Positions 1 to 64,000 of a stretch of 64,000 bases of DNA are shown one piece after another. A model generated the notes under the pieces. It made no database searches. It was not told where the DNA came from and was given only the letters and a program-made list of their open reading frames with translations. The position numbers were made by a program, and so were the translations under genes. The DNA is from an uncultured Oscillospiraceae bacterium (GTDB taxonomy: Bacteria; Bacillota; Clostridia; Oscillospirales; Oscillospiraceae), in NCBI GenBank assembly GCA_947631865.1, contig CANRNF010000002.1, positions 1 to 64,000 of the forward strand. The letters are read 5' to 3'. Each line of letters begins with the position of its first letter. Position 1 is the first letter of the stretch.

Positions 1-1111
<1,111 letters not shown>

Positions 1112-1245
1112 GAACAGGGCCGGGACGCTCGCTGGTTTAACAAGTACAATATGCTGCCGGGGATGTTCTCTCCAGCGACGTTTTTGACGGACAGGGAAGG
1201 ACATTGACCTTCATTACCCAAGGATGATAGAGTGAAGCACGCATA

Positions 1246-2706
1246 ATGAAGGCCTGTAGGTATAGAAAAAACGATATGACTTCATCAAAGCTGCGAGCTG
1301 CCCCATTTCCCTGGGCCTCGTTTTTGAAGAAGCTGGCGGCCATCGGCATCCCGGTGGCGCTGCAGAACCTGCTCACCACCACGGCGAGCATGGTGGACAC
1401 CATGATGGTGGCACCCCTGGGCGAGCTCAGCGTGGGGGCGCTGGGTCTGTGCGCCCAGTTCTCCTCCCTGATGTTCTCCGGCTACTGGGGCTTCGTGGGC
1501 GGCGGCATGCTGTTCTTCTCCCAATACTGGGGCGCGAAGGACGACAAGGGCCTGGCCCGCAGCTACGGCATGACGCTGGTGTGCATGATGACGGTGGCCA
1601 CAGTGTTCGGGTGCCTCGCGGTGTTCGCGCCGGAGGCGGTGATGAAGCTCTACACGGACAAGGAGGCCATCCAGGTCATCGGCGTGCAATACCTGCGCAT
1701 CGTGGGCTTCGCCTACATCATGCAGGTGTTCTCCATGGCCATGAGCAGCCTTCTCCGGGGCACGGAGCGGGTGCGCATCCCCATGGCGGCCTCCATCGCC
1801 TCGGTAGGGACGAACCTGTTTCTGAACTGGGTGTTCATATACGGCCACCTGGGCAGCCCCGCCATGGGCATCCGGGGCGCGGCCCTGGCCACCACATGCG
1901 CTGCGGGCGTGAACGTGCTGGCCATCCTCCTTATGGCAAAGGCTGTGGGGTACCCCTATCTCTTCCGGGTGCGGGAGCACTTCCGGTGGGACCGGGAGCA
2001 TCTGCGGGAGTACTTCGTCAAGTGCTTTCCCATCATCTGCAACGAGGTGCTCATCGGTATAGGCAACATGGTCATCAACGTCACCCTGGGCCGCCAGACC
2101 GAGGAGGTCATCGCCGCGCTGGCGGTGTTCCGGGTGCTGGAGGGGTTCATCATCGGCTTCTTCTCCGGGTTTTCCAACGCCTCGTCCATCCTGGTGGGCA
2201 CCTGCGTAGGCGCGGGGGAGCTGGATACGGCCTACGAGCGGGCCAAGCGGCTGGTGTACCTCTGCAGCGGCTTCATCCTGCTGGGGGGCATGGGGATCCT
2301 GGCCCTGCACAGGCCCATCCTCACGGGCATGAGCCTGGAGGGGGAGTCCTTCCGGGCGGGACTGCGGATGGTGAGCATCTATATCGTCGTGGCAGTCATC
2401 CGCATGGGCAACTGGATACAAAACGACACCTACCGGGCCAGCGGCGACGCGGTCACCGGCACGGTGCTGGAGATCGCGTTCATGTACGCGCTGGTGCTGC
2501 CCTGCGTTCTGGCGGCGGGGTTCTGGCTGCATCTGCCCTACTGGGCCATATTCCTCTGCTGCTACATAGACGAGCCCATCCGGTACGTGCTCATGCAGCG
2601 GCACCTCTATTCCGGCAGGTGGATACGGCCGGTGACGGACCAGGGCCGGGCGGCCCTGCCCGCCTTCCAGGCCAGGCACGGCCGGAAAAAGACGGAAACA
2701 GCATAA
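1246..2706 (+). CDS. MATE family multidrug/metabolite exporter
   Basis: A 486-residue MATE (NorM/DinF-type) antiporter, predicted to export cationic compounds across the cytoplasmic membrane using Na+ or H+ gradients. The N-terminal FLKKLAAIGIPVALQNLLT and VDTMMVAPLGELSVGALGL match the first two family helices, and about twelve hydrophobic segments span the protein, which is the usual size. The ATG at 1246 is the listed start. The in-frame ATG at 1276 is equally possible, since neither has a strong ribosome-binding site. The first ~50 bases are A+T-richer than the rest, so the gene sits on a compositional junction with the acyltransferase island. The 134 bases between the two genes hold nothing recognisable. 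Substrate is not predictable. Confidence 0.9.
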   Translation: MKACRYRKNDMTSSKLRAAPFPWASFLKKLAAIGIPVALQNLLTTTASMVDTMMVAPLGELSVGALGLCAQFSSLMFSGYWGFVGGGMLFFSQYWGAKDDKGLARSYGMTLVCMMTVATVFGCLAVFAPEAVMKLYTDKEAIQVIGVQYLRIVGFAYIMQVFSMAMSSLLRGTERVRIPMAASIASVGTNLFLNWVFIYGHLGSPAMGIRGAALATTCAAGVNVLAILLMAKAVGYPYLFRVREHFRWDREHLREYFVKCFPIICNEVLIGIGNMVINVTLGRQTEEVIAALAVFRVLEGFIIGFFSGFSNASSILVGTCVGAGELDTAYERAKRLVYLCSGFILLGGMGILALHRPILTGMSLEGESFRAGLRMVSIYIVVAVIRMGNWIQNDTYRASGDAVTGTVLEIAFMYALVLPCVLAAGFWLHLPYWAIFLCCYIDEPIRYVLMQRHLYSGRWIRPVTDQGRAALPAFQARHGRKKTETA

Positions 2707-2860
2707 TAGCGCCAAAGCCGCTATTATACCTCGAAAATACCGGTCGTGCTCCCGGCTGATGCCGGAACCGCGCGACATGGTATAATAGCGCTGAAACCGC
2801 TATTATACTGAAAAATACCGGTCGCGCTCCCGGCTTACGCCGGAACCGCGCGACATGGTA
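2703..2860. repeat. Two tandem ~79-bp palindromic (REP-like) repeats
   Basis: Two direct copies begin at 2703 and 2782. Each contains a small inverted repeat (AATAGCG...CGCTATT) followed by a larger one built from GTCGCGC...GCGCGAC with an inner CCGGC...GCCGG, and ends in ACATGGTAT. A related copy lies in opposite orientation at 58526-58605, and a partial one near 36840. No open reading frame is implied. The form resembles non-autonomous REP/MITE-type elements. Confidence 0.85.
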
Positions 2861-2862
2861 TG

Positions 2863-2891
2863 AAAAAGACCTGCTCCGGCAGGTCTTTTTT
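2863..2891 (+). terminator. Rho-independent terminator
   Basis: AAAAAGACCTGC-TCCG-GCAGGTCTTTTTT is a perfect stem with a T run on the + strand and an A run on the other side, so it may work in both directions. It separates the MATE gene and repeats from the housekeeping operon promoter. Confidence 0.9.
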
Positions 2892-2904
2892 GCGCGTCGG
2901 GGAT

Positions 2905-2933
2905 TTGACAAGGCGGCGGCCAGGCTCTATACT
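2905..2933 (+). promoter_or_regulatory. Sigma-A promoter of the housekeeping operon
   Basis: TTGACA (2905-2910), a 17-bp spacer, then TATACT (2928-2933). It lies 28 bases before the methyltransferase start and directly after a terminator, so it probably drives the long overlapping gene run from 2962 onwards. Confidence 0.85.
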
Positions 2934-2961
2934 GGACAAAAAACGGGAGAGCGGGGAGAAC

Positions 2962-3708
2962 ATGGAAGCGATCCGGTCACGGCAAAACGAACTGGTCAAG
3001 CACTTCATCGCCCTGGGGTCTGATCCAAAGGCCCGCCAGGCAGCGGGGGAGTATATCTGCGCCGGTGACACCCTCCTGGGGGAAGCGGTCTCATCCGGGG
3101 CGGAGGTGACCTGCGTGCTGAGCGTCGAGGATATCCCCGGCTTGCCTGTGCGGCTGGTGACGCCGGAGATACTGAAGGCCGTGTCGCCCCTTCAAAATTC
3201 CCCCGGCCCGGTGTTCACCGTGAAGATGCGGCCCCTGCCCCCGGCGGAGGACTTAAAGCGGGTCATCGTCCTGGAGAACGTCCAGGACCCGGGCAACGTG
3301 GGCACGGTCCTGCGGACGGCGGACGCCTTTGGGATGGACATGGCGGCGCTGTGCGGCGCCTGCGCCGACCCCTATAACCCAAAGACTGTCCGGGCCTCCA
3401 TGGGGGCCGTGTTCCGGGTGAGCGTGGTGCGCACAGAGCTATCCAGCCTTCAGGATGTATTGCGGGGGCTGCCTCTGTACGGCGCGGCCCTGGCCCCGGG
3501 CGGGCTGGATATCCGCGCTCTGCCCAAGGCCCCGCTGGCCGTGGCCATCGGCAACGAGGGCCAGGGACTCACCAAAGAACTGCTGGCCCTGTGCGCCGGG
3601 ACAGTGCGCATCCCCATGGAGCCCCGGGCTGAGAGCCTGAACGCCGGCGTGGCTGCGGCGGTGGCCATGTGGGAACTTGTGCGGGAGGAAATGCAATGGC
3701 CCGACTGA
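2962..3708 (+). CDS. TrmH/SpoU family RNA 2'-O-methyltransferase
   Basis: A 248-residue SpoU-class methyltransferase, expected to methylate ribose 2'-OH in rRNA (RlmB/TsnR-like) using S-adenosylmethionine. An N-terminal substrate-binding region (residues 1-90) is followed by the trefoil-knot domain with the three family motifs: VLENVQDPGNVGTVLRTADAFG, then AIGNEGQGL, and the C-terminal RIPM...ESLNAGVAAAVAMWE. The track starts at 2860, inside the terminator. The ATG at 2962 is preferred because GGGGAGAA precedes it and MEAIRSRQNELVK is the normal family N-terminus. The gene overlaps dprA by 13 bases. The exact RNA target cannot be read from sequence. Confidence 0.92.
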   Translation: MEAIRSRQNELVKHFIALGSDPKARQAAGEYICAGDTLLGEAVSSGAEVTCVLSVEDIPGLPVRLVTPEILKAVSPLQNSPGPVFTVKMRPLPPAEDLKRVIVLENVQDPGNVGTVLRTADAFGMDMAALCGACADPYNPKTVRASMGAVFRVSVVRTELSSLQDVLRGLPLYGAALAPGGLDIRALPKAPLAVAIGNEGQGLTKELLALCAGTVRIPMEPRAESLNAGVAAAVAMWELVREEMQWPD

Positions 3709-4874
3709 AGTACTGGGTGTGGCTCTCCTGCGTCACCGGTGTGCGGCCGATCGTGAAGTACCGGCTGGCCCGGACCATGGGCGGGCCGGAGAAGATATTC
3801 TTCGCCGGACAGGAAGAGCTCATGGAAGCGGAGCCGCTGCTGCAGAAGGCGGAAGCGGAAAAGCTGGCCGACAAGAGCATGGAGCGGCCTGGCAAAGCGC
3901 TGTCCTTCTGTGAGGAGAACGGCATCTCCGTTCTCACCTTCCAGGACGCGGACTATCCCGACCGGCTGCGGCATATCCCTGACCCTCCGGTGGTGCTATA
4001 TGTGTGGGGCAAGCTGCCGCCCATAGACGACCGGGCGGTGATCGCCGTGGTGGGCACCCGCCACGCCTCGCCCTACGGCCTCAAGATGGCCGGGGTGATG
4101 GGCCGGGATCTGGCCCAGGGCGGCGCCATCGTGGCGTCGGGCCTGGCGGTGGGGTGCGACAGCGCCGCCATGGAGGCAGCCCTCCGGGCGGGAGGGCTGT
4201 CCATCGGCGTACTTGGCACGGCCATCGATGAGGTGTATCCTGCCCGGAACAGGCCTCTCTTCGAGGCGGTGAAGGCCCAGGGCGCCCTGGTGAGCGAGTA
4301 TCCGCCGGGGGCCAGGACCTTCCCCATGGACTTCAGGCAGCGCAACCGCATCATCACCGGGCTCTCCCTCGGGGTGGTGGTCGTGGAGGCGCCGCGGCAC
4401 AGCGGCACCCGCAGCACCGCCGACCACGCCCTGGAGCAAAATCGGGACGTTTTCGCCGTGCCGGGCAACGCGGACGCCCCCGGCAGCGCCGGCTGCAACG
4501 AGCTCATCGCCCAGGGCGCGGTGCCCGTGACGGGCGGAGCCGCCGTATTGCGCGCTTATAGCGCACGGACCGACCTTTTTCCCCAGGAACCGGCGGAGAT
4601 ACATATTAAAAAAGAGATTGACAAGCCCAAGGACATAGTTTATATTGACGTAACAGAAGAACCGACCCCCGACCCGGACCGGTGGAAACTGCTGCCGGAG
4701 GACCAGCAGAAGATCATGGCGGCACTCACCCGGCCGGGCATGCTGGCCGACGAGCTCATCCAGGCCTCGGGCCTGGCCGCGCCGGAGGCGCTGGCGGCCC
4801 TGACCATGCTCCAGCTGGCGGGCCATGTGACCCAGGACGGGAGCCGGCGGTATTCTCGAAAGCAAGATAAGTGA
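3696..4874 (+). CDS. dprA: DNA-processing protein DprA
   Basis: DprA (Smf) binds incoming single-stranded DNA and loads RecA during transformation. The protein is 392 residues. A helix-rich N-terminal region is followed by the Rossmann-like domain with VVGTRHASPYG, ASGLAVGCDSAAM, GTAIDEVYPARN, SEYPPG, FPMDFRQRNRIITGLS and the GTRSTADHALE segment, then a linker and a C-terminal winged-helix-like domain. The ATG at 3696 follows GGGAGGAA, which lies inside the upstream gene; the track start at 3669 is too early. Order dprA-topA-trmFO is classical in Firmicutes. Its presence alone does not prove the strain is transformable. Confidence 0.95.
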   Translation: MARLKYWVWLSCVTGVRPIVKYRLARTMGGPEKIFFAGQEELMEAEPLLQKAEAEKLADKSMERPGKALSFCEENGISVLTFQDADYPDRLRHIPDPPVVLYVWGKLPPIDDRAVIAVVGTRHASPYGLKMAGVMGRDLAQGGAIVASGLAVGCDSAAMEAALRAGGLSIGVLGTAIDEVYPARNRPLFEAVKAQGALVSEYPPGARTFPMDFRQRNRIITGLSLGVVVVEAPRHSGTRSTADHALEQNRDVFAVPGNADAPGSAGCNELIAQGAVPVTGGAAVLRAYSARTDLFPQEPAEIHIKKEIDKPKDIVYIDVTEEPTPDPDRWKLLPEDQQKIMAALTRPGMLADELIQASGLAAPEALAALTMLQLAGHVTQDGSRRYSRKQDK

Positions 4875-4883
4875 GGAATTTTC

Positions 4884-7160
4884 ATGGCAGCGACAAAGAG
4901 CGATCTTGTCATAGTGGAGTCCCCTGCCAAGGCGAAGACCATCGAGCGGTATCTGGGCTCCGGCTATAAAGTCGTGGCCTCCATGGGCCACCTGCGGGAC
5001 CTGCCCAAGAGCACCATGGGCGTGGACATCGAACACGATTTCGAGCCAGACTACCAGCCTGTGAAGGGCCGGGAAGACGTGATCGACAAGCTGAAGAAGG
5101 AATCCTCCAGGGCGGGCATCGTCTATCTCGCGACGGACCCGGATCGGGAGGGCGAGGCCATCTCCTGGCATCTGAAGGAGCTTCTGGACATCCCCGACGC
5201 CAAGGCCCGGCGGGTCACCTTCAACGAGATCACGAAAAACGTGGTCAAGGAGGGCATCGCCAACCCCCGGGACATCGACCAGGACCTGGTGGACGCCCAG
5301 CAGGCCCGGCGCATCCTGGATAGGATCGTGGGCTATAAGCTGAGCCCGCTGCTGTGGCGGAAGATCCGCAAGGGGCTGTCCGCCGGACGGGTCCAGTCCG
5401 TGGCCACCCGGATGGTCCTGGACCGGGAGCAGGAGATCCAGGACTTCAAGCCCGAGGAATACTGGCACCTGACCGCCACCCTCACCACCGATAAGGGCGA
5501 GAGCTTCCAGGCCCTCTACCACGGCACCGAGAAGAAAAAGCAGGAGCTGCACAGCGAATCCGAGGTCAAGGCCATCGAGGACGCGGTGAAGGGCAAGCCC
5601 TTCACCATCGCCGACATCGCCCACGGCACAAAAAAGCGCAGCCCCTCGCCCCCCTTCATCACCTCCACCCTCCAGCAGGAGGCCTCCCGCCGGCTGGGCA
5701 TGACCCCCCGGCGGACCATGTCCATCGCCCAGCAGCTCTACGAGGGCGTGGACGTGGAGGGCGAAGGCACCATCGGCCTTATCACCTATATGCGTACCGA
5801 CTCCCTGCGTCTTTCCGAGGACGCGCTGGCCGCGGCTGGCTCCTTCATCCGCAGCCACTACGGGGAGGAGTATTATTACGGCAAGCCCCGGCGCTACAAG
5901 ACCGGCTCCAACGCCCAAGACGCCCACGAGGCCATCCGCCCCAGCGTCCCCAGCCTGACGCCGGAGATGGTGAAAAAGAGCCTTACCGGCGAGCAGTACC
6001 GGCTCTACCGGCTCATCTGGGGCCGTTTTACGGCCAGTCAGATGGCCAATGCCGTCTATGACAATATCACCGCGGACGCGGTGTGCGAGGGCCATGTCTT
6101 CCGGGCCTACCACTCCAAGATCGCCTTCCCCGGCTACACCGCCGTGTACGACGATAACCGGGAGGACGAGGAGACGGAGGAGGGGGGCAAAAAGCCCCTG
6201 CCGGAACTGAAACAGGGTCAGAGCGTTCAGCTTTCCAAGCTTTCCCCGGAGCAGCACTTCACCGCGCCGCCCGCCCGGTATTCCGAGGCCACCCTCATCC
6301 GGGCCATGGAGGAGAAGGGCATCGGCCGGCCCAGCACCTACGCCCCCACCATCACCACCATCACCGCCCGTGAGTACGTGGTGAAGGAGGGAAAGTACCT
6401 CAAGCCCACCCCCCTGGGAGAGACCGTGACCAAGCTCATGGAGGAGCGGTTCCCGGAGATCGTGGACGTGAAGTTCACCGCCCGGATGGAGGACACCCTG
6501 GACCAGGTGGAGGAGGGCAAGGCCGACTGGAAGAACGTGCTGCACGAGTTTTACGACGGCTTTGAACAGGATCTGGAGAAGGCGGAGGACGCCCTGCAGG
6601 GCGTGCGCATCCGGGTGCCCGACGAGGTGAGCGCGGAGCTGTGCCCCAACTGCGGGCGGAACCTGGTGGTCAAGTCCGGCCGGTTCGGCCGCTTCCTGGC
6701 CTGCCCCGGCTACCCCGAGTGCAGCTTCACCATGCCCCTGGTTACCGAGATGCCCGGCAAGTGCCCCAAGTGCGGCGGCCGCATCTTCAAGCGCACCAGC
6801 AAGAAGGGCTACACCTACTACGCCTGTGAGAAGGGCGCGGAGTGCGGTTTCATGAGCTGGGACGTGCCCACGAAGGAGGTCTGTCCGGTCTGCGGCAAGA
6901 CCATGTTCAAGCTCTCCGGCAAGGGCCAGCGCAAGCCCTTCTGCATCAATGAGGCGTGTTCCAACTTCCTGCCGGAGGAAAAGCGCAGCTACCGCTATCG
7001 CCGGAACAGCGCATCCGCTTCCGGCAGCGGTGACGCCGCCGAGGGCGAGGCGAAGAAGCCGGCGGCCAAAAAGACCGCTGCCAGGAAGTCGACCGCCAAG
7101 AAGCCGGCGGCGAAGAAAACGACCGCAAAGAAGACCACAGCGAAGAGGGGAGAGGCGTGA
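4884..7160 (+). CDS. topA: DNA topoisomerase I
   Basis: Type IA topoisomerase (758 residues) that relaxes negative supercoils. The TOPRIM domain begins LVIVESPAKAKTIERYLG, with the acidic DPDREGEA motif. The active-site tyrosine lies in ITYMRTDS (about residue 300). Three C-terminal zinc ribbons follow (CPNCG...CPGYPEC, CPKCG...CEKGAEC, CPVCG...CINEAC). The last ~45 residues form a Lys/Ala-rich, histone-H1-like tail of KKPAAKK/KKTTAKK units, probably disordered and DNA-binding. Such tails are known in some bacterial TopA proteins. The gene starts 9 bases after dprA and its stop overlaps the trmFO start. Confidence 0.97.
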   Translation: MAATKSDLVIVESPAKAKTIERYLGSGYKVVASMGHLRDLPKSTMGVDIEHDFEPDYQPVKGREDVIDKLKKESSRAGIVYLATDPDREGEAISWHLKELLDIPDAKARRVTFNEITKNVVKEGIANPRDIDQDLVDAQQARRILDRIVGYKLSPLLWRKIRKGLSAGRVQSVATRMVLDREQEIQDFKPEEYWHLTATLTTDKGESFQALYHGTEKKKQELHSESEVKAIEDAVKGKPFTIADIAHGTKKRSPSPPFITSTLQQEASRRLGMTPRRTMSIAQQLYEGVDVEGEGTIGLITYMRTDSLRLSEDALAAAGSFIRSHYGEEYYYGKPRRYKTGSNAQDAHEAIRPSVPSLTPEMVKKSLTGEQYRLYRLIWGRFTASQMANAVYDNITADAVCEGHVFRAYHSKIAFPGYTAVYDDNREDEETEEGGKKPLPELKQGQSVQLSKLSPEQHFTAPPARYSEATLIRAMEEKGIGRPSTYAPTITTITAREYVVKEGKYLKPTPLGETVTKLMEERFPEIVDVKFTARMEDTLDQVEEGKADWKNVLHEFYDGFEQDLEKAEDALQGVRIRVPDEVSAELCPNCGRNLVVKSGRFGRFLACPGYPECSFTMPLVTEMPGKCPKCGGRIFKRTSKKGYTYYACEKGAECGFMSWDVPTKEVCPVCGKTMFKLSGKGQRKPFCINEACSNFLPEEKRSYRYRRNSASASGSGDAAEGEAKKPAAKKTAARKSTAKKPAAKKTTAKKTTAKRGEA

Positions 7161-8479
7161 TGGCGGACATCTCCGTGGTGGGCGCGGGCCTTGCCGGCAG
7201 CGAGGCCGCCTGGCAGCTTGCCAAGCGGGGCATGAAGGTGCGCCTTTACGAGATGAAGCCGGAGAAGATGACTCCGGCCCACACGTCGCCGCTGTTCTCA
7301 GAGCTTGTTTGTTCCAACTCCCTGCGGGGGGACGACCTATCGAACGCCGTGGGGCTTCTGAAGGAGGAACTGCGCCGGCTGGGAAGCCTCATCATGATGA
7401 GCGCCGAGAAGCACCGCGTCCCCGCCGGCGGCGCTCTGGCGGTGGACCGGGTGGCTTTTGCCCAGACCATCACCGACGCCATCCGAAGCCACCCCAACAT
7501 CGAGATCGTGGAGGAAGAGGTCACCGACTTCCCGGAGGGGGAGTGCATCATCGCCACGGGGCCCCTTACCAGCGACGGGCTCATCCCGGCCATCGCGAAG
7601 GCCTGCGGCGAGGCGGATTTTCTCCACTTCTTCGACGCGGCCGCGCCGCTCATATCCTTCGAGAGCATAGACATGTCCCGCGCCTGGTTCGGCTCCCGGT
7701 ATGGCAAGGGCACGGCGGACTATATCAACTGTCCCATGGACGCTGAGCAGTACGACGCCTTCGTCACGGAGCTGGCCGCGGCCAAGGAGGCCCCGGTCCA
7801 CGGCTTCGAGGACGCGGGAGTGTTCGAGGGCTGCATGCCCGTGGAGGTCATGGCCCGCCGGGGCCACGACACCCTGCGCTACGGGCCTTTAAAGCCTGTG
7901 GGCCTGAGAAACCCTGAGACCGGCGAGAGCTACCACGCGGTGGTGCAGCTGCGCCGGGACAACGACGAGGGCACGGTCTATAACTTGGTGGGGTTCCAGA
8001 CCCACCTGACCTTCCCGGAGCAGCGGCGGGTGTTCGGCATGATACCGGCCTTGGAAAACGCGGAGTATCTCCGGTACGGGAAGATGCACCGCAACACGTT
8101 TTTGAACGGCCCCCAGCTGCTGGACCGGTATTACCGCCTCCGGTCAGAGCCCCGTATCGGCTTCGCCGGGCAGGTCACCGGCGTGGAGGGGTATGTGGAA
8201 TCCTGCGCCTCCGGCATGCTGGCGGCGCTGGAGGCGGCGAGACGCTTCCACGGTCTGCCGCCCTTGGACTTCCCCCGGACCACGGCCATCGGCGCCCTGG
8301 CGCTGTATGTGTCCGGCGGGGCGGCCAGCGGGGACTTCCAGCCCATGAACGTGAACTGGGGCATCATCGAGCCCGCCGGGGAGCGCATCCGGGGCAAGCG
8401 GGAGCGGAATCTGAAGATCGCCCAGCGGGGCCTGGCGGCCCTGGACGAGATCATAGAAAGAGAGAGGGCGGGCACATGA
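7160..8479 (+). CDS. trmFO: Methylenetetrahydrofolate-tRNA-(uracil-5-)-methyltransferase TrmFO
   Basis: A folate- and FAD-dependent enzyme that makes m5U54 in the T-loop of tRNA. The N-terminus VVGAGLAGSEAAWQLAKRG is the FAD-binding GxGxxG fold, followed by family blocks CSNSLRGDDLSNAVGLLKEE, GPLTSDGL and GRRGHDTLRYGPLKPVGL-like sequence. The C-terminal QVTGVEGYVESCASG is typical. At 439 residues it has the usual length. The track's first codon is GTG at 7157. The ATG at 7160, overlapping the topA stop as TGATG and preceded by GGGGAGAGG, is the better start. Confidence 0.96.
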   Translation: MADISVVGAGLAGSEAAWQLAKRGMKVRLYEMKPEKMTPAHTSPLFSELVCSNSLRGDDLSNAVGLLKEELRRLGSLIMMSAEKHRVPAGGALAVDRVAFAQTITDAIRSHPNIEIVEEEVTDFPEGECIIATGPLTSDGLIPAIAKACGEADFLHFFDAAAPLISFESIDMSRAWFGSRYGKGTADYINCPMDAEQYDAFVTELAAAKEAPVHGFEDAGVFEGCMPVEVMARRGHDTLRYGPLKPVGLRNPETGESYHAVVQLRRDNDEGTVYNLVGFQTHLTFPEQRRVFGMIPALENAEYLRYGKMHRNTFLNGPQLLDRYYRLRSEPRIGFAGQVTGVEGYVESCASGMLAALEAARRFHGLPPLDFPRTTAIGALALYVSGGAASGDFQPMNVNWGIIEPAGERIRGKRERNLKIAQRGLAALDEIIERERAGT

Positions 8480-9510
8480 AGATCATCCTGGACGCCATGG
8501 GCGGCGACAACGCCCCCCAGGCGGTGGTCGCCGGCGCGGTGAAGGCCGCCCGGGAGCTGGACACGAACATCGTGCTGGTAGGCCGGGAGGACGAGGTGCG
8601 TAAGGGTCTCGCCGCCGCGGGCGGAGAGAGCGAAACACGCATCCAGATCGTGAACGCCTCCCAGGTGGTCACCATGGAGGACGAGCCCGGTATGGCCTGC
8701 TACAACAAGCGGGATTCCTCCATGACCGTGGCGCTGAAAATGCTGAAGGAGGACCAGGGCGACGCAGTGGTATCCGCGGGCAGCACCGGCGCGCTCCTGG
8801 CGGGAGCCACCCAGTTCGTGGGGCGCATCAAGGGCATCCGCCGGGCGGCGCTGGGGCCCGTTCTTCCCAATGGGGATAAGGGCGTGTTATTGATCGACTG
8901 CGGCGCCAACGTGGACTCCACGCCGGAGTATCTGCTCCAGTTCGCCTACATGGGCTCCTTCTACGCCCAGCGGATGATGGGCATAGAAAAGCCCCGGGTG
9001 GCCCAGCTGAACGTGGGCACCGAGGACACCAAGGGCGGCAAGCTCCAGAAGGAGACCTTCGCCCTGCTGAAGGAGGCCTCCGACGCCGGGCGCATCAATT
9101 TCATCGGCAACGCTGAGGGCAGCGACCTGTTCGCCGGAAAGGCGGACGTGCTGGTGACGGACGGCCTGGCCGGGAACGTGATGCTCAAGACCACCGAGGG
9201 CCTGGCTAAATTCATGTTCAAACAGCTCAAGACTGTGATGTACGGCAGCCTCAAGACGAAGATCGGGGCCCTTCTCATCAAGAAGGAGCTGTACGGCATG
9301 AAGGCCATGCTGGACCCCTCCGAAGTGGGGGGCACGGCCCTCATCGGCATCTCCAAGCCCGTGATCAAGGCCCACGGAAGCTCCGATGACCGGGCCATAT
9401 ACAACGCCGTGCGTCAGGCCGTCGCCTGCGCCAAAGCCGATGTGGCCGGGGCCATCGCGGCCAACATCGACTATATGAAACTGGGAAAGACCAAAACCAA
9501 GGAGGAATAA
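8476..9510 (+). CDS. plsX: Phosphate acyltransferase PlsX
   Basis: PlsX converts acyl-ACP to acyl-phosphate, the first step of the PlsX/PlsY phospholipid route, at the membrane surface. The 344-residue protein starts MKIILDAMGGDNAP, the family signature, and contains VSAGSTGALLAGA and DGLAGNVMLKTTEG. It overlaps trmFO by 4 bases (ATGA), and acpP, its acyl carrier, follows directly. No fabD or fabG lies between plsX and acpP, unlike the Bacillus arrangement. Confidence 0.97.
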   Translation: MKIILDAMGGDNAPQAVVAGAVKAARELDTNIVLVGREDEVRKGLAAAGGESETRIQIVNASQVVTMEDEPGMACYNKRDSSMTVALKMLKEDQGDAVVSAGSTGALLAGATQFVGRIKGIRRAALGPVLPNGDKGVLLIDCGANVDSTPEYLLQFAYMGSFYAQRMMGIEKPRVAQLNVGTEDTKGGKLQKETFALLKEASDAGRINFIGNAEGSDLFAGKADVLVTDGLAGNVMLKTTEGLAKFMFKQLKTVMYGSLKTKIGALLIKKELYGMKAMLDPSEVGGTALIGISKPVIKAHGSSDDRAIYNAVRQAVACAKADVAGAIAANIDYMKLGKTKTKEE

Positions 9511-9514
9511 TACC

Positions 9515-9751
9515 ATGGTATACGATAAGATCATCGAGATGCTCTGCGAGCAGTTCGACCTGGACGCCAGCGAGCTGAACGAGAACACCACCTTCCTGGA
9601 CGACATCGGCATCGACTCCGTGGACGTGGTGGAGCTCATCGTGGAGGTAGAGGACGAGTTCGGCCTGGACGAGATCCCCGAGGAGGAGCTGAAGAAGCTC
9701 CGCACCATCGGCGATCTGGCCGCCTATGTGAGCGCCCACACCGGCGAGTGA
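9515..9751 (+). CDS. acpP: Acyl carrier protein
   Basis: A 78-residue acidic carrier of growing fatty acids. The phosphopantetheine serine lies in GIDSVDVVELI, a slight variant of the common DSLD/DSVE motif. Four helices and the acidic recognition helix (VEDEFGLDEIPEEE) are evident. The gene lies 4 bases after plsX and its stop codon overlaps the rnc start, so translation is probably coupled. Confidence 0.95.
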   Translation: MVYDKIIEMLCEQFDLDASELNENTTFLDDIGIDSVDVVELIVEVEDEFGLDEIPEEELKKLRTIGDLAAYVSAHTGE

Positions 9752-10425
9752 TGGAACGGCTGGAGAAGCGCCTGGGCTATACCTTCCGGGATAGGTCCTA
9801 TCTGGAGACGGCCCTGACCCACAGCTCCTACGCCAACGAACAGCCCCATACCCGGCACAGCAACGAGCGCCTGGAATTTCTGGGTGACGCGGTGCTGGGC
9901 TTCTGCGCGGCAAAGACCATCTGCCGGCTGTATCCCGATATGCCCGAGGGGGGGCTGACCCGCCTGCGGGCGGAGCTGGTGTGCGAGGCCAGCCTTCACC
10001 AGGTGGCCCTGGCCCTGGGGCTGGGGGACTATATCCACCTGGGCAGGAACGAGGAGTGCAACGGCGGCCGCACCCGCACGTCCATCCTGGCCGACTGCGT
10101 GGAGGCGGTCATCGCCGCCATCTACCTGGACGGCGGCCTGGACCCGGCGGAGAAGTTCATCTCGGAGCGCATCCTGAAGGACGTCCAGGCCGGCCACAGC
10201 CCTGCCCGGACGGATTACAAGACCCAGCTGCAGGAGATCTTCCAGCGGGCCGGCGGCCCGGGACCGGTGTACTCCATCGTGGGCGAGTCCGGCCCGGACC
10301 ACAACAAGACCTTCGTCGCCAGCGTGGCCCTGCAGGACGGGACCGCCGCCACCGGCGAGGGAAAGAGCAAGAAGGAAGCGGAACAGGCCGCCGCCAAGGC
10401 GGCTCTGGAAAAGCTGAAAAGCTGA
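9751..10425 (+). CDS. rnc: Ribonuclease III
   Basis: Double-strand-specific endoribonuclease for rRNA and mRNA processing. Residues 1-150 are the RIII domain with the signature NERLEFLGDAVLG and the second metal-binding region DCVEAVIAAIYLDGG. Residues 155-224 are a double-stranded RNA-binding domain ending KKEAEQAAAKAALEKL. The ATG at 9751 overlaps the acpP stop; the track's GTG at 9748 is less likely. The neighbours acpP and smc are standard for Firmicutes. Confidence 0.97.
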   Translation: MERLEKRLGYTFRDRSYLETALTHSSYANEQPHTRHSNERLEFLGDAVLGFCAAKTICRLYPDMPEGGLTRLRAELVCEASLHQVALALGLGDYIHLGRNEECNGGRTRTSILADCVEAVIAAIYLDGGLDPAEKFISERILKDVQAGHSPARTDYKTQLQEIFQRAGGPGPVYSIVGESGPDHNKTFVASVALQDGTAATGEGKSKKEAEQAAAKAALEKLKS

Positions 10426-11432
10426 TGGCGAGAGCGAGGATACTCCCCCTGTTCGTCCCCAACTGGGGCTGCCCGAACGAATGCGTATTCTGTGACCAGA
10501 AGCGCATCTCCGGCAGCCCTTTGCCTGTTTCCGGGCGGGATGTGGGCCGGGCCCTGGAGAGGGCGAAGGGAGAGGGCCTCACCGGTCTGGAACTGGCCTT
10601 TTACGGGGGCAGCTTCACGGCGGTGAGCCCGGACATGCAGCGGGAGCTTTTGACGGCCGCCCAGCCCTATAGGACCGACGGGACCATCGCGTCCATCCGC
10701 CTGTCCACCCGCCCCGACGCAGTGGACGAGGCGGGGCTTGCCATGCTGAAAAGCTATGGCGTGGTCACGGTGGAGCTGGGAGCCCAGTCCATGTTGGACA
10801 GCGTCCTGGCCGCCTCTGGCCGGGGCCACACCGCCGGGGATACGGTCCGGGCGGCGGGTCTCGTAAAGGCGGCGGGCCTGCGCCTTATATTGCAGATGAT
10901 GACCGGCCTGCCCGGCTCTGACCGGGAGAAGGACCTGGAGACCGCCCGGCGCATCATAGATCTGGCCCCCGACGGGGTGCGGATATACCCCACCGTCATC
11001 GTGAAAGGCACGTTATTGGAGGACATGTGGCGGGCCGGGACGTACAAAGAGCACACCGTATCCGACGCGGTGGCGGTGTGCGCGGACATGCTGCCGCTGT
11101 TCAAGGCGGCGGGCATCCCTGTCATCCGGCTGGGCCTGAACCCCACGGACGAGCTGTCCGCCGGAGGGGCCGTGGCGGGGGCCTATCATCCGGCCCTGGG
11201 GGAGCTGGTCCGCTCGGAGGTATTGCGCCGCCGGGCGGCGGAACTTCTCAAAGACGTGCCCGCCGGCAGCCATGTGATATTGGGCGTGGCGCCGAACAGG
11301 GTGTCCGCCATGACCGGCTGGAAGCGCAGCAATATCGCCGCGCTGACGGAGGAGTTCCACCTCTCGTCCCTGGCCGTGAAGCCCCTGGAGAACGCCGGGG
11401 CGGACACAGTTTCGGTTGACGTGAGGCCCTGA
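10425..11432 (+). CDS. Radical SAM protein, Elp3-like domain
   Basis: A 335-residue radical-SAM enzyme. CPNECVFC supplies the three cysteines of the 4Fe-4S cluster, and ELAFYGGSFTA is the SAM-binding GGE-like motif. The Elp3/MiaB/NifB fold continues through VELGAQSM and HTAGDTVRAAGLVKAAGL. It resembles the radical-SAM part of Elp3 without an acetyltransferase domain. Proteins of this kind are often found between rnc and smc in Clostridia, but the reaction is not established; RNA modification is a guess. The ATG at 10425 overlaps the rnc stop. The smc promoter's -35 box lies in its last codons. Confidence 0.85.
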   Translation: MARARILPLFVPNWGCPNECVFCDQKRISGSPLPVSGRDVGRALERAKGEGLTGLELAFYGGSFTAVSPDMQRELLTAAQPYRTDGTIASIRLSTRPDAVDEAGLAMLKSYGVVTVELGAQSMLDSVLAASGRGHTAGDTVRAAGLVKAAGLRLILQMMTGLPGSDREKDLETARRIIDLAPDGVRIYPTVIVKGTLLEDMWRAGTYKEHTVSDAVAVCADMLPLFKAAGIPVIRLGLNPTDELSAGGAVAGAYHPALGELVRSEVLRRRAAELLKDVPAGSHVILGVAPNRVSAMTGWKRSNIAALTEEFHLSSLAVKPLENAGADTVSVDVRP

Positions 11433-11444
11433 TGGGGTTATACT
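11416..11444 (+). promoter_or_regulatory. Promoter for smc-ftsY
   Basis: TTGACG (11416-11421), a 17-bp spacer, then TATACT (11439-11444). The -35 box lies inside the end of the radical-SAM gene and the -10 lies about 50 bases before the smc start, so smc and followers can be transcribed independently of the upstream operon. Confidence 0.75.
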
Positions 11445-11492
11445 ATATATTGTGCCATTTTTGGCGTATCACTGGTTCAGAGGTATAAGATT

Positions 11493-14400
11493 TTGTATTT
11501 AAAGGCGCTAGAGATACAGGGCTTCAAGTCCTTCCCGGACAAGACCACCATCCAGTTCGACCGGGATGTGACCATGATCGTCGGACCCAACGGGTCCGGC
11601 AAGTCCAACATATCCGACGCGATACTGTGGGTCATGGGGGAACAGCGCACCCGTGCCCTCCGGGGCGGCAAGATGGAGGACGTCATCTTCGGCGGCACGG
11701 AGCGGCGGGGCAAGCTGGGCTTCGCCCAGGTGACCCTGGTGCTGGATAACTCCGCCCGCATCTTCCCCGTGGACAGCGGCGAGCTGGCCATCACCCGGCG
11801 GTATTACCGCAGCGGCGACAGCGAGTACTACATAAACAAGGAGTCCGTGCGGCTGCGTGATATCAACGAACTCCTCATGGATACCGGCCTCGGCCGGGAC
11901 GGATATTCCATCATCGGCCAGGGCCGCATCAGCGAGATCGTCTCCGCCAAAAGCACCGACCGCCGGGAGATATTCGAGCAGGCGGCGGGCATCTCCCGCT
12001 ACCGCTTCCGCAAGGAGGAGGCGGAGCGCAAGCTCTCCGCCACGGACGACGCCCTCCTGCGGGTGGGGGACAAGATCGACGAGCTGGAGCTGCAGCTGAC
12101 GCCCCTTAAAAAGCAGGCGGCGGTGGCGGAGAAGTACCTGGCCCTCCGGGGGGAACTGAAGGGCCTGGAAGTCTCCGTTTGGATGGAGAATCTGGACAAG
12201 CTGGCGGAGCAGTCCTCCGCCATCAAGGAGAGCCAGAAGGCCGCCCAAACGGAGCTGGAGCGCATGCGGGCGGAGGTCACCGCCAACTACCAGCGCTCTG
12301 AGACCATCACCGAGCGCATGCGGGAGAAGGACCTGGAGGCCGAGGCCATCCGGGACAAGCTCTCCGCCCAGGAGAAGGCCATCGGCGAGAACCGCCAGGC
12401 GGCGGCCGTGCTGGACGCGGAGAAAAAGAGCAACCAGGAGTCCATCCAGCGGCTTTTGAGCGACATGAGCGAGGACGCCGGCCGCATCAAGGCCCTGGAA
12501 GAGCAGATATCCCAGCTCCAGGCCCGCATCGACGAGATAAAAGCTTCGGAGGCGGAGCTGGCCGGGAAGATTAACCAGCTTTCCAACATCGTGAACGGCC
12601 ACCGGATGAAGATGGCCGGCCGGGAGAACAAGGTCAACGCCCTGCGGGACGAGGTCACCCGCCTCACCGTGGACGGGCGGAGCATGGACGGACGCATCAA
12701 CATGCTCGCCGAGATGGAGAAGGACTACGAGGGGTTCAACCGGGCGGTGAAGACCGTCATGCGGGAGAGCCGCTCCGGCGCTCTGCGGGGCGTGCACGGG
12801 CCGGTGGCCAACCTGGTCCGGACGGAGGACCGGTACGCCCTGGCCATCGAGACGGCCCTGGGCGCGGCGGCCCAGAACATTGTGGTGGACAAACGTTCGG
12901 ACGGCAAGGCCGCCATCGAGTTTTTGAAGCGCCGGGACGCGGGCCGGGGCACCTTCCTGCCCCTGGAGGCCATCCAGGGCAATGTGCTGCGGCAGGTCCC
13001 CGCGGGGGAGGCCGGCTGCCTGGGGCTGGCGCTGGACCTGGTGCAGTTCGACGGCAAGTATCAGAACATCTTTGAAAATCTATTGGGCCGGACCGTGGTG
13101 GCTGAGACCCTATCCGACGCGGTGAACATCTCCCAGCGGCACCGGGACCAGTTCCGTATCGTGTCCCTGGACGGGCAGATGATCCACGCGGGCGGCTCCA
13201 TGACCGGCGGCAGCGCCGCCAAGGGCACGGGCATCCTGTCCCGGGCCAACGAACTGGCCAGGCTCCGGGAGGAGCGGGTAGGGCTTTTGAAGCGCCAGCA
13301 GGAGAAGAGCGAGGCCTTGGCCGAGGCGGAGCGGGAGCTGGCTGCGGCCCGGTATGACATGGACGTGGCCGGCCAGGAGCTGAGCCAGGTCCAGCAGCAG
13401 GCCGCGTCATTGCAGGCGGAGCGGGAGGCCAAGACCACCAGCGTCGGCCAGCTCACCGACGTGAAGGAGGCCATGACCGCCGGCGGCAGCCAGCGGCGGA
13501 GCCTGATGGCGGCCTATGAGAAGAAGAACGACGCCATCGACGAGGCGTTGGAGGAGAACGAGCGCCGGGGCGCGGAGCTTACCCGGCAGGCGGAGGCCTT
13601 CCGGGAGGAGATACGCGCTGTCACCGCCCAGCGGATGGAGCTGGAGGCCAAGCGCACCCAGGCGGACAAGGACGCCCAGCGCCAGAATGAGGCCCTCATC
13701 GCCCAGGAGCGTCTGGTGAGCAGTATCGAGAACCAGACCCTGGCCGCGGAGATGGAGGAAAAGCAGATCATAGACAAGCTCTGGGACAGCTACGAGCTGA
13801 CCCGGACAGCCGCCCAGACCCAGCGGCAGCCTCTGGAGAGCATGGCGGCGGCCAACCGCCGCATCTCCGAGCTGCGCCGGCAGATCCGGGAGCTGGGCAC
13901 CCCCAACCTGGGCGCCATCGAGGAGAGCAAGCGGGTGGGGGAGCGGTACGACTACCTCACCGAGCAGCGGGACGACATCGCCAAGGCAAAGGGGGAACTG
14001 CTGGGCATCATCGCGGACATCACCCGGGAGATGGAGGAGATATTCACCCGGGAGTTCGCCGCCATCGACCAGAGTTTCCGGGCCACGTTCCTGGAGCTGT
14101 TCGGCGGCGGGAAGGCGTCCCTCCGGCTGGAAGATGAAAATGACGTGCTCAACTGCGGCATCGAGATCAAGGTACAGCCCCCGGGCAAGGCCGTGAGCAA
14201 TATAAGCCTTCTGTCCGGCGGCGAGAAGGCCTTCGTGGCCATCGCCCTGTACTTCTCCATTTTGAAGCTGAAGCCCACGCCGTTTTGCGTCATGGACGAG
14301 ATCGAGGCGGCCCTGGACGAGGAGAACGTGGTCCGCTTCGCGGACTATCTGCACCGGCTTTCCAGGACCCAGTTCGTGGTCATCACCCACCGCCGGGGCA

Positions 14401-14507
14401 CCATGGAGAAGGCAGACGTGCTGCTGGGCGTGACCATGCAGGAAAAGGGCGTGAGCCAGGTCATCGAACTGGACCTGGCGGAAGCGCAGAAAACCGCCGA
14501 AAACTAA
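11493..14507 (+). CDS. smc: Chromosome segregation ATPase SMC, short-armed
   Basis: The condensin ATPase that organises the chromosome with ScpA/ScpB. The start is TTG at 11493, supported by AGAGG upstream and the canonical N-terminus MYLKALEIQGFKSFPDKT. The Walker A is GPNGSGKSN, the ABC signature LLSGGEKAF, and the Walker B FCVMDEIEAALDEEN. The hinge begins near residue 407 (YEGFNRAVKTVM, GVHGPVANLV). At 1004 residues it is clearly shorter than the ~1190 typical of the family. Both head halves and the hinge look complete, and the missing length is shared about equally by the two coiled-coil arms, roughly 90 residues each by comparison with the Bacillus protein from memory. Confidence 0.96.
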   Translation: MYLKALEIQGFKSFPDKTTIQFDRDVTMIVGPNGSGKSNISDAILWVMGEQRTRALRGGKMEDVIFGGTERRGKLGFAQVTLVLDNSARIFPVDSGELAITRRYYRSGDSEYYINKESVRLRDINELLMDTGLGRDGYSIIGQGRISEIVSAKSTDRREIFEQAAGISRYRFRKEEAERKLSATDDALLRVGDKIDELELQLTPLKKQAAVAEKYLALRGELKGLEVSVWMENLDKLAEQSSAIKESQKAAQTELERMRAEVTANYQRSETITERMREKDLEAEAIRDKLSAQEKAIGENRQAAAVLDAEKKSNQESIQRLLSDMSEDAGRIKALEEQISQLQARIDEIKASEAELAGKINQLSNIVNGHRMKMAGRENKVNALRDEVTRLTVDGRSMDGRINMLAEMEKDYEGFNRAVKTVMRESRSGALRGVHGPVANLVRTEDRYALAIETALGAAAQNIVVDKRSDGKAAIEFLKRRDAGRGTFLPLEAIQGNVLRQVPAGEAGCLGLALDLVQFDGKYQNIFENLLGRTVVAETLSDAVNISQRHRDQFRIVSLDGQMIHAGGSMTGGSAAKGTGILSRANELARLREERVGLLKRQQEKSEALAEAERELAAARYDMDVAGQELSQVQQQAASLQAEREAKTTSVGQLTDVKEAMTAGGSQRRSLMAAYEKKNDAIDEALEENERRGAELTRQAEAFREEIRAVTAQRMELEAKRTQADKDAQRQNEALIAQERLVSSIENQTLAAEMEEKQIIDKLWDSYELTRTAAQTQRQPLESMAAANRRISELRRQIRELGTPNLGAIEESKRVGERYDYLTEQRDDIAKAKGELLGIIADITREMEEIFTREFAAIDQSFRATFLELFGGGKASLRLEDENDVLNCGIEIKVQPPGKAVSNISLLSGGEKAFVAIALYFSILKLKPTPFCVMDEIEAALDEENVVRFADYLHRLSRTQFVVITHRRGTMEKADVLLGVTMQEKGVSQVIELDLAEAQKTAEN

Positions 14508-14509
14508 GT

Positions 14510-14665
14510 CGTTTGAAAGGGGGACCCTTTCAAACGAGAAAGATGCAGCCCGCTGCAGCGCACTCGCTGCGCTCGCACGTTTGCGGGCTGATAAGAGATT
14601 TTTCCGAGGTACACGCCCCCGGAAAAATCATCCCATTTTCTTTGCGCCTGCGGGCGCAAACTCTG
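14510..14665. repeat. Cluster of inverted repeats between smc and ftsY
   Basis: The 177-base gap holds four hairpin-forming sequences. The first is a perfect CGTTTGAAAGGG-GGA-CCCTTTCAAACG (14510-14536). It is followed by CAGCCCG...CGGGCTG, then ATTTTTCCGA...CGGAAAAAT, and finally TTTGCGCC-TGC-GGGCGCAAA. None is followed by a clean T run, so they are unlikely to be strong terminators. They look like a mosaic intergenic repeat that could process or stabilise the smc-ftsY transcript. Confidence 0.7.
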
Positions 14666-14684
14666 CGAGGCTAGGAGAAACGAT

Positions 14685-15554
14685 ATGTCACTTTTCAAAG
14701 AAAAGAAAAAGGGCCTGTTCAGCGGGCTGTTCGCGGGCTTTTCCCGGGTGGACGAGGACTTTTTGGAGGAGCTGGAGGAGCGGCTCATCCTGGCGGACGC
14801 CGGGGTGGAGGTGGCGGAGACCGCCGTGGAGGCCCTGCGCCGGGAGAAGGGCCTGAAGGGCGAGGCGGTCCAGGACAAGCTGGTGGACATCCTCACGGAA
14901 GAGATGGAGAAGGCCGGCACGCCGGAACTGCACCTGGACACCAAGCCCGCCGTGATCATCATGGTGGGCGTGAACGGCGTGGGCAAGACCACCACCATCG
15001 GAAAGCTCTCGAAGATATTCACCGGCCAGGGGAAAAAGGTGCTGCTGTGCGCGGCGGACACCTTCCGGGCCGCGGCGGGGGAGCAGCTGGACATCTGGGC
15101 CCAGCGCACCGGCGCGGACATCGTCCGCCACGGCGAGGGGGGCGACCCCGGCGCGGTGGTGTTCGACGCCTGCAACGCGGCGAAGGCCCGGGGCTCTGAC
15201 ATCGTCATCGTGGACACCGCCGGGCGGCTCCATAACAAGCAGAACCTGATGAACGAGCTGACAAAACTCACCAAGATCGTGGGCCGGGAGCTGCCGGTTG
15301 CCGACTGCGAGATACTGCTGGTCCTGGACGCCACCACCGGCCAGAACGGCCTCATCCAGGCGGAGCAGTTCGCCGGGGCCGCCGGGGTGACCGGCATCGT
15401 GCTCACCAAGCTGGACGGCACCGCCAAGGGCGGCGTGGTGTTCTCCATCGCCCAGCGGCTGGGCGTGCCTGTGAAGCTGGTGGGCGTGGGCGAGGGGGCC
15501 GACGACTTGCGGGTCTTCGACGCCCGGGAGTTCGCGGAGGACATGGTCCGATGA
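14685..15554 (+). CDS. ftsY: Signal recognition particle receptor FtsY
   Basis: The SRP receptor GTPase that docks ribosome-SRP complexes at the membrane. The 289-residue protein has a short N-terminal stretch (MSLFKEKKKGLFSG) without the long acidic A domain of enterobacteria, as is usual in Firmicutes. The NG domain carries GVNGVGKTTTIGKL (P loop), ADTFRAAAGEQL, DTAGRLHNKQNLM and TKLDGTAKGG. A GGAG-type ribosome site (TAGGAGAAACGAT) precedes the ATG. Its last codons overlap rdgB by 4 bases. The usual partner genes ylxM and ffh are not adjacent here. Confidence 0.97.
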   Translation: MSLFKEKKKGLFSGLFAGFSRVDEDFLEELEERLILADAGVEVAETAVEALRREKGLKGEAVQDKLVDILTEEMEKAGTPELHLDTKPAVIIMVGVNGVGKTTTIGKLSKIFTGQGKKVLLCAADTFRAAAGEQLDIWAQRTGADIVRHGEGGDPGAVVFDACNAAKARGSDIVIVDTAGRLHNKQNLMNELTKLTKIVGRELPVADCEILLVLDATTGQNGLIQAEQFAGAAGVTGIVLTKLDGTAKGGVVFSIAQRLGVPVKLVGVGEGADDLRVFDAREFAEDMVR

Positions 15555-16147
15555 AGCTCATCCTGGCCACCGGCAACAAGGGAAAGATTCGGGAGTTCCG
15601 CCAGATCTTGGAGCCCCTGGGGTACGAGATCGTGTCTCAGAGCGAGCTGGGTCTTAAGCCTGACGTGGAGGAGACCGGCGAGACCTTTGAGGAGAACGCC
15701 TTTTTGAAGGCCAATGCCGTGCTGCAGGCCACGGGCCATGCCGCGGTGGCGGATGACTCAGGGCTGTGCGTGGACGCCCTGGACGGCGCGCCGGGGGTCC
15801 ATTCCGCCCGGTACGGCGGGGGCAAGGCCTGGACCGACCAGCAGAAATACGAGTACCTCTTGCAGCAGCTGGAGGGCGTTTCCGACCGGCGGGCCCGGTT
15901 CGTCAGCGCCATCGTGTGCTTGTTCCCGGACGGGAGCAGGATAGATGTCCGGGGCGAGTGCCCGGGAAGGATCTTGACCGCCGCGGCGGGCACAGCCGGG
16001 TTCGGCTACGACCCGGTCTTCGCCCCGGACGGGTATGACGAGAGCTTCGGCCAGCTGGGGCCGGAGGTGAAAAACAGGCTCTCCCACCGGGCCCGGGCTC
16101 TGGCCGCCCTGCGGGAGAAGCTGGAGGAGAGGATGAGATCATGCTGA
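15551..16147 (+). CDS. rdgB: Non-canonical purine NTP pyrophosphatase (RdgB/HAM1 family)
   Basis: A house-cleaning enzyme that hydrolyses ITP, dITP and XTP to monophosphates, keeping deaminated bases out of nucleic acid. The 198-residue protein starts MKLILATGNKGKIREF and contains ETGETFEENAFLKA, VADDSGLCVDALDGAPGVHSARYG and GFGYDPVF, all family hallmarks. It overlaps ftsY by 4 and yhbY by 7 bases. Confidence 0.95.
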   Translation: MKLILATGNKGKIREFRQILEPLGYEIVSQSELGLKPDVEETGETFEENAFLKANAVLQATGHAAVADDSGLCVDALDGAPGVHSARYGGGKAWTDQQKYEYLLQQLEGVSDRRARFVSAIVCLFPDGSRIDVRGECPGRILTAAAGTAGFGYDPVFAPDGYDESFGQLGPEVKNRLSHRARALAALREKLEERMRSC

Positions 16148-16437
16148 CAGGAAAGCAGCGCGCCTTCCTGCGCTCCCTGGCGCAGAAGGAGGACGTCATC
16201 TTATACGTGGGCAAGGCCGGTATCACCGACCCGGTCATCGCCCAGGCCAGGGAGGCCCTGGCGGCCCGGGAGCTCGTAAAGGGCAAGGTCCAGGAGAACA
16301 GCATGTTCACGGCCCGGGAGGCCCAGGAGGCGCTCTGTGAGGCCTGCGGGGCCGAGGGCGTGCAGGTCATCGGAAAGGTGTTCGTGCTGTATAAAAAGCG
16401 CCCCGATGGGGCCAGGATAGAATTGCCCAAGGGCTGA
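16141..16437 (+). CDS. yhbY: YhbY family ribosome-associated RNA-binding protein
   Basis: A 98-residue CRM-domain protein that associates with 50S ribosomal precursors. It begins LTGKQRAFLRSLAQ, a close match to the family start, and has the GKAGITDPVI loop (variant of the GxxG RNA-binding loop) and a C-terminal GKVFVLYKK strand. The ATG at 16141 lies inside the end of rdgB. The neighbours nadD, yqeK and rsfS form the cluster normally seen with yhbY in Firmicutes. Confidence 0.93.
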   Translation: MLTGKQRAFLRSLAQKEDVILYVGKAGITDPVIAQAREALAARELVKGKVQENSMFTAREAQEALCEACGAEGVQVIGKVFVLYKKRPDGARIELPKG

Positions 16438-16439
16438 CA

Positions 16440-17654
16440 ATGCGGATACTCATCTACGGGGGCAGCTTCAACCCGCCCCACCTGGGCCATATCCGCTCGG
16501 TGCAGACCGCCGTGAAGGCGCTGGCGCCAGATAAGACCTTTCTCATCCCGGCGGCTATCCCGCCCCATAAGCGGCTGGCCCAGGGGTCGCCGGAGCCTGA
16601 GCACCGCCTGGTCATGACGGCTCTCGCGGCGGAGGCCATCCCCGGCTGCGCGGCGTCGGACATGGAGCTCCGGCGGGAGGGACTCAGCTACACGTCGGAC
16701 ACCCTGCGGCAGCTGCATGAACGGTACCCGGACGCGGAACTGGTGTTCCTCATGGGCACAGATATGCTGCTCTCCCTGGAGACGTGGCACGAGCCGGAGA
16801 CCATCATGGCGCTTTCGAGCCTCGCCGTATTCGCCCGGGAGACCGGCCGGGAGGGGGAAATATCCGCCCAGGCGGCCCACCTGCGGGAGAAGTACGGCGC
16901 GGCGGTGTATATGCTGGAGGGGGAACCGGTCACCGTATCCTCCACCGAAATTCGGGAATTGTTGCCCCAGCGGCAGGGAAGGGGATACCTCACCGACGGC
17001 GTGTATGCCTATATCATCCGCCACCGGCTCTATGGGGCCAGACCGGATCTGGATTGGCTGCGGGAAAAAGCGTATGCTTACTTAAAGTCCACCCGGGTGG
17101 AGCACGTGCGGGGCACGGAGGCCATGGCAAGGCGGCTGGCGGTGCGCTGGGGCGTGGACGAGACGGACGCGGCGGAGGCAGCGATCTTGCACGACGTGAC
17201 GAAGAAAATGACCGGCCCGGACCAGTTGCGCCTCGCCGAAAAATATGGTATCATACCCGATACGTGGGAGCGGGAAAACACGGAGCTGCTGCACGCCGTG
17301 ACCGGGGCCGCCTTCGCGGCGGATATATTCGGCGTACCGGAGCCTATAGAAAACGCTATCCGCTGGCATACCACCGGCCGGCCGGGGATGACCGCCCTGG
17401 AGCAGATCGTGTTCCTGGCGGACGCCATCGAGATGGGACGAAAGCCCTATCCGGCCCTGGAGGCCATACGGAAGACCGCCTTTGAGGACCTGGACGCGGC
17501 GGTGGAGCTGTGCGCCCGGCGGACGCTGGATTATGTGGCGGCCCGGGGGCTTCCCATCCACCCGGACACGGCCCGGACGCGGGAGTATTATTTGAAGAAA
17601 CTGGAAGATAAAGGCGTGAGTCCCGTCCAGGTGGACGGGGGCGCCAATGAATAA
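16440..17654 (+). CDS. nadD: Fused nicotinate-nucleotide adenylyltransferase / YqeK HD phosphohydrolase
   Basis: Residues 1-200 are NadD, which adenylates nicotinate mononucleotide in NAD synthesis: GGSFNPPHLGHI holds the nucleotidyltransferase HxGH, and SSTEIRELL is the ISSTxIR motif. Residues ~205-395 are a YqeK-type HD domain: RVEHVRGTEAMA, then AAILHDVTKKM (the HD metal pair), and later IRWHTTGRPGM. YqeK homologues hydrolyse diadenosine tetraphosphate. In Bacillus these are two adjacent genes; here they are one continuous 404-residue frame with no internal stop. The gene begins 2 bases after yhbY and rsfS follows, as expected for the cluster. Confidence 0.93.
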   Translation: MRILIYGGSFNPPHLGHIRSVQTAVKALAPDKTFLIPAAIPPHKRLAQGSPEPEHRLVMTALAAEAIPGCAASDMELRREGLSYTSDTLRQLHERYPDAELVFLMGTDMLLSLETWHEPETIMALSSLAVFARETGREGEISAQAAHLREKYGAAVYMLEGEPVTVSSTEIRELLPQRQGRGYLTDGVYAYIIRHRLYGARPDLDWLREKAYAYLKSTRVEHVRGTEAMARRLAVRWGVDETDAAEAAILHDVTKKMTGPDQLRLAEKYGIIPDTWERENTELLHAVTGAAFAADIFGVPEPIENAIRWHTTGRPGMTALEQIVFLADAIEMGRKPYPALEAIRKTAFEDLDAAVELCARRTLDYVAARGLPIHPDTARTREYYLKKLEDKGVSPVQVDGGANE

Positions 17655-17671
17655 ACAGAGGAGGCACGACC

Positions 17672-18028
17672 ATGGAACCCTTTGACGCGGCAAAGCTGGC
17701 GGTCAAGGCCCTTGCGGACAAGCAGGCCACGGATATCCGCCTTTTGAAGACCACCGAACTCACCGTGCTGGCGGATTATTTCCTCATCTGCACGGCCAAT
17801 TCCACCACCCATGTGCGCACGCTGTACGACGAGGTGGACAAGCGCCTGTCCGAGGCTGGTATGCCCCCGGTGCGCCGGGAGGGCAGCCGCAACAGTACGT
17901 GGCTGCTGCTGGACTTCGGTTTCCTGGTGGTGCACATCTTCCAGCGGGAGGCCCGGGAGTTTTACAGCCTGGAGCGGCTTTGGAACGACGCTCTGGACGT
18001 GGATATCAAGGAGATCACAGAGGGGTAA
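17672..18028 (+). CDS. rsfS: Ribosomal silencing factor RsfS
   Basis: A 118-residue protein that binds ribosomal protein L14 and blocks subunit joining under nutrient limitation. Family features include the Asp/Ile-rich start (KQATDIRLLKTTELTVLADYFLICTANS), the HVRTLYDEV helix and the conserved W-LLLDFGFLVVHIFQREAREFYSLERLW block. RBS GAGGAGG precedes the ATG. It lies between nadD-yqeK and leuS, as in many Clostridia. Confidence 0.95.
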   Translation: MEPFDAAKLAVKALADKQATDIRLLKTTELTVLADYFLICTANSTTHVRTLYDEVDKRLSEAGMPPVRREGSRNSTWLLLDFGFLVVHIFQREAREFYSLERLWNDALDVDIKEITEG

Positions 18029-18034
18029 CAGGTC

Positions 18035-20572
18035 ATGGCATACGAATTTTCGCGCATCGAGAAAAAGTGGCAGGGCATATGGGAGAAGGAAAAGCCCTAT
18101 GCCGCCGTTACCGGGGACAGCCGGCCCAAGTGGTACGGCCTCATCGAGTTCCCCTATCCCTCCGGCCAGGGCCTGCACGTGGGCCATCCCCGGCCCTTCA
18201 CGGCCATGGACATCGTCGCCCGCAAGCGGCGCATGCAGGGCTATAACGTGCTGTTCCCCATCGGCTTCGACGCCTTCGGCCTGCCCACGGAGAACTTCGC
18301 CATCAAAAACCACATCCACCCCGCCATCGTCACCAAGCAGAACATCGAGAACTTCACCCGCCAGCTGAAAATGCTGGGCTTCAGCTTCGACTGGGACCGG
18401 GTGGTGGATACCACGGATCCTACATACTATAAGTGGACCCAGTGGATATTCCTCCAGCTGTGGAAGAAGGGCTTGGCCTACAAGGCCACCATGCCCGTGA
18501 ACTGGTGCACCTCCTGCAAGTGCGTACTGGCCAACGAGGAAGTGGTGGAGGGCGTGTGCGAGCGGTGCGGCTCCCCGGTCATCCAGAAGGAGAAGAGCCA
18601 GTGGATGCTCCGCATCACCGACTATGCCCAGCGGCTCATCGACGACCTGGACGACGTGGACTACATCGAGCGGGTGAAGATCCAGCAGCGCAACTGGATC
18701 GGCCGCTCCACCGGCGCGGAGGTCACCTTCAAATCCACCGCCGGGGACGACATCGTGGTCTTCACCACCCGGCCCGACACCCTGTTCGGCGCCACATATA
18801 TGGTGCTGAGCCCGGAGCACGCGCTGGTGAAGAAGTGGATGCCCCTTTTGAAAAACGCCGCCGACGTACAGGCCTATCAATACGCCGCCTCCTCCAAGAG
18901 CGACCTGGAGCGGACGGAGCTCAACAAAGAAAAGACCGGCGTGCGCCTGGACGGCGTGGCGGCGGTCAACCCGGTGAACGGCCGGGAGATCCCCATCTTC
19001 ATCTCCGACTACGTCCTGGCCACCTACGGCACCGGCGCCATCATGGCCGTGCCCGCCCACGACGACCGCGACTGGGAGTTCGCCAAGAAGTTCGGCTGCG
19101 AGATCATCGAGGTGGTCTCCGGCGGCGAGGACGTGCAGAAGGCCGCCTTCACCGCCAAGGACGACACCGGCATCCTTGTAAACTCGGAGTTCCTCAACGG
19201 CCTTACGGTGCGGCAGGCCATCCCCGTCATCACCCAGTGGCTGGAGGAGAAGGGCATCGGCCGCGCCAAGGTGAACTTCAAGCTCCGTGACTGGGTCTTC
19301 TCCCGTCAGCGATATTGGGGCGAGCCCATCCCCATGGTGAACTGCCCCAAGTGCGGCTGGCAGCCCCTGCCGGAGGACCAGCTGCCCCTGCTGCTGCCGG
19401 AGGTGGAGAGCTACGAGCCCACCGACGACGGGGAGAGCCCCCTGAGCAAAATGACCGACTGGGTCAATACCACCTGCCCCTGCTGCGGCGGCCCCGCCCG
19501 GCGGGAGACGGACACCATGCCCCAGTGGGCCGGGTCCAGCTGGTACTTCCTGCGCTATATGGACCCCCACAACGACAAGGCACTGGCCTCCAAGGAGGCA
19601 TTGGACTACTGGTCCCCTGTGGATTGGTATAACGGCGGCATGGAGCACACCACGCTCCATCTGCTCTACTCCCGGTTCTGGCACAAGTTCCTCTACGACA
19701 TCGGCGTGGTGCCCACCAAGGAGCCCTACGCCAAGCGCACCAGCCACGGCATGATCTTGGGCCAGAACCCCCACTGCTTCAGCTGCATGTCCCCGGACAA
19801 GCAGAAGGAACTCATCAACGAGTTCGGCAGCGAGGAGGCGGCCAAGGCCCACCTGGTGGAGAAATACGGCGAGATGGCCGAGCGGCCCAGCGTGAAGATG
19901 AGCAAGTCCCTGGGCAACGTGGTGAATCCGGACGACATCGTCCGGGACTACGGCGCGGACACCATGCGGCTGTACACCATGTTCATCGGCGACTTTGAAA
20001 AGGCGGCCTCCTGGTCCGACGAGGCGGTGAAGGGCTGCAAGAAGTTCCTGGACCGTGTCTGGGCCCTGGCGGAGGCCGGTCCCACCGGCGACGGCATCAC
20101 CCCCGCCAACGAGACCGCCATCCACCAGACCATCAAGAAGGTGTCCCAGGACATCGAGGAGATGAAGTTCAACACCGCCATCTCCGCCATGATGACCTTG
20201 GTGAACGGGTTCTACAAGACCAGGCCCAGCCGGGGCGACATGAAGATCCTCCTGGAGCTTCTGAGCCCCTTCGCGCCCCACGCCGTGGAGGAGATGTGGG
20301 AAATGCTGGGCTTTGAGGGCCGGGCTATGAGCCAATCCTGGCCGGAATATGACGAGGCTAAGACCGTGGAGCAGACCCGGGAGCTGGCTGTGCAGGTGAA
20401 CGGCAAGCTGAAGGGCACCGTATCCGTACCCACTGACTGCCCCGACGAGCAGGCGGTGGCCGCCGCCCAGGCCGAGCCCAAGGTGGCGAGGGCCCTGGAG
20501 GGCATGGATATTGTCAAGACCATCGTGGTGAAAAACCGCCTGGTCAATCTCATCATAAAGCCGAAAAAATAA
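18035..20572 (+). CDS. leuS: Leucyl-tRNA synthetase
   Basis: Class I synthetase charging tRNA-Leu. The 845-residue protein has the HIGH-equivalent [15 protein letters not shown], a zinc-binding [13 protein letters not shown]...CERCG region, the CP1 editing domain with [15 protein letters not shown] and [13 protein letters not shown], a second Cys pair set (CPKCGW...CPCCGG), and the catalytic loop [10 protein letters not shown]. The C-terminal anticodon-binding and tail domains are present. It lies 6 bases after rsfS and is the last gene before a new promoter. Confidence 0.97.
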
Positions 20573-20580
20573 GGATTTTC

Positions 20581-20609
20581 TTGACAACCGGGCCGAAAAC
20601 CTTTATAAT
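20581..20609 (+). promoter_or_regulatory. Consensus sigma-A promoter of rpsU
   Basis: TTGACA (20581-20586), a 17-bp spacer and TATAAT (20604-20609) match both consensus hexamers exactly. The predicted mRNA start lies ~50 bases before rpsU. This is the strongest promoter seen in the window, in keeping with ribosomal protein output. Confidence 0.92.
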
Positions 20610-20666
20610 ATCCAAGGTTCGCAGAGAAAGCACATATGAGGCGTATTCGGAGGGAGGGAAAACAGA

Positions 20667-20852
20667 ATGTCGGAAATCTACGTCAAAGAGAACGAATCTC
20701 TCGATAACGCGCTCAAACGGTTCAAGCGCAGCTGCGCAAAGGCTGGCGTCATGAATGACCTCCGCCGGAAGGAGTACTACCAGAGCCCCAGCGTGAAGCG
20801 CCGCAAGAAGTCCGAAGCGGCCCGCAAGAACAAACATAAGCGGTATTATTAA
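20667..20852 (+). CDS. rpsU: 30S ribosomal protein S21
   Basis: A 61-residue basic ribosomal protein. [21 protein letters not shown] and the C-terminal [15 protein letters not shown] are characteristic. A strong RBS (GGAGGGAGGG) precedes the ATG. It is a single-gene unit between a consensus promoter and a strong terminator. Confidence 0.97.
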
Positions 20853-20860
20853 TGAAACGA

Positions 20861-20893
20861 AGACCTCACAGCTTGGCGCTGTGAGGTCTTTTG
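20861..20893 (+). terminator. Terminator after rpsU
   Basis: AGACCTCACAG-CTTGGCG-CTGTGAGGTCT followed by TTT. An 11-bp perfect stem lying 8 bases after the rpsU stop. Confidence 0.9.
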
Positions 20894-20908
20894 CAAAGGA
20901 GCGGCGAT

Positions 20909-21787
20909 ATGTACGAACTGAACCAAGTCTCGGAGCGGTGCTATTACATCCAGTCCCCGGCAAAAATAGGTCTGGTGAAGCTGGAGGGGGACGACGTGTG
21001 TCTCATCGACAGCGGCAACGACAAGGACGCGGGCCGGAAGGTCCGGCAGCTTCTGGACGCCAACGGCTGGCGCCTCACCGCCATCTACAACACCCACTCC
21101 AACGCCGACCACATCGGCGGCAACAAGTACCTCCAGGCCCAGACAGGCTGCAAAGTATATGCCCCCGGTATCGAGTGCGATATGACCCGCCACACGGTGC
21201 TGGAGCCGGCGTTTCTGTACGGCGGATACCCCTGTAAGGACCTGCGGCACAAGTTCCTCATGGCCCAGGAAAGCGACGCTCTTCCCCTGACGGCGGATGT
21301 GCTGCCGAAGGGATTCGAGATGATATCCTTGCCGGGCCATTTCTTCGACATGGTGGGCTTCCGGGCCCCGGGGGACGTGGTGTATCTGGCGGACTGCCTG
21401 TCCAGCCGGGAGACGCTGGACAAGTACCAGATCGGCTTCATCTACGACGTGGGGGCGTATCTTGACACACTGGAAAAGGTGAAGGGGATGGAGGCAGCCA
21501 TGTTCGTGCCCGCCCACGCCCCGGCGGCGGAGAGCGTTCGGGATCTGGCCCAGTACAACATGGACAAGGTCAACGAGATCGCGGAGCGCATCACGGACAT
21601 GTGCGGCCAGCCCATGAGCTTTGAGCGCATTTTGCAGAAGCTGTTTAAAGAGTACGGCCTCGCCATGAACTTTGAGCAGTACGCCTTGGTGGGCAGCACG
21701 GTCCGGTCCTATCTCTCCTGGCTGAAGGACACCGGCCGCCTCACCGTCCGGTTCGAGGACAGCATGCTCCTGTGGGAGCGGGCATAA
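20909..21787 (+). CDS. MBL-fold metallo-hydrolase
   Basis: A 292-residue metallo-beta-lactamase-fold protein of the glyoxalase-II-like group; the reaction is unknown. The N-terminal domain has the metal site THSNADHIGG, in which the second His of the usual HxHxDH is replaced by Asn. Further metal ligands are likely in LPGHFFDMVGF and YLADCLSS, and AMFVPAHAP fits the last His. A C-terminal helical, winged-helix-like region (residues ~200-290) follows. The ATG at 20909 has AAAGGAG upstream; the track's TTG at 20891 lies in the terminator. It is probably transcribed by read-through from rpsU or its own weak promoter. Confidence 0.85.
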   Translation: MYELNQVSERCYYIQSPAKIGLVKLEGDDVCLIDSGNDKDAGRKVRQLLDANGWRLTAIYNTHSNADHIGGNKYLQAQTGCKVYAPGIECDMTRHTVLEPAFLYGGYPCKDLRHKFLMAQESDALPLTADVLPKGFEMISLPGHFFDMVGFRAPGDVVYLADCLSSRETLDKYQIGFIYDVGAYLDTLEKVKGMEAAMFVPAHAPAAESVRDLAQYNMDKVNEIAERITDMCGQPMSFERILQKLFKEYGLAMNFEQYALVGSTVRSYLSWLKDTGRLTVRFEDSMLLWERA

Positions 21788-21802
21788 GGGAATAAAAAGC
21801 AA

Positions 21803-21827
21803 AGCGCCAGCCGAAACGGCTGGCGCT
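21803..21827 (+). terminator. Hairpin terminator after MBL gene
   Basis: AGCGCCAGCCG-AAA-CGGCTGGCGCT is a perfect 11-bp stem followed by GTTGTTGT. The T tract is imperfect but the position, 16 bases after the stop, fits termination. Confidence 0.75.
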
Positions 21828-21843
21828 GTTGTTGTGTGGACAT

Positions 21844-21955
21844 GGCCCCCTTGTGTAAAGGGGGCTGTCGCCGCCGTTAGGCGGTGACTGAGGGATTGTC
21901 GTTTACAACCCCTCCGCCTCGCTCCGCTCGGCACCTCCCCTTACACAGGGGAGGC
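21844..21955. repeat. MITE-like palindromic intergenic repeat
   Basis: About 112 bp with related ends in opposite orientation: CCCTTGTGTAAAGGGG on the left and CCCCTTACACAGGGG on the right, with inner CCGCCTCGCTCCGCTCGG-type sequence. Elements of this general form (stem with TTGTGTAAAGGG) are, from memory, frequent in gut Clostridia genomes. No coding capacity is seen, and only one copy lies in this window. Confidence 0.7.
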
Positions 21956-21977
21956 TTTATACCGCACGTCAGGCTTC

Positions 21978-22862
21978 TTAGTCCACGGCAATGAGCTCGT
22001 AGTCCTCGGTGCCGAAGCCCAGGGCCGCGGCGGCGTCGATGGTGTGGGTGCCCTTGCGGGACTCCACCCGCTCCAGGAAGTGGTCCCGGCCCGGGTCCTT
22101 GGAGGCGTAGACCAGGTCCATGCAGGCCTTGTCCAGCGCCACCGGGTCCAGGGAGGAGAGGGTTCCGATGTCGGCCATGCAGGGGTCCTCCGCCACAGCG
22201 CAGCAGTCGCAGTCCACGGACAGATTGCACATCATGCTCACGAAGGCGCACTTGCCCTTAAACATCTCCACCACGCTGGAGGCCGCGTCGGCCATGGCCT
22301 CGCAGAAGGCAAGCTTATCGGCGTGATTGTCCCAGCAGGTGGCCTGGTTGGAATCTTTGCCGGCGGAGTGGATGAGGCTCTTGCCCGCGCTGGAGGCGCA
22401 GCCGATGGACAGCTGCTTCAAAGCCCCGCCGTAGCCGCCCATGGGGTGGCCCTTGAAGTGGCTCAGGACCAGCAGGGAGTCGTAGTTGGCCAGGTCCTTG
22501 CCCACCCGGTTCTCCTTCAGGATCTTGCCGCCCGGCACGGGCAGGATCAGGTCCGGGCCCTCCGCGTCCAGCAGGTCCACGTCGAAATACTTGATCCAGC
22601 CGTGGCCGGCCAGGAGTTTGCGGTGCTTCTCGGTGGTGTTGCGCTCGCCGTCATAGGCGGTGTTGCACTCCACGATGGTGCCGTGGACGTGCTCCACCAT
22701 GGGCTTCATGAACTCGGGATGCAGATAGTTCTGGTTGCCCTCCTCGCCGGAGTGGACCTTGACGGCTACCTTGCCGGGCAGTTGGATACCCAGGCGCTCG
22801 TACATCTCCACCACGGTCTCGGGGCTGAGCTTCTTCGTGAAATAGACCTTCGCTTTAGCCAT
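21978..22862 (-). CDS. DUF362 domain-containing protein
   Basis: A 294-residue protein of the DUF362 family, whose function is unsettled; some members carry ferredoxin-like Fe-S domains but none is evident here. Blocks seen are KVAVKVHSGEEGNQNYL, VECNTAYDGERN, LSHFKGHPMGGYGGALKQLSIGCAS and a Cys cluster VDCDCCAVAEDPCMADIG near residue 220. The last could bind metal or a cluster. The ATG at 22862 has GAGGTG six bases upstream; the track start is a GTG at 22871. It is the last gene of a leftward unit behind the AI-2E family transporter. Confidence 0.82.
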   Translation of the reverse strand: MAKAKVYFTKKLSPETVVEMYERLGIQLPGKVAVKVHSGEEGNQNYLHPEFMKPMVEHVHGTIVECNTAYDGERNTTEKHRKLLAGHGWIKYFDVDLLDAEGPDLILPVPGGKILKENRVGKDLANYDSLLVLSHFKGHPMGGYGGALKQLSIGCASSAGKSLIHSAGKDSNQATCWDNHADKLAFCEAMADAASSVVEMFKGKCAFVSMMCNLSVDCDCCAVAEDPCMADIGTLSSLDPVALDKACMDLVYASKDPGRDHFLERVESRKGTHTIDAAAALGFGTEDYELIAVD

Positions 22863-22904
22863 TATTATCACCTCAAGTATAATATCGCCGCGGGGCGGCG
22901 CAGT

Positions 22905-24023
22905 TTATTCCTCGTCCCTCATGGGCACGGCCCGGCCCTCCCGGAGGGCCAGGTCGTCCCGGAGCGCCTGATAGGCCGCTGCCGTCAGCGGCACGCCCAC
23001 CAGCATCCCCAATACGCCGAACATGGCCCCGCCGATGGTCACGGCAGCCAGCACAAAGATACCGGGCAGACCGATGGAGGAGCCCACCACCCGGGGATAG
23101 ATGATGTTGCCCTCCAGCTGCTGCAGGACCACGATGAATATCAGAAACCAGATGGCCTTGACGGGGGCCACGGACAGGATCATGAACGCGCCCACGCCCG
23201 CGCCGATGTAGGCCCCGGCCACGGGGATCAGGGCCGTCACGCCCACCAGAGTGCCCACCATGGTGGCGTAGGGGAAGCGGAAGAGCATCATCCCGCCGAT
23301 GCACAGGCTGCCCAGGATGACCGCCTCAGTGCACTGGCCCACCACATACTTGCGGAAGCAGCTGTCCAGCAGCCGCAGGATATACATGGCCCGGCGCTCC
23401 CACTTCTCGGGCAGGTAGGTGGTGATGACCCGGCGGCACTGGCGGCCCAGGGTGTCCTTGCCCAGGAGCAGGTAGATGGCGAAGATGAGGCCAAAGAGGA
23501 CCGTCACCGCCCCGGAGAAAATGGTGCTCACGGCCCCGGCGGCGCCGCTGACGCCGGACAGGAGCACGCCCCGTATCTTGCCCACCAGGCCGGGCCAGTC
23601 CATGGCGGCCAGCTTTTCCTCGATGTCCGGGGGGATGAGCTTCAGGACGTAGGGGTTCTGCAGCAGCTTGTTCACCGCCGCCGGCGCCTGCTTGATGAGG
23701 GCATTGATGCAGGAGAGGAACTCCGGCACCACCAGCCGTATCACGAAAAACAGCACGAGTATCACCGTCAGCACCGCCGCGGTCATGCACACCGGCCGGC
23801 GCAGCTTCGCCGCCGTGCCCGCGGCCTTGCGCAGGAAGTGGCGCTCATAAAAGCTCATGAGGATGTTGACCGTGTAGGCGATGGCCGCGCCCAGGATGAG
23901 GGGCAGCATGGCTCCCAGGAGCACGCCGAACAGATGGGACACCGCGCCCCAGTAGTAAATGGCCAGATACAGCAAAAACGCCGTGAGACCGATGCGCCAG
24001 CATGTCTTTTTCGTCAGCTTCAT
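22905..24023 (-). CDS. AI-2E family transporter (YtvI/PerM-like)
   Basis: A 372-residue integral-membrane protein of the AI-2E exporter-like/PerM family (PF01594), which form pentameric channels or Na+(Li+)/H+ antiporters; the family name does not imply AI-2 transport. About eight hydrophobic segments are present, with the family's conserved C-terminal half: IPVAGAYIGAGVGAFM and QQLEGNIIYPRVVGSSIGLPGI. The start is well supported by AAGGAGGG. It lies 12 bases after the repressor gene, so the two are probably cotranscribed; a link to DNA damage control is only inference. Confidence 0.88.
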   Translation of the reverse strand: MKLTKKTCWRIGLTAFLLYLAIYYWGAVSHLFGVLLGAMLPLILGAAIAYTVNILMSFYERHFLRKAAGTAAKLRRPVCMTAAVLTVILVLFFVIRLVVPEFLSCINALIKQAPAAVNKLLQNPYVLKLIPPDIEEKLAAMDWPGLVGKIRGVLLSGVSGAAGAVSTIFSGAVTVLFGLIFAIYLLLGKDTLGRQCRRVITTYLPEKWERRAMYILRLLDSCFRKYVVGQCTEAVILGSLCIGGMMLFRFPYATMVGTLVGVTALIPVAGAYIGAGVGAFMILSVAPVKAIWFLIFIVVLQQLEGNIIYPRVVGSSIGLPGIFVLAAVTIGGAMFGVLGMLVGVPLTAAAYQALRDDLALREGRAVPMRDEE

Positions 24024-24035
24024 GGCTCGCCCTCC

Positions 24036-24710
24036 TTACAGAACTTTTCCGAACACCCGCAGCTGGGCGGGGTCGGAGATGGGGATGTCCTCATACTCCG
24101 GGTTCAGGCTGTGCAGGTATACCCCGTCGGGCCGGTCATGGAGGACCTTGATATAGCCGCTGCCCTGCCAGGAGAACAGGCCCGTCTCCCCGTGGTCCAC
24201 GGAGGGGACCGCCTTCACGTATACCGTGTCGCCGTCGTGGAACCGGGGCTCCATGCTGTCCCCGGCCACCCGGACGGCGAAATCCGCCTGCCGGGGCGCC
24301 CCGGCGGCGTCGATCCACTGGTAGTCGCTGTCGTCCAGGAATTGGCCCGGTCCGGCGCTGGCGGCCAGGGTGTAGAGCCGGATAGCCCGGCCCCGCTCCA
24401 GATGGGGCTCGTAGAGCCCGCTGCGGCGCAGAAGGTCCGCGTATTCTGTCAACTTCCGCCGACCGGCGGCGTTGAGGCCCTTGGCCAGGCCCTCGCCCAT
24501 GAACTCTCCGGACACGTCGGATACGTCCAATGCCAGACACACCAGCAGGAATTGCCGGGCGGAGGGGAGGGTGGCGCCTTTCTCCCATTTGGAGAGCGCC
24601 TTGTCGGAGATGGGCTCGCCCAGGGCCGTCAGTTTGTGGGCCACTTCCTTCTGAGACAGACCCGCCGCCCGCCGCAGAGACGCGATGTGGGCGCCGATAT
24701 CCTCGAACAT
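24036..24710 (-). CDS. LexA-like repressor: HTH_XRE plus S24 peptidase domain
   Basis: A 224-residue regulator. Residues 1-70 are an XRE/Cro-type helix-turn-helix (LRRAAGLSQKEVAHKLT, ALSKWEKG). Residues ~120-224 are an S24 (LexA/CI/UmuD) autoprotease domain with the nucleophile in RVAGDSMEPRFHDGDTV and the general-base Lys in GSGYIKVLH. Such proteins (HdiR-like) self-cleave with activated RecA. It is divergently arranged with a Y-family polymerase, and its own promoter overlaps a palindromic site, which implies autoregulated SOS-type control. The RBS GGAGAGGAGG is strong. The function is inferred from domains and context. Confidence 0.9.
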   Translation of the reverse strand: MFEDIGAHIASLRRAAGLSQKEVAHKLTALGEPISDKALSKWEKGATLPSARQFLLVCLALDVSDVSGEFMGEGLAKGLNAAGRRKLTEYADLLRRSGLYEPHLERGRAIRLYTLAASAGPGQFLDDSDYQWIDAAGAPRQADFAVRVAGDSMEPRFHDGDTVYVKAVPSVDHGETGLFSWQGSGYIKVLHDRPDGVYLHSLNPEYEDIPISDPAQLRVFGKVL

Positions 24711-24747
24711 AGCCAGTCCTCCTCTCCGAGTATTATTGCTCGCTTAC

Positions 24748-24776
24748 AGTATATAGCAGAAAGAGAACTATTGCAA
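24748..24776 (-). promoter_or_regulatory. Promoter of the LexA-like repressor operon
   Basis: Read leftward: TTGCAA (24776-24771), a 17-bp spacer, TATACT (24753-24748). The -35 box lies inside the palindromic operator candidate, consistent with autorepression. Confidence 0.75.
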
Positions 24777-24816
24777 GATATTTCTCGTATTGAGAGAAAA
24801 TTACTATTTACTTCTC
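24763..24816. promoter_or_regulatory. Candidate SOS operators between repressor and polymerase
   Basis: GAGAACTAT-N6-ATATTTCTC (24763-24786) is an imperfect palindrome with half-sites GAGAAnTAT. A second GAGAA...TTCTC pair spans 24794-24816 and covers the -35 region of the polymerase promoter. An overlapping TTTCTC-N7-GAGAAA lies between them. The two sites would let one repressor silence both divergent promoters. The consensus differs from the Bacillus LexA box (CGAAC-N4-GTTCG). Confidence 0.65.
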
Positions 24817-24835
24817 CAAATAAGCGATATATAAT
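24807..24835 (+). promoter_or_regulatory. Promoter of the Y-family polymerase, near-leaderless
   Basis: TTTACT (24807-24812), a 17-bp spacer and a perfect TATAAT (24830-24835). The ATG at 24842 lies only 6 bases after the -10 box, so transcription would begin at or about the start codon and leave no room for a ribosome-binding site. Confidence 0.75.
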
Positions 24836-24841
24836 GGGGCC

Positions 24842-26062
24842 ATGGAGAGGGTCATCTTACATTCGGATATCAACAGCTGCTATGTGAGCATCGAACTGCT
24901 CACCCGGCCCGAGCTGCGGGGGCTGCCGGTGGCGGTGGGGGGAGACGAGGAGGCCCGCCACGGTATCATCCTGGCCAAGAGCCAGGAGGCCAAGCGCTGC
25001 GGCGTGAAGACGGGCATGGTCCTGTGGCAGGCCCGGCAGCTGTGCCCGGAGCTCATCGTGCTCCGGCCCCATTATGACAAGTACGAGGCGGTGTCCCACG
25101 CCGCCCGGGCCATATACGCCGATTTCACCGACCGGCAGGAGCCCTTCGGCCTGGACGAGAGTTGGCTGGACATCACCGGCTGCCACGCCTGGAAAGATGG
25201 TTACCTGGCGGCCCAGGAGGTGCGCCGGCGCATCCGCTCGGAGCTGGGCGTCACGGTGAGCGTGGGCGTGAGCTGGAACAAGGCGTTCGCGAAGCTGGGC
25301 TCGGACTACCGCAAACCCGACGCGGTGACGGTGCTGGGAAAGGACAATTTCCGTGAGGTGGTCTGGCCCCTTCCCGTGGGCGCGCTGCTGTTCGCCGGGC
25401 CCGCTTCCGTCAGGACGCTGGGGGCCATGGGCGTGCGCACCATCGGCCAGCTGGCCGCGGCGGACCCGGAGATGCTGCGGCTGCGGATGGGGAAGGGGGG
25501 ACTCACCCTCTACCGCTACGCCAACGGCTGGGACGACAGCCCCGTCCGCCGGTTCGACTGCCTGCCGCCGGTGAAGAGCATCGGCAACTCCACCACGCCG
25601 CCCAGGGACCTGGTCTGTGACGCCGACGTGCGGGCGGTGATGCTGGCCCTGGCGGAGGAGGTGGGGGCCCGGCTCCGGGGCGCGGGGATGCGCACCCGGC
25701 TCATCGAGGTGGCCGTCCGGGACGGGGAGACCCTCCATTGGACTGAGCACCAGGCGGCCCTGTCCCGGCCCACGGACGTGACAAAGGAGCTCTATGAGCG
25801 GGCCATGAGCCTTTTCCGGGAGCTGCACCGGTGGCCCGGGGCCCTGCGGGGTCTGGGCCTTCGCACCGGGGTCCTCAGCCCCGCGGACGCCCCGGAGCAG
25901 ACGGATCTGTTCACCGACTACAGGCGGCTGGACAGACTGCGCAGCCTGGACCGGGCCGTGGATGGCCTGTGCGCCCGATATGGCGCCCGGACGGTCCGCC
26001 GCCTGGGCGCGGCCCTGCCCGAGGATATGCCACGGGAAAAGTGCTCCTTCGCGGACAGGTGA
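24842..26062 (+). CDS. Y-family DNA polymerase (DinB/Pol IV-like)
   Basis: A 406-residue translesion polymerase. The N-terminus RVILHSDINSCYVSIELL holds the first catalytic Asp and a Tyr at the steric-gate position; GLDESWLDITG holds the catalytic Asp-Glu pair; VTVSVGVSWNKAFAKLGSDYRKPDA is the thumb/finger motif. A little-finger domain follows. The sequence EQTDLF near residue 357 matches a beta-clamp-binding motif (QxxLF). The start is fixed by family alignment despite lacking an RBS. Divergence from a LexA-like repressor with shared palindromes indicates damage-inducible expression. Confidence 0.92.
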   Translation: MERVILHSDINSCYVSIELLTRPELRGLPVAVGGDEEARHGIILAKSQEAKRCGVKTGMVLWQARQLCPELIVLRPHYDKYEAVSHAARAIYADFTDRQEPFGLDESWLDITGCHAWKDGYLAAQEVRRRIRSELGVTVSVGVSWNKAFAKLGSDYRKPDAVTVLGKDNFREVVWPLPVGALLFAGPASVRTLGAMGVRTIGQLAAADPEMLRLRMGKGGLTLYRYANGWDDSPVRRFDCLPPVKSIGNSTTPPRDLVCDADVRAVMLALAEEVGARLRGAGMRTRLIEVAVRDGETLHWTEHQAALSRPTDVTKELYERAMSLFRELHRWPGALRGLGLRTGVLSPADAPEQTDLFTDYRRLDRLRSLDRAVDGLCARYGARTVRRLGAALPEDMPREKCSFADR

Positions 26063-26073
26063 GGGCGCGGCGA

Positions 26074-26143
26074 TGCAATTCAGGTCGTGTTTTTGTAGAT
26101 TCGGGACAAAAGTATTGACAAATGCCCCGGATGTTTCAATAAT
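26074..26143 (+). promoter_or_regulatory. Shared promoter/operator element, copy A
   Basis: TGCAATTC, then GTCGTG, TTTTGTAGATTCGGGACAAA and TTGACA (26115-26120), with a 17-bp spacer and AATAAT as -10. The block upstream of -35 is nearly the same as at 27247 and 35150. It holds the inverted repeat TTTTGT...ACAAAA. It precedes the double-glycine-leader peptide gene. Confidence 0.85.
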
Positions 26144-26186
26144 GGGATCAGGATCGCAGGCATAAATCATAAGGAGGAATATAACT

Positions 26187-26384
26187 ATGAGCGAGGATAA
26201 GATCATCAACGAGCAGGAACTGGAAAACGTCTCCGGCGGCGGCGTCGGCTTGGACGTGCTGTTCGTCAAGGCCAATTGCGCGGGCTGCGCCAATGACAAG
26301 GACGGGAAATGCCCCCACAAGGCGGACATGGCCGCCAAGGCGCTGAAGCAGGGGAATGTCACCATGTGCACGTTCAGATCGTGA
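26187..26384 (+). CDS. Small Cys-containing peptide with double-glycine leader (RiPP/bacteriocin-like precursor)
   Basis: A 65-residue peptide with a perfect RBS (AAGGAGGAA). The N-terminal part, INEQELENVSGGG, has the ELxxVxGG pattern of leaders cleaved by C39 peptidase-ABC exporters. The remaining ~45 residues contain four Cys (CAGC, KCPHK, MCTF) and many Lys. No signal peptide is visible. No C39 transporter or modification enzyme lies in the window, so maturation would depend on genes elsewhere. It shares promoter architecture with the NlpC/P60-Sel1 unit. The bacteriocin/RiPP reading is inference; a metal-binding peptide is an alternative. Confidence 0.7.
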   Translation: MSEDKIINEQELENVSGGGVGLDVLFVKANCAGCANDKDGKCPHKADMAAKALKQGNVTMCTFRS

Positions 26385-26421
26385 AAACGGCCGGACGAAG
26401 GTCAGGAAAGGAAGGATCGCG

Positions 26422-27159
26422 ATGAAAAAACTGTCCAAACGGCTGGGGGCGCTGGCGCTGACGGCGCTGATGCTCCTTGGCACATTTCCTGGGGCGGCGT
26501 TTGCGGCCGAGAGTGTTGATCCGGACGACGCCTCGGGGTTCGTCTCCCTGGCGGAGGCGGTGCCTGACGTGATACTGGAGATACGGTACTACTCTACCTA
26601 TAACTTCGTAGGCGACAGGATCGACGGCTATGAGGAGCCCTGCGCCCTTCTCACCAAGGAGGCCGCGGAGGCCCTGCAGGCGGCGGCCACCGACGCGGAG
26701 GAGCAGGGCTACCGCCTGAAAGTCTACGACGCCTACCGGCCCCAGATGGCCGTGGACAATTTCGTGGAGTGGGCGGAGGATGTGGACGACACCCGCATGA
26801 AGGAATACTTCTACCCGGAGCTGGATAAGTCCGTTCTGTTCGACCAGGGCTATATCGACGCCAAGTCCGGCCACAGCCGGGGCAGTACCCTGGATCTGAC
26901 GCTGTTCGATATGGACACGGGCAAGGAGCTGGACATGGGCGGCACCTTCGACTACTTCGGGGAACTGTCTCACCCGGACTACGTGGGGGACCTGACGGAG
27001 GAGCAGATCGCGAACCGCAATACCCTGCGGGATATCATGGTGGATAACGGCTTCCGGCCGCTGGATACGGAGTGGTGGCACTTCACCCTGGAGGAGGAGC
27101 CCTATCCGGACACATACTTCACTTTCCCGGTCACCAGCGACTCTGTCGCTGCTGGCTGA
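26422..27159 (+). CDS. Secreted D-Ala-D-Ala dipeptidase (VanX/DdpX-like, peptidase M15D)
   Basis: A 245-residue zinc dipeptidase. The ATG at 26422 (RBS GGAAGGA) gives a clear signal peptide, LGALALTALMLLGTFPGAAFA; the track start at 26356 is too early. Zinc ligands and base are visible in SGHSRGSTLDLTL (His, Asp) and DTEWWHF (Glu, His), the M15D signature, and YDAYRPQMAV carries the conserved Arg. VanX hydrolyses D-Ala-D-Ala in the cytoplasm to support vancomycin resistance. This one is predicted to be exported, and there is no vanH/vanA nearby, so a role in cell-wall dipeptide scavenging is more likely. It follows the small peptide gene by 37 bases. Confidence 0.88.
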   Translation: MKKLSKRLGALALTALMLLGTFPGAAFAAESVDPDDASGFVSLAEAVPDVILEIRYYSTYNFVGDRIDGYEEPCALLTKEAAEALQAAATDAEEQGYRLKVYDAYRPQMAVDNFVEWAEDVDDTRMKEYFYPELDKSVLFDQGYIDAKSGHSRGSTLDLTLFDMDTGKELDMGGTFDYFGELSHPDYVGDLTEEQIANRNTLRDIMVDNGFRPLDTEWWHFTLEEEPYPDTYFTFPVTSDSVAAG

Positions 27160-27176
27160 CGAGCTGAAGGGAGATC

Positions 27177-27217
27177 AGAAGGAGGAGTACACGATCTGTG
27201 TGCTCCTTCTTTTTTTG
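27177..27217 (+). terminator. Terminator after the dipeptidase
   Basis: AGAAGGAG...CTCCTTCT with an inner ACAC/GTGT pairing, followed by seven T residues. It closes the peptide-dipeptidase unit. Confidence 0.85.
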
Positions 27218-27246
27218 TTTGGATGGTGGGCGAACCTCGGCGCGGC

Positions 27247-27317
27247 GTGCAATTCGAGTCGTGATTTTGTCGATTCGGGACAAAGCGGTTGACAACCGCC
27301 CCGGATTATTTGATACT
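27247..27317 (+). promoter_or_regulatory. Shared promoter/operator element, copy B
   Basis: TGCAATTCGAGTCGTGA, then TTTTGTCGATTCGGGACAAA, then TTGACA (27289-27294), a 17-bp spacer and GATACT. ATTCG is repeated 21 bp apart (27252 and 27273), a two-helical-turn direct repeat. The element lies 66 bases before the NlpC/P60 protein start. Confidence 0.85.
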
Positions 27318-27382
27318 ATAAACTAAATTGGCAGTACAATGTCCATGGCTGACAAAAAATCATGATCGGGGAGGCAGCGGAT

Positions 27383-29272
27383 ATGTTCTATGGGAAAAAG
27401 CGGGCACTGAGCGCGCTGCTGGCGCTGGCTGTTCTGGCAGGTCTCGCGCCGGCGGCTTGGGCCGCTGGAGAGGTGACTCTCATGCCCGGCGTGACGCCGG
27501 AGATGGAGGATGCCGATTATTGGGCGGACCGGCAGCCGGGCGCGGACGAGATCATCCTGACGCCGGAGAAGATCCAGGCGTTCAACCTGGACAGCGCCGA
27601 GCGGGAGGGCACAATGGTCATGGACCTGCGCTCCGCCGGCGAGACATACAACGGGCCGGTCTATAACGAGAACCTGGAAAAGTCCGCCACCGCGGACGGG
27701 GAGTATTACTTCGGCTGGACCTATACCGGCGAAGGGGAGGAGGCCCCGTGGGAGTACTTCCAGGCCATGATCGACAACTGCCAGGACCCCAACGCCGGGG
27801 AGGACGCGCCGGTACGCTACGGGATCGCCGTAAAGCGCACGCTGCTGCGGGTGTTCCCCAGCCCGGACCCTATTTTGGACGACCCCAACGACCCGGATTT
27901 CGACTACCAGTCCCTGAGCTCCATCCGGGTCAACGAGCCCATGCTCATCTATAACACCTCCGCCGACGGGAAGTACTACCAGGCCCGGATATCCAGCTGC
28001 TCCGGCTGGGTGCCGGCGGAGGACGTGGCCCTGTGCGCCGACAAGGACGAGTGGCTCTCCGCCTGGGACCTGCCGTGGGAGAAGCTGCTGGTGGTGTATG
28101 GGAACAAGGTTTACACCGACGCCTCCAACTCCCACCCGGAGACGGCCGTGCGCATGCTGAGCCAGGGCACGGCTCTGGAGCTGGTGACGGACGTCGAGCC
28201 GGACCAGCTCATCGGCAACCGCTCGCCCTACCACAACTATGTGGTGTACCTGCCCGTGCGCCGGGCGGATGGCAGCTATGAAAAACAGATGGCCCTCATC
28301 CCCGTGACCGCCAAGGTCAGCGTGGGGTATCTGCCCCTGACCATGCGGAACATCGCCATGGTGGCCCTGGAGAGCCTGGGGGACGCCTACGGCTGGGGCG
28401 GGATGCTGGACGTGGAGGACTGCTCCGGCATGATCCGCACCATCTACCGCTGCTTTGGCCTGGATATCGGCCGTAACGGCAACTGGCAGTGGAACATGAA
28501 CATCGAGAAGATCGACATGGCCAACATGTCCCTGGAGGAGAAGAAGCTCATCCTGGACGCGCTGCCCCTGGGCGCGGCGCTGTGCTTCGACGGGCATGAG
28601 ATGATGTACCTGGGCAAGGTGGACGGTGAGTATTATGTGGTCAGCACTGTGAGCAGCATCGTCAGCCCCAGCTCCGGGAGCATCCTGCGGACCCGTGACG
28701 TGATGATCAACGACATGCAGGTGAAGCGGGGCAGCGGCAAGACCTGGCTGGGGGCGCTGAACATGGCGTTCATGCCCTGCTACGCCAAGCTGGAGGGCAA
28801 AACTTACGATTTCCCGGCCCTGCAATGGTACCATGACGGCGTGGCCTGGTGCCTGGGGTCGGGCGTGATGCCGGGGCTGGATATTGACGACACCTTCGGC
28901 GTGGGCACGCCAGCCAGCCGGGCGGATCTGGACTATGCTCTGGACGTACTGGCGCGCGGGCCTGATGAAGAGGCCGCTGGTGAGGAAGAACAAACGGCCG
29001 GGGAGCCGGATACCAGTCCTGTGAGCCTGAACGAGGCGCTGACGGCGCTGTGGGAGCTGGCCGTGGCCCAGGATTGGCCCGGGGCGGCGGACAGCCCGTT
29101 CCCCTATGACTGGGCGCTGGACGCGGGTATAGTGACCGGCGACGACTGGGCCCTGCCCATCGGCGACCCGGTGAGCCGGGAGGGCCTGGCCACGTATCTT
29201 GCCCGGTACGGCCAGCTTTGCCCCGCCGCGCAGGAGACGGAGGAGGCAGAAGACACGGAAAACGCCGCGTAA
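27383..29272 (+). CDS. Secreted SH3/NlpC-P60 peptidase with C-terminal SLH-like repeats
   Basis: A 629-residue exported protein. The ATG at 27383 follows GGGGAGG and gives the signal peptide KKRALSALLALAVLAGLAPAAWA. Residues ~130-300 resemble SH3 cell-wall-binding domains (RVNEPMLIYNTSADGKYYQARISSCSGWVPAED). Residues ~320-460 are NlpC/P60-like: the Cys nucleophile lies in VEDCSGMIRTIYRCFGLD and the His in FDGHEMMYLGKVDGEYYVV. Two C-terminal segments (WYHDGVAWCLGSGVMPG and DWALDAGIVTGD) resemble SLH repeats that tether proteins to the wall. The expected role is cleavage of peptidoglycan stem peptides. It is probably cotranscribed with the Sel1 lipoprotein 42 bases downstream. Confidence 0.82.
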   Translation: MFYGKKRALSALLALAVLAGLAPAAWAAGEVTLMPGVTPEMEDADYWADRQPGADEIILTPEKIQAFNLDSAEREGTMVMDLRSAGETYNGPVYNENLEKSATADGEYYFGWTYTGEGEEAPWEYFQAMIDNCQDPNAGEDAPVRYGIAVKRTLLRVFPSPDPILDDPNDPDFDYQSLSSIRVNEPMLIYNTSADGKYYQARISSCSGWVPAEDVALCADKDEWLSAWDLPWEKLLVVYGNKVYTDASNSHPETAVRMLSQGTALELVTDVEPDQLIGNRSPYHNYVVYLPVRRADGSYEKQMALIPVTAKVSVGYLPLTMRNIAMVALESLGDAYGWGGMLDVEDCSGMIRTIYRCFGLDIGRNGNWQWNMNIEKIDMANMSLEEKKLILDALPLGAALCFDGHEMMYLGKVDGEYYVVSTVSSIVSPSSGSILRTRDVMINDMQVKRGSGKTWLGALNMAFMPCYAKLEGKTYDFPALQWYHDGVAWCLGSGVMPGLDIDDTFGVGTPASRADLDYALDVLARGPDEEAAGEEEQTAGEPDTSPVSLNEALTALWELAVAQDWPGAADSPFPYDWALDAGIVTGDDWALPIGDPVSREGLATYLARYGQLCPAAQETEEAEDTENAA

Positions 29273-29314
29273 AATAATAGTTAAGAAATAATAAACTTGG
29301 GAGGTACATACAAA

Positions 29315-32300
29315 ATGAAGCTTCGGAAGGTATTGGCATTCATCCTGGCGGCGGCCATGCTGCTGGGACTATGCACGGGCTGCGGAAAAAAGCCCGAGGA
29401 GATGTATGACGAGGCCATGGAGGCCATAGACAGCGGCGACGCCGCCAAAGGCGAGGAGCTGCTGACCAAGGCGGCGGAGAAGGACTATGTCCCCGCCAGC
29501 GCCAAGCTGGGCTATATGTATGCCAGCGGCGACGGCGTGGAGAAGGACCTGGCCAAGGCCGCGGAGATGTACCAGAAGGCCGCGGACGGCGGCGACGGCA
29601 AGAGCATGCTCTACCTGGGCACCATGTACCTCGCGGGCGATGGCGTGGAGAAAGACGAGGCCAAGGCCTTTGAGCTGCTCACCCAGGCGGCGGAGCTGGT
29701 CCCCGAAGCCTATTTGAACCTGGGCATGGCTTACCACTTCGGTGTGGGCACGGAGAAGGACTACGCCAAGGCCGTAGAGTGCTGGACCAAGGGCTTGGAG
29801 GAATGCGAGGAGGGACACCACACGACCTGGTGCGCCGCCAGCTTGGCCGAGTGCTATTACTACGGCATGGGCACGGAGCAGAGCTTTGAAAAGGCCTTTG
29901 AACTGTTTTCCCAGACCGCGGAGGATGGCTACGCCCATTCCCAGCAGTATATGGGCCGGTTCTCTCAGTTCGGCTACGGTGTGGTGGACATAGACTATAC
30001 CCAGGCGGCGGAGTGGTACCAGAAGGCCGCGGATGGCGGCGACGCGGGCGGCATGATATTCCTGGGCGACCTTTATGCGGCCGGCCAGGGTGTGGAAAAA
30101 GACGAGGCGAAGGCCGATGAGCTGTACGGCCAGGCGCTTAAGACGCTCACCGAGGCCGGCGAGGACGCGCGGTATGACAGCGGATACTTCCTCCTGGGCT
30201 ACATCTACAAAAACGGCCTGGGCGTGGAAGAAGACGCCGACAAGGCCCTGGAGTACTTCACTGCCTCTGCGGATATGGGCGACCCGGACGGCATGTTCGA
30301 CCTGGCCCGGTGCCATTACGACGCGGGCGAATACGACGAGGCCCTGGAGCTTTTCACCGAATGCGCGGATATGAACATGCCCGAGGCCATGGTGCAGCTT
30401 GGCTATATGTACGCCGCAGGCCAGGGCGTGGAGCTTGATTACGCCAAAGCTCTGGACCTTTTTGAGCAGGCCGAGGCCCTGGACGACCCCTACGTGTGCT
30501 TCTACCTGGCCGACATGTACATGTACGGTCTGGCCGTGGAGGAGGACTATGTCAAGGCACGGGAGTACTATGAGCAGGTCCTGACCATCCCCGAGACAGG
30601 CGACTTCGCCCTGGGCTACGCCGCGGAGAACGACGGCTGGTTCTATGAGTACGGCACGGGCGTGGAGCAGGATCAGGCCAAGGCCGAAGAGCTCTACGCT
30701 CAGGCTTTCGAAGCCGCCTCGGAGGACGAGGACTACAGCTACAACGCGCTGGTGCTGGGCTACCTTTACATGACCGGGGAGGGCGTGGAGCAGGACTATG
30801 AAAAGGCCCTGGAATACTTCACCGCCGCGGCGGAGGACGATATCTTCGAGGCCGAGTGCCAGGCAGGCGCGATATATCTCATGGGTCTCGGCACGGAGCA
30901 GGACGAGGCCAAGGGCCTGGAGATGCTGGAGGACGCGGCGGAGCGCGGCGTGCCCGAGGCTTATTACTATCTGGGCACCGCCTATGCGGACGGCGACGGC
31001 GTGGAGCGGGACTACGCCAAGGCCCGGGAGCTCCTGGAACAGGGCGAGGCCTTGGGCGTCGCCGACGTCTGCTACTATCTGGCCGACATGTATATGTATG
31101 GCCTGGGCGTGGAGGAGGACTATGTCAAGGCGCGGGAGTACTACGAGCAGTCCATGATCCGCGCCCAGGGCGACGACGCGACTGTGGGCTACGCCGCGGA
31201 GAACGACGGCTGGTTCTATGAGTACGGCATGGGCGTGGAGATGGACAAGGCCAAGGCCTTCGAGCTCTACACCCAGTCGGCGGAGCTGGGCTATGTGGAC
31301 GGCCAGACCTCCCTGGGCCGGTTCTATGACTACGGCTACGGCGTGGTGGACGTAGACGACGCCAAGGCGGCGGAGCTCTATGCCCAGGCCGCGGACCAGG
31401 GCGACGCCGAGGCCATGCTGTACCTGGCCTGGCTCTATGACTTCGGTCAGGGCGTGGAGCAGGATCAGGCCAAGGCCGAAGAGCTCTATGCCCAGGCTTT
31501 CGAGGCCGCCTCGGAAAACGAGGACTACAGCTACGACCAGCTGGTGCTGGGCTACCTTTATCTGGACGGCACCGGCGTGGAGCAGGACTATGCCAAGGCC
31601 CTGGAATACTTCACCGCCGCGGCGGAGGACGACATCTTCGAGGCCGCGTGCGAGGCGGGCACCCTGTATCTCGTGGGTCACGGCACAGAGAAGGACGAGG
31701 CAAAGGGCATTGAGTTGCTCCAGGACGCGGCAGAACACGGCGTGCCAGAGGCCATGTGCGGTCTGGGCTACGCCTATGCCTATGGCGATGGCGTGGAGCG
31801 GGATGACGCCCAGGCGGTCCAGTGGCTCGAAAAGGCCGCGGACATGGGAAATGCCAACGCCATGAACCAGCTTGGCTATATGTACGCCAACGGCGAGGGC
31901 GTGGAGCAGGACTGCGATAAGGCCCTGGAGATATTCACCCAGGTGGCGGCGTCGGACGCGTCCGATTATGACAGAGGCTATGCGCTGTACTGCCTGGGCT
32001 ATATGTACGGACACGGCCTGGGCGTGGAGGAGGACGACGCCAAGGCCGTAGAGTATTACACCCAGGCGGCGGAGCTGGGCGATACGTCGGCCGTGGGCGA
32101 GCTGGGCGACGCCTATGCCCGCGGCAAGGGCGTGGAGCAGGACGGCGAGGAGGCCCTGAAGTGGTACGGCCAGGCCGCGGAGGCCGGTGACCCCGACGGC
32201 CTGGACTGCATGGGCGACATGTATTTCTGGGGCGACGGCGTGGACGTGGACAAGGCCAAAGCCTTCGACTACTACACCCAGGCCGCGGAGATGGGCGACC

Positions 32301-35026
32301 AGGACGCCCAGTTCCAGATGGGCCGGTTCTATGAAAACGGCTACGGCGTGGTGGACAAGGACACGACCCAGGCGGCGGCGTGGTACGAAAAGTCCGCCGG
32401 ACAGGAGGATGCGGAGGGCATGCTGGCCCTGGCGCGGCTCTATATGGACGGCCGCGGCGTGGAGAAGGACGAAGCCAAGGCCGAGGAGATCATAAAGAGC
32501 CTGGTGGAGGACCTCACGGAGAAGGAGGAGACCGACACCCTCGCCCCCACGGAGAAGCGGGTGCTGGCCACCCTTTACGCCCACGGCGGTGTCCTTGACA
32601 AGGACGAGGAAAAGGCCGCGGCCCTCTATGCCGAGGCGGCAGAGGCCGGCAATTACGAGGCGGTGGCCGCCCTGGCCTATGCGTATCGGCACGGCGTGGG
32701 CGTAGAGGAGGACGCCGCCAAAGCGGCGGAACTCTATGCCCAGGCGGCGGAGCACGGGGTCGACAGGGCCATGCTTCTGTTGGGCAACATGTATTACTGG
32801 GGCGAAGGGGTGGACCAGGACTACGGCAAGGCCCTGGAGTTCTACACCCAGGCGGCGGAACTGGACAACGCCGAAGCCCAGAATGAACTGGGCACCATGT
32901 ATTACAACGGCGACGGTGTGGACCAGGACTATGAAAAGGCCCTGGCGTATTTCGAGTGCGCCGCGGATGAGAACAACGAAGACGAGATAAGATCCCGCGC
33001 GCTGTTCGATGCCGCCTATTTCTATCACTTCGGCCTGGGCACGGAAAAGGATATGGATAAGGCCGTGGAACTCTATGCCCAAGCGGCGGAACTGGGCGAC
33101 GACTCCGCCGCGTACAACCTGGGCAGACTGTATGAAGACGGCGAGGAAGTGGAAAAGGACCCTGCCAAGGCCCTGCGATACTTTACCCAGTCGGCGGAGG
33201 CGGGCGACGCCCACGCCATGCGGAAGGTGGGCGACGCCTACATGTTCGCCGACGGCGCGGAGCTTGACAGGGCCAAAGCCCTGGAGTGGTACGAAAAGGC
33301 CGCGGACGCGGGCGGCGAGACCGGCCCGTACATGATCGGCTACTTCTATGAAAACGGCTACGGCGTGGTGGACATCGACCTGGCCAAGGCGGTCGAGTGG
33401 TACGAAAAGGCGGCGGAGAACGACCAGCCGGAGGCCATGTACAATCTGGCCAGATGCTATGCGCAGGGCCTGGGCGTGGAGCAGGACGAGGCCAAGGCCC
33501 AGGAGCTCTACGAGAGCCTGGCGGAGCAGCTCACCGCCGTAGACGAGGAGGAGCTCTCCGGCCGGGAGGCGCGTGTTCTCGCCTGCCTCTATGAACTGGG
33601 CCAGGGCGTGGAGAAGGACGAGGCCAAGTCCGCGGAGCTCATGGCCGCCGCCGCGGAAATGGATGACTGGCGGGCCGTGGACTATCTTGGCCAGTTCTAT
33701 TACTACGCCATCGGCGTGGAGCAGGACAAGGCAAAGGCCGCGGAACTCTACACCCGGGCGGCGGAGCACGGCGTGCCCGGGGCGATGTACAATCTGGGCA
33801 CGATGTATCTCGCCGGCGACGGCGTGAGCCAAGACTACGCCCAGGCGCTGGCGTGGTTTGAAAAGGCGGCGGAGCAGCAGTTCCCCAACGCCTGTTACGC
33901 CCTGGGCTATATGTATGAGTTTGGCATCGGCGTGGAGCAGGACTACGACAAGGCCCTGGAATATTACGAAAAGGCGGCGGACCTGGGCGACGCCTACGCC
34001 ATGGGCCAGCTGGGCTATATGTACCACGTGGGCCACGGCGTGGAGGCGGACCTGGCCAAGGCCGCGGAGTATTACGGCAAAGCCCTCGCCACAGGGGAGG
34101 GCAGCTCGATAGCGGCGTCCAACCTGGCCGGGATGTATCTCTATGGCGACGGCGTGGAGGTGGACAAGGACAGAGCCTTCGAGCTCTATAACCAGGCGCT
34201 GGAGAAGGACGAAGGGAACACCTCGGCCCTGGAGGCCATGGGGGAGTTCTACCTGTACGGCGAGGGCTCGGTGGAGCAGGACCTGGCCCAGGCGGCGGAG
34301 TTCTTTGAAAAGGCCGGAGCGGACGACGTGGAGGCTGCCTACTACCTGGCGAATCTCTATGAGCTGGGCTACGGCGTGGAGAAGGACGAGGCCAAGGCGG
34401 AGGAGATGTTTGCGGACCTGGCCGGCCGGCTCACGAAGGAGGAGGACCCGGACTCCGCCGAGCAGCGCATCCTGGCCTATCTCTATAAGTACGGCAAGGG
34501 CGTGGAGAAGGACGAGGCCAAGGCGGTGGAGCTGCTTTCCGCCGCCGTGGAGGATGACAACTACCAGGCGGCCGACTCTCTGGCGCGGTGCTATCACGAC
34601 GGCGTGGGCGTGGAGAAGGATGAGGCCAAGGCGGTGGAGCTCTATGCGCTGGCCGCAGAGCATGGCGTCGCGTCTGCCGCCGGCGACCTGGGGGATATGT
34701 ATTATCAGGGCGACGGCGTGGCCCAGGACTGCGAAGAGGCGGCCAAGTGGCTCCAGCTGGGCGCGGACATGGGCGACGCCTACTGCCAGGGCTACCTGGG
34801 GTATCTGTATCTGGAAGGCGACGGCGTGGAACAGGACTACGGCGAGGCCCTCCGGCTCTTTGAGGAGGCCATGGACGAGGACGACGAGTCCCTGTACGCC
34901 CTGGGCACGATCTATGAAAACGGCCTGGGCGTGGAGCCGGATATGGATAAGGCCATGGACTATTACACGCAGGCCGCGGACAGGGGCGTGGAGACCGCCG
35001 TCCAGCGGCTGGCAGAAGCGAAGTGA
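29315..35026 (+). CDS. Giant Sel1-repeat lipoprotein (~1,903 residues)
   Basis: The ATG at 29315 follows GGGAGG and encodes a lipoprotein signal peptide with lipobox LCTGC. The rest is almost wholly Sel1-like repeats, ~36-residue helix pairs of the pattern A..LG.MY..G.GVE.D..KA.E.Y..AAE.G. Length implies roughly fifty units. A few spacers interrupt them, for example around ENDGWFYEYG and the DLTEKEETDTLAPTEKRVL insert. The mature protein is very acidic (GVEQDYEKA, GVEKDEAKA). Sel1 solenoids are protein-interaction scaffolds; this one would sit on the outer face of the membrane. Longer blocks are duplicated inside the gene. No catalytic domain is visible, and the binding partner is unknown. 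Confidence 0.93.
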   Translation: MKLRKVLAFILAAAMLLGLCTGCGKKPEEMYDEAMEAIDSGDAAKGEELLTKAAEKDYVPASAKLGYMYASGDGVEKDLAKAAEMYQKAADGGDGKSMLYLGTMYLAGDGVEKDEAKAFELLTQAAELVPEAYLNLGMAYHFGVGTEKDYAKAVECWTKGLEECEEGHHTTWCAASLAECYYYGMGTEQSFEKAFELFSQTAEDGYAHSQQYMGRFSQFGYGVVDIDYTQAAEWYQKAADGGDAGGMIFLGDLYAAGQGVEKDEAKADELYGQALKTLTEAGEDARYDSGYFLLGYIYKNGLGVEEDADKALEYFTASADMGDPDGMFDLARCHYDAGEYDEALELFTECADMNMPEAMVQLGYMYAAGQGVELDYAKALDLFEQAEALDDPYVCFYLADMYMYGLAVEEDYVKAREYYEQVLTIPETGDFALGYAAENDGWFYEYGTGVEQDQAKAEELYAQAFEAASEDEDYSYNALVLGYLYMTGEGVEQDYEKALEYFTAAAEDDIFEAECQAGAIYLMGLGTEQDEAKGLEMLEDAAERGVPEAYYYLGTAYADGDGVERDYAKARELLEQGEALGVADVCYYLADMYMYGLGVEEDYVKAREYYEQSMIRAQGDDATVGYAAENDGWFYEYGMGVEMDKAKAFELYTQSAELGYVDGQTSLGRFYDYGYGVVDVDDAKAAELYAQAADQGDAEAMLYLAWLYDFGQGVEQDQAKAEELYAQAFEAASENEDYSYDQLVLGYLYLDGTGVEQDYAKALEYFTAAAEDDIFEAACEAGTLYLVGHGTEKDEAKGIELLQDAAEHGVPEAMCGLGYAYAYGDGVERDDAQAVQWLEKAADMGNANAMNQLGYMYANGEGVEQDCDKALEIFTQVAASDASDYDRGYALYCLGYMYGHGLGVEEDDAKAVEYYTQAAELGDTSAVGELGDAYARGKGVEQDGEEALKWYGQAAEAGDPDGLDCMGDMYFWGDGVDVDKAKAFDYYTQAAEMGDQDAQFQMGRFYENGYGVVDKDTTQAAAWYEKSAGQEDAEGMLALARLYMDGRGVEKDEAKAEEIIKSLVEDLTEKEETDTLAPTEKRVLATLYAHGGVLDKDEEKAAALYAEAAEAGNYEAVAALAYAYRHGVGVEEDAAKAAELYAQAAEHGVDRAMLLLGNMYYWGEGVDQDYGKALEFYTQAAELDNAEAQNELGTMYYNGDGVDQDYEKALAYFECAADENNEDEIRSRALFDAAYFYHFGLGTEKDMDKAVELYAQAAELGDDSAAYNLGRLYEDGEEVEKDPAKALRYFTQSAEAGDAHAMRKVGDAYMFADGAELDRAKALEWYEKAADAGGETGPYMIGYFYENGYGVVDIDLAKAVEWYEKAAENDQPEAMYNLARCYAQGLGVEQDEAKAQELYESLAEQLTAVDEEELSGREARVLACLYELGQGVEKDEAKSAELMAAAAEMDDWRAVDYLGQFYYYAIGVEQDKAKAAELYTRAAEHGVPGAMYNLGTMYLAGDGVSQDYAQALAWFEKAAEQQFPNACYALGYMYEFGIGVEQDYDKALEYYEKAADLGDAYAMGQLGYMYHVGHGVEADLAKAAEYYGKALATGEGSSIAASNLAGMYLYGDGVEVDKDRAFELYNQALEKDEGNTSALEAMGEFYLYGEGSVEQDLAQAAEFFEKAGADDVEAAYYLANLYELGYGVEKDEAKAEEMFADLAGRLTKEEDPDSAEQRILAYLYKYGKGVEKDEAKAVELLSAAVEDDNYQAADSLARCYHDGVGVEKDEAKAVELYALAAEHGVASAAGDLGDMYYQGDGVAQDCEEAAKWLQLGADMGDAYCQGYLGYLYLEGDGVEQDYGEALRLFEEAMDEDDESLYALGTIYENGLGVEPDMDKAMDYYTQAADRGVETAVQRLAEAK

Positions 35027-35082
35027 TGCTTTTTCCGGCCCATTGACCCTTATGTTTCTGCATTCAGACCATTCAGTTTAAG

Positions 35083-35116
35083 ACCTCCCTGCCGCAGACG
35101 CGGCAGGGAGGTTTTT
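35083..35116 (+). terminator. Terminator after the Sel1 gene
   Basis: ACCTCCCTGCCGC-AGAC-GCGGCAGGGAGGT followed by TTTT: a perfect 13-bp stem, 57 bases after the stop. Confidence 0.92.
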
Positions 35117-35149
35117 CGGTTTTCGGGGGCCTTTTTTTCCGGCCGAGGA

Positions 35150-35219
35150 TGCAATTCGAGTCGTGATTTTGTCGATTCGAGACAAACCGGTTGACAACTG
35201 GCCCGGAGCGTTCGATATT
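35150..35219 (+). promoter_or_regulatory. Shared promoter/operator element, copy C
   Basis: TGCAATTCGAGTCGTGA, TTTTGTCGATTCGAGACAAA and TTGACA (35191-35196), a 17-bp spacer and GATATT. It is almost identical to copy B. It abuts the GH3-family remnant with only eight bases between the -10 box and the first codon of the open frame, so it now drives a broken gene or the ABC locus beyond. Confidence 0.85.
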
Positions 35220-35227
35220 GTAACAGA

Positions 35228-35662
35228 GTGAACAGGACGATCAATCTCGTGGCGGAAAAAACCACGGAAAAGGCGCTGCAGGTGACCGTGGAACGATCCT
35301 GCCAGGAAATGGGCATCGATCTGGAGGATTTTTCCGTCTACCCCAACACCGATGTGATGTCCAACCGATACGACTTCCTCATTGAACCGATGCACGAGAT
35401 CACGAAATTCGATATGGCAGCGCTGAAGGAAAGCATCTATAAGAATCTCTGTGAGGCGAACGTCAGGATCGTGTAATCCTTCGACGAGCACAAACTGGAT
35501 AAACCGGAGGTGTTCTTCCTGCAGCCGGAGACCTCTTTGCTTTACCACGATATGATGGTGTACCAGGGAGCGTCCATGAACCAGCTCAAGCCGGTGCGCG
35601 TCATCCTGAACGAGCGGCAGAGGAAATTCTTCTTTGGTCTTCTGCAGAAAATGGACGAATAA
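35228..35662 (+). pseudogene. GH3-family (acyl-acid-amido synthetase-like) C-terminal remnant
   Basis: Two blocks in the same frame are separated by one in-frame TAA at 35474. The first encodes INLVAEKTTEKALQVTVERS and GIDLEDFSVYPNTDVMSNRY. The second encodes FDEHKLDKPEVFFLQPETSL and GASMNQLKPVRVILNERQRK, then FFFGLL. These match the C-terminal part of bacterial GH3 auxin-responsive-promoter-family proteins, normally ~500-550 residues long; the adenylating N-terminal two thirds is missing. The GTG that opens the frame has no RBS. The fragment is therefore truncated and stop-interrupted. The short listed ORF (82 residues) is only its first half. Confidence 0.8.
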
Positions 35663-35740
35663 GACGATCGCTTTTTACAGCGGCAAAGGACGCGAAGGAA
35701 AAAGCCATAACGTAAACGTTTTTTAAGCGGGGTAAGAAAC

Positions 35741-36833
35741 ATGAGCCTGATCGAACTGAAAAACATCACGAAGGACTTCGGCGCCACGCGGGTGCTGGAA
35801 AACGTGACCATGACTGTGGACAAGGGCGACGTGGTGGCCGTGGTGGGCAACTCCGGCTGCGGCAAGACCACGCTTTTGCGGTGCATGAACCTGCTGGAAC
35901 GGCCCACAGCCGGGCAGGTGTTCATCGACGGGGAGGAACTGACGGCCAAGGGCGCGGACGTGGACCGCATCCGCCGGGCGCATGGGCATGGTATATCAGC
36001 ACTTTAACCTCTTCTCCCACCTGTCCGTGATGGAGAACGTGACCATGGCGCCCCGCCTCGTGAACCACATGCCGGCGGACGAGGCGAAGGAGCTGGGCAT
36101 GCGGTATCTGCGCATGGTGGGCATGCAGGAGCGGGCGGACCGGCCCATCGGCCAGCTCTCCGGCGGCCAGAAACAGCGGGTGGCCATCGCCCGGTGCCTG
36201 GCCATGGAGCCGGAGGTGGTGCTCTTCGACGAGCCCACCAGCGCCCTTGACCCCACCATGGTGGACGAGGTGCTGGCGGTGATCCGGAACCTGGTGAAAA
36301 ACGGCCTGACCTGCGTCATCGTGACCCACGAGATGGACTTTGCCCGGAGCGTGGCCAGCCGGGTGGTGTTCCTGGCGGACGGGGGCATCTACGAGCAGGC
36401 GAGCCCGGAGGAGTTCTTCAACGCCCCCAAGGGGGAGAAGACGAAGGCCTTCGTCCGGCGGGTGAAGCTGTTTACATACGAAAGCGCCCTGCATGACCTG
36501 GACCTGTACACCCTGCTGGCCCAGATGCGCACCTATTGCGGCCGGTACGGCTTCTCCAGGCGGGCGGCGACCCGTGTCCAGCTGGTGACGGAGGAGCTGG
36601 TCACCTTCCTGCAGGAGCTGGGCGGCGCCGGGAAGGTGGTCGTGCAGGTCAGCTACGAGGAGAAGACCGGGCGGAAGGAGTTCGTCCTGCGGGACACGGT
36701 CCCCGGCGGGAACCACCTGGAGGATACCCGGCTGGACGAGCTGAGCTCCACCATCGTGAGAAACTGCGCCGGCGAGATCCAGTACACCACGGAGAACGGC
36801 TACAACGTCCTGAGCCTGGATGTTCTGGAGTAA
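35741..36833 (+). pseudogene. Amino-acid-type ABC transporter ATPase, frameshifted, with extra C-terminal domain
   Basis: A GlnQ/HisP-like ATPase split over two frames. The first (35741-36007) holds Walker A GNSGCGKTTLLRCMNLL. The second (from ~35982 to 36833) holds the Q loop MGMVYQHFNLFSHLSV, signature LSGGQKQRVAIARCLA, Walker B VVLFDEPTSALDP and the switch His in VTHEMDF. The break is one extra base near CGGGCGCATGGGC; removing it gives RRAMGMVYQ, the expected junction. After the normal ATPase end, ~120 residues follow (about 36460-36830) with TRVQLVTEELVTFLQELGG, which may be an RsbW/HATPase-like or other regulatory domain. The frameshift could be mutation, sequencing error or recoding. 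It heads a binding-protein/permease operon. Confidence 0.85.
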
Positions 36834-36839
36834 TTTCGA

Positions 36840-36865
36840 CGGAACCGCTATTATACCCTCAAATA
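36840..36865. repeat. Partial copy of the 79-bp palindromic repeat
   Basis: GGAACCGCTATTATACCCTCAAATAC matches the segment GAAACCGCTATTATACTGAAAAATAC of the repeat near 2800 at most positions. Only this quarter of the element is present. Confidence 0.5.
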
Positions 36866-36926
36866 CACGCATCGAAGGCCCCGTGGGCGTTTGAGATAAA
36901 ATTTTTACAAGAAGGAGAACAAAAAC

Positions 36927-37763
36927 ATGAAGAAACTGATCGCCCTTGCGCTGGCGCTGGTCATGGCGCTGGCTCTGACCGTCCCCGCCCTGGCGGCGGA
37001 GGAGAAACCTAAGATGAAGCTCGGTACGCTGGAAATGCTGTCGCGGACGGAAGATGAGAGGAATTCCCTTACCGACGAGGTAGAAAACTCTGAGGACAAC
37101 AAGTTCCCCCTGATGCAGCAGAATAACATACAGTACATCTGTTACAATACCCTTTCTGAGTTGCTGATGGCCCTGGACGCCGGATACGTTGATGTGGTCC
37201 AGGCAGATGAGCCTATGGTGCAGTACGTCATCTCCCGGAACGACGCCTACGCCGAGTTCCAAGCCGCGGTAGAGCATCAGATAGAGTACAGCATGCTCTT
37301 CCTGGAGGAGGACGGGTTGCTGTGCGACCAGTTCAGCGAGGCTATCAAGGCCATGAAGGACGACGGCACCCTGGACACTCTGGCCGCGGAATACATCGAC
37401 GGCGTGATCGCCGGCGAGGACCCGGAGGCCGTGGCGTTCCCCACCTTTGAGGGAGCGGACACCGTCACCGTGGCAGTGACCGGCGACGTGCCCCCCATGG
37501 ACTACGTGGACGACACCGGCCATGCCGCCGGCTTCAACACCGCCGTGCTGGCCGAGATCGCCCAGCGGCTGGAGCTGAACATCGAGCTCATCCAGGTGGA
37601 CTCCAGCGCCCGCTCCCTGGCCCTTTCCAGCGGCCGCGCCGACGTGGCCTTCTGGGTCCAAACCATTCTCACCTTTAATAAAAACGATGTCCCCGAGGGA
37701 ACGGTCGCCAGCGAGCCCTATTATGCCACTGAGCTCTGCGGCCTTACGCTGGCCGCCGAGTAA
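36927..37763 (+). CDS. Secreted binding protein, SBP_bac_3-like with swapped halves, copy 1
   Basis: 278 residues with a signal peptide KKLIALALALVMALALTVPALA and no lipobox Cys. Residues ~30-165 align with the second half of canonical amino-acid binding proteins: a KLGTLEML strand, YNTLSELLMALDAGYVDVVQADEP, and SEAIKAMKDDGTLDTLAAEYIDG, the normal C-terminal helix. Residues ~175-278 then align with the canonical first half: TVTVAVTGDVPPMDYVDDTG, AGFNTAVLAEIAQRLELNIE, LALSSGRADVAFW, ASEPYY. The order is thus circularly permuted. It is the most diverged N-terminal half of the set along with copy 4. RBS AGAAGGAG is preceded by a small hairpin conserved before each copy. Confidence 0.85.
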   Translation: MKKLIALALALVMALALTVPALAAEEKPKMKLGTLEMLSRTEDERNSLTDEVENSEDNKFPLMQQNNIQYICYNTLSELLMALDAGYVDVVQADEPMVQYVISRNDAYAEFQAAVEHQIEYSMLFLEEDGLLCDQFSEAIKAMKDDGTLDTLAAEYIDGVIAGEDPEAVAFPTFEGADTVTVAVTGDVPPMDYVDDTGHAAGFNTAVLAEIAQRLELNIELIQVDSSARSLALSSGRADVAFWVQTILTFNKNDVPEGTVASEPYYATELCGLTLAAE

Positions 37764-37822
37764 CGAATCGGAGGCCCCAACGGGCTTTTGAGATAAAATT
37801 CATTCAAAAGGAGAAAAGAAAC

Positions 37823-38671
37823 ATGAAGAAACTGATCGCCCTTGCGCTGGCGCTGGTCATGGCGCTGGCTCTGACCGTCCCCGCCCTGGCGGCGGAGGAG
37901 AAGCCTTCGATGAAGGTCGGCATGCTGGAGCTGCTGGCCCAGTCGGAGCAGGAGATCAACGACATCGAGGATGAGTACAGTACCACCGACGAGGCGGAGG
38001 CCCCGCTCAAGGAGAACGACGTTTCGCTCGTCTATTATCACAGCCTGGCCGAGCTGCTGATGGCCCTGGACGCCGGGTATATCGATCTGGCCCAGGCGGA
38101 CGACCCCACGGTACAGTACGTCCTGTCCCGGAACGACGCATACGCCGAGAACCATCCCGCTCCCGAGATAGAGCAGGCGGTGGAATACAGCATGCTCTTC
38201 CTGGAGGAGGACGCCGAGCTCTGCGACAGCTTCAACGAGGCCATCACCGCCATGAAGGACGACGGCACCCTGGACGAGCTGGCCGCGGCACATATCGACG
38301 GCGTGATCGCCGGGGAGGACCCGGAGGCCGTGGCGTTCCCCTCCTTTGACGGCGCCGAGACCGTCACCGTGGCGGTGACCGGCGACGTGCCCCCCATGGA
38401 CTATGTGGACGATACCGGCCATGCCGCGGGCTTCAACACTGCTGTTCTGGCTGAGATCGCCCAGCGGCTGGAAGTGAACATTGAGCTCATCCAGGTGGAC
38501 AGCGGCGCCCGTGCCCTGGCCCTGGCCAGCGGCCGCGCGGACGTGGTCTTCTGGGCCCAGTCCTATACCGGTGAAGTCGCGATAGCGGATCTGGACATCC
38601 CCGAGGGCACGGTGGCCAGCGAGCCCTATTATACCACTGTGCTCTGCGGCCTCGTGCAGGGCGCTGAGTAA
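37823..38671 (+). CDS. Secreted binding protein, SBP_bac_3-like with swapped halves, copy 2
   Basis: 282 residues, same architecture as copy 1: signal peptide ending VPALAAEE, then the lobe-2-type half (SLVYYHSLAELLMALDAGYI, DLAQADDPTVQYVLSRNDAYA, AITAMKDDGTLDELAAAHIDG), then the lobe-1-type half starting ETVTVAVTGDVPPMDYVDDTG. The first ~330 bases are almost identical to copy 3, which implies recent duplication or gene conversion. The usual arginine after the first-half motif that grips the alpha-carboxylate is not evident (AQSYTGEVAIADL), so the ligand may not be a common amino acid. RBS AAAAGGAG. Confidence 0.85.
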   Translation: MKKLIALALALVMALALTVPALAAEEKPSMKVGMLELLAQSEQEINDIEDEYSTTDEAEAPLKENDVSLVYYHSLAELLMALDAGYIDLAQADDPTVQYVLSRNDAYAENHPAPEIEQAVEYSMLFLEEDAELCDSFNEAITAMKDDGTLDELAAAHIDGVIAGEDPEAVAFPSFDGAETVTVAVTGDVPPMDYVDDTGHAAGFNTAVLAEIAQRLEVNIELIQVDSGARALALASGRADVVFWAQSYTGEVAIADLDIPEGTVASEPYYTTVLCGLVQGAE

Positions 38672-38729
38672 CAAATCAGAGGCCCCCACGGGCTTTTGAG
38701 ATAAACACTATCAAAAGGAGAACAAAAGC

Positions 38730-39572
38730 ATGAAGAAGATCATCGCCCTTGCGCTGGCGCTGGTGATGGCGCTGGCCCTGACCGTCCCCGCCCTGGCGGC
38801 GGAGGAGAAGCCTTCCATGAAGGTCGGCATGCTGGAGCTGCTGGCCCAGTCGGAGCAGGAGATCAACGACATCGAGGATGAGTACAGTACCACCGACGAG
38901 GCGGAGGCCCCGCTCAAGGAGAACGACGTTTCGCTCGTCTATTATCACAGCCTGGCCGAGCTGCTGATGGCCCTGGACGCCGGGTATATCGATCTGGCCC
39001 AGGCGGACGACCCCACGGTACAGTACGTCCTGTCCCGGAACGACGCCTATGCCGAGGAGCATCCCGAGATCGAGCATACGATAGCATACAGCATGCTCTT
39101 CCTGGAGGAGGATGGGTCGCTGCGCGACAGCTTCAACGAGGCCATCACCGCCATGAAGGACGACGGCACCCTGGATGATCTGGCCGCGGAATACATCGAC
39201 GGCGTGATCGCCGGCGAGGACCCGGCTCCCGTGGCGTTCCCCACCTTTGACGGCGCCGAGACCGTCACCGTGGCCGTGACCGGCGACGTGCCTCCCATGG
39301 ACTACGCGGACGACACCGGCCACGCCGCCGGCTTCAACACCGCCGTGCTGGCCGAGATCGCCCAGCGGTTGGAGATCAACATCGAGCTGGTCCAGGTGGA
39401 CAGCGGCGCCCGTGCCCTGGCCCTTTCCAGCGGCCGCGCCGACGCGGCCTTCTGGGCCCGGTCCGCTGCCGCTGACCCCGTCATTGAAGGGCTGGATATC
39501 CCCGAGGGCACCATCACCAGCGAGTCCTATTACTCCGCCGTGCAGTGCTCCCTTGTGCTGGCCGCCGAGTAA
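38730..39572 (+). CDS. Secreted binding protein, SBP_bac_3-like with swapped halves, copy 3
   Basis: 280 residues with the same signal peptide and permuted halves. It diverges from copy 2 mainly after DAYAEEHPEIEHTIAYSML and in the segment that would line the ligand cleft (ARSAAADPVIEGL before DIPEGTITSESYY). The conserved GDVPPMDYADDTGHAAGFN marks the start of the lobe-1-type half. The same ~58-bp spacer and RBS (AAAAGGAG) as in the other copies precede it. Divergence concentrated near the cleft, with identity elsewhere, suggests that the paralogues differ in ligand preference; this is inference. Confidence 0.85.
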   Translation: MKKIIALALALVMALALTVPALAAEEKPSMKVGMLELLAQSEQEINDIEDEYSTTDEAEAPLKENDVSLVYYHSLAELLMALDAGYIDLAQADDPTVQYVLSRNDAYAEEHPEIEHTIAYSMLFLEEDGSLRDSFNEAITAMKDDGTLDDLAAEYIDGVIAGEDPAPVAFPTFDGAETVTVAVTGDVPPMDYADDTGHAAGFNTAVLAEIAQRLEINIELVQVDSGARALALSSGRADAAFWARSAAADPVIEGLDIPEGTITSESYYSAVQCSLVLAAE

Positions 39573-39626
39573 TACATTAGAGGCCCGGCGGTCTCCCGCC
39601 GGGCCTTTGAGGGAAACACTTTCAAA
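39573..39626 (+). promoter_or_regulatory. Strong intergenic hairpin between copies 3 and 4
   Basis: AGGCCCGGCGG-TCTC-CCGCCGGGCCT followed by TTGAGGG is a perfect 11-bp stem between two genes of the array. Weaker versions (GGCCC-CCAC-GGGC, then TTTTGAG) occupy the same position before copies 1, 2 and 3. They probably act as attenuators or 3'-end stabilisers that set different amounts of each binding protein. Confidence 0.65.
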
Positions 39627-39640
39627 AGGAGTCCTGTAAC

Positions 39641-40480
39641 ATGAAAAAGATCATCGCCCTCGCGCTGGCGCTGGTGACGGCGCTGGCCCTGACCGTCCCC
39701 GCCCTGGCCGCGGGAGAGGGGTCCGAAATGCGGTTCGGTATGCTCACGAACCTGACGTTGAGCGAGGAAGAATTAAACGAAGTGACCGACAGGATCAAAA
39801 CAGAGGAGCCTGACAGCAGGTTCCCTATGCTCAAAGAGTATGATGTGGAGACCGCTTATTATCATAGCCTTTCCGAGCTGCTGATGGCCCTGGACGCCGG
39901 ATATATCCAGCTCGCCGTAGTCGACGAGCCAACGGTGCAGTACGTCCTGTCCCGGAACGACGCCTATGCCGAGTTCCAGCCCCTGGCAGATCAGCCGATA
40001 GCGTATAGCATGCTCTTCCTGGAGGAGGACGCAGAACTCTGCGACAGCTTCAACGAGGCCATCAAGGCCATGGAGGACGACGGCACCCTGGACGCTTTGG
40101 TGGAGACCTATATCGACGGCGTGGTCGCCGGGGAGGACCCGGAGGCCGTGGCGTTTCCCGCCTTTGAGGGTGCCGAGACCGTCACCGTGGCCGTGACCGG
40201 CGACGTGCCCCCCATGGACTACGTGGATGACGCCGGCGACGCCGCCGGCTTCAACACCGCCGTGCTGGCCGAGATCGCCCAGCGGCTGGGCGTGAACATC
40301 GAGCTGGTCCAGGTGGACAGCGGCGCCCGGACCCTGGCTCTTTCCAGCGGCCGTGCCGATGCAGTCTTCTGGGTCAAGAAGCATATCTCCAGTGATACGA
40401 GCGAAGCCCCTGAGGGCACGGTGGAAAGCGAACCCTATTATACCACCCAGCTTTGCGATCTGGCGCTGAGCGCGGAGTAA
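39641..40480 (+). CDS. Secreted binding protein, SBP_bac_3-like with swapped halves, copy 4
   Basis: 279 residues, signal peptide IALALALVTALALTVPALAA, then MRFGMLTNLTLSEEELNEV and the lobe-2-type half (YYHSLSELLMALDAGYIQLAVVDEPTV), followed by the lobe-1-type half (ETVTVAVTGDVPPMDYVDDAG). The first ~60 mature residues differ from copies 1-3, whereas the second half is conserved. It follows the strongest of the intergenic hairpins, and the permease begins 5 bases after its stop, so copy 4 is translationally close to the membrane component. Confidence 0.85.
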   Translation: MKKIIALALALVTALALTVPALAAGEGSEMRFGMLTNLTLSEEELNEVTDRIKTEEPDSRFPMLKEYDVETAYYHSLSELLMALDAGYIQLAVVDEPTVQYVLSRNDAYAEFQPLADQPIAYSMLFLEEDAELCDSFNEAIKAMEDDGTLDALVETYIDGVVAGEDPEAVAFPAFEGAETVTVAVTGDVPPMDYVDDAGDAAGFNTAVLAEIAQRLGVNIELVQVDSGARTLALSSGRADAVFWVKKHISSDTSEAPEGTVESEPYYTTQLCDLALSAE

Positions 40481-40484
40481 AGCC

Positions 40485-41159
40485 ATGGGCTTTATTGAGA
40501 ACTTTCAGAATATCCTGCTTTCCGGCAAGAACGCCGCCACCCTGGCGGCGGGCCTGTGGATGACGCTGAAGATCTCGGCGCTGTCCGTCATAGCGGGCAC
40601 GCTGCTGGGGGCGCTGCTGTGCAAGCTCCGGACGGGCCGGTTCAAGCCCCTCCGGGGCCTGGCGGCGCTGTACATATCCATCGCCCGGGGCACGCCGGTG
40701 CTGATGCTGCTGATGCTGATGTACTATGTGGTGTTCGCCCGGGCGAAGGTTCCCGCCTACATCGTGGCGGTGACGGCATTCTCCCTCAACGTGGCGGCCT
40801 ATATGGCCGAGGTCATGCGCACGGCGCTGATGGGCGTGGACCCCGGCGAGGTGGAGGCGGCCCGGACCCTGGGCCTCAGCCGGTGGCAGGCGTTTTTCCA
40901 CGTGACTCTGCCCCAGGCGGTGGTCATGGCGAAGCCCACCTATCAGTCCACTATCATCAACCTGATCCAGTGGACCAGCGTGGTGGGCTATGTGACCATC
41001 ACGGACCTCACCCGCGTGGTGAACAACATCTCTGCCCGGACCATGCAGCCGCTGTTCATGATCCTGGTGGGCATGGCCCTGTATCTGGGCCTGTCCTACC
41101 TGGTGACCGGCATTTTCTGCCTCACCGGCCGGAAGAACGATAAAAAACAGAACGCATGA
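40485..41159 (+). CDS. Amino-acid-type ABC transporter permease (HisM/GlnP family)
   Basis: A 224-residue membrane component with five or so hydrophobic segments. The EAA loop EVEAARTLGLSRWQAFFHVTLPQAV, which contacts the ATPase, is intact, and ARGTPVLMLLMLMYYVVF is typical of the polar amino-acid family. It is the only permease gene, so it would act as a homodimer. Upstream lie the four permuted binding proteins and the frameshifted ATPase, which completes the transporter. If the ATPase is dead, another ATPase in the cell might substitute. Confidence 0.92.
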   Translation: MGFIENFQNILLSGKNAATLAAGLWMTLKISALSVIAGTLLGALLCKLRTGRFKPLRGLAALYISIARGTPVLMLLMLMYYVVFARAKVPAYIVAVTAFSLNVAAYMAEVMRTALMGVDPGEVEAARTLGLSRWQAFFHVTLPQAVVMAKPTYQSTIINLIQWTSVVGYVTITDLTRVVNNISARTMQPLFMILVGMALYLGLSYLVTGIFCLTGRKNDKKQNA

Positions 41160-41240
41160 CCCGGGACCGCCCCGGTCCAGGCCGGCGGCCGGAAAACAAA
41201 GGATACGAAAAAGGATTATTTTAGAGGAGGATCACAAAAA

Positions 41241-42428
41241 ATGAAAAAGCTGTTAGCTGTCATCCTGAGCGCGGTGCTCATGCTGGGCGCCTGCGCCTTT
41301 ACGGAAGGCCCGGCGGCCGGCACCTGCTACTGCCTGTCCGGCATCTCCGTGGTGGCGGGGGAGACGAACATCGACCTGTCCGACGTGGAGATCGGCGTGG
41401 ACGTGATGGAGGGCGAGCCGGGCGCCGTGGTGGTGCACGTGGACAACGGCGAAGAGCATGTCTGCGAGATCGGAGTCACCCAGATAGACGGCCTGTACAT
41501 CATCCATCTCGACAGCCCCACCCTTGGCCACAAGGACTATGCCATCGACCCGGTCCTGGAGCTGTCCGAAGACCTGGACGATCTGCGCGACGCGCTGATC
41601 GAGAAGCTGCAGGGCATGGACACCCAGGCGGCGGCCCAGAGCATCTTTGACTTCTTTGACCGCGCGGAGGCGGCCGCGGTGCAGGCTGCCGAGGCCCCTG
41701 AGGTCACGGAGGCTCCCGTGGAGACCGCCGTACCCGAGGTCGTCATGAGCGGCGACATCACGGAGATACTGGAGGACAGCATCAATCCCGTGAGGACCGT
41801 CACCATCGACGAGGATATCACCGACGAGGATACCGGCGAGCTGCTGGTGCCCGCGGGTGACTATAAGGTGTCTTCCTTCACCGTGGATAAGGAGATCGTG
41901 CGCAGGCTGCTGGGCAATATGACCCTGAACGGCGCGCCTATCCCGAACGCCGAGATGCTGCTGGACGAGAACGCGGACGCCCAGCTGGTGGGCGCCATCT
42001 ATGAAGGCCTGGACGATCCGGGAGCCGGCCTTGGCTATATGTTTATCACTGCTTCCGACGACGAGACCATGGGCTATAACGGCCTGTACTATATCCTGTC
42101 CACCGACGAGGACGGCAAGACTCTCGCCTTTGATATCCTCGGCGGCACCGGCGAGAGCAAAATGGAGGTGCAGTTCGCCCTGAACGAGCACACCGTCGAG
42201 CACACGACCTTCGGTCCTGACGCTGTCGACATGGACAATATCATCAACGTCAGCGAGCTGGTCGCCGCCGGCGAGGAGAACCCGCTGCTGCCGGATCTGC
42301 AGGTGCTGCTGGGCGACGCCATCGCGGCGGCCCTCGCCCCCATGGCGGCGCAGTTCCCCATGGATGAGTTCTCCGTGGATGAGTTTTCTATGGATGATTT
42401 CCCCATGGAGGAAGTCCCCGCGGAATAA
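41241..42428 (+). CDS. Lipoprotein of unknown function with acidic Met/Phe-rich tail
   Basis: 395 residues. The start has RBS AGAGGAGG and a lipoprotein signal peptide, KKLLAVILSAVLMLGAC. Two beta-rich portions flank an Ala/Val/Pro-rich linker (EVTEAPVETAVPEV): residues ~25-110 with SGISVVAGETNIDLSDVEIG, and ~175-360 with PAGDYKVSSFTVDKEIV and GYMFITASDDETMGYNGLYY. The end is a short tandem repeat, FPMDEFSVDEFSMDDFPMEE, rich in Asp/Glu, Met and Phe. No family is recognised. Position after the permease and before a secreted dipeptidase suggests a role in the same uptake system. Confidence 0.7.
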   Translation: MKKLLAVILSAVLMLGACAFTEGPAAGTCYCLSGISVVAGETNIDLSDVEIGVDVMEGEPGAVVVHVDNGEEHVCEIGVTQIDGLYIIHLDSPTLGHKDYAIDPVLELSEDLDDLRDALIEKLQGMDTQAAAQSIFDFFDRAEAAAVQAAEAPEVTEAPVETAVPEVVMSGDITEILEDSINPVRTVTIDEDITDEDTGELLVPAGDYKVSSFTVDKEIVRRLLGNMTLNGAPIPNAEMLLDENADAQLVGAIYEGLDDPGAGLGYMFITASDDETMGYNGLYYILSTDEDGKTLAFDILGGTGESKMEVQFALNEHTVEHTTFGPDAVDMDNIINVSELVAAGEENPLLPDLQVLLGDAIAAALAPMAAQFPMDEFSVDEFSMDDFPMEEVPAE

Positions 42429-42448
42429 GCGCGTAAAGTCTTTTCGTG

Positions 42449-42483
42449 TGCGGCGGCCCGGGTCTGCGATCCCGGCCGCCGCA
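42449..42483 (+). terminator. Intergenic hairpin after the lipoprotein gene
   Basis: TGCGGCGGCC...GGCCGCCGCA, a perfect 10-bp stem with a 15-base loop and no T run. It may be a weak terminator or a stability element between the lipoprotein and dipeptidase genes. Confidence 0.55.
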
Positions 42484-42533
42484 TATGCTCCGGCGGGACG
42501 TATAAGCAACAAATTATCATGAGGAGAAACCAA

Positions 42534-44285
42534 ATGAAATATCTGAAGAAGCTCGTGACCGTGCTCCTTGTGGCGGCGCTGGTGGTCTCCCTGGGCGGCA
42601 GCGCCCTGGCCTGCACCACCATCGCGGCCGGCAAGGACGCCACCGCCGACGGCTCCGTTTTGGTCGCCCATACCTGCGACGGCTGGTACGACCACCGCAT
42701 CCAGATCGTGGAGGGCGGTACCCACGAAGAGGGCGAGATGGTCGATATCTATAACGACCCCTGCGCCGATACCAGAGCGGTCCCTGAGTTAGTCGGCCAG
42801 ATCCCGCAGGCCCCCGAGACCTATACCTACTTCAACATCGCGTATCCCTTCATGAACGAGAAGGGCGTCGTCATCAGCGAGTTCACCTGGGGCGGCACCG
42901 ATGAGGTTTTCTGCCCTAACGGTATGATGGTCATCGCGAACCTGGAGCAGATCGGCCTGGCCCGCGCCGCCACCGCCAGGGAGTGCGTGCAGGTCATGGG
43001 CGAGTTCGCCGAGCAGTATGGCTACTGCGACGGCGGCGAGTGCCTGCTGGTCGCCGACAACAACGAGGTGTGGATCTTCGAGATCTGCGGCGGCGGCCCG
43101 CAGTGGACGGCCGACAGCGGCGCGCCCGGCGCCCACTGGGCTGCCCGCCGGCTGCCCGACGACCAGGTCTTTGTCGGCGCCAACCGCTCCCGCATGGGCG
43201 TGATCGACTTTGACGATCCCGACAACTTCATGTGGTCCACCGACATCACCGCCCTGCCCGAGCAGCTCGGCTGGTGGAAGGAAGGGGAGGAGTTCAATTA
43301 TTCCAAGCTCTTCAATCCCGAGCCCTATGGCTATGAGTTCTATGCCAGCCGCCGTGAGTGGCGCGCGTTCAGCCTGCTGGCGCCCTCCCAGGACTTCCAG
43401 GTCCTCGGCCGCCAGGATCACTATGACTTCTCCATCACGCCCGACGAGCCTGTGACCGTCCAGAACATCATGGACATCTACAGCGACCACCTGGAAGGCA
43501 CCGAATATGACTTGACCCAGGGCTTGGCCGCCGGCCCGTTCCATGACCCCACCCGCTGGCAGGGCGGCGCCAAGCCCGAGGCCGCGGCTGAGGAGGACTG
43601 GGAGCGCGCGATCGCCCAGTACCGCTGCAGCTACAGCTTCGTTGCCGAGCTCCGTCCCGACCTGCCGGGCGAGATCGGCAGCCTCATGTGGTTCGGCGAG
43701 GACGCCCCCGACACCACCGTTTACGTGCCTATATACGCCGGCACCACCGAGGTGCCCGCGGAGTGGTCCACCGGCGACCGCTACCACTTCGATCCCAGCT
43801 GCGCCTGGTGGGCCTTCAACTTTGTGAACAACTGGGCCAACCTCCGCTGGGACGCCATGTATGCCGACATCCGCGCCGAGAAGGCCAAGTATGAGGACGA
43901 GTTCTTCGCCAGCCACGCCGATGTGGAGGCCGAGGCTCTCGAACTCTACAACGCCGGCGACATCGACGGCGCCAGGGCCGTGCTGACCGAGTATGTCAAC
44001 GACAACATGAACAAGGTCAACGAGGGCTGGTGGGACTTCGCCTGGACGCTGGTCGGCCGCTATCAGGACGGCATGGTCGTGGGCGACGGCTACGGCGGCA
44101 GCGCCGGGGCCTCCGATTATCCCAGCGAATGGATGGAGGAGGTCGGCCGCAATCAGGTCGGCGCGGCCGCAGGCGGCAACGCCGGTGACGATTACGAGAC
44201 CCCCGGGTATCCCACCGATTGGCTGGAAGCGGTCGGCTATGGTCAGACCAGCCTCGCCGACAAGGCCGATTTGGGCATCGAGTGA
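42534..44285 (+). CDS. Secreted C69 family dipeptidase (PepD-like)
   Basis: 583 residues. The ATG at 42534 with GAGGAG upstream is preferred over 42519. A signal sequence (KKLVTVLLVAALVVSLGGSALA) is followed at once by CTTIAAGKDATADGSVLVAHT, the N-terminal nucleophile region of family C69; the exposed Cys becomes catalytic after cleavage. Later family blocks include EFTWGGTDEVFCPNG, NNEVWIFEICGGGPQW and ANRSRMGVIDFDDP. The C-terminus holds two similar short segments, SDYPSEWMEEVGRNQ and PGYPTDWLEAVGYGQ. It would release amino acids from dipeptides outside the membrane, a logical partner of the adjacent ABC uptake system. Confidence 0.9.
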   Translation: MKYLKKLVTVLLVAALVVSLGGSALACTTIAAGKDATADGSVLVAHTCDGWYDHRIQIVEGGTHEEGEMVDIYNDPCADTRAVPELVGQIPQAPETYTYFNIAYPFMNEKGVVISEFTWGGTDEVFCPNGMMVIANLEQIGLARAATARECVQVMGEFAEQYGYCDGGECLLVADNNEVWIFEICGGGPQWTADSGAPGAHWAARRLPDDQVFVGANRSRMGVIDFDDPDNFMWSTDITALPEQLGWWKEGEEFNYSKLFNPEPYGYEFYASRREWRAFSLLAPSQDFQVLGRQDHYDFSITPDEPVTVQNIMDIYSDHLEGTEYDLTQGLAAGPFHDPTRWQGGAKPEAAAEEDWERAIAQYRCSYSFVAELRPDLPGEIGSLMWFGEDAPDTTVYVPIYAGTTEVPAEWSTGDRYHFDPSCAWWAFNFVNNWANLRWDAMYADIRAEKAKYEDEFFASHADVEAEALELYNAGDIDGARAVLTEYVNDNMNKVNEGWWDFAWTLVGRYQDGMVVGDGYGGSAGASDYPSEWMEEVGRNQVGAAAGGNAGDDYETPGYPTDWLEAVGYGQTSLADKADLGIE

Positions 44286-44308
44286 TCGGGACCTGACTAC
44301 AGAGACGG

Positions 44309-44333
44309 CTGCCTTCCCAGAACGGGAAGGCAG
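44309..44333 (+). terminator. Hairpin after the C69 dipeptidase
   Basis: CTGCCTTCCC-AGAAC-GGGAAGGCAG: a perfect 10-bp stem 24 bases after the stop, without a strong T run. Confidence 0.65.
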
Positions 44334-44344
44334 TCTGCCGGGGA

Positions 44345-44373
44345 TTGCGGGCGAGGGGGATTTGGTATATACT
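44345..44373 (+). promoter_or_regulatory. Promoter of the DUF624-like gene
   Basis: TTGCGG (44345-44350), a 17-bp spacer and TATACT (44368-44373), 40 bases before the GTG start. Confidence 0.65.
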
Positions 44374-44413
44374 GCTGTCATAACGAGCATTTGACGGCGG
44401 AGGTGACGGCAGC

Positions 44414-45226
44414 GTGTTCCCCTTTATGAGATTTGACCGGCCGGGTCCGGGCGTGGACCCAAACGCGCCCCGCAAAAAGGGCTTTGCCCGCTGGAGAGAG
44501 ATAGCCGGGCGGGACTTCGGGGCGTTCTGGATCAGCGGCCTTGTGGCTTTCGTGGCCATGATCCCCTGGTTTTTCGGCATGTACTTTTCCGTGAACAGCC
44601 ATCTGCTGCTGGTGCTGATCGCCGTATGCATCCTGGGCGGGATGCTGGCCAGCCCCTTCTGGAGCGCGTTGATGGACATGCTGCTGCGGAGCCTGCGGGA
44701 CGAGCCGCTGATGTTCTCCTATAACTGGCGGGACGCCCTGCGGAAAAACGGCCGGCAGAGCCTGCTTCCGGGAGCTCTGTGTGCGCTGGTGTTCGGGCTG
44801 CAGTACTTTATCTTCCGCCACGTGGCCCCCGGCGGGTCGGGGATGCTCATCCTGGTCCTGCTGCTGGCTGGAACGGTGCTCACTACCGGCTTTTTTCTGT
44901 GGATGTGGGCGCTGATACCGCTGTTCGACCAGCCCTTTCCCGTGCTCGCTAAAAACGCCCTGTTCCTGACGCTGGGACACTTGCTCCCCACCCTGGGGGC
45001 GGCGCTTCTGTGCCTTGTCTATCTCGCGCTGGTGATGGTCTTTCTCCCGGTGAGCATGCTGGTGGTGGTCATCACCAACCTGTGGCTGCCCCTGTCCGGC
45101 GGGCTCATGGTGATTTACGCCCATCTTGACAAGGCCTTCGATCTGGAAAACGCCATCCGCGCCCTGCATGAACAGCGCGCCGAGGAATACGCTGCCAGAG
45201 CGAAGGAAGACGAACCGAAAGAATAA
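44414..45226 (+). CDS. YesL/DUF624-like integral membrane protein
   Basis: 270 residues starting with GTG at 44414, supported by GGAGGTG. There are five to six hydrophobic segments: FWISGLVAFVAMIPWFFGMYF, LLLVLIAVCILGGML, LLPGALCALVFGLQYFIF, LILVLLLAGTVLTTGFFL and a long C-terminal pair. Its N-terminal tail is basic (NAPRKKGFARWREI). DUF624 proteins are often encoded with sugar ABC transporters and YesM/YesN regulators, which fits the locus that follows. The function is unknown and the family call is from overall pattern only. Confidence 0.7.
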   Translation: MFPFMRFDRPGPGVDPNAPRKKGFARWREIAGRDFGAFWISGLVAFVAMIPWFFGMYFSVNSHLLLVLIAVCILGGMLASPFWSALMDMLLRSLRDEPLMFSYNWRDALRKNGRQSLLPGALCALVFGLQYFIFRHVAPGGSGMLILVLLLAGTVLTTGFFLWMWALIPLFDQPFPVLAKNALFLTLGHLLPTLGAALLCLVYLALVMVFLPVSMLVVVITNLWLPLSGGLMVIYAHLDKAFDLENAIRALHEQRAEEYAARAKEDEPKE

Positions 45227-45230
45227 AGGA

Positions 45231-45260
45231 AGGACCTCTTGTGTGCACACAAGAGGTCCT
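45231..45260. terminator. Perfect 30-bp palindrome between convergent genes
   Basis: AGGACCTCTTGTG-TGCA-CACAAGAGGTCCT-type palindrome (AGGACCTCTTGTGTGCACACAAGAGGTCCT). It fills the 37-base gap between a rightward and a leftward gene and probably terminates both transcripts. Confidence 0.8.
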
Positions 45261-45263
45261 GAT

Positions 45264-45944
45264 TTAGTTTAGGGGCGTGGCGCCCTGGGTGAGAGCTGCC
45301 CACAGCTCGTCGATGGCCGCCGCGTATGCCGGGTCGGCCCGGCCTCCGGGGACGCACCGGCCGATATAGAGACCCTCTGGCAGCGCCTGACCGCCCAGGT
45401 CAAGGCCCGCCAGCACGGGGCAGTCCTTGACGGCGTAGACCATGTTCCGCCAGTTTGCCGCGTCGTAGGCGTTCTCCTCGCCGGGGGCGGTGCCGTCCAG
45501 ATAGCATAGCGCGCCGATCCGGCGCTGGAAGCCCTCCGGGTCCTCCAGGAGGAACAGATTTGCCCCGCCGGCGTCATAGATGAAGCCGGTCATGAGGGTG
45601 ATACCTGCCATCTGGGCGTTCATGTCCGCCGGGGCAGCGCCTTCCCGCAGGTCCACGGCGAACTGTTCCAGCGCCACCGTGACTTTGCCGTCCCCATCCC
45701 GGTCGGGGCAGAAGCCCTCCAGCGCCTTTGTGAGCGCGGCGGCGGTGTCCGGCGGCAGCTCCTGGACGGCCGCGCAGCCCACCCGCATATCCGGCTCCTT
45801 TTGGCCGAAAAACTGCGCGGCGCACACGGCGCCGATGGCGGCCAGGACCAGGATGAGCAGCACGATCTTCCAATGGTAATACCACCAGTTTTTGGCCCGC
45901 GCCCCGCGGGCGTTTTTCATGCCGTCAGGGCGATCAGATGGCAT
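45264..45944 (-). CDS. Single-pass membrane-anchored protein of unknown function
   Basis: 226 residues from the ATG at 45944, with AAGGAG nine bases upstream. The track extends the frame to 46418 by reading into the neighbouring gene out of frame, which is not credible. A basic N-terminus (KNARGARAKNWWYYHWK) precedes one membrane helix, IVLLILVLAAIGAVCAAQFF, leaving ~180 residues outside. The extracytoplasmic part contains PDRDGDGKVTVALEQFAVDL, which looks like a calcium-binding EF-hand/dockerin-type loop (DxDGDGxV). It converges on the DUF624-like gene and lies 28 bases after DUF2264. No family is recognised. Confidence 0.75.
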   Translation of the reverse strand: MPSDRPDGMKNARGARAKNWWYYHWKIVLLILVLAAIGAVCAAQFFGQKEPDMRVGCAAVQELPPDTAAALTKALEGFCPDRDGDGKVTVALEQFAVDLREGAAPADMNAQMAGITLMTGFIYDAGGANLFLLEDPEGFQRRIGALCYLDGTAPGEENAYDAANWRNMVYAVKDCPVLAGLDLGGQALPEGLYIGRCVPGGRADPAYAAAIDELWAALTQGATPLN

Positions 45945-45972
45945 AGACGCGCGCTCCTTTTCCTGGGATCGG

Positions 45973-47703
45973 TCACTCCGCACGGGAGGTGACAAGAGTT
46001 TCCAGTTCCACTGTGCCGGGCTGGATGTCATACCGCACCGCCGGGATGACGGTGTTGGGGCTGTAGAGGCTGGTATTGGGCCAGGCCTCCAGGACGACGC
46101 CCTCGCCGCCGCCCTCCTGGGAGAGGACACGGCAGGCGGCATGGCCGTTGCGGGCCTCAGCCTCGGCCCCATCCGCCCGCTGGGCGAAGCCGGGGGCGAA
46201 CTTGGGCACCGCGAAGCCGCAGTCATAGGCGGCGCAGGCGATGTCGCTCTCCACGGTATGGCGGCGGATGTGCCCGCCCTCGCAGGGGATGAGCTCCGTG
46301 GTGACGCGCACGCCGGGCATAGGCCGCCAGTCGCTGACCAGGCGGTCGGCATAGAGCCGAAAGCTCTCGCTGTGGCGGCGGACGAAGGTCCAGCCACCGT
46401 CCTTGCCCGGCAGCACAAAGGCCAGCATGCTGTCCGGCGCGGTCTGTTCTAAGTTTACATAACTTCTGCTAGCGGAGAAGCCGAAGCGGGTATTGTAGCA
46501 GAACTTGGCGTATTTTTCCGCGAACTGGCCGTGCTCGGAATATTCCACCTCACCGGCGGCGTAGGCGTTGAGCTGGCCGTCGGGCAGGCGCTGGAGCAGG
46601 AGCCCCGTGGAGGGCTGGGGGTATACGCCCGGGGCGGCGATGTCCGCCGGCAGCGGCGCGGCCTCGGCCCGCCAGAAGGGGTGATCCTCCGGCAGGGCCA
46701 GCAGCAGGAAGCTCTTCATGCCCCAGTAGGGGCTGCCGGGGGCGTTGTACCGCTCGGACATGTACAGGTCGGGATAGCAGTAGCCGATGGTGAGCACCCC
46801 GTCCCGGTCCAGGATGGGTCTCTCCAGCCACCACTGCAAGTTCCGCACGATGATGCCCTTCATCACGGGAAGGGGCAGGGGCTCCAGCCCCGCCCAGACG
46901 CAGGCGGAATAGAACGCGCACTGGCCGAACCGGTAGATGAGGCTCCGGCCGTAGGGGAGGGCGGCGCCGTTTTCATCGAACCAGGCGGCAAAGCTGACGC
47001 CGAATTCCATGGCCCGCCGGCGGTATATGGCCGCCCGCTCCGGGTCCTTTTCCGCCGCGAACACGCTGTAGAGGATGCCATAATATTGGAGCGCCCAGGG
47101 GATATAGTAGTCCTTCTGGGGCTTGACGTCCGCCGGACCGTCCGTATACCAGCCGTCGGAGACGTACCAATCGTCCATCTCCTGCAGGTCCTTTTCCACG
47201 GTCTCGCCGTCGAAGGGCATGCCCACCCGTTCCAGGGCCAGATTCACCAGCACCCGGAAGAACAGCCAGTTGCAGTGGGGGACGAAGTGCTCGTTGATGG
47301 AGTAGAGCCACCGGGCCAGGTCCCGCTTTGCCCCAACCTCCAGGGGCTCCCAGACGATCTGGGGCACCTCCAGGATGGCGCAGGCGATGGCGGCCATCTC
47401 CACGAAGCACTGGTCGTAGTCTTTCGTGTCCCCCCAGTATTCCGGGCCAGCCGGGTCCGTCCCGGCGGCCAGGCCCTTTTGGTAGACGGCCTCCATCTCC
47501 GGCCAGCGGCCGCCCCCCAGCCAGAAGGGGGCCAGAGCCCACAGAGGCCGGGAAAAGCCCTCCAGGCCGATGGCGGGTTTATCATAGGTGACGCCGGTCT
47601 CGCCCAGCATCAGCCGCGCCCCGCCGGGGGAATAGAGAGGGACCAGCGGGTCCAGCAGCTTATGCATCAGGGCGGCAAAGTCTTTTCTGTCGTTCAGCTT
47701 CAT
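45973..47703 (-). CDS. DUF2264 domain-containing protein
   Basis: 576 residues from the ATG at 47703; the longer track frame reads out of frame into GH88. The N-terminal block KPAIGLEGFSRPLWALAPFWLGGG and the HCNWLFFRVLVNLALERVG and DDWYVSDGWYTDGP segments are typical of DUF2264, an (alpha/alpha)6-toroid family found in polysaccharide-use loci and suspected to be a glycosidase or lyase. The C-terminal ~200 residues are beta-rich (PQPSTGLLLQRLPDGQLNAY). No signal peptide, so it acts in the cytoplasm. It lies 5 bases after GH88 and is transcribed with it. Confidence 0.87.
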   Translation of the reverse strand: MKLNDRKDFAALMHKLLDPLVPLYSPGGARLMLGETGVTYDKPAIGLEGFSRPLWALAPFWLGGGRWPEMEAVYQKGLAAGTDPAGPEYWGDTKDYDQCFVEMAAIACAILEVPQIVWEPLEVGAKRDLARWLYSINEHFVPHCNWLFFRVLVNLALERVGMPFDGETVEKDLQEMDDWYVSDGWYTDGPADVKPQKDYYIPWALQYYGILYSVFAAEKDPERAAIYRRRAMEFGVSFAAWFDENGAALPYGRSLIYRFGQCAFYSACVWAGLEPLPLPVMKGIIVRNLQWWLERPILDRDGVLTIGYCYPDLYMSERYNAPGSPYWGMKSFLLLALPEDHPFWRAEAAPLPADIAAPGVYPQPSTGLLLQRLPDGQLNAYAAGEVEYSEHGQFAEKYAKFCYNTRFGFSASRSYVNLEQTAPDSMLAFVLPGKDGGWTFVRRHSESFRLYADRLVSDWRPMPGVRVTTELIPCEGGHIRRHTVESDIACAAYDCGFAVPKFAPGFAQRADGAEAEARNGHAACRVLSQEGGGEGVVLEAWPNTSLYSPNTVIPAVRYDIQPGTVELETLVTSRAE

Positions 47704-47708
47704 GGTGC

Positions 47709-48872
47709 TCACCAGTAAGGCTTCCAATCCCGGGTATAGCGGGTCAGGGCCTCCATGTAGAAGTAGTCGCCCCAGCTGACGCACTCGTCCACGCCCTCCT
47801 GGGTGCAGGTGTTGTAGGGGCTCTTTTTGCTGTAGGTGCCGTGGCGCACAAGGCCGATACCGGCGGGGCCCTCTTTGACCGCGCACAGGCTGGAGACGCT
47901 GGAGAGCATCTGCCCGGCCAGGGTGCGGAACGCTTCCGCCTCGTCGGGGGAGACGAACTTGGCCGCCTCCAGCAGGCCGCAGGCCACGATGGAGGCCGAG
48001 GAGGAGTCCCAGGGCTCGTCGTCGCCGGTGGTGAAGGTCATGTCCCAGTAGGGGATCATGTTGGCCGGCAGCTGGTCCAGGTAATAGGCCAGCACCCGGC
48101 GGAAGGCGTCCAGATACTCCGGCCGGTGGGTGTAGGTGTAGCTGATGGCCGTGCCGTATACGCCCCAGGCCTGGCCCCGGGCCCAGCAGCTGTCGTCCTT
48201 GTAGCCCTGGCAGGTGACGCCCCGGACGGGCGCGCCGGTGACCGGGTCCATAAAGAAGGTGTGGTAGGTGCTGCCGTCGGGGCGGATGGAGTTGGCAAGG
48301 CAGGTGGCCACATGCCTATGGGCCAGGTCGGCGTAATGGCCGTCGCCGCTCACGTCCGTGGCCCAATAAAGCAGGGGCACGTTCAGCAGGCAGTCGATGA
48401 TATACCGGTAGTTGTCGGCGGCGCCCAGCGCCCCCCAGGCCTGGATGAAGCCGCCCTTCTCCTGGAAACGGGAGCAGAGCTGGTCCGCGGCCAGAAGGGC
48501 CGCTTTCTTCGCCTTTTCAGAGCCGGTGAGCTTATAGGCGGACACGCAGCTGAGGCTGTAGAGAAAGCCCATGTCGTGGTGGTCCACCTCGATCTTGTTC
48601 TCGATGCGGTACAGGAAGCTGTCCACCAGGTGCAGGGCGGCATCTTTAAAAGCCTCGTCGCCGGTGTGCTCATAGGCAAGCCATATCTCCCCCGGCCAGA
48701 AGCCGCATGTCCACTGGACGTTGTCGCAGGCGGGGTAGATGTCGTTCACGCTGGAGTGGTTCTGGCAGCGGTCGGTGAAAAGGGGCAGGTTCTGCCGCAC
48801 AAGACCCACCGCCGTGTCCAAGGCCTGGGCAGCCTGGGCGCGGGTGAGCGGGGAAATGTCAAAAGTTTTCAT
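47709..48872 (-). CDS. GH88 unsaturated uronyl hydrolase
   Basis: 387 residues of glycoside hydrolase family 88 (or the related GH105), which hydrates the 4,5-unsaturated uronic acid left by polysaccharide lyases and releases the next sugar. Motifs seen: WTCGFWPGEIWLAYEHTGD, HHDMGFLYSLSCVSAYKLTG with the first catalytic Asp region, YRYIIDCLLNVPLLYWA with the second Asp, and CWARGQAWGVYGTA. No signal peptide, so its substrate is imported. It heads the GH88-DUF2264-unknown part of the leftward operon behind the sugar ABC permeases. Paired with rhamnose genes, the likely substrate is an unsaturated glucuronyl- or galacturonyl-rhamnose. Confidence 0.9.
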   Translation of the reverse strand: MKTFDISPLTRAQAAQALDTAVGLVRQNLPLFTDRCQNHSSVNDIYPACDNVQWTCGFWPGEIWLAYEHTGDEAFKDAALHLVDSFLYRIENKIEVDHHDMGFLYSLSCVSAYKLTGSEKAKKAALLAADQLCSRFQEKGGFIQAWGALGAADNYRYIIDCLLNVPLLYWATDVSGDGHYADLAHRHVATCLANSIRPDGSTYHTFFMDPVTGAPVRGVTCQGYKDDSCWARGQAWGVYGTAISYTYTHRPEYLDAFRRVLAYYLDQLPANMIPYWDMTFTTGDDEPWDSSSASIVACGLLEAAKFVSPDEAEAFRTLAGQMLSSVSSLCAVKEGPAGIGLVRHGTYSKKSPYNTCTQEGVDECVSWGDYFYMEALTRYTRDWKPYW

Positions 48873-48953
48873 GGCGATCCCTCAAAAAAGGGGCGGGGAC
48901 ATGGGGCAGCTATTGAAACCGCCGCGTGCCCCCGCCGGGTAGTTAAGTTGATA

Positions 48954-49817
48954 TTACCCCTTCAGGCCCGTGGACGCAATACCCTGCACGAAGTATTTCT
49001 GCAGGGACAGGAACACGATGAGCACCGGTATCAGCGCGATGACCGACGCGGCCATGATGAGGCCGTACTCCGCGGAGTACTGGCTGATGAACATGCGAAG
49101 GCCGATCTGGATGGTCTTCAGCTCGTTCTTGGTGAGGTAGATCAGGGGCCCCAAAAAGTCGTTCCAGGTGTTGACGAAGGTGAAGATCACCAGCGTGGAC
49201 ACCGCGGGCAGCGACAGGGGGAGCATGATCTTGGCGTAGATGCCGTACTCGGACAGGCCGTCGATACGGGCCGCCTCGCACAGCTCCGTGGGCACGCCCT
49301 CATAGAACTGCTTCATCAGGAACACGCCGAAGGCGGAGAAGGCCTGCAGCAGGATGATGGCCAGGTGGGTGTTATTGAGGTGCCAGGCCCGCATCATCAT
49401 GAACTGGGGCACCATGTACGCCTGCCAGGGCACGGCGATGGTGGCGATGTAGCCCAGAAACAGGATGTTCTTGCCCCGGAACTGGAGCTTCGCAAAGGCA
49501 TAGGCCGCAAAGCTGGAGGTGAGCACCTGCAGGAAGGTCACCACCACCGTCAGGAAGGCGGTGTTCTTGATGAAGGTCAGCAGGGGGATCTTGGTCCAGA
49601 TGTCTATGTAGTTCTGGGGCCGGGGGTTGGAGGGTATCCACTCGATGGGGAAGGTGAACACGTCCTTGTTCATCTTGAAGGACGCGGAGATCATCCACAC
49701 GAAGGGGACCAGCATCAGCGCGGCGATGAGGATGAGCAGGATGTAGATGAACGTCATCGCGATGGCGTGGTTGCGCCTGCGGGAGCTGTTTTTGATCATT
49801 GCGGTCGGTTCAGACAT
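48954..49817 (-). CDS. Carbohydrate ABC transporter permease (MalG/YesQ-like)
   Basis: About 287 residues with six membrane segments. The first is FIYILLILIAALMLVPFVWM. The EAA motif EAARIDGLSEYGIYAKIMLPLSLP is intact, as is the C-terminal FVQGIASTGLKG. The ATG at 49817 (third codon of the track ORF) follows GGAGG by ten bases; the GTG at 49823 is possible. It pairs with the upstream MalF-like permease in a leftward operon started by the binding protein. No cognate ATPase is nearby, as is common when a shared MsmX-type ATPase serves several sugar systems. Confidence 0.93.
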   Translation of the reverse strand: MSEPTAMIKNSSRRRNHAIAMTFIYILLILIAALMLVPFVWMISASFKMNKDVFTFPIEWIPSNPRPQNYIDIWTKIPLLTFIKNTAFLTVVVTFLQVLTSSFAAYAFAKLQFRGKNILFLGYIATIAVPWQAYMVPQFMMMRAWHLNNTHLAIILLQAFSAFGVFLMKQFYEGVPTELCEAARIDGLSEYGIYAKIMLPLSLPAVSTLVIFTFVNTWNDFLGPLIYLTKNELKTIQIGLRMFISQYSAEYGLIMAASVIALIPVLIVFLSLQKYFVQGIASTGLKG

Positions 49818-49836
49818 TTTCACACATCCTCCTTCC

Positions 49837-50748
49837 TCAGTTGTCGCCGGAAGCGCCCTTGAACTGGATGAGGGTTATGATCAGCACCAGGATGAACAGG
49901 ACCATGGAGATGGCGCTGGCATAGCCGTACTTGGGCGTATTCACGAAGGCCACGTTGTAGATGTCGTACACCAGGGTGATGGTGGCGTTGCCGGGACCGC
50001 CCTGGGTGATCATGTACATCTGGTCATATACCTTGAAGGAGGAGATGGTCAGCATGATGACCACGAAGAAGGTGGTGGGGCGGAGCTGGGGCAGCGTCAC
50101 GTTCCAGAAGGTGTGCCACCGGTTGGCCCCGTCCAGGCTGGCCGCCTCTTTCAGGTCCGGGTTGATGCCCTGCAGGCCCGCCAGGTATATGACCATGTAA
50201 TAGCCCATGTTCTTCCACACGCTGAACAGGATGACGGTGATCATGGCCGTATCCTTGCCCGCCGCCCAGCGGGGCAGATTCTCCACGCCCAGGCGGGACA
50301 GGATCATGTTGATCGGACCCATGGAGGGGCTGAAGATCATATTCCACACCGCGGCCACCGCCACCAGCGAGGCCACGTAGGGGAAGAAGGATACCGTGCG
50401 GAAGAAGTTGCGCAGCTTCACGTTCTGGTTCAGCAGGATCGCGAGGCCCAGGGAGCATATCAGCGTCAGCGGTACCGTGCCCAGGGAAAAGACGATGGTG
50501 TTGACGAAGGCCTTTTTGAAGACCCTGTCGCCCAGCAGGTCCTTGAAGTTCTGCAGGCCGATGAACTCGATGTCATGCACGCCGTCCCACTTGCAGAAGG
50601 CCAGGGCGATGGCGAACACCATGGGCACCAGGGTGATGACGCAGAAGCCGATGAAGTTGGGAGCGATGAAGCTGTAGGCCACCAGGTTGCTGCGCAGGGC
50701 CTTTTTGCTTTTTCGTTTTACCGCCAGTTGGGTGTTATCTCTTGACAT
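49837..50748 (-). CDS. Carbohydrate ABC transporter permease (MalF/UgpA/LplB-like)
   Basis: 303 residues, six membrane segments. A basic N-terminus (KRKSKKALRSNLVAYSFIAPNFIGF) is typical. The EAA loop KEAASLDGANRWHTFWNVTLPQLRP is present. The start has CAGGAGG upstream. It lies between the binding protein and the MalG-like permease in the leftward operon and separates from the binding protein by a hairpin that probably lowers permease expression. Confidence 0.93.
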   Translation of the reverse strand: MSRDNTQLAVKRKSKKALRSNLVAYSFIAPNFIGFCVITLVPMVFAIALAFCKWDGVHDIEFIGLQNFKDLLGDRVFKKAFVNTIVFSLGTVPLTLICSLGLAILLNQNVKLRNFFRTVSFFPYVASLVAVAAVWNMIFSPSMGPINMILSRLGVENLPRWAAGKDTAMITVILFSVWKNMGYYMVIYLAGLQGINPDLKEAASLDGANRWHTFWNVTLPQLRPTTFFVVIMLTISSFKVYDQMYMITQGGPGNATITLVYDIYNVAFVNTPKYGYASAISMVLFILVLIITLIQFKGASGDN

Positions 50749-50783
50749 AGGCGACCTCCTGACATGTTTTCAGGAAATGGAGA

Positions 50784-50811
50784 GCGGGACGGGCGAATAC
50801 GCCCGCCCCGC
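50784..50811 (-). promoter_or_regulatory. Intergenic hairpin between binding protein and permease
   Basis: GCGGGACGGGCG-AATA-CGCCCGCCCCGC (a 12-bp stem with one mismatch) lies just after the binding-protein stop on the leftward transcript. It lacks a T run and probably stabilises the upstream message or attenuates read-through. Confidence 0.65.
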
Positions 50812-50845
50812 CTGATAAGTTACCGCAGAAACGTTTAGGTCACGA

Positions 50846-52111
50846 TCAGCCGTTCAGGATGTCCTGGACCTGCTCGTTCATGTTGGCGATGCCCTCGTCC
50901 ACGGTCTCAGCGCCGGTCATGATGGCGTCATGCTCGGTGTTGAGGACGGTCTCGATCTCGCTGGCCTTGTCGGTCAGAGGCATCTCCAGATACACCGCCA
51001 CGGTGTTCAGAGCCTCCACGGAGGCCTCGTCATCGGGGAAGCCCGGGGTAGCGGCAATGATCTGGTTGATGTCGGGGGAGCTGACGGCGGGGAAGGTGCC
51101 GGTGCCGGCCAGGATGGCGGCGGCCTCAGCGGAGGCGCACCAGTCGACGAAGTCGATGGCCAGATCCTTCTTCTCGGAGTTGACGTTGACGGCAAGGCTG
51201 GTCACGGTGCCCAGGGTGGTGCCGGCCTCGACCCCTTCGGGATGGGGATACTTGACCATGCCGAAGTTGACGGGCTCCACGCCGTTGGCCTCGGCCTCGG
51301 CGTTATAGGTCTGCAGGGTAGCCAGGAACCAGCTGCCCATGTTGCACATGGCGGCCTGGCCGTTCTCGAACACGCCGCTGTAGTGAGCGCCGCTGGTCTT
51401 GGCCTCGCCGTAGTCCATGACGATGCCGTCTTCCTGCTCAGCCAGGACCATCTCGTAGTAGGGCTTCAGGAAGTCATAGGTGCCGTCGATGATGGAGTGC
51501 TCGCCATCCAGGATGCCGAACAGGGTCACGTCGGAGCGCCAGGTGTGATAGTGGTTGCCGTAGACCTTCTCGGCGCCCTCGCCGGAGGTCATCTGGCGGG
51601 CCAGCGCGTCGAACTCCTCCATGGTCATGTCGTTGGTGGGATAGTCAACGCCCGCGGCGTCGAACAGGTCCTTGTTGTAGAACAGGACCCAGAAGTCGGA
51701 CCGGAAGGGAACGGCGTAGAAGTTGCCGTCAGCGGCGGTCAGCTGCTCCAGGATGCCGCCGAAGCTCTCCACGGGGGTGGTGAGGTGGTCGTTCATGGGC
51801 TCCAGAACTTCCAGGTTGATCAGGTTGGCATAGCCGGGGATGTCCTTGATGGACAGCACGTCCAGCTCGCCGTTGCCGCCGGCCAGCTGGGTGGCCAGGC
51901 TGGTCATGTAGTCGGTGGAGCCGAGGTCGACGATCTCGATCTTGACGCCCTCATGGCTGGCCTCATAGCCGTCGGCCAGGGCCTGCCAGTAGGCGGTGGA
52001 CTCCAGGTCCCACAGGGCCCAGGTCAGGGTCTCCTCCTCCGCGGCCATCGCGGGGATCGCCAGGGAGAAGCACATCATCAGAGCAAGGACAAGAGCAAGA
52101 AGTTTGCGCAT
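50846..52111 (-). CDS. Extracellular carbohydrate-binding protein (family 1 SBP)
   Basis: About 421 residues. The start at 52111 is preferred: GGAGG lies nine bases upstream, and it gives the signal peptide RKLLALVLALMMCFSLAIPAMA. The track start at 52219 includes the regulatory region. No lipobox Cys follows the signal, unlike most Gram-positive binding proteins. Family features include TLTWALWDLESTAYWQALADGYEASHEGVKIE-like sequence, YAVPFRSDFWVLFYNKDLFDAAG and AAMCNMGSWFL. It is the first gene of the leftward sugar uptake operon, under the four repeats at 52198-52300. Confidence 0.92.
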   Translation of the reverse strand: MRKLLALVLALMMCFSLAIPAMAAEEETLTWALWDLESTAYWQALADGYEASHEGVKIEIVDLGSTDYMTSLATQLAGGNGELDVLSIKDIPGYANLINLEVLEPMNDHLTTPVESFGGILEQLTAADGNFYAVPFRSDFWVLFYNKDLFDAAGVDYPTNDMTMEEFDALARQMTSGEGAEKVYGNHYHTWRSDVTLFGILDGEHSIIDGTYDFLKPYYEMVLAEQEDGIVMDYGEAKTSGAHYSGVFENGQAAMCNMGSWFLATLQTYNAEAEANGVEPVNFGMVKYPHPEGVEAGTTLGTVTSLAVNVNSEKKDLAIDFVDWCASAEAAAILAGTGTFPAVSSPDINQIIAATPGFPDDEASVEALNTVAVYLEMPLTDKASEIETVLNTEHDAIMTGAETVDEGIANMNEQVQDILNG

Positions 52112-52197
52112 GGTGTTCATCCTCCAATTAAAATGTATTTTGCCGGCAGGCATGCCCGCCGACCCTTTCTGGTCTGATTTTAATGTATGATTGTGAT

Positions 52198-52300
52198 AAA
52201 AAGGCATGGTATTTTTCAAGAAAAACCATATAATTTTTACGGTTTTGGTCCATTATTCCTGAAAACATATAATATTTCTCGCAAAACATGTAAAATTTCC
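52198..52300. promoter_or_regulatory. Four direct repeats, candidate response-regulator sites
   Basis: An A+T-rich motif of the form AAAAnCATRTAATTTTT occurs four times with its CAT at 52205, 52227, 52266 and 52287, that is, two pairs spaced 22 and 21 bp. Such two-turn direct repeats are typical binding sites of AraC-type response regulators. They lie between the divergent binding-protein operon and the kinase/regulator operon. The 320-base gap holds no believable gene; the short ORF in it is a chance frame. Confidence 0.65.
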
Positions 52301-52361
52301 GTTTCACCAAAACGCACGGTCGGAACGGGGACCCATTTTGTGCGCTTTGCGCAAGTTTTCC

Positions 52362-52391
52362 TTGACAGGGCGAGAGATGGTGGGATACCAT
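52362..52391 (+). promoter_or_regulatory. Promoter of the kinase/regulator operon
   Basis: TTGACA (52362-52367), an 18-bp spacer and TACCAT as a weak -10 (52386-52391). It lies ~40 bases before the kinase start. Confidence 0.55.
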
Positions 52392-52431
52392 AAATTTAAT
52401 AGATACGCCGGGAGAGGGGAGGGACGCCGCT

Positions 52432-54240
52432 GTGGAAAAAGGCAGAAGGATGCGCCGGGGAAGCATCCAGCGGCGGGTGCTCCTGCTGGCGCTGGTGTTC
52501 ACCCTCTTGGCGGCGGCGGTCATCGCCGTTGGCAGCGCCAGGGTGATGGCGGCCCGGCTGGAGAGCACGGCTTTCCGCTCGGCGGAGTACGCTCTGGAGA
52601 CTGCCTCCTCTGCCGTCCGCAGCGGGATAGACGAGGTGGACTCTCTGGCCGCCTGGTGCTCGGCGGATCCCTCCATCCGCACATGGCTTTTGGAGGGCGG
52701 CAGCCAGTCGAGAAAGCAGAACGTGTACATCACCCTCACGGGCAAGTTCAACTCCATGCGGGCGGCGCCCTATTTACAGCACTTCGTCCTCTTCAGCGCC
52801 GACGGCAGCTACATGAGCTTCGGTACCTACAGCAGCCAGGTCGCCGTGAATCTGGGCAGCGAGGAGGCCCGCGCGTCCCTGCCCGGCTTCGGAGAGGAGG
52901 AAAGCTGGCGGCAGATCGTGTCCGACCCCCTGGTGCTGGCCAGCCGTGCGCCGGACAGCATCCCCATCGTCCGGGCCCTCACCAACGCAAACGGACACAT
53001 GGGCCGGGTCTGCATCGGCGTGTCCCCGTCCCTCATCACCGACGCCCTGCGCACCATCAGCCTCACCGACGGCGGGCGGCTCTACTGGAGGATGGGGGGC
53101 ATGCTCTACGCGGTGGAGGAGGGAAAGCTCACCCAGGCGGAGCCTATGACGGACTTGGAACCGTATGCCATGCGCTCCGACGAGACCCTCTCTCCCGACA
53201 CGGAGCTTTTTAAGACGGAGCGGGACGGGCAGGACCTCTATATAGTGAGCCGCCCGGTGGGGGTGCATGACCTATATCTCGTGGAGACCATGCCCCGGCC
53301 CGTGTACGCCGGCATGGTCGGCGCGCTGTTGTCGCCCGCGGCGGCCAGCTTGCTGGTGATATTCCTCCTGGGCGTGGTGCTGGCGGCGATGCTCCATAAG
53401 CAGGTGGCCGAACCGGTGGTGGCCCTGCGCCGCCGGATAGAGCGTATCAGCGCCGGGGACTTCACGGTGGACCCGGATATCGAGTGGAACAACGAGATGG
53501 GGGACATCGGCCGGGGCCTGAATCAGGTGTCCCGGAGCATCACCGCCCTCATGGACAAGCGCATCGAGGACGAGAAGCAGAAGCAGGATATGGAATACCG
53601 TATGCTGCAAAATCAGATCAACCCCCACTTCATCTATAACGCCCTCAACAGCATCAAGTGGATGGCGGCCATCCAGCACGCCCCCGGTATCGAGGAGATG
53701 GTGACGGCCCTGTCCCGGCTTTTGAAGAGCGTTTCCAAGGGCAACGAGCGGCTGGTGCCGCTCTATGAGGAGTTCGCGCTGCTGAACGACTATTTCACCA
53801 TCGAGCAGTACCGCTACGGGGGCACCATCACCCTGGACGTGGACTACATCGAGGACGAGGCCCTGGCGAGGGAGTGCCTCATCCCCCGGTTTACCCTCCA
53901 GCCCCTGGTGGAGAACGCCATCTTCCACGGTATCGAGCCCAAGGGCCGGGCCGGGGAGATACGCCTCACGGTGACCCGGGAGCGGGAGAGCGGGGACGTG
54001 CTGCTTAAGCTCCACGACGACGGCGTGGGCATGACGGCGGAGCAGGCGGAAAAGGCTCTTTCCGAGCCCAGCCCCGAGGAGGCGGCAGCCAAGTTCCGCC
54101 ATGTGGGCATGTGGAACGTCCACAGGCGGCTGCAGTATATCTTCGGGGAAGCCTATGGCCTGGCCATTGAGAGCACGCCCGGCGTGGGCACCACCGTCAC
54201 GGTCCGGCTGCCTGGCCGGGAGGGGGAGGGGAGAGAATGA
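52432..54240 (+). CDS. Sensor histidine kinase, YesM/LytS type
   Basis: 602 residues, GTG start at 52432 with a GGGAGGG-type site; the ATG at 52450 is possible. Membrane helices at ~residues 15-38 (VLLLALVFTLLAAAVIAVGS) and ~300-325 flank an extracytoplasmic sensor domain. A HAMP domain (LRRRIERISAGDFTVD) follows. The kinase core is of the His_kinase type: QNQINPHFIYNALNSIKWM contains the phospho-accepting His, and LQPLVENAIFHGIEPKG and DDGVGM form the ATP site. It overlaps the response-regulator gene by 4 bases. It probably senses an extracellular sugar or the binding protein. Confidence 0.94.
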   Translation: MEKGRRMRRGSIQRRVLLLALVFTLLAAAVIAVGSARVMAARLESTAFRSAEYALETASSAVRSGIDEVDSLAAWCSADPSIRTWLLEGGSQSRKQNVYITLTGKFNSMRAAPYLQHFVLFSADGSYMSFGTYSSQVAVNLGSEEARASLPGFGEEESWRQIVSDPLVLASRAPDSIPIVRALTNANGHMGRVCIGVSPSLITDALRTISLTDGGRLYWRMGGMLYAVEEGKLTQAEPMTDLEPYAMRSDETLSPDTELFKTERDGQDLYIVSRPVGVHDLYLVETMPRPVYAGMVGALLSPAAASLLVIFLLGVVLAAMLHKQVAEPVVALRRRIERISAGDFTVDPDIEWNNEMGDIGRGLNQVSRSITALMDKRIEDEKQKQDMEYRMLQNQINPHFIYNALNSIKWMAAIQHAPGIEEMVTALSRLLKSVSKGNERLVPLYEEFALLNDYFTIEQYRYGGTITLDVDYIEDEALARECLIPRFTLQPLVENAIFHGIEPKGRAGEIRLTVTRERESGDVLLKLHDDGVGMTAEQAEKALSEPSPEEAAAKFRHVGMWNVHRRLQYIFGEAYGLAIESTPGVGTTVTVRLPGREGEGRE

Positions 54241-55502
54241 TCCGGGTATATCTTGCGGACGACGAGCCCCTGGTCCTCATCGGGATGCAGGGAATATTGG
54301 ACTGGTCCAGCCTGGGCTATGAGATCGTGGGCACGGCCTCCAACGGCGCGGACGCCCTGCGGGACGTGGAGGCCCTCCACCCGGACATCGTGATCACGGA
54401 CATCATGATGCCCCTGATGGACGGGCTGGAACTGGCGGAGACCTGCCGGAAGAGGGATCCCACCCTGCCGGTGTTCATCATCCTCACCAGCTACGAGCAG
54501 GTCGACTACATGAAGCGCAGCATCCGATTTGGGGCTGTGGAGTATCTGAACAAGATGGACCTGACGGCCCAGAGCCTGCGGGCGGCATTGGAGCGGGCCC
54601 GGAAGGCCGTGGAGAAGGAGATGGTCCTGCGGGCGCCGGCGGCGCCGCCGGCGGGGAGCGTGGATATGTACCGGGAGCGGTTTTTCCTGCAGCTCTACGG
54701 CGGCTTCTTCACGGAGCGGGAGACCTTCGACCGGGCGGCGGAGGAGCTGAGCCTTACGTTCGACGCGCCCTTTTACACCGTGGCGCTGGCGGAGCTTCAA
54801 TGCTCCGATGAGGAGACGGCCCGGTCCCCCGGCCTGAGCGCCGGCGTCACCGGCATGGCGGCCAAGACCATGCCCCGGTATATGCCCTGCTGGGTGACCG
54901 GGCTGGATCTGCGGCATTTTTCCGTGCTGATCCCCCTGCAGGACCGGCAGGGCCTGACGGAGCAGCTAAGGCCCGTGCTGGAGAAGACGGGGGAGATACT
55001 TTATAAGTATTTCAGCACGCCCCTCTATTGGGTGGTGGGCCCGCCGGTGGCGGACATCCTGCAAGCCGGCCGGAGCCAGCAGGCGGCCATGGACGCCCTG
55101 CCCCTGCTGGGGGCGGCGAGGCCGGTATGCTTCTGCCCGGAAACTCCCGCCGGTTCCCCTGACAGCCGGACGCGGCTGGTGGCCCAGGCCCAGGAGTATA
55201 TCCGCCGGAACCTGAATAAGCGCCTGTCCCTGAACGACGTGGCCTCCGCCTTCAACTTCAGCCCCAACTATCTCAGCCAGATGTTCTCCCAGAACGGGCG
55301 GAGCTTCGTGGAGTTCGTCACCAGCGCCCGCATCGAGGCGGCCAAGCACCTGATGGCATCCACGGACATGAAGATATACGAGATCAGCGAGCGGGTGGGC
55401 TTTGACAGCGCCTTCTATTTCAGCAAGGTGTTCAAGAAGCTGGAGGGCGTCAGCCCCCGGGAGTATATGAAAAAGCTGAGGGATCAGGTCGATGATACGT
55501 GA
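54237..55502 (+). CDS. Response regulator, REC plus AraC-type DNA-binding domain (YesN-like)
   Basis: 421 residues. The receiver domain starts IRVYLADDEPLVLIGMQGIL, with the phospho-acceptor Asp in PDIVITDIMMPLMDG and the conserved Lys in VEYLNKMDL. A ~170-residue middle region follows. The C-terminal ~100 residues hold two AraC helix-turn-helix units: KRLSLNDVASAFNFSPNYLSQMF and KIYEISERVGFDSAFYFSKVFKKLEGVSPREY. It is the partner of the overlapping kinase and the likely activator of the divergent sugar uptake operon and of the downstream genes. It overlaps the heparinase-like gene by 11 bases. Confidence 0.94.
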   Translation: MIRVYLADDEPLVLIGMQGILDWSSLGYEIVGTASNGADALRDVEALHPDIVITDIMMPLMDGLELAETCRKRDPTLPVFIILTSYEQVDYMKRSIRFGAVEYLNKMDLTAQSLRAALERARKAVEKEMVLRAPAAPPAGSVDMYRERFFLQLYGGFFTERETFDRAAEELSLTFDAPFYTVALAELQCSDEETARSPGLSAGVTGMAAKTMPRYMPCWVTGLDLRHFSVLIPLQDRQGLTEQLRPVLEKTGEILYKYFSTPLYWVVGPPVADILQAGRSQQAAMDALPLLGAARPVCFCPETPAGSPDSRTRLVAQAQEYIRRNLNKRLSLNDVASAFNFSPNYLSQMFSQNGRSFVEFVTSARIEAAKHLMASTDMKIYEISERVGFDSAFYFSKVFKKLEGVSPREYMKKLRDQVDDT

Positions 55503-57315
55503 ACTTCTGGAAAAGAGCGCCTGGACGGCCCAAAAGCCCCGCCTGGCCCCGGCCGTGGGGAGCGGGGCGTGGAAGGCGCTCCCGGCTGCGGAGCGAATGC
55601 TCGCGGCGGGGGACGAGGCGCTGCGCACGGCAAAAAAGCCGCCCATATTGCCCTTAAAGCTGTGGCTGGCCTATACGGAGCGGGGCGACCGGACAGGTTA
55701 TGAGACGCCCTACTTCGCCCGGCGGCGGACGCTGTGCGATCTCGTGATGGCGGAGTGCGTCTCCGGCCGGGGGCGGTATATCCCCGCCATCGCGGACTAT
55801 CTGTGGGCCATCTGCGAGGAGAGCGCCTGGCAGCTGCCCGCCCACAACGTGTACGTGAGAGACACGCCGGCCCTTCCCCTGCCGGACATAAAGCGGCCGG
55901 TGGTTGACCTGTTCGCCGCGGAGACGGGGGCCACGATGGCGCTGGCCCGCTTGCTGCTGGGCCGTGAGCTGGACAAGCATGCCCCCGGACTGGCCGGGCG
56001 GGTGAGGGGTGAGGTCCGCCGGCGGGTGCTGCGGCCCTATCTTAACGACCACTTCTGGTGGATGGCGGACACGGATGATCCCAGGGACAAGCCCGTGTGC
56101 AACTGGACCCCCTGGTGCACCCAGAACGTGCTGCTGGCCGCGGCGGCGCTGCTGCCGGCCCGGGCATTGCCTCCCTATGTGAACAAAGCGGCGGCGGGGC
56201 TGGACAGCTTTCTTGCCGAATATGGCCAGGACGGCTGCTGCAACGAGGGGGCCCAATATTACGGTCACGCGGCGCTGACGCTTTATAGCGCCCTGGAGCT
56301 TATGTGCCAAATGGCGCCGGGGGTGTTGGACGACCTGTGGAAGGAGCCGAAGCTGCGCCACATGGCGGAGTACATCGTACATATGCACGTGGCGGGGCCT
56401 TACTATCTCAATTTCGCCGACTGCAGCCCCCTGGCGGGGCGGCGGGGCGCGCGGGAATATCTGTTCGCCAAGCGGGTGGGCAGCGAGTCCCTGCGGACCC
56501 TGGCGGCTATGGATGCGGCGGAGGAGGCCCGGGAAAACCCCGCGGACAACTCCGGGGGCATCAGCCTCTATGAGCGCATCCAGACCGCTTTCGCGGAGGA
56601 GGAGATGCTGGCCGAGGCGGAAGAGCATAAGGGCCGGCCCATCCCCGCCGCGCCGGATATATGGTACCCCAGCGTGGGGGTGCTCTCCGTCCGGCGGGGG
56701 GCCTATATGCTGGGGGCCAAGGCCGGCTGCAACGACGACAGCCACAACCACAACGACACAGGCAGTCTCATCCTCTATAAGGACGGCCGGCCCCTGCTCA
56801 TCGACGTGGGCGTGGAGAGCTATACCGCCAAGACCTTCAGCGACCGGCGCTATGAGATATGGACCATGCAGTCCAGCTGGCACAACCTGCCGGAATTCGA
56901 CCCGGCGGGCGGGCAATACCAGCAGCTGCCCGGCCCGGACGCCCGGGCGGAGCATGTGGAGGTGGACCCGGACCTTTCCGGCATATCCATGGACATTGCC
57001 GCGGCCTATGGGCCTGTACCGGGGCTGGGGAGCTACCGCCGGCGGATGGCCCTTGACGCCTCGGGTCTTACAGTAGAGGAAGCCACCGACTATCCGGGTG
57101 CTGTCGCCCTCAGCCTCATGAGCGCCGAAAAGCCGGAGGCAGAGGGAGATACCGTCCGCTTCGGGACGCTGGGCCAGGCCGTGGTGCGCGGCGCGGACCG
57201 CATCACATGGGAGGCGGTCCCTGTCCGGGATGAGCGGCTGCGGGCGGCCTGGCCGGAGACGATCTACCGGACGCGGATATATTTCACCGGCAAAGTGAAA
57301 GTGGAAGTGCGTTAA
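55492..57315 (+). CDS. Heparinase II/III family protein (polysaccharide lyase-like)
   Basis: 607 residues without a signal peptide. Residues ~40-350 form an (alpha/alpha)-toroid-like helical region with NEGAQYYGHAALTLYSALELM. Residues ~380-600 are the beta-sandwich heparinase II/III C-terminal domain, with GCNDDSHNHNDTGSLILYKDGRPLLIDVG, the family's most conserved block containing the metal/catalytic His residues. Family members cleave uronic-acid glycosides by beta-elimination. A cytoplasmic location suggests action on imported oligosaccharides, before or beside GH88. Exact substrate is unknown; rhamnose-uronic acid chains are inferred from the neighbours. Confidence 0.87.
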   Translation: MIRELLEKSAWTAQKPRLAPAVGSGAWKALPAAERMLAAGDEALRTAKKPPILPLKLWLAYTERGDRTGYETPYFARRRTLCDLVMAECVSGRGRYIPAIADYLWAICEESAWQLPAHNVYVRDTPALPLPDIKRPVVDLFAAETGATMALARLLLGRELDKHAPGLAGRVRGEVRRRVLRPYLNDHFWWMADTDDPRDKPVCNWTPWCTQNVLLAAAALLPARALPPYVNKAAAGLDSFLAEYGQDGCCNEGAQYYGHAALTLYSALELMCQMAPGVLDDLWKEPKLRHMAEYIVHMHVAGPYYLNFADCSPLAGRRGAREYLFAKRVGSESLRTLAAMDAAEEARENPADNSGGISLYERIQTAFAEEEMLAEAEEHKGRPIPAAPDIWYPSVGVLSVRRGAYMLGAKAGCNDDSHNHNDTGSLILYKDGRPLLIDVGVESYTAKTFSDRRYEIWTMQSSWHNLPEFDPAGGQYQQLPGPDARAEHVEVDPDLSGISMDIAAAYGPVPGLGSYRRRMALDASGLTVEEATDYPGAVALSLMSAEKPEAEGDTVRFGTLGQAVVRGADRITWEAVPVRDERLRAAWPETIYRTRIYFTGKVKVEVR

Positions 57316-57336
57316 AGCATTCAGGAGGGAAGACAA

Positions 57337-58152
57337 ATGCCACAGGAACCCATCAAGCTGAAGATACTGGACGCGGCGGGCCGGGTGCTTCTGACAGCCC
57401 CGGCGGCGGAGCAGGTGAGCCTCGTCTACGCCAACGCCTATGCCCCCGGAGACCGGGTGGCCCTGGAGATCGGCCAGCCGGGGCAGTACTGCGTGGTGCA
57501 GTTCGAGGACACCATGCCTCCGGCACTGATATACGTGGTGAAAAGGGAGATCAACTTCGCAATCCCCTTTGGGGAACAGGCCAGCGTCTTTAATCCCAAG
57601 AGCTTCACCGGCTCCTGCCATGTGGTCCGGGCCCGGCTGGCGGAGCCGGAGGAGATCGCCGCCCGGCGGAACCTGGCCTTCGATCCCTACGACAGCCACG
57701 GCGACACCGGGTTTTATCCCCATGCCGCCGCCAATGTGGAGACCCGGGGGGAGGCGGTGTTCGCCGCCCGCAACGCCATCGACGGCGTATATGAAAACGA
57801 CGCCCACGGCGTCTGGCCCTACCAGAGCTGGGGCATCAACCGGGACCCCAACGCCGCGCTGACCCTCTCCTTTGGCCGGCCGGTGACGGTAGACGAGCTG
57901 CGCCTCACCCTGCGGGCGGATTTTCCCCACGACAGCTGGTGGACCAGCGCCACGGTCCGCTTCAGCGACGGGAGCGAGGAGACTCTTTCCCTGCGCCGGG
58001 ACGCCGCCCCCCAGCGGTTCCCCATCGCGCCCCGCACGGTCACGGAGCTGACGCTCTTTAAGCTCATCAAGGCGGACGACCCCAGCCCCTTCCCGGCCCT
58101 GACCCAGATCGAGGCCTGGGGCACCGAGACGCCGGCAAGTGATCCAATATAG
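57337..58152 (+). CDS. Cytoplasmic protein with discoidin-like carbohydrate-binding domain
   Basis: 271 residues, RBS AGGAGGG. The first ~100 residues are a beta-rich region (GRVLLTAPAAEQVSLVYANAYAPGDRVALE). The rest resembles an F5/8 type C (discoidin) fold: NLAFDPYDSHGDTGFYPHAAANVE, ARNAIDGVYENDAHGVWPYQSWG, then the DELRLTLRADFPHDSWW strand. No signal peptide or catalytic motif is visible. Position between the heparinase-like gene and rhaM suggests binding of a rhamnose-containing ligand, but the function is unproven. Confidence 0.65.
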   Translation: MPQEPIKLKILDAAGRVLLTAPAAEQVSLVYANAYAPGDRVALEIGQPGQYCVVQFEDTMPPALIYVVKREINFAIPFGEQASVFNPKSFTGSCHVVRARLAEPEEIAARRNLAFDPYDSHGDTGFYPHAAANVETRGEAVFAARNAIDGVYENDAHGVWPYQSWGINRDPNAALTLSFGRPVTVDELRLTLRADFPHDSWWTSATVRFSDGSEETLSLRRDAAPQRFPIAPRTVTELTLFKLIKADDPSPFPALTQIEAWGTETPASDPI

Positions 58153-58170
58153 ACAGGGAGGACGGATACG

Positions 58171-58485
58171 ATGATACGCAAGGGGTTCAAAATGAAGCTG
58201 TATCCCGGCATGGCAGAGGAGTACGCCCGGCGGCACAACGCCCTCTGGCAGGAGATGCGGGATATGATCCACGAGTATGGCGGGCACAATTACTCCATCT
58301 ATCTGGACGTGGAGACCAACGTGCTCTACGGCTATATCGAGATCGAGGACGAGGCGCGCTGGGCCGCGTCGGCGGATACGCCCATCAACCGCAAGTGGTG
58401 GGACTACATGGCCGATATCATGGACACGAATCCGGACAACAGCCCCGTCTCCACGGACCTGCTGCCGGTGTTCCACCTGGACTGA
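58171..58485 (+). CDS. rhaM: L-rhamnose mutarotase
   Basis: 104 residues. Interconverts the alpha and beta anomers of L-rhamnose so that it can be isomerised. The family pattern is clear: FKMKLYPGMAEEYARRHNALW (conserved His), HNYSIYLDVETNVLYGYIEIED and NRKWWDYMADIMDTNPDNSPV. RBS GGGAGG. It is the clearest marker that the operon handles rhamnose. Confidence 0.96.
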   Translation: MIRKGFKMKLYPGMAEEYARRHNALWQEMRDMIHEYGGHNYSIYLDVETNVLYGYIEIEDEARWAASADTPINRKWWDYMADIMDTNPDNSPVSTDLLPVFHLD

Positions 58486-58518
58486 CAGCGGCTGAATAAT
58501 ACCGACAGGGGTGATGAT

Positions 58519-59871
58519 ATGCTACACCATGTCGCGCGGTTTCGCGCAAGCGGGAGCGCGACCGGTATTTTTGGGTATAACAGCGCGCAGCGTCTGTTAT
58601 ACCATCTAGCCATCGACATCGGCGCGTCGTCGGGCCGGCACATCGTGGGCTGGCGGGAGGACGGCGAGCTGAGGACAAAAGAGGTCCATCGCTTTCCCAA
58701 CGGGCCAAATGAGCGGGACGGCCACCTGACCTGGGACGTGGCCGCGCTGCTGGCGGAGGTCCGCATCGGTATCGAAAAGGCCAAAGCGGAATTTGGCTCC
58801 ATCGAGAGCCTGGCCATCGACACCTGGGGCGTGGATTATGTGCTGCTCCGGGGGGAGGAAGAAGTCCTCCCCTGCTACGCCTACCGGGACAGCCGCACCG
58901 AGGCGGTCATTGAAAAAGTCCACGAAAGAATGCCCTTCGGGGAGCTCTATCGCCGCACCGGCTGCCAGTTCCAGCCCTTCAATACCATTTACCAGATCTA
59001 TGCGGACAAGCTCTCCGGCCGGCTGGAGGGCGTCACGGACATGCTGATGCTGCCGGAGTACCTGCTCTGGAAGCTCTGCGGCGTCAAAGCGAGGGAGTAC
59101 ACCAACGCCACCACCACCGGCATGGTGAACGCCAAGACCGGAGAATTCGACCTGGAGACAGCGGACGCCCTGGGCCTGCCCCGGACGCTGTTTCCAAAAC
59201 TCCAGCAGCCGGGAACGGTCATCGGGGAATATGAGGGGATCCAATGCGTCCTCTGCGCCACCCACGACACCGGCTCGGCGGTGGAGGGCATCCCCATGGA
59301 GGGGAACGAGCCCTACATATCCTCCGGCACCTGGTCCCTGCTGGGGGTGAAGACACCAAAGCCCATCACGGATGAGGCCAGCCGCGCCGCCAACTATTCC
59401 AACGAGGGCGGCGTGGGGTATGACCGCTACCAGAAGAACATCATGGGCATGTGGCTGGTGAATCAGCTCCAAAAGGAGCTATGCCCGGACACGCCCTTCC
59501 CGGAGATCGTGAAGATGGCGGAGGCAAGTACATGCAACCTCACCGTGGACGCCAACGCCCCCGGGTTCCTGGCCCCGGAGAGCATGGTGGCCGCTTTTGA
59601 CCAGGCGGCGGGCGGGGTCCTCAAGGCCACTGGCGATTACTTCCGCTGCGCCTATGCAAGCCTGGCCCTCAGCTACCGGGACGCTATCCGGGAGCTGGAA
59701 CGGAACACCGGGACGTGCTATAATAAGCTCTACATCGTGGGCGGCGGGGCGAAAAACGCCTTTCTGAACCGCCTGACGGAACAGGCCACGGGCCTTGAAG
59801 TGGTGGCCCTGCCCATCGAGGCCACGGCCCTGGGCAACTTAAAAGTACAAATGGAGGCAGTGTCATGTTAG
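58519..59871 (+). CDS. rhaB: Rhamnulokinase, with repeat-derived N-terminus and short C-terminus
   Basis: A FGGY-family kinase that phosphorylates L-rhamnulose. The normal family N-terminus would begin at YHLAIDIGASSGRHI. Upstream, a 27-residue extension (HHVARFRASGSATGIFGYNS...) is encoded by an inverted copy of the 79-bp palindromic repeat, while the ATG at 58519 and its site (AGGGGTG) lie just before it. Other motifs are intact: SLAIDTWGVDYVLL, CHDTGSAV-like THDTGSAVEGIP, SSGTWSLLG, VGGGAKNAFLNRLTEQATG. The frame ends soon after EATALGNLKVQ, where homologues continue for ~40 residues. The next gene starts inside its last codons. Activity is therefore uncertain. Confidence 0.9.
   Translation: MLHHVARFRASGSATGIFGYNSAQRLLYHLAIDIGASSGRHIVGWREDGELRTKEVHRFPNGPNERDGHLTWDVAALLAEVRIGIEKAKAEFGSIESLAIDTWGVDYVLLRGEEEVLPCYAYRDSRTEAVIEKVHERMPFGELYRRTGCQFQPFNTIYQIYADKLSGRLEGVTDMLMLPEYLLWKLCGVKAREYTNATTTGMVNAKTGEFDLETADALGLPRTLFPKLQQPGTVIGEYEGIQCVLCATHDTGSAVEGIPMEGNEPYISSGTWSLLGVKTPKPITDEASRAANYSNEGGVGYDRYQKNIMGMWLVNQLQKELCPDTPFPEIVKMAEASTCNLTVDANAPGFLAPESMVAAFDQAAGGVLKATGDYFRCAYASLALSYRDAIRELERNTGTCYNKLYIVGGGAKNAFLNRLTEQATGLEVVALPIEATALGNLKVQMEAVSC
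58526..58605. repeat. Inverted copy of the 79-bp palindromic repeat inside rhaB
   Basis: On the minus strand this reads ATGGTATAACAG...CTGTTATA, then AAAAATACCGGTCGCGCTCC and ACCGCGCGACATGGT. This is the same structure as the pair at 2703-2860. Both ends carry ACCAT on the + strand. It is free of stops in the rhaB frame. Confidence 0.85.
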
Positions 59872-61286
59872 TCCAGACCAAAGCGAGAGTGGGCGTGTTC
59901 GCCATCGCCCTGGGGGCCTATCTGCCCCAGTTCCCCTCTCTGGTGCCCGAGTTCGAGGGGCAGTATGCCGACTTCAAAAAGCGCATCCCCGACACCGTGG
60001 AGCTCATAGACGGCGGCCTCGTCACCACCAAGGAACTGGCCATGGCCGCCGGGGACAGGTTCCGGGCCGCGGACGTGGACCTGGTGATCTTGCAGCTTCT
60101 GACCTACGCCACCAGCTACAATATGCTCCCCGCCGTGCGGGACCTGGACGTGCCCGTGGTGCTGGTGAACCTGCAGAAGAAGCGGGCCCCCGATTACGAG
60201 CACACCGACACGGCCACATGGCTGGGCCAGCTCTATGCCTGCGGAGCCGTGGGCGAGATGGTGGCGGATTTAGAGCGGGCCGGGAAACGCCACGCGGTGA
60301 TCACCGGCGTGGTGGAGGGCGGCGACGACCACGCCCAGGCGGAGATAGAGGACTGGTGCCGGGCCGCCCAGGTGCGCCGCCGCTTTCGGGATACGAACCT
60401 GGCCCAGATCGGCCGGCCCTATCCCGGGATGATGGACCTCTACATCGACGAGACCAACCTCTACCACCGCATGGGCCTTTATACCAAGCAGTTCGACTGG
60501 GAGAAGATGTGGGCCATCGCGGACGATGTGACCGACGAGGCCGCCATCCGGGCCAAGGCGCAGGACATCCTGGACACCTTCGACATCGAGGGCGGCGGGA
60601 CCATCGAGAAGGTCTGGGACATGGCAAAGTACGTGGTGGCCTTCGAGCAGTGGGTGAAGGACGAGCAGCTGGCCTTCGTGGCCTCCCACTACGACGGCTT
60701 CGCCCAGGGCGTGGCCGGGAAGCTGGACAGCATGCTCATCCCCGCCTTCTCCATGCTCATCAAGCAGGGCACGGCCTGCGCCGTGGAGGGGGACATCAAG
60801 GTGGCCATGGCCATGAGCATCCTCAAGACCATCGCCGGGACGGGGCAGCTTTCCGAGATGTACTCCATCGACTTCGACGAGGACATCTGCATCATCGGCC
60901 ACTCCGGCTCCGGGGACGCGGACATCTCCCAGGCGCGAAAGCCCACCATGAAGATCGTCCCCGTGTTCCACGGCAAGACCGGCGGCGGATACCTGACCCA
61001 GTTCTATCCCCCCACCGGGCCGGTGACGTATCTGGGCATCACCCAGGACCGGGACGGACACTTCAAGTTCGTCGCCGCCGAGGGCGTCAACGAGCCCGGG
61101 CCCATCTTCACCTTCGGGGACACCAACATGCGCACCCGGTTCACCTGCGGGGCCCGGGAGTTCTGCGACAGGTGGAGCGAGGCCGGCCCCACCCACCACA
61201 TGGCCGCCGCCGTGGGCCGGCATATCGACACCATCCTGAAAGTTGCTAAAATATTCAATGTCCCCGTGGACGTGATCACGAGATAA
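59865..61286 (+). CDS. L-fucose/L-arabinose isomerase family protein, probable rhamnose isomerase substitute
   Basis: 473 residues of the FucI/AraA-like fold (COG2407-type), not the RhaA family. The Rossmann-like N-terminal domains include ADVDLVILQLLTYATSYNML, and QIGRPYPGMMDLYIDETNLY. The metal-site region ACAVEGDIKVAMAMSILKTI (Glu) and IIGHSGSGDADIS, plus the late THHMAAAVGRHI, fit the isomerase active site. It overlaps rhaB by 7 bases and precedes rhaD, exactly where an L-rhamnose isomerase would be expected. No other isomerase lies in the window, so it may catalyse rhamnose-rhamnulose conversion, though L-fucose or another sugar cannot be excluded. Confidence 0.82.
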   Translation: MLVQTKARVGVFAIALGAYLPQFPSLVPEFEGQYADFKKRIPDTVELIDGGLVTTKELAMAAGDRFRAADVDLVILQLLTYATSYNMLPAVRDLDVPVVLVNLQKKRAPDYEHTDTATWLGQLYACGAVGEMVADLERAGKRHAVITGVVEGGDDHAQAEIEDWCRAAQVRRRFRDTNLAQIGRPYPGMMDLYIDETNLYHRMGLYTKQFDWEKMWAIADDVTDEAAIRAKAQDILDTFDIEGGGTIEKVWDMAKYVVAFEQWVKDEQLAFVASHYDGFAQGVAGKLDSMLIPAFSMLIKQGTACAVEGDIKVAMAMSILKTIAGTGQLSEMYSIDFDEDICIIGHSGSGDADISQARKPTMKIVPVFHGKTGGGYLTQFYPPTGPVTYLGITQDRDGHFKFVAAEGVNEPGPIFTFGDTNMRTRFTCGAREFCDRWSEAGPTHHMAAAVGRHIDTILKVAKIFNVPVDVITR

Positions 61287-61298
61287 GGAGAGAGCACC

Positions 61299-62111
61299 AT
61301 GAAAGACATCCTCACCGCCCCATTCATGACGGAGATGATCCGTTGTGCCACGAATATGTACGCCCACGGCTGGGACGAGCGCAACGGGGGCAACATCAGC
61401 CTGCTGCTGGACGAGGCGGAAGTAAGCGATTATGTAAACTTAAACGCCGTCGTCCGCACGCTCCCCACGGGCTTTGAGGCCCCGGCCCTGGACGGGAAGT
61501 ATTTTCTCGTCACCGGCACGGGCAAGTATTTCAAGAACGTGCAGTACGCCCCCGACGTGAACCTGGGCCTGGTGCGCCTCACGGACAAGGGGGCCACGGC
61601 GGAGCTTCTCTGGGGCTTCACCGACGGCGGCAAATTCACCAGCGAGTTTCCCGCCCACATGATGAGCCACGCCGCGCGGCTGGCGGTGGACCCGGCCAAC
61701 CGGGTCATCATGCACTGTCACCCGGCGAATTTACTCGCCATGACCTACGTCCACGACCTGGACGAGCGGTCCTTCACCAGGACTCTCTGGCAGATGTGCA
61801 CCGAGTGCATCGTGGTGTTCCCGGACGGGGTGAACGTGCTGCCCTGGATGCTCTGCGGGACGAACGAGATAGGCATTGCCACGGCGGAGAAGATGGCCAG
61901 CGCCCGGCTTGTGGTCTGGGCCCAGCACGGCATCTATGGCGCGGGCAAGGACCTGGACGAGACCTTCGGTCTCATCGAGACAGCGGAGAAGGCGGCGGAG
62001 ATCTGGATGAAGATCGCCCATCTGCCTATCAAGCAGACCCTTACAGATGACCAGCTGCGCCTGCTGGCGGAGCATTTCCACGTGGACCCCCGGGCGGGGT
62101 ATCTGGCGTAA
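61299..62111 (+). CDS. rhaD: Rhamnulose-1-phosphate aldolase
   Basis: A 270-residue class II aldolase that splits rhamnulose-1-phosphate to dihydroxyacetone phosphate and L-lactaldehyde. Zinc ligands are visible: MHCHPANLLAM (two His) and WAQHGIYGAG (third His). ERNGGNISLLLD is the phosphate-binding region, with the catalytic Glu in the EFPAHMM neighbourhood. The N-terminal start MKDILTAPFMTEMIR is typical of RhaD rather than FucA. RBS AAGGAGAG. Confidence 0.95.
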   Translation: MKDILTAPFMTEMIRCATNMYAHGWDERNGGNISLLLDEAEVSDYVNLNAVVRTLPTGFEAPALDGKYFLVTGTGKYFKNVQYAPDVNLGLVRLTDKGATAELLWGFTDGGKFTSEFPAHMMSHAARLAVDPANRVIMHCHPANLLAMTYVHDLDERSFTRTLWQMCTECIVVFPDGVNVLPWMLCGTNEIGIATAEKMASARLVVWAQHGIYGAGKDLDETFGLIETAEKAAEIWMKIAHLPIKQTLTDDQLRLLAEHFHVDPRAGYLA

Positions 62112-62154
62112 GAGCGAAAAACCAAAATCCATCATATATCAGGAGGAACACACA

Positions 62155-63300
62155 ATGGCAAATCGCATCGTACTGAACAACGTATCCTATCACGGCGCAG
62201 GGGCCGTGGCCGAGATCGGCAACGAGCTGGTCGCCCACGGCTGCAAAAAGGTCTTCATCGCCTCCGGCAACCATGTGGTCAAGTCCGGCCAGATCGACTC
62301 CATCCTGAACGCCCTGAAGGAAAAGGGCATGGACTACACCATCTTCACGGACATCAAGCCCAACCCCACCATCGAGAACGTCCAGGCCGGTGTGGCCGCC
62401 TTCAAGGCCTTCGGCGCGGACAGCATCGTGGCCGTGGGCGGCGGCTCCGTTATGGACACCGCCAAGGCCATCGGCGTCATCATCACGAACCCCGAGTTCG
62501 CCGACGTGCGCTCCCTGGAGGGCGTGGCCCCCACCAAGAACCACGCCGTGTTCACCATCGCCGTGCCCACCACCGCCGGCACCGCCGCCGAGGTCACCAT
62601 CAACTACGTCATCACCGACGTGGAGCGCAAGCGCAAGTTCGTCTGCGTGGACGTGCACGACATCCCCGACGTGGCCATCGTGGACCCGGATATGATGCTG
62701 TCCATGCCCGAGAGCCTCACTGCCGCCACCGGCATGGACGCGCTGACCCACGCCATCGAGGGCTACACCACCGCCGCGGCCTGGCAGATGACCGACATGT
62801 TCCACCTGGAGGCCATCCGGCTCATCTCCGCGAATCTGCGCGCCGCCCAGAAGAACGACCCCGAAGGCCGCAAGGGCATGGCCCTGGGCCAGTATATCGC
62901 CGGCATGGGCTTTTCCAACGTGGGCCTGGGCATCGCCCACTCCATGGCCCACACCCTGGGCGCGGTGTACGACACGCCCCACGGCGTGGCCTGCGCCATG
63001 ATGCTGCCCATCGTGATGGAGTATAACGCCGACGCCACGGGTGAGAAGTACCGGGAGATCGCCCGTGCCATGGGCGTGAAGGGCGTGGACGATATGAGCC
63101 AGGCCGAGTACCGGGCCGCCGCCATCGAGGCGGTGAAAAAGCTGTCCGCCGACGTGGGCATCCCCGCGAAGCTGGACAAGCTGCGCGAGGAGGACCTGGA
63201 CTTCCTGGCCCAGTCCGCCGCGGCGGACGCCTGCGCTCCCGGCAACCCCAAGCCCGCCACCGTGGAGGACTTCAAGGCCCTGTTCCGCAAGATCATGTGA
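62155..63300 (+). CDS. fucO: Lactaldehyde reductase / iron-containing alcohol dehydrogenase
   Basis: 381 residues; ATG at 62155 with CAGGAGGA upstream (the track start at 62047 lies inside rhaD). It reduces L-lactaldehyde to 1,2-propanediol with NADH. NAD-binding GGGSVMDTAKAIGVI, TTAGTAAEVTINYVI, and the iron-ligand region MDALTHAIEG, IAHSMAHTLGAVYDTPHGVA are intact. It closes the rhamnose pathway and disposes of reducing equivalents. A strong hairpin follows. Confidence 0.93.
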   Translation: MANRIVLNNVSYHGAGAVAEIGNELVAHGCKKVFIASGNHVVKSGQIDSILNALKEKGMDYTIFTDIKPNPTIENVQAGVAAFKAFGADSIVAVGGGSVMDTAKAIGVIITNPEFADVRSLEGVAPTKNHAVFTIAVPTTAGTAAEVTINYVITDVERKRKFVCVDVHDIPDVAIVDPDMMLSMPESLTAATGMDALTHAIEGYTTAAAWQMTDMFHLEAIRLISANLRAAQKNDPEGRKGMALGQYIAGMGFSNVGLGIAHSMAHTLGAVYDTPHGVACAMMLPIVMEYNADATGEKYREIARAMGVKGVDDMSQAEYRAAAIEAVKKLSADVGIPAKLDKLREEDLDFLAQSAAADACAPGNPKPATVEDFKALFRKIM

Positions 63301-63320
63301 GAGCATGAATGACACGATGC

Positions 63321-63355
63321 GCCGCCCGGCGGGATCCCCCGCCGGGCGGCTTCTT
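63321..63355 (+). terminator. Terminator of the rhamnose operon
   Basis: GCCGCCCGGCGGG...CCCGCCGGGCGGC, a perfect 13-bp G+C-rich stem, followed by TTCTT, 20 bases after fucO. Confidence 0.85.
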
Positions 63356-64000
63356 CAATAGGTCTCCAGGCGCTGAATAACTGCACTGCGTTGATTTTTC
63401 TTCCTGCGTATTTTCTATATGGGCCGGTAAATTGTCGTTGCTCCAAAGTCCGTAATACCAAGGGTTTGAGAAAAGGGCGAAACCATATTCCGATAAAAAG
63501 TTCGGAAAATGGTTCCGCTTCAGTTTTCGGTTAAATCTTGGTTAATCCTTGATCACCTTCATTCGCGCCTCTTTCTTGGACACTCTGCCCCGTCCAATCT
63601 TCTATAATTCTTTAATATATTGGTGCAGTGCCAATAACATTAATAATCAGTCCATGTGTTGCAGTTCCTAATGTTCTCCAGTGCTGACGTGCATAGGTGC
63701 CCTCCGACGTCGGGTTGGAGATTCAAACTCTCGATTTCGCTTTTATTTACACGCTTGCACCAATTTCCTAATAATGCACCACTTTTTTCAAATTGCACCA
63801 ATTTTCCATTAAGGCTCAGCATTCTACACGGTTGCACCAATTTCAATGTTGAAGTTCCTGGCCCACGTTCTTCGGATGCCGCGGACTCCCACGGGGTCAT
63901 CCTCTATCATCCTCTATCGTCGGGTCATCTCAACGGCATATCTCTCTATTATATATCGTTTCGTAATACATTATTGCTTCTGCCGGCCAATGGATGCTGT
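63356..64000. other. A+T-richer region without a supported gene, with TTGCACCAATTT repeats
   Basis: No convincing coding frame was found; the 86-residue minus-strand ORF (63640-63900) lacks a start site and resembles nothing known. The composition is clearly richer in A+T than the rest. TTGCACCAATTT occurs exactly at 63755, 63793 and 63832, with a near copy ATGCACCACTTT at 63774 and an inverted TTGGTGCA near 63620. This could be the debris or attachment flank of a mobile element, but nothing proves it. Confidence 0.6.

Follow-up and report, generated by a model that had tools for sequence, protein, structure and literature searches.

A hairpin repeat inserted in frame behind the start codon of a rhamnulokinase gene in an uncultured Oscillospiraceae bacterium

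Introduction

How can a gene for a conserved sugar kinase carry a palindromic repeat between its start codon and its first conserved residues and still remain readable? This question is raised by rhaB in the 64,000-nucleotide stretch of DNA analysed here (the window), which stems from an Oscillospiraceae-related metagenome assembly that is 87% complete (genome G000). A first-pass annotation had proposed that protein sequence had arisen at this site from a noncoding mobile repeat and that the repeat's stem could fold in the mRNA at the start codon and reduce translation. We compared the locus with the corresponding sites of congeners and with other copies of the repeat.

Results

The rhaB gene and its operon

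The rhaB gene extends from 58519 to 59871 on the forward strand and encodes 450 amino acids, including the repeat-encoded tail, in an intact reading frame without an in-frame stop. Both kinase domains of the FGGY family (Pfam PF00370/PF02782) are present from residue 28 onward. The rhamnulokinase model TIGR02627 matches RhaB over its full length, albeit with a score of 419 bits that lies below the cut-off of 528, and the best solved relative is L-rhamnulose kinase from Escherichia coli (PDB 2cgj, E 6e-87, alignment from residue 30). The gene lies in a rhamnose operon comprising rhaM (58171), rhaB (58519), a gene resembling sugar isomerases (59865), the start of which is overlapped by the rhaB stop, and rhaD (61299). 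The presence of rhaM and rhaD in the operon supports the name rhamnulokinase, and the copy located therein is the only match to rhaB in its own genome at E ≤ 1e-40. The isomerase (59865-61286) matches models for L-fucose/arabinose isomerases weakly, below their cut-offs, and was not matched by any classical L-rhamnose isomerase model.

Empty and filled alleles

Comparison with empty sites allowed the insertion to be placed precisely. The ribosome-binding region AGGGGTGATGAT (58507-58518), of which GGGTGATGATATG is common to most empty-site congeners, is followed by the native first four codons ATG CTA CAC CAT (58519-58530), which read ATG AAG TAC CAT in the empty allele. The repeat-derived insert comprises 75 nt (58529-58603, forward strand) and splits the native TACCATC site between ACC and ATC, its bounds being set against the empty sites and by the target seen at other copies. 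The start of the gene in the window thus reads ATG CTA CAC CAT, then the repeat (GTC GCG ... TAC CAT), then CTA GCC ATC GAC; residues 5-29 of RhaB are repeat and the conserved kinase resumes with CAT CTA GCC ATC GAC (LAIDIGASSGR). Congeners with empty sites, whose kinases are about 88-90% identical, start with ATG AAG TAC CAT CTT GCC ATC GAC, and their proteins begin with MKYHLAIDIG, MPKYHLAIDIG or close variants, most of them 3' of the same GGGTGATGAT.

The arrangement described in the first-pass annotation, with ribosome-binding site and ATG before the repeat and the conserved protein behind it, is therefore borne out. The annotation had also counted about 27 repeat-encoded residues without a stop; the frame is indeed free of stops, but the net gain over the empty sites is 25 codons. 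Relatives without the insertion, with which a comparison had been suggested, do exist, and an unrelated extension of equal length, which would have spoken against the proposal, was found in none of the congeneric homologues examined. At the DNA level, the interspersed repeat and the empty sites support the idea of a mobile noncoding sequence turned into coding sequence, and its translation would be expected from the initiation signals and the lack of another common start codon.

A second species, represented by MAG Lapin-001 bin25 (G033), has the same filled rhaB site (L085) with four substitutions in 84 nt. As the two filled alleles were each obtained from a metagenome assembly, chance sequence or an assembly artefact had to be considered; the presence of the filled site in two species, the matching repeats elsewhere and the clean empty sites make this explanation extremely improbable. 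The rhaB gene of G033 (L033), the only other filled one, contains a single-base frameshift near residue 383 and may be a pseudogene or suffer from an assembly error. Since the sequence upstream of rhaB differs between G000 and G033, common descent and transfer of the filled allele both stand. Together with the stronger divergence of the rhaB body, the different upstream sequence indicates that one of the two filled alleles is probably mosaic.

Anatomy of the repeat

The consensus derived from 176 unique copies is ACCATGTCGcGCGGTTcCGGCGCAAGCCGGGAGCgCGACCGGTATCtTTttGGTATAACAGCGCgcaGCGtCTGTTATACCa, and base-pair covariation over 136 copies backs two hairpins. Hairpin I (58526-58566, forward strand) is built from ACC/GGT outer pairs and the stem GTCGCGC/GCGCGAC (58531-58537/58556-58562), which encloses a 6-bp stem with a GCAA loop (TTTCGC-GCAA-GCGGGA). 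The stem named in the first-pass annotation is thus real. GTCGTGC/GCACGAC is a common alternative to it, and the outer pairing of the left-flank ACC with an internal GGT is replaced by GCC with GGC in some copies. Hairpin II (58574-58603, forward strand) is formed by GGTATAACAG (58574-58583) and CTGTTATACC (58594-58603), a pairing likewise supported by covariation and fold. Directly 3' of hairpin I lies an ATTTTT run (58567-58572, forward strand) that, as a pattern, resembles a terminator. The predicted RNA fold of 58510-58620 has an energy of -45.5 kcal/mol (z = -3.6 against shuffled sequences), and a search of 58300-58800 against Rfam yielded no match up to E = 1.

Inserts are 71-83 nt long with a mode of 78 nt, itself a multiple of three, and 68 of 142 copies have a length divisible by three. 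Open reading frames through the copies are more frequent than in shuffled sequence.

Distribution of the family

BLAST searches returned 25 matches in the own genome, the best one besides the repeat itself with E 2.4e-25. Matches were also found in 22 of the 34 congeners searched, whereas none occurred in a sample of 25 genomes from other genera; in a family-wide sample of 201 genomes that included only three of this genus, the own genome was the sole match. No match was obtained in plasmid and phage records. Sixteen viral contigs contained an 18-nt pattern of the repeat; these are partial and weak matches to the full profile and we treated them as chance. Our search of the literature, which covered it in part, returned no description of this repeat family, and it appears to be undescribed.

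Within the window, two tandem copies reside between genes at 2719-2859 on the reverse strand, and the orthologous site in G033 (L289) is occupied as well. Taken together, the repeat is most likely a non-autonomous mobile element, moving by transposition.

The window contains further repetitive stretches: a gene or genes in which a repeat of about 108 nt (36 residues) resembling Sel1-like repeats occurs more than 30 times (29500-35000), four tandem copies of a unit of about 900 nt, 300-nt stretches of which are 74-97% identical (36880-40510), and a run of the tetranucleotide GACA at the contig start (1-85), possibly an assembly end.

Target sites and possible mobilization

The left flank of the copies is nearly always T(T/A)(A/G)TACC, such that they sit 3' of targets resembling TTATACC. 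Read on the opposite strand, this flank becomes ATGGTATAA, which corresponds to an extended -10 box, and such a target may explain why many copies lie beside promoters. The target found to the left of each copy (TTRTACC) has its reverse complement inside the repeat, in the left arm of hairpin II (GGTAYAA). Among non-tandem copies, the arm GGTACAAC is accompanied by TTGTACC on the left in nine of ten cases, and GGTATAAC goes mostly with nTATACC, several copies in these counts residing at orthologous sites and hence being non-independent. One might speculate that insertion sites are found by this complementarity between arm and target, which would make the repeat a guide-directed, genus-specific, single-strand mobile element that settles at extended -10 promoter boxes and also adds new peptide segments to genes; we regard this as a tentative idea.

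Single-strand transposition of the IS200/IS605 type involves subterminal hairpins, insertion 3' of a short target and an internal sequence complementary to the ends. The repeat described here shares hairpins near its ends, a specific insertion site 3' of a short target and end-complementary internal sequence with these elements; unlike them, it is not linked to a transposase, and we take the resemblance as a lead only. A Y1 transposase was considered as mobilizer. Genes matching Y1_Tnp occur in some congeners, yet none of them is flanked by repeats on both sides, and the 87% complete G000 assembly contains no Y1_Tnp match. Nor did we detect a gene for a RAYT-type transposase in the own genome or one flanked by these repeats.

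Other genes entered by the repeat

The rhaB gene is not the only one affected. A relaxase has the empty sequence MAYDKIYT/IRARLYDRICY in G011 and G025, and 26 residues are added after YT in G029, where the frame stays open, and in G033, where it breaks later. For an esterase, the empty version PYTVNTK is found in the own genome, and G001 contains an in-frame repeat (AYAMSCG...CYTVNTK). In the third case, an ORF of 1001 amino acids resembling RNA-dependent RNA polymerases, the empty site QVINEDCFSLDADH in G030 is interrupted by an in-frame insert of 26 residues in G033 and G020; the repeat-bearing ORFs of about 1000 residues (L290:1598-4600 on G033:C37, and L291 on G020:C74) match PF05183 (RNA-dependent RNA polymerase). 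In G009, by contrast with these in-frame cases, the repeat resides out of frame and with a stop in the gene for O-acetylhomoserine sulfhydrylase (L236 on G009:C19, about 1506-1586), apparently a natural knock-out. The out-of-frame case alongside the in-frame ones indicates that insertion of the repeat into genes takes no account of the reading frame, and that the intact genes are those that kept theirs.

Most long ORFs that span other copies were rejected as spurious GC-rich frames, few of about 60 listed being backed by family or empty-site evidence. A case resembling short-chain dehydrogenases/reductases (SDR; L259:1005-2708 on G012:C4) was left uncounted because its ORF is a chimera of several gene fragments. 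Its pieces match flavin reductase, SDR, DUF362 and AlkZ-related families, and a repeat copy lies inside.

Start codon and messenger structure

ATG 58519 is the only ATG, GTG or TTG start that keeps the phosphate-binding motif DIGASSGR, the next GTG following at codon 43. If CTG is admitted, one alternative start that keeps this motif appears, located exactly at the native start position (58594-58596, forward strand): each codon of CTG TTA TAC CAT CTA has its counterpart in ATG AAG TAC CAT CTT, and this is conserved in G033. Ribosomes starting there would produce a kinase of native length (M-LYHLAIDIG), and the repeat would be an untranslated hairpin in the 5'-UTR. The warning that misassigned starts make many N-terminal REPs extragenic (Di Nocera et al. 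2013, PMC3733652) also speaks for such a scenario. CTG is, however, a rare start, is located within hairpin II and is preceded by no obvious purine-rich Shine-Dalgarno sequence in acagcgcgcagcgt, whereas an intact native ribosome-binding region and ATG lie upstream in frame and are orthologous to the start of the empty alleles. Initiation at CTG thus seems improbable to us, and the empty sites with their orthologous ATG region argue against applying the warning about misannotated starts to this gene.

Does the insertion lower the expression of rhaB, and with it perhaps the output of isomerase and aldolase, through stems at the start codon or through attenuation by hairpin I and the ATTTTT run? 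The fold energy of -4 to +37 is -13.8 kcal/mol in G000 and -11.0 kcal/mol in G033, with empty alleles ranging from -3.4 to -6.3 kcal/mol, the terminator-like pattern covers 58542-58561, and the frameshift in G033 would fit a hypomorphic gene on its way to loss. On the other hand, the ribosome-binding region and start codon (-15 to +3) are predicted to be no less accessible than those of empty alleles (0.58 versus 0.36-0.61), translating ribosomes should disrupt the stems, and the rhaB ORF of G000 is intact with a normal dN/dS. Lower expression caused by an mRNA hairpin, as suggested in the first-pass annotation, is accordingly a possible consequence on the basis of folding predictions, although we consider reduced expression and progression toward gene loss rather unlikely as the explanation for the locus.

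The repeat-encoded tail and selection

Residues 1-25 of the predicted protein include the peptide FRASGSATGIFGYNSAQR. In an AlphaFold2 model, residues 1-23 have pLDDT values below 50, which is weak evidence of disorder because the underlying alignment does not cover the tail, and the kinase folds normally from the strand formed by residues 28-33. The dN/dS ratio of the kinase body is 0.12-0.18 between G000 and congeners and 0.10-0.18 between empty congeners, and this unchanged value indicates that the gene is kept under purifying selection.

The tail itself differs between G000 and G033 at only four of 84 nt, compared to about 12.5% for the remainder of the gene, and this could be taken as a sign of an exapted tail that selection maintains. 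Three of the four changes are nonsynonymous, with dN about equal to dS on these very few changes, and one of them breaks a stem pair. Moreover, 95% identity is ordinary for these two species, other loci being 87-96.5% identical; it is the rhaB body that is the outlier, and the gene looks mosaic. We therefore rejected low divergence as an indication of constraint. The comparison reveals no clear selection on the predicted tail in its own right, and its exaptation is very unlikely.

Discussion

The explanation that we consider probable is that a non-autonomous hairpin repeat of about 78 bp, presumably mobile by transposition, has inserted in rhaB, would be translated as a tail of a presumably active kinase and is tolerated. 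The repeat would have inserted 3' of the TACC target in codons 3-4. With 75 nt added and an open frame, rhaB would stay readable, the ribosome would start at the native ATG 58519 and read the repeat as 25 residues, predicted to be disordered, before strand 1, and then continue into an unchanged kinase. Such an insertion would be tolerated rather than useful, tolerance being expected because the residues of the kinase are untouched.

This kind of event is known from other bacteria. In passages of PMC2229807 and PMC3767692, RPEs (RPE-1 and others; Ogata et al. 2000, 2002) are described as short non-autonomous palindromic elements that occur between genes as well as in frame in conserved genes, sometimes N-terminally, at positions shared between related species. 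The repeat reported here resembles RPEs and the palindromic elements of Wolbachia: it is a short interspersed hairpin sequence, found in intergenic regions and in frame inside conserved protein genes that have empty-site homologues. Compared by description, it differs from RPEs in that it consists of two hairpins and about 78 bp, with inserts of 71-83 nt falling short of the 105-146 bp of RPEs proper (PMC2229807), in its TTATACC target and in its occurrence in a genus of Clostridia, not Alphaproteobacteria. The best analogue for rhaB is the RPE-bearing guanylate kinase, for which PMC2229807, citing Abergel et al. 2006, records both translation and activity.

REPs tagged with GTAG or CGTC are in some cases also found in frame within genes, where they encode 20-30 residues (Di Nocera et al. 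2013, PMC3733652). Similarities are the palindromic nature, tandem or dimeric arrangement and in-frame location of some copies, and two hairpins per unit recall REP dimers; unlike these REPs, the repeat lacks an unpaired GTAG or CGTC tag at the hairpin end (in the consensus beginning with TTATACCATGTCGCGC, GTCG lies inside a paired stem and GTAG is absent) and an associated RAYT-type transposase. Enterobacterial RU-1/ERIC, RU-2 and RU-3 and the Correia elements of Neisseria are MITE-like, and their reading frames are fused in frame to genes (Delihas 2007, PMC2229807, PMC2759123). Open frames fused to other genes are a shared trait; those MITEs mostly have terminal inverted repeats and TA target duplications, as opposed to two side-by-side hairpins with TTATACC at both edges. 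The repeat is thus filed as a new family of a kind that is itself known from Rickettsia RPEs and intragenic REPs.

The best-documented cases of protein genes capturing mobile palindromes in frame come from Rickettsia, Wolbachia and some Proteobacteria; in the gut Clostridia studied here, a compact repeat family does so repeatedly, in at least three genes besides rhaB. Annotators should be aware that an N-terminal extension in such a genome may be a repeat. The occurrence of empty and filled alleles among close congeners makes the tolerance, the expression cost and the fate of such inserts testable.
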